Assembly (NCBI GenBank): GCA_902797195.1
Contig: CADBRY010000243.1
Coordinates: 1-11,616 of the forward strand
Length of the DNA stretch: 11,616 bases
Origin: an uncultured Eubacteriales bacterium
Lineage (GTDB): Bacteria; Bacillota; Clostridia; Peptostreptococcales; Anaerovoracaceae
Direction of reading: 5' to 3'
Of this stretch, positions 1 to 11,616 are shown in pieces. The stretch's first letter is position 1; the number at the start of each line of letters is the position of its first letter. A model generated the notes under the pieces. That model did not search any database. It had not been told where the DNA came from and was given only the letters and a program-made list of their open reading frames with translations. The translations under genes and the position numbers were made by a program.

Positions 1-2251
1 ACGTCCTCCTGACTCCCTGACATCCTCGGGTAAGTCTGTCGATCTCGAATCTGTTGACTTTCTGCCCTCTCTCTTCAAAATACTTGGCCACATATCCATA
101 GGCGGTCTTGTCTTTGATGGTGCCGATGGTACCCGCCTTATATACGTTCTCCGGTCCAAATATTTCTTCCACGTATTTCTGAGCCGTACCCTGATATTCA
201 CCCGCAAAATTAAGGTCGATATCAGGTTCCTTGTTAGCTTCGAATCCAAGGAAGGTCTCAAAGGGAATATTGAATCCCTCCTTCAGATATTCCGTCCCGC
301 AGTTGGGACAGACTTTGTCGGGCATATCCACCCCGCAATCGTATTCTGTAATGTCACCCCACTCTATATTCTTGCACTTTGGACACAGGTAGTGAGGCGG
401 CAGCGGATTAACCTCGGTTATTCCCGACATGGTCGCGGCAAAAGACGAGCCCACCGATCCTCTGGATCCTACAAGGTATCCGTCGCTTAGTGATTTTTTT
501 ACCAGCATCTCTGCGGATCTGTACATGACCGCATAACCGTTGTCTATTATTGAATTTAATTCCTTGTCCAGTCTTTCGCGAATTTCCTCGGGAAGAGGAG
601 AACCGTACATTTCCGTGGATCTTTCTCTGCATGCCTGCCTGAGGGCTTCTTCGGCGCCTTCGATCTTGGGAGGGAATTTTCCTTCCGGCACAGGCATCAT
701 TTTCTCGATTTGATCGGCTATCAGATTTGTATTTTTGATAACTACTTCGTATGCTTTTTCCTCACCAAGATAGGCGAATTCATCCAGCATCTCCCGGGTG
801 GTCCTGAAGTACAGTCCCTCGTCGCCTTCGACATCTTTGTATCCCTGACCCGCCATGATGATCCTTCTGTAGATAGCTTCCTCCGCATCAAAATAGTGGG
901 CGTCGCAGGTAGCCACAACGGGCTTGCCGTACTCCTCACCCATCTGGACGATCTTCATGTTGAGAGCTTTAAGATCCTCTTCACCACGGATGTTGACTCC
1001 GTCGATGAGAAAACTGTTGTTTACCAGAGGCTGTATCTCAAGGTAATCGTAGAAGTCGGCCAGGAAAGCCAACTCATCCCGGTCCGCACCTCTTAAGATC
1101 GCCCTGAAGACTTCACCGGCTTCGCAGGCGGATCCGAGTATAAGTCCTTCCCTGTGCTTTTCAAGAAGGGATCTGGGTATCCTGGGCTTTTTGTAAAAAT
1201 AATTCAGGTGTGATTCCGATACCAGCCGGTAGAGGTTTTCAAGACCTTTTTTATTTTTTGCAAGGATGATTATGTGGTTGGTTCCCCTTGCCTTGTAATC
1301 GATAGTTCCGTCATCGGCTATGAGGCCCCTGTCGTCCAGAAGATATCCCTCGCAGCCGTAGATTATTTTTATGTCTTTTCCCGCATGTGAAGCGTCTGGA
1401 AATGCCTGCACAACTCCGTGGTCTGTTATTGCCACAGCCGGGTGTCCCCACTTTTCTGCCATCTTCACCAGATGACTGGCGTCGTTCATTCCGTCCATGG
1501 CGCTCATCTTGGTGTGTGCATGCAGCTCCACCCTCTTCTCGGGATAATCGTCCATTCTGCCTGCCACATCCATCTTCTCGATGGCCTTGCACATCACTAT
1601 GACAGTGTTGTCAAAATCATCCCACTGAGCATGGCCGTAGACCTTGATGGAATCTCCTTCTTTAAGAAGCTCGCTGACCTCATCCCATTTTTTATTGGGC
1701 ATAAAGGATTTGACCAGCAGACTGGTGCTCTTGTCCGTAACATATATGAGGGCCATCTTTCTGTTGGTCTTTGTGGTCTTGACATCCATGCGGAATATTT
1801 CACCCTCTACGAGCACGTTGCCGCTTTCGCTCTGGATGTCCACCATCGGGGTGGGCTCCGATCCCGCCGGGATCTTCCCCATGATCTTGTTGCCCTTTGC
1901 GGGAACGAATTTATTCCCCCTGTCTCCTCCGGCATGATACTTATCCTTACCTCCCCCTTCGGCTACGGTGGAGGCAGCGGAAGTCATCATTGACATGAGC
2001 TCTTCCTTGTTGATGGGATTGTCGTATTCCAGATCGATGTCTATCTGTCTGACGCCCTTCATGCTCTTGCAAAGTCTGCTTCTGAAATCCTCGATCTCTT
2101 CGGGAGAAAGGATCATGTTCGTGGTCATCCCAATAGAAAGGATCTTATTGTCCCTTGATATGGCAGCTGTTTTTACGTTTATGTCCAGATCCTCCGGACT
2201 GCAGTTCTTGTATTTGCTGAAATCGATCGAATGCCTGAGTATGTCTTTCAT
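1..2251 (-). CDS. polC: DNA polymerase III alpha subunit, PolC type (5' part; runs off the window), lacking the inserted exonuclease domain
   Basis: This is the replicative polymerase of Firmicutes. It starts with ATG at 2251 and is open for 750 codons to the window edge; the catalytic palm aspartates lie beyond it. Visible order: small N-terminal alpha/beta domain (about residues 1-85), Gly/Lys-rich linker (about 95-125), OB fold (about 130-232), PHP domain (about 240-470), then the start of the polymerase core with GSRGSVGSS at 595-603 and a zinc site C623/C626/C648/C651. PHP ligands H244, H246, D253, H278, E301, H348, C376, D450 and H452 are all present. In ordinary PolC a DEDD exonuclease of roughly 170-200 residues separates the GxEaxL strand from the PYHAxxL strand. 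Here only about 25 residues lie between E301 and H326, with no DxE, HNxxFD or HxxxxD motif. The frame is unbroken, so this is not a frameshift. The start overlaps the ispG stop as ATGA, with only a weak ribosome site. Confidence 0.96.
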   Translation of the reverse strand, partial: MKDILRHSIDFSKYKNCSPEDLDINVKTAAISRDNKILSIGMTTNMILSPEEIEDFRSRLCKSMKGVRQIDIDLEYDNPINKEELMSMMTSAASTVAEGGGKDKYHAGGDRGNKFVPAKGNKIMGKIPAGSEPTPMVDIQSESGNVLVEGEIFRMDVKTTKTNRKMALIYVTDKSTSLLVKSFMPNKKWDEVSELLKEGDSIKVYGHAQWDDFDNTVIVMCKAIEKMDVAGRMDDYPEKRVELHAHTKMSAMDGMNDASHLVKMAEKWGHPAVAITDHGVVQAFPDASHAGKDIKIIYGCEGYLLDDRGLIADDGTIDYKARGTNHIIILAKNKKGLENLYRLVSESHLNYFYKKPRIPRSLLEKHREGLILGSACEAGEVFRAILRGADRDELAFLADFYDYLEIQPLVNNSFLIDGVNIRGEEDLKALNMKIVQMGEEYGKPVVATCDAHYFDAEEAIYRRIIMAGQGYKDVEGDEGLYFRTTREMLDEFAYLGEEKAYEVVIKNTNLIADQIEKMMPVPEGKFPPKIEGAEEALRQACRERSTEMYGSPLPEEIRERLDKELNSIIDNGYAVMYRSAEMLVKKSLSDGYLVGSRGSVGSSFAATMSGITEVNPLPPHYLCPKCKNIEWGDITEYDCGVDMPDKVCPNCGTEYLKEGFNIPFETFLGFEANKEPDIDLNFAGEYQGTAQKYVEEIFGPENVYKAGTIGTIKDKTAYGYVAKYFEERGQKVNRFEIDRLTRGCQGVRRT

Positions 2252-3306
2252 AATCTATCTATAAGTCTCACTAATTCTTCCGGTATATTTTCTTCTTCTG
2301 TTTTTCCAACTATCTCCCCTGCGGCAAAGAGCACTCCCATGCCGTCTCCGCAGGCCACCCCCGCATCTGCGTCCCTGGCTTCTCCGGGACCGTTTACCGC
2401 GCAGCCCATAACGGCCAGCTTGAGGCTCCGTCCTTCTTCGATGTATTTTCTGTTCAGAGGGCTTATCTTCTCCTCGATCTTTGCGATCATCTTCTCCAGA
2501 TCCACCTTCGTCCTTCCGCAGGTGGGACAGGAAACGATCTCGATTCCCTCTTTTCGTATGTCCAGAACAGACAGCAGCTCTCTTGCAAAGGCAACTTCCT
2601 CCACGGGATCCGCTGTCAGGGATACCCTCATGGTGTCTCCTATGCCGTCAAGAAGCAGTGCGCCTATTCCTGCGGCGGACTTGATCTTTCCTCTGGATGC
2701 GGTTCCCGCTTCGGTGACGCCTATGTGGAGCGGGTAGTCACAGGTTTCGTGGACTATTCTGTAAGCCTCTGTATTCACCCTTACATTGGATGATTTCAGA
2801 GAGACAACTATATCGTCAAAGTCCATGTCCTCCAGGATCTTTACGCTCCTCATTGCGCTTTCCGCAAGTCCGGCCGCCGTGATCCCGCCTTCCTTTTTCA
2901 GTATATCTTTTTCAAGGGAGCCTGAGTTTACTCCCACCCGGATGGGGATCCCGGCTTTCTTTGCGGCGTCCACAACCTTCCTTACGTTCTCGGCCTCTCC
3001 GATATTCCCGGGATTTATGCGTATTTTATCCGCCCCCTGATTTATGGCTTCAAGAGCCAGCCGGTAGTCGAAGTGTATGTCGGCTACCATGGGCATCTCA
3101 CATTTTCTTTTTATTTTTCCAAAGGCAACGGCGGCCTCCATGTCAGGCACCGCAAGTCTCACTATCTGACAGCCTGCCTCTTCCAGCCTTCCGATCTGTT
3201 CCAGTGTTCTATTCACATCTGCGGCAGGTGTGTTCGTCATGGACTGGATAGATATGGGACTATCCCCTCCAATCAGGACTCCCCCGCAGTTCACCTGTTT
3301 TTTCAT
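2248..3306 (-). CDS. ispG: 4-hydroxy-3-methylbut-2-enyl diphosphate synthase (IspG/GcpE)
   Basis: This cytoplasmic iron-sulfur enzyme reductively converts MEcPP to HMBPP, the penultimate step of the MEP isoprenoid pathway. The 352-residue length fits the short bacterial form. The N-terminal TIM barrel shows SIQSMTNT (19-26), VADIHFDYRLA (74-84) and KIRINPGNIG (94-103). The C-terminal domain carries the [4Fe-4S] ligands C260 and C263 (SCPTCGRT), C302 (MGCAVNGPGEA) and E309. The gene starts 50 nt after the rseP stop; the ATG at 3306 gives the conserved N-terminus, although the ribosome site before it is weak. Its stop overlaps the polC start by four bases, which suggests coupled translation. 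It acts in the same pathway as dxr two genes upstream. Confidence 0.97.
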   Translation of the reverse strand: MKKQVNCGGVLIGGDSPISIQSMTNTPAADVNRTLEQIGRLEEAGCQIVRLAVPDMEAAVAFGKIKRKCEMPMVADIHFDYRLALEAINQGADKIRINPGNIGEAENVRKVVDAAKKAGIPIRVGVNSGSLEKDILKKEGGITAAGLAESAMRSVKILEDMDFDDIVVSLKSSNVRVNTEAYRIVHETCDYPLHIGVTEAGTASRGKIKSAAGIGALLLDGIGDTMRVSLTADPVEEVAFARELLSVLDIRKEGIEIVSCPTCGRTKVDLEKMIAKIEEKISPLNRKYIEEGRSLKLAVMGCAVNGPGEARDADAGVACGDGMGVLFAAGEIVGKTEEENIPEELVRLIDRL

Positions 3307-3331
3307 CCCACAACTCTTTTCTCTGTATAAT

Positions 3332-3348
3332 TCCGGGCATCACCCGGA
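3332..3348 (-). other. Small hairpin in the rseP-ispG gap
   Basis: On the transcribed strand TCCGGG and CCCGGA form a 6-bp perfect stem with a 5-nt loop in the 50-nt spacer. No T run follows, so it is not an obvious terminator. It could be an mRNA processing or stability element that changes the rseP/ispG ratio, or it could be chance. Confidence 0.3.
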
Positions 3349-3356
3349 GCGGCTCC

Positions 3357-4367
3357 TTAAAATATTGGCAGTATGAACCTGATCACGTCGTTGAAAGTCA
3401 CATACACCATCAAAAGCATCAAAAGCATTATGCCGATAAAATGTATCCTGCCTTCCATCTGATCGGACACCCTCTTGCCTGTGATCTTGCGGATCAGAAG
3501 AAAGAGCAGTCTGCCTCCGTCGAGAGCCGGCAGTGGAAGCATGTTGATTATGGCCAGGTTAAGGCTCAAAAGAGCCGCAAGATATACCACATACATCACT
3601 CCGGACTTTGCCGTCTCGTTTACCGCATATACTATCCCCACGGGACCAGAAAGATCCTTTACGGAGGCCTCACCTGTAAACAGCTGCCTTAGGACGTCAT
3701 ACATCATGACCGTCATGCTTCCGGTGTTTTTGATCCCGTCTATGAAAGCGGTGCCCACATTCCTCTTCAATGCGGGGGTTATCCCTATGAGGCTTCGCTT
3801 CTGTTCCTTATCGTATTCGGGCTTGGTCTTGAAAGTCATTTCCTTTCCGTCTCTATCGACGGTTATGGTTATGGCCTCGCCCTTGTTGTCCCCGATGGTT
3901 CCGGTTATGTCATCCCATTCTTTGATGTTATTTCCATCTATGGCTGTGATCCTGTCTCCTGCCATTATCCCCGCGGTCTCCGCGGGAGAGCCCTTCTCCA
4001 CCTGATCGATCACCGTTGTGGCCTGTCCCATGAAGAAGGCGATTATTATAAGCAGCACGACGCATGTGAGAAGGTTCATGAATGAGCCGGCGGCCAGCAC
4101 CAGTGCTCTCTGCCATGCGGGTTTTCTGTTAAATGCTCTGGGGTCTTCAGAGTCCTCATCCTCTCCCTCCATGGCACAGTAGCCACCTATGGGAAATACC
4201 CTCAGGGCATACAGTGTTTCGCCCTTCTGTTTTTTGAATATGGCAGGCCCCATTCCAATGGCGAATTCGTTGACCTTTACACCGCATGCCTTTGCAACCA
4301 TAAAATGGCCAAGTTCATGGACAAATATCAGCATACAGAATATCAGAATGGCATATATTATCGTCAT
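3357..4367 (-). CDS. rseP: Site-2 intramembrane zinc metalloprotease RseP/RasP
   Basis: This membrane protease of the S2P family cuts transmembrane segments of anti-sigma factors and remnant signal peptides. At 336 residues it has the compact Gram-positive form with one PDZ domain. The first membrane segment (about 3-22) carries the zinc motif HELGH at 17-21. A second hydrophobic segment lies near 88-112, a PDZ domain near 115-185 (SPAETAGIMAGDRI), and the third metal ligand D283 is in PLPALDGGR next to the third membrane helix. A last hydrophobic segment ends the protein. Its ATG overlaps the dxr stop as ATGA, so translation is probably coupled. The place between dxr and ispG is typical of this cluster and does not imply a role in isoprenoid synthesis. 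Confidence 0.96.
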   Translation of the reverse strand: MTIIYAILIFCMLIFVHELGHFMVAKACGVKVNEFAIGMGPAIFKKQKGETLYALRVFPIGGYCAMEGEDEDSEDPRAFNRKPAWQRALVLAAGSFMNLLTCVVLLIIIAFFMGQATTVIDQVEKGSPAETAGIMAGDRITAIDGNNIKEWDDITGTIGDNKGEAITITVDRDGKEMTFKTKPEYDKEQKRSLIGITPALKRNVGTAFIDGIKNTGSMTVMMYDVLRQLFTGEASVKDLSGPVGIVYAVNETAKSGVMYVVYLAALLSLNLAIINMLPLPALDGGRLLFLLIRKITGKRVSDQMEGRIHFIGIMLLMLLMVYVTFNDVIRFILPIF

Positions 4368-5509
4368 ATCAGTTTTTCTACTTCTTTCCTTGCCCTGCGG
4401 TCTTCCTCCAGCAGGGTCTCAAAATCAATATCTTTTACGGGCACATATCCATCCATCATTTTCTCCAGATTGTCCTGGATCTGCAGGAAGGATATTTTTT
4501 TATTCAGGAAGGCTTCCACGAGAGCCTCGTTTGCTCCGTTCATATATGCGCAGGAAGTCCCACCCTCGGCGCATGCCCTTCTGGCTATATCCATTGTTGT
4601 GAACACCCTGTCATTGGGCTTTTCAAAAGTCAGCTGACCGAAATCCAAAAGTTCAAGAGGTCTCATATCTCCGCTCATGGGAAGTCTCTCAGGCCAGGAA
4701 AAAGCATAGGCGATGGGCACCTTCATGTCCGGGTTTCCCATCTGTCCTATCACCGATCCGTCCTCGTATTCCACGGCGGAATGGAGCACGCTCTGTGGAT
4801 GGACAAGAACCTGTATCCGCTCCAGCGCCACATCGAAAAGCCACCTTGCCTCTATGATTTCCAGCCCCTTGTTCATCATGGTGGCAGAATCTATGGTTAT
4901 CTTCGCACCCATGCTCCAGTTGGGATGCTTGAGTGCGTCTTCAAGGCCGACTTCCTCAAGCTGTTTTCTCGTGTATCCTCTGAAAGGCCCTCCCGATGCG
5001 GTGAGCAATATGCGTCTTACGGGATTTCCTCCCGATCCTTCAAGGCACTGGAAGATGGCGCTGTGTTCGCTGTCAACGGGAAGAAGTCTGACTCCTCTCT
5101 CCCCGGCCTTTGACATGACCAGCTCTCCTCCCGCAACGAGAGTTTCCTTGTTTGCAAAGGCAATGTCTTTTCCGTAGTCTATAGCCTTAAGTGTGGGTCC
5201 AAGGCCCCTCATACCCATGAGGGAATTAAGGACCATATCCGCCTCGTCAAAAGATGCCAGGGTGTCCAGTCCTTCTCTTCCGTGGAAGACCTGAAGGTTT
5301 GGAAACTCGGCCTGGATTGCCTTTGCATCCTCTTCCTTCTCAAGGCTTACCGCCAGAGGCCGGAATTCCCTTATCTGCTCCCTTAACAGTTCCACCCTGC
5401 TGCTGCACGACAGAGTCACAGCCTTAAGTTTTTCGTGATTCTCCTTTATTATTTCAAGAGCCTGGGTGCCGATGGAACCGGTGCTTCCCAGAATCGATAT
5501 CTTCTTCAT
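4364..5509 (-). CDS. dxr: 1-deoxy-D-xylulose 5-phosphate reductoisomerase
   Basis: This is the first committed enzyme of the MEP pathway. It rearranges and reduces DXP to MEP with NADPH and a divalent metal, and it is the target of fosmidomycin. The 381 residues match the family. The NADPH-binding GSTGSIGTQALEII is at 8-21. The metal ligands are D146 and E148 (PVDSEHSA) and E217, within the NKGLEIIEARW block at 213-223, where N213 and K214 bind the phosphate side. HPQSVLHSAVEY follows. The start at 5509 has a good ribosome site (AAGGGAG) about 10 nt upstream in the 49-nt gap after cdsA. The stop overlaps rseP. Confidence 0.97.
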   Translation of the reverse strand: MKKISILGSTGSIGTQALEIIKENHEKLKAVTLSCSSRVELLREQIREFRPLAVSLEKEEDAKAIQAEFPNLQVFHGREGLDTLASFDEADMVLNSLMGMRGLGPTLKAIDYGKDIAFANKETLVAGGELVMSKAGERGVRLLPVDSEHSAIFQCLEGSGGNPVRRILLTASGGPFRGYTRKQLEEVGLEDALKHPNWSMGAKITIDSATMMNKGLEIIEARWLFDVALERIQVLVHPQSVLHSAVEYEDGSVIGQMGNPDMKVPIAYAFSWPERLPMSGDMRPLELLDFGQLTFEKPNDRVFTTMDIARRACAEGGTSCAYMNGANEALVEAFLNKKISFLQIQDNLEKMMDGYVPVKDIDFETLLEEDRRARKEVEKLI

Positions 5510-5558
5510 TGTATGGTCGCTCCCTTCGCCCTGCTGCCGGGCGGCCGTCCATTCTGTC

Positions 5559-6377
5559 TCAGATCACCGAGAGGGACAGCAGATAAAAGTAGTAGTATAC
5601 CAGCGGTCCCGTGAAGAGCACGCTGTCGAATCTGTCAAGTATCCCTCCGTGTCCCGGAATGAGGTTTCCGTAATCTTTGATCCCCATCTTCCTTTTGAAG
5701 ATGGAAGCGGTAAGGTCTCCAAACTGAGAGACCACTCCTCCAAGAAGTCCCACTATAAGGCAGTGGATCATCATGTCCTTCGCGAAAATCAGTCCGAAGA
5801 CTCCGCACAGGATCACGCTCCCAAGGGTGCCGCCCACGGATCCTTCTATGGTTTTTTTGGGGCTGATGTTGGGGCATAGTTTATGTTTTCCAAAAGCGTA
5901 ACCTGTAAAGTATGCCATTATGTCTGTACCGAATGCGGTTATGACCACAAGCCACACAAGTATCTCCATGTCACCCCACGATGAGATCAGCGCGATATGG
6001 TAGCAGAAAAATACGATGTAGAATATTCCCGTTACAGTGGCCAGAGCATCGGAGAGTTTTCTTTCATTTATCTTGAAAAGATAGAGAAGGCTTGCCAGGA
6101 CCACGGCGAATATCCACAGCATGTACAGGACAGTGATAATGTCGGTTCCCTCTCCCATCCCTCGCATCTCCGCGATGCCGATGAGATAAAGGGCGACGGA
6201 TGCGCAAAAGGCAATGGGAAAGCTGGGTTTGATATCCATGTTTCCAAAGCCCTTGAAAAATTCCCGAACGGCCATTATTCCGATCACAAAGCATCCCGCA
6301 TAAAGAACATACCCTCCTATGATCAGTATCACAAGGAGGGGCGCCATAATAAGTCCCGAAAGAATTCTTGTTTTCAT
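5559..6377 (-). CDS. cdsA: Phosphatidate cytidylyltransferase (CDP-diacylglycerol synthase)
   Basis: This integral membrane enzyme makes CDP-diacylglycerol from phosphatidic acid and CTP, the branch point for bacterial phospholipids. The 272 residues contain about seven or eight hydrophobic segments. The family signature is complete in the C-terminal half: SIFKRKMGIKD (225-235), PGHGG (241-245) and LDRFDS (247-252). An earlier conserved block, TDIMAYFTGYAFGKHKL with PKKTIEGS, is at 151-180. It starts 24 nt after the uppS stop, with an AAAGG ribosome site somewhat far (about 12 nt) from the ATG. Placement between uppS and dxr is standard for this cluster. Confidence 0.96.
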   Translation of the reverse strand: MKTRILSGLIMAPLLVILIIGGYVLYAGCFVIGIMAVREFFKGFGNMDIKPSFPIAFCASVALYLIGIAEMRGMGEGTDIITVLYMLWIFAVVLASLLYLFKINERKLSDALATVTGIFYIVFFCYHIALISSWGDMEILVWLVVITAFGTDIMAYFTGYAFGKHKLCPNISPKKTIEGSVGGTLGSVILCGVFGLIFAKDMMIHCLIVGLLGGVVSQFGDLTASIFKRKMGIKDYGNLIPGHGGILDRFDSVLFTGPLVYYYFYLLSLSVI

Positions 6378-6401
6378 CAGCCCGATACCCTTTCTATGTT
6401 T

Positions 6402-7124
6402 TTACCTGCCGCCGTACCTTCTGTTGCGGTTCTGGTAAACTTCAATGGCTTTTTCAAATTTCTCCGGCGTGAAATCCGGCCAGAGATCATCTACAAAAAC
6501 GAACTCGCTGTATGCGCACTGCCAAAGGAGAACGTTTGACAGACGCTCTTCTCCGCTGGTCCTGATTATTAGCTCAGGATCTCCGCATCCCGTAAACTCC
6601 TTACCCGTGTAGAGTCTGTCGGATATGGTGTCCTCGGTAATGTCTTCAGGGCTGATCTTACCCTCTCTGACTTCTTCCGCGATGCTTGAAACGGCCCTTC
6701 GTATATCATCCCTTCCACCGTAGTTCAAGGCGATGTTAAACTGCAGACCCGTGTTGTCCGCGGTGTCGTTGATTGCCTTTTCAACGGATCTCAGGGCGTC
6801 CTGAGGAATAGCGGAAGGATCTCCAAGTATACGTATCCTGACATTGTTGTCCATTATCTTCTTGAGCTCGCTCTGGACATACTTTATCAGGAGCTTGAAT
6901 ATGCCTGAGACCTCTTCGGCCGACCTCTTCCAGTTCTCCGTGGAGAAGGCGTAGACGGTCAGGTGCTTTATCCCAAGCTTGTCAGCCCTGTCGACTATCT
7001 CGATCATGGCCTTCATTCCGGCGTTGTGGCCGGCCAGCCTGGGAACACCTTTTGCCGCAGCCCATCTTCCGTTGCCGTCCATTATTATGGCAACATGTCG
7101 AGGGATCCTGTCAGCGTCCAGCAT
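6402..7124 (-). CDS. uppS: Isoprenyl transferase, undecaprenyl diphosphate synthase type
   Basis: This soluble cis-prenyltransferase condenses isopentenyl diphosphate onto an allylic primer to make the C55 lipid carrier of peptidoglycan synthesis. The 240 residues are normal for the family. The pyrophosphate-binding catalytic loop is IIMDGNGRWA, with the catalytic aspartate at residue 16. The later motifs HLTVYAFSTENWKR, RTSGEERLSN, LLWQCAYSEF and DDLWPDF are all present. The ATG shares one base with the frr stop (TGATG), so ribosomes finishing frr probably restart here; an AAGGAG lies about 14 nt upstream. The upstream substrates come from the pathway that includes dxr and ispG, encoded further along the same cluster. 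Confidence 0.97.
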   Translation of the reverse strand: MLDADRIPRHVAIIMDGNGRWAAAKGVPRLAGHNAGMKAMIEIVDRADKLGIKHLTVYAFSTENWKRSAEEVSGIFKLLIKYVQSELKKIMDNNVRIRILGDPSAIPQDALRSVEKAINDTADNTGLQFNIALNYGGRDDIRRAVSSIAEEVREGKISPEDITEDTISDRLYTGKEFTGCGDPELIIRTSGEERLSNVLLWQCAYSEFVFVDDLWPDFTPEKFEKAIEVYQNRNRRYGGR

Positions 7125-7681
7125 CAGACTTCCAATATCTCCTTTTCCTTATCTGCCACGATCTCATCTATGGTCTTGATGGCTTCGTCAGTGGCCTTCT
7201 GGATCTCATCCAGCATCTCTTTTCTGTCGTCTTCTGTATAATCCCCGGATTTCTCCAGCTTCTTGACCTTGTCGTTGGCATCTCTTCTGAGATTTCTGAC
7301 GGCGACCTTGGTATCCTCGCCCATCTTCTTAACGGTCTTGGTGAGCTCCACTCTTCTCTCCTCTGTGACCTGAGGGATCTGAAGACGGATGACCTTGCCG
7401 TCGTTTGCGGGTGTTATTCCCACATTAGCGATATTGATCGCCTTCTCGATATCGGGAATGCTCTTGGGATCAAAGGGTGAAATCATGAGAGTCCTGGGTT
7501 CGGGCACGGATATGTTTGCCAAAGCCTTGAGGGGTGTGGGTGTTCCGTAGTAGTCTACAGTCACCTTGTCCACCAAAGCCGCGTTGGCTCTTCCCGCTCT
7601 TACCGTTGCCAGCTCTTCCTTGAGCAGTGACTCGCTCTTTCCGATTTTCTCCTTCAACAGATCCATATCAAATTCGCTCAT
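7124..7681 (-). CDS. frr: Ribosome recycling factor
   Basis: This protein splits post-termination ribosomes together with EF-G. The 185 residues match the family length exactly. Recognisable blocks are the N-terminal helix ending in ELATVRAGRANAALVDKV, the VDYYGTPTPLKALANISV stretch of domain II, SPFDPKSIPDIEKAI, and the C-terminal three-helix-bundle segments ERRVELTKTVKKMGE and VRNLRRDANDKVKKLE. The start has the clearest ribosome site in the block: GGAGG at 7693-7689, 7 nt before the ATG, in a 48-nt gap after pyrH. The stop overlaps uppS by one base. Confidence 0.97.
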   Translation of the reverse strand: MSEFDMDLLKEKIGKSESLLKEELATVRAGRANAALVDKVTVDYYGTPTPLKALANISVPEPRTLMISPFDPKSIPDIEKAINIANVGITPANDGKVIRLQIPQVTEERRVELTKTVKKMGEDTKVAVRNLRRDANDKVKKLEKSGDYTEDDRKEMLDEIQKATDEAIKTIDEIVADKEKEILEV

Positions 7682-7729
7682 TGTTCTACCTCCGAATCAA
7701 ACAAATTATATTAAACTCATTATCTGTCC

Positions 7730-8440
7730 CTAACGCCCCTTGACGATAGTTCCTATCTTCTCACCACAAACCGCCTTCATCACATTTCCCTCCTCCGCGA
7801 GGGCAAACACGTGTATGGCTATGTCGTTGTCCCTGCACAAAGCCGCCGCCGTGGAATCCATAACTTTCAGATCCTGCTCCAGGACCTGGGTATGGGTAAG
7901 TTCATCATACTTGACCGCATCCGGGTTTGTATTTGGATCGTCTGAATATACCGCATCGATCTTTTTGGCCAGCATTATTACTTCCGCGCTGATCTCCGCA
8001 GCCCTTAATGCCGCTGTGGTATCGGTGGAGAAGAACGGACTTCCCGTTCCCGCTCCGAAGATGACCACCCTGTTTTTTTCAAGGTGTCTCATTGCTCTTC
8101 TGCGCACATAGGTTTCTGCAACTTCCCGCATTTCGATGGCGCTTTGGACTCTCGTATCCACGCCTATCTCCTCAAGAGCATCCTGCAAAGCCATGGAGTT
8201 CATGACCGTCGCCAGCATTCCGATGTAATCTGCCGTAGCACGATCCATGTTCTCGCTGGTCCTTCCTCTCCAGAAATTGCCTCCGCCTACAACGATTGCC
8301 ACTTCGACGCCGGCTTCATGCACTTCTTTGATCTGGGCAGCGACCTTTTTCACCGTTGGATTGTCTATTCCAAAGTGTTTGTCCCCTGCCAGCGCTTCTC
8401 CGCTCAGCTTGAGAAGTATACGCTTATACTTGGGTTTCAT
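7730..8440 (-). CDS. pyrH: UMP kinase
   Basis: This is the bacterial UMP kinase of the amino-acid-kinase fold, a hexameric cytoplasmic enzyme that phosphorylates UMP to UDP for RNA, DNA and cell-wall sugar nucleotides. The 236 residues are full length. It shows [12 protein letters not shown] at 6-17, the phosphate loop [11 protein letters not shown], the UMP-binding [13 protein letters not shown], and [19 protein letters not shown], followed by [10 protein letters not shown]. The ATG at 8440 is preceded by GGGAG at 8452-8448 with 7-nt spacing, which fixes the start. It is the first gene of the downstream block and follows the promoter at 8516-8544. rpsB and tsf, the usual upstream neighbours, are not here. 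Confidence 0.97.
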
Positions 8441-8515
8441 TTGTCTTCTCCCGTAGAATTCAGGTGTTTTTGAAACGTTTTCGGGCGGATCTCATCAAAA
8501 ATCCAAACCCAAGTA

Positions 8516-8544
8516 AGTATACCATATATAGTTGTTGAAGACAA
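8516..8544 (-). promoter_or_regulatory. Sigma-A type promoter for the pyrH block
   Basis: On the minus strand TTGTCT (8544-8539) is followed by exactly 17 nt and then TATACT (8521-8516). TGG immediately before the -10 makes it an extended -10. The predicted transcription start is near 8509, giving a leader of about 70 nt ahead of pyrH. This is the best promoter match in the gap and the natural start for pyrH through polC. Confidence 0.75.
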
Positions 8545-8564
8545 AAAGAAATACGAAGTATTCT

Positions 8565-8610
8565 GTCTGCGCCCCCCGAAGTGTGAATTTCGGGTCTGCG
8601 CCCCCCGAAG
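8565..8610. repeat. GC-rich 17-bp direct repeat, two copies at 29-bp period
   Basis: GTCTGCGCCCCCCGAAG occurs at 8565-8581 and again, identical, at 8594-8610. Between them CCCGAA (8575-8580) and TTCGGG (8589-8594) can form a 6-bp stem with an 8-nt loop. The pair sits about 20 bp upstream of the pyrH -35 box and abuts the bipartite motif array. Its C6 run stands out against the AT-rich surroundings. It may be a two-site operator or the edge of an inserted repeat; I do not recognise the sequence. Confidence 0.8.
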
Positions 8611-8871
8611 GTGTAAAATCCTCTTTTAACAGCGCCATTTGACATTTTGCCCCCTCAAAAGGGCCTGTTTTTTGGCAAAATATGGCAAAAAACAGGCCCT
8701 GGGTGTAAACTCTAGACTCGGAATCGATTGTTGACACAGAATTTCCCCATTTTGATGTCAACTCGCTTTTTCAAGAATGCTTTTTACACTTTGAGCCTGA
8801 AAAACAGCCCTTATCTCATGTAAAAGCAACGGGTTTGTGTCAATATCTCTTCTGTAAAATTCTTTTTACAC
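8611..8871. repeat. Four-copy bipartite motif GTGTAAA-N21-TTGACA in inverted arrangement
   Basis: Each unit is 34 bp, with fixed outer boxes and a non-conserved spacer of exactly 21 nt. Plus-strand units: 8611-8644 and 8703-8736. Minus-strand units: 8789-8756 and 8871-8838. All four match GTGTAAA and TTGACA without error, three are preceded by G, and TTGACA is always followed by T or C. Because TTGACA is nearly the complement of GTGTAAA's core, each unit is itself an imperfect dyad. The outermost ends read GGTGTAAAA and TTTTACACC as 9-bp terminal inverted repeats (8610-8618 and 8864-8872). Two inward-facing sites per end with TGT...ACA termini resemble transposon ends or a MITE, but I see no target duplication. 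A multi-site operator is the alternative. Confidence 0.85.
8660..8700 (-). terminator. Perfect 15-bp hairpin, possible terminator of the larB operon
   Basis: AGGGCCTGTTTTTTG at 8660-8674 pairs perfectly with 8686-8700 around an 11-nt loop. On the minus strand the stem is followed by only TTT and then GAG, so the U tract is weak. It is the strongest hairpin downstream of larB (about 190 nt after the stop) and lies before the pyrH promoter. The other strand has no T run after the stem. Confidence 0.45.
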
Positions 8872-8886
8872 CGGCTCTAAAATATT

Positions 8887-9639
8887 TTAGCGCGAACCGA
8901 TTCTCCTGGTTATGACCGAGGCTGCATATGCGGCGCCGAATCCGTTGTCGATATTGACCACTGTGACTCCGTTGGCACAGCTGTTGAGCATAGAAAGAAG
9001 AGATGCAAGGCCTTCGAAACTGGAGCCGTACCCCACGCTTGTGGGAACTGCGATCACGGGGATGTCCACAAGTCCTCCCACTACGCTTGCAAGGGCGCCT
9101 TCCATGCCTGCGATCACTATGATCACATGGGCAGAGCGTATCTCATCTATTTTATCGAAAAGTCTGTGGATTCCCGCCACGCCAACATCATATATGCGAC
9201 TTACTGTGTTTCCCAGAAGCTCTGCGGTCACGGCAGCTTCTTCTGCCACAGGTATATCGGCGGTTCCTGCGGTCACGACAGCGATCCTTCCGCTGCTGAC
9301 TTCTTCCGGAGATTTTACGGCTATTATGCGGGCAGTCTCAAAATATTCTGCTTGAGGCACTCCTTCCTTTACTGTTTCATAGTCCTTGCGGGTGGCTCTG
9401 GTGGCGAATATGGTCCTGCCCCCTGTCAGCTCCCGGAATATATCTCTGATCTGCTGGGGAGTTTTTCCCTGGCAGTAGATCACTTCGGGGAATCCCGTCC
9501 TCATGGTCCTGTGATTGTCCACGTTTGCAAATCCAATGTCTCTGTAGGGAAGATCCCTCAGGCTTTCCATTGCCTTTGCAGCGGATATCTCACCCTTCTC
9601 AAGTCTGTCCAAAACCTCTTCTATGTGTTCTTCCATCAT
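8887..9639 (-). CDS. larB: LarB, nickel-pincer nucleotide cofactor biosynthesis carboxylase/hydrolase
   Basis: LarB carboxylates nicotinic acid adenine dinucleotide on the pyridine ring and releases AMP, the first step toward the nickel-pincer nucleotide cofactor of lactate racemase and related enzymes. The 250 residues comprise an N-terminal family domain (1-115, including DIGFANVDNHR and GFPEVIYCQGKT) and a PurE-like domain (118-245). The PurE-like domain shows TAGTADIPVAEEA, VAGIHRL, AGMEGALASVVGGL, PTSVGYGSSFEG and NIDNGFGAAYAA. C221 in LNSCANG is the position of the cysteine known to form a transient pyridine adduct in LarB. A GAGGT ribosome site (9653-9649) precedes the ATG at 9639 by 9 nt, and the ATG overlaps the barstar stop as ATGA. 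LarC and LarE are not in the window. PurE is excluded by length and by C221. Confidence 0.94.
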   Translation of the reverse strand: MMEEHIEEVLDRLEKGEISAAKAMESLRDLPYRDIGFANVDNHRTMRTGFPEVIYCQGKTPQQIRDIFRELTGGRTIFATRATRKDYETVKEGVPQAEYFETARIIAVKSPEEVSSGRIAVVTAGTADIPVAEEAAVTAELLGNTVSRIYDVGVAGIHRLFDKIDEIRSAHVIIVIAGMEGALASVVGGLVDIPVIAVPTSVGYGSSFEGLASLLSMLNSCANGVTVVNIDNGFGAAYAASVITRRIGSR

Positions 9640-9896
9640 AAGATAATCACCTCAAGAAGAGGGTTGTCTTCCTGTGCGTCGATGCACATGGTTTTGAACC
9701 TGTCCACGTAGGCGGTCATATCCTGATCCACGTTGCCTGAGCCTTTGACGATTATGCGACCCTTCATCTCCGAAAAGGCGTCCGCCAGAGCATCAAGGTT
9801 CTCTCCAAAGTATTCGGGCAGAGATATCCCCGCCCTGACTCTTTCATAGAATCCTTCCACAGTGGTAATTCCATTTAGATCGATTTCATAAATCAT
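9636..9896 (-). CDS. Barstar-family ribonuclease inhibitor
   Basis: This 86-residue cytoplasmic protein matches barstar, which blocks barnase by plugging its active site. The hallmark LPEYFGENLDALADAF lies at 26-41. Y29, D35, D39 and E76 fall at the same numbers as the known contact residues of Bacillus barstar, while W38 of that protein is Ala38 here. The C-terminal LLEVIIL is the usual final strand. The gene follows the ribonuclease gene by 15 nt and overlaps larB by four bases, and only a weak GGGA ribosome site precedes the ATG. Adjacent to a secreted or membrane-exposed ribonuclease, its likely job is to protect the cell from enzyme that stays or folds in the cytoplasm. Confidence 0.93.
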   Translation of the reverse strand: MIYEIDLNGITTVEGFYERVRAGISLPEYFGENLDALADAFSEMKGRIIVKGSGNVDQDMTAYVDRFKTMCIDAQEDNPLLEVIIL

Positions 9897-9911
9897 AACA
9901 ATATCCCGTTT

Positions 9912-10433
9912 CTATCTGTCGCAGACCTTCTCGAAGGTCCTGTAATGGTCGTGAGTGTAGTAGATCTCTTCATCGGAAAACACAAGCCGTCTGGAGCCCC
10001 GGTCCTTCCATCCCAGGGTGTCTATGTCGCACTCTGTGTACCTGCCCTCGGGAAGTTTTCCTTCGTAGTTTCCGAATCTGTCTCCCCCTATGCACATGCC
10101 CGGGGCGTATTGTTCCACGGAGCCTCCGTCCCATCCAAGGGCTCTCGCCTCTTTTTTGGTTATGTAGTTGTCGGGGAGTCTTCCAAAGGCAACGATATAG
10201 GCCGCCACATCCTCCTTGGAATCGTAGCTGCCGCCCTCTTTTACATCGCCCTCACGGTACTTATCTTCATCCTGAGAAGAGGTCTGCACCGTCTCCGTCC
10301 CTGCCGTGGTGCTCTGCTGATCACTGTCGGTTTTTTTGCCGCAGCCTGTGAACACCACCGCCAGACATATTAACAGGAGGATCATCCATGTGGCGATCCT
10401 CCGTCCTTTTTGTGTGTGATACTTAGTCATCAT
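9912..10433 (-). CDS. Barnase-family ribonuclease, predicted lipoprotein
   Basis: This is a guanyl-type endoribonuclease of the barnase family, here apparently tethered to the outside of the membrane. Starting at ATG 10433 it has 173 residues: a basic n-region (KYHTQKGRR), a hydrophobic core, and a lipobox-like FTGC with Cys31. A polar Ser/Thr/Gln/Glu-rich linker runs to about residue 72, then a barnase domain (about 74-173) with DVAAY, RLPDNYITKKEARALGW, IGGDRFGN, EGKLPEGRYTECDID and THDHYRTFEK. The catalytic triad of barnase (E73, R87, H102) aligns with E134, R149 and H163, so activity is expected. K27 is Arg85 and R59 is Tyr123. The open frame extends further upstream but inside putP, so the start is taken at the tandem ATGATG overlapping the putP stop (10430 is equally possible). 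Phe at -3 of the lipobox is atypical. Confidence 0.9.
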   Translation of the reverse strand: MMTKYHTQKGRRIATWMILLLICLAVVFTGCGKKTDSDQQSTTAGTETVQTSSQDEDKYREGDVKEGGSYDSKEDVAAYIVAFGRLPDNYITKKEARALGWDGGSVEQYAPGMCIGGDRFGNYEGKLPEGRYTECDIDTLGWKDRGSRRLVFSDEEIYYTHDHYRTFEKVCDR

Positions 10434-11616
10434 TTGATTCATCCGTTGCTGCATCGTATATATCCGTAACGGCCTTTGAAGGCTCCTTCGTTGCCTTTGT
10501 AACAACGATACCAACAATAGCGCCTGCGATAAACCCGGGAATGATCTCGTAAACTCCCGTCGATGCGCAGAAGATGAGCCAGAATATATCCACCGCGGCT
10601 CCCGCCACCACGCCGGCGCATGCTCCCGGGTAGTTGAACCTTCTCCAGAAGAGAGAGAGCAGTATTGTGGGACCGAATGCCGCTCCGAAAACGCCCCAGG
10701 CATTCTCAACCAGATTCATGATGGCCTGGGCTCCTGAACCCTTTGAAGATGCGATCATGAACCCAACTATGGCTATTATGATGACCGCGATACGACCCAC
10801 GTAGAGGACTTCCTTATCCCCGGCATCCTTTCTTATGATGGGCTTATACAGGTCTGAAGTAAATGAACTGGACGCCACAAGCAGCTGGGAATCTGCCGTG
10901 GAAACCGATGCAGCCATTATAGCCGCAAGAAGGAATCCGGAAATGACTGGCGGGAAGAATTTTCTCGCCATAGCTATGAACACGGTTTTCTGGGCTCCAA
11001 TGGTAAGAAGCTCTTCTCCCACGATCATCCTGGCCTGATATGCCATGAGGCAGGCAGCTCCAATGGAGAGCACTACCCATACTATTGCGATCACCGAGGA
11101 CTTCTTGACCATGGAGGGTTTTTCTATGGACATGAATCTGACTATGATATGGGGCATTCCGAAGTATCCCAGGCCCCATCCCAGACCGGAAATCACATCC
11201 TGCCAGCTTGCGCTGAACAGTCCCGTTCCGAAGTCACATGAGACAACTTCTCCCGTGGCGGGGTCGGTATATTCATACACATTGGAAAGAAGGCCGGTAT
11301 CCAGATCATATGTGGCTGCCACGATGATGGGGATAGCCAGCAGCGCCACGAGCATGAGGATGCCCTGGAAGAAATCCGTCCAGCAGACTGCTTTGAATCC
11401 GCCGAGGAAGGTGTATCCGATTATGATCAGTGCGAATATTATCATTGCCGTTCTTTCGCCGATACCCGGGAAAAGCATGGTAAACACCGATGTTCCCGCA
11501 ACGAATGCGGAGGAAACATAAATGGTGAAGGCAATGAGAAATATCAACGCACAGATGATCTGCAGAGTCTTGTTGTCTGTGGCAAATCTTCTGGTAAGAT
11601 ACTGGGGAACGGTTAT
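10423..11616 (-). CDS. putP: Sodium/solute symporter, PutP (sodium/proline) type, 5' end missing
   Basis: This is a member of the SSS family that imports a solute, by homology proline, with sodium. The visible 397 codons are the C-terminal four fifths; about 100 residues lie beyond the window, so the apparent TTG start at 11547 is not real and the frame stays open to 11616. PutP-like landmarks in order are TVPQYLTRRF, YTFLGGFKAVCWTDFFQG, GWGLGYFGMPHIIVRFM, SVSTADSQLLVASS followed by SDLYK (the sodium/substrate helix region), AWGVFGAAFGPTILLSLFW and YEIIPGFIAGAIVG. A charged tail rich in Asp ends the protein. The stop overlaps the ribonuclease start by 11 nt. Substrate specificity within SSS cannot be proved from sequence alone. 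Confidence 0.92.
   Translation of the reverse strand: MTVPQYLTRRFATDNKTLQIICALIFLIAFTIYVSSAFVAGTSVFTMLFPGIGERTAMIIFALIIIGYTFLGGFKAVCWTDFFQGILMLVALLAIPIIVAATYDLDTGLLSNVYEYTDPATGEVVSCDFGTGLFSASWQDVISGLGWGLGYFGMPHIIVRFMSIEKPSMVKKSSVIAIVWVVLSIGAACLMAYQARMIVGEELLTIGAQKTVFIAMARKFFPPVISGFLLAAIMAASVSTADSQLLVASSSFTSDLYKPIIRKDAGDKEVLYVGRIAVIIIAIVGFMIASSKGSGAQAIMNLVENAWGVFGAAFGPTILLSLFWRRFNYPGACAGVVAGAAVDIFWLIFCASTGVYEIIPGFIAGAIVGIVVTKATKEPSKAVTDIYDAATDESNDD

Follow-up and report, generated by a model that had tools for sequence, protein, structure and literature searches.

A PolC-type DNA polymerase III without the DEDD exonuclease and with all nine PHP metal ligands, and its relatives in Clostridia

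The 3'-5' exonuclease of PolC is the textbook proofreader of Firmicutes, and new Gram-positive antibiotics are directed at PolC. In C-family polymerases the PHP domain can itself act as a 3'-5' exonuclease that depends on Zn and has nine ligands, and it is the proofreader in Mycobacterium tuberculosis DnaE1; the PolC DEDD domain is described as inserted in a PHP loop, and as one of at least three replacements of the PHP activity (PMC5636811). PolC proteins without the exonuclease were reported by Timinskas et al. (PMC3919608), where they made up 6% of PolC overall and 16% in the PolC + DnaE1 system and were found in Clostridia, in Negativicutes and as one extra copy in Thermotogae; for the PolC + DnaE1 system that paper also lists a conserved PHP metal site in PolC. 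An earlier note on the DNA examined here could not say whether such a variant had been catalogued; it had been, and exonuclease-less PolC as such has been known since 2013. Polymerisation is fast (kpol 330 per s) in an engineered form, S. aureus PolC stripped of its N-terminus and exonuclease, and PDB entry 3F2B is described as Gka-PolC-dN-dExo, without the N-terminal and exonuclease domains (PMC3656037). Loss of the whole PolC is known from single Firmicutes, namely Pelotomaculum and Desulforudis (PMC3274465).

The window, meaning the whole stretch of 11616 nt that was analysed, carries polC on the reverse strand at positions 2..2251, an open frame with its ATG at 2251 that encodes the first 750 residues and runs off the edge of the window and contig. 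The 3' part of the gene was found on another contig of this genome, C94, where it encodes 369 aa ending in ETAQISMFG, in which QISMF is presumably the clamp motif, and is followed by frames read as rimP, nusA, ylxR and infB. The ispG gene (2248..3306, reverse strand), named by reading and identified in relatives using TIGR00612, is directly upstream of polC with a 4-base overlap, and further upstream are frames named from their translations as rseP, dxr, cdsA and uppS. Elsewhere on the reverse strand of the window, an adjacent pair of frames (9636-9896 and 9912-10709) encodes a barnase-type ribonuclease (PF00545) and a barstar-type inhibitor (PF01337), with a stretch that reads like a lipoprotein signal upstream of the ribonuclease, and the frame at 8887-9639 encodes an AIR carboxylase-like protein (PF00731) that, by reading, is probably of the LarB type.

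The window PolC begins with an NI-like N-terminal domain (residues 1-90; 1982..2251, reverse strand as for all domains of this protein), in which a weak Pfam NI match at residues 25-73 falls below the cut-off, followed by an OB domain detected by Pfam (residues 146-224; 1580..1816). The first part of the PHP domain (residues 240-303; 1343..1534; ligands H244, H246, D253, H278 and E301) is separated from the second (residues 326-452; 896..1276; ligands H326, C376, D450 and H452) by a linker of 24 residues (302-325; 1277..1348), a scar at the usual site of the DEDD exonuclease in PolC. The polymerase core with the PDIDLNF motif (2..646) is cut by the contig edge. Pfam matched the PHP domain as one unbroken segment (242-397) and also the polymerase domain, and no RNase_T match was found in the 750 residues up to E = 1, nor any exonuclease match in the part on C94. 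The best NCBIfam models were NF001688 (804 bits) and TIGR01405 (728 bits), whose curated cut-offs of 873 and 1043 are both above the score of this protein, cut at 750 aa; full-length exonuclease-less relatives exceed the TIGR01405 cut-off (for example G201, at 1270 bits). The sequence match, the OB domain preceding PHP, the PDIDLNF motif and the C-terminal motif identify the window protein as a PolC-type DNA polymerase III, from which the PHP-inserted DEDD exonuclease, typical though not universal for PolC, is missing.

The window PolC does not have the NII half of the N-terminus that longer relatives carry, and shortening of the PolC N-terminus has occurred several times in the family, in exonuclease-bearing and exonuclease-less members alike. 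An HhH domain was found in relative L004 and not in the cut window protein. The AlphaFold model was of moderate quality (pLDDT 78, pTM 0.56, with pLDDT under 50 at residues 247-254, which hold ligand D253), had 3F2B as its top PDB match, and adds little beyond the indication that residues 1-90 form one small N-terminal domain.

In the window, and in every aligned locus of the genus, E301 and H326 are separated by 24 residues; other exonuclease-less PolC have 13-25 residues at this place (57 in G321), and exonuclease-bearing PolC have 208-219. The flanks of the scar are those of exonuclease-bearing members of the family (...EGYLLDD... before and ...IDYK..TNHII.. after). The closest sequence with a solved structure, 3F2B, a Geobacillus PolC without the N-terminus and exonuclease, is colinear with window residues 138-750, while the alignment to the 1474-residue chain 9qpc is broken in two, query 126-353 pairing with chain 246-475 and query 318-750 with chain 633-1067, and a stretch of about 160 residues lies between the two parts. 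The Pfam results, these two alignments and the 24-residue junction confirm the earlier note's observation of a PolC without the DEDD exonuclease. The 57-residue linker of the G321 protein (L139) is a low-complexity stretch rich in Ala, Lys and Ser; it was considered as an exonuclease remnant and rejected, as it has no exonuclease motif by eye.

The first sample comprised 120 relatives, including 49 genomes of the genus (the source genome counted) and 47 from other families of the order. The window PolC was matched through the junction in 44 of the 49, and only from residue 273-328 on in 45 of the 47, with an RNase_T match inside the PolC frame again in 45 of the 47 (the frame of G080 is cut by a contig end). 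The survey was extended to 148 genomes of the family, which is probably Anaerovoracaceae, with PolC called at E <= 1e-60. PolC was found in 111, and lacked the exonuclease in 93 and retained it in 16, with two left unassigned (G070 and G121). The 93 include 91 in which a match starts just past the exonuclease (model position 368-378), and G065 and G067, in which it spans the junction; alignment was used instead of match position to check 50 exonuclease-less and 16 exonuclease-bearing loci. A PolC split in two was rejected for G065, G067 and G070, because the pieces run up to the ends of contigs (G067 and G070) or are two overlapping frames on one short contig (G065). Among the database matches listed (the best 120 per search, 335 distinct proteins in all, a top slice and no census), proteins without PF00929 show the same junction, and a Lentihominibacter PolC (P0058) is 71% identical to that of genus member G003; the family assignment follows from this named relative. 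A scan of genome contigs gave two loci. The clean loss of a domain from an intact replicase is thereby borne out as common to independent genomes.

One PolC and one DnaE1 were found in the source genome, which is 78% complete, and no second polC. A search of the same genome for PF00929 gave no match at E <= 0.001, and domain fission with a DnaQ-like protein acting in trans was set aside, as this 78% complete genome held no candidate. No standalone DnaQ-like protein (PF00929) was found in 37 of the 49 genus genomes. Within the family, 72 of the 95 genomes with exonuclease-less or unassigned PolC had no RNase_T match and 23 had one elsewhere, and there was none in 25 of the 37 genomes without PolC. 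Among 37 exonuclease-less genomes from other Clostridia families, 23 had no RNase_T match, the single-contig genome G425 included, and 14 had one. MutS1 was found in 142 of the 148 family genomes; a MutS search of the 78% complete source genome found none.

All nine PHP ligands (HHDHEHCDH) are kept in the window PolC. They are likewise intact in all 88 exonuclease-less PolC loci, and in 62 of 67 exonuclease-bearing loci, the other five being degraded (families f2 and f10); 5 of 160 loci were excluded from this count as fragments or duplicates. Among the best 120 database proteins listed, the ligand pattern is present in 119 and P0119 has one substitution, and by alignment the ligands are present in 132 of the 133 exonuclease-less proteins among the matches listed, the remaining one being partial. 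The earlier note's 'loss of cis proofreading' is unsupported as stated and too strong, because none of the nine ligands is missing from the PHP nuclease site of this polypeptide. The PHP site of DnaE1 is intact in 97 of 101 sequences; of the other four, one has an unread residue, two start inside the gene, and L191 is unaligned there. The DnaE1 of the source genome is one of the two, its PHP part being off the contig found.

The contrast between a PHP site intact in every exonuclease-less PolC locus and decayed in some exonuclease-bearing ones is suggestive only. The five decayed sites represent three events on the tree, all on exonuclease-bearing branches, and the chance that three decays would all miss the exonuclease-less branches is p 0.135. 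Statistical compensation between loss of the exonuclease and upkeep of PHP is not significant because PHP decay amounts to only these three events. The decayed proteins themselves (L156, L158, L159, L160 and L161, in order-level relatives G084, G105, G110, G112 and G118) have kept the exonuclease and are thus the reverse of the window PolC.

The reading we favour, with a probability of about 0.7, is that the window gene encodes a genuine PolC replicase from which the DEDD domain was precisely deleted, leaving PHP sites as the remaining proofreaders. The 3'-5' exonuclease would have been deleted precisely inside PHP in an ancestor of most of the window's family, with a short linker closing the PHP domain, an arrangement shared with DnaE-type polymerases. 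The exonuclease-less PolC would then have continued as replicase, with proofreading of 3' ends shifting to its own intact PHP metal site and to that of the partner DnaE1, and MutS mismatch repair would back up this PHP proofreading. The sequences show the deletion, its spread, the intact PHP ligands and, for most of these genomes, no other RNase_T match; we infer that the PHP site of exonuclease-less PolC is probably catalytically active and that fidelity would be kept. The fast polymerisation of the engineered S. aureus protein, the PHP proofreading of mycobacterial DnaE1 and the strand skews described below speak for this reading, whereas the substituted ligand of P0119, the RNase_T matches in 23 of 95 family genomes and in 14 of 37 genomes of other families, the negative MutS search in the 78% complete source genome and the low pLDDT around D253 speak against it.

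The history of the loss was examined on a tree of 152 PolC rows, built from the second half of PHP and the part of the polymerase present in the window, with exonuclease columns excluded and 8 of 160 rows left out. By parsimony the fewest changes of exonuclease state in this Clostridia sample was seven, and the exonuclease thus appears to have been lost about seven times in the sampled Clostridia, on a quick tree with weak nodes (supports of 0, 28, 41, 45, 53, 56 and 61 among them). Outside the window's family, the exonuclease-less groups are f17, f61, f34 with f65, one member of f38, and one mixed group (f22, f25, f62, f74, f76 and f79 together with the extra copy in G343). Group f17 includes Thermoclostridium stercorarium, whose PolC (P0121, of the same architecture) shows 100% identity to the query from G425 across 99% of its length. 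The PolC of Acetivibrio, an exonuclease-bearing relative of T. stercorarium, carries PF00929. G343 (f28) has a normal exonuclease-bearing PolC and a second, exonuclease-less PolC-like frame of 756 aa (L136 and L137). In the window's family the free tree gave two exonuclease-less groups needing two changes. Two losses are not required there, and one is enough, because a tree with the 48 exonuclease-less family rows as one clade was 10.2 log units better and was not rejected (p 0.68).

On a DnaE1 tree of 100 sequences (L191 left out; some inner nodes weak), the exonuclease-bearing members of the family are basal, exonuclease-less members come next and PolC-less genomes lie inside the exonuclease-less part, with four changes for PolC presence and two for the exonuclease. 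No PolC match was found in 37 of the 148 family genomes, including 11 of the 84 good ones (>= 90% complete and <= 5% contaminated), one of which (G062) also has no DnaE1 match. PolC was missing from both sampled genomes in 11 genera. In four of these (g13, g15, g109 and g120) its absence from one genome may be an assembly gap, because that genome has no DnaE1 match either. Some absences look like gaps, as genera g18, g19, g87 and g94 mix genomes with and without PolC, and G062, G172, G190 and G234 have a match to neither DnaE1 nor PolC. PolC appears to be gone entirely from several genera that branch within the exonuclease-less part of the family. Examples of PolC-less genomes are G132 (L286), G133, G141, G162, G206, G207, G211 and G220; DnaE1 was the only C-family polymerase found in such genomes, with two DnaE1 in G158. 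Frames resembling rimP and nusA come immediately after ispG in G132 (97% complete), and as rimP and nusA follow polC in the source genome, polC is therefore gone from the place it holds there. This arrangement was seen in one of the 16 PolC-less ispG loci read, the other 15 having different genes or a contig end after ispG (G158 has a rimP-like frame a few genes further along). The exonuclease-bearing G182 likewise has no polC after its ispG.

These absences bear on a rather unlikely alternative, that PolC is now the lesser polymerase and DnaE1 has taken over most synthesis, so that first the exonuclease and then the whole of PolC could be dispensed with and the exonuclease-less form is a step in decay. 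The PolC-less genomes (37 of 148, and 11 of 84 good ones), their position inside the exonuclease-less part of the DnaE1 tree, the gene order in G132 and the repeated shortening of the PolC N-terminal region would all fit such a decay. However, PolC retains its catalytic motif and its C-terminal clamp-type motif, and mean column identity across the window PolC and 51 exonuclease-less relatives is 73%. Strand composition in the exonuclease-less G165 also speaks against decay. Leading-strand purine asymmetry 'may warrant PolC', and PolC need not imply asymmetry (PMC4070872). The replication part of fourfold-site GC and AT skew had the same sign, the G+A pattern linked to PolC, in 7 of 7 regions in the exonuclease-less G165, which is PolC-like, in 2 of 4 in the exonuclease-less G155 (9 of 11 together) and in 8 of 9 in the exonuclease-bearing G182, and these three genomes gave the same counts with both gene finders. 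PolC-less genomes gave 16 of 20 with the cruder gene finder and 8 of 20 with a codon-model version, and this contrast is not leaned on because the result changes with the gene finder. With the cruder finder the two strands of many regions in GC-rich PolC-less genomes came out almost equal in gene content, which probably represents shadow frames. A decaying PolC and a PolC proofread by PHP sites are compatible and not exclusive.

It is similarly doubtful that the family's PolC is unproofread, its fidelity being lower and dependent on polymerase selectivity together with mismatch repair. The DEDD domain is gone, most of the genomes have no RNase_T match and MutS is widely kept, as this explanation would predict, but the upkeep of the PHP ligands in 88 of 88 exonuclease-less loci against decay in 5 of 67 exonuclease-bearing ones points the other way, though tree-wise this difference is not significant. 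An assembly or sequencing deletion in one MAG is extremely improbable even for a genome fragmented into 300 contigs, and is refuted by the relatives, because independent genomes carry exonuclease-less PolC too, the same junction being found in 44 of 49 genus genomes, in aligned relatives and in the listed database proteins without PF00929.

It is plausible, at about even odds, that Clostridia repeatedly discard the DEDD domain of PolC and that fidelity then reverts to the ancestral PHP, this being in the window's family the first step to DnaE1-only replication. If this is true, the series in the family from PolC with the exonuclease, to PolC without it, to no PolC would represent the passage from a two- to a one-polymerase fork, and a graded series within one family would make the evolution of two-polymerase forks testable. 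A family that keeps PolC, mostly without a DEDD match, would also be a direct test case for proofreading by the PolC PHP domain, and could show the mutation rate of a cell relying on PHP.

Searches of the open literature found nothing on PolC in Anaerovoracaceae or on the exonuclease of the stercorarium PolC, only PMC3919608 on PolC, Negativicutes, proofreading and exonuclease together, and no family-wide history or nesting of PolC loss within an exonuclease-less group. The window PolC fits the architecture described by Timinskas et al. (PMC3919608), with OB, an uninterrupted PHP and the rest of PolC kept, no Exo insertion, a DnaE1 partner, a place in Clostridia as read from named relatives and HhH in one relative, and differs in also having no NII half in its N-terminal region. 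The available text of that paper gives counts, without a family-level history or a link to later PolC loss. What is new here is that exonuclease-less PolC with an intact PHP site is the usual state of the window's family, that parsimony suggests about seven losses in the Clostridia sample with one or two in this family, that 72 of 95 family genomes with exonuclease-less or unassigned PolC and the single-contig G425, which carries the T. stercorarium PolC, have no RNase_T match, and that PolC-less sublineages appear to be nested among exonuclease-less ones. The engineered dN-dExo proteins from G. kaustophilus (3F2B) and S. aureus (PMC3656037) have nearly the same domain content as the window PolC. 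However, they are man-made; the window PolC has an extra small N-terminal domain and also keeps all nine PHP ligands, one of which is changed in G. kaustophilus PolC (PMC5636811). Mycobacterial DnaE1 (PMC5636811) shares with the window PolC the nine-ligand PHP site and a chain with no DEDD exonuclease, but is a DnaE1 with measured activity, and not a PolC.
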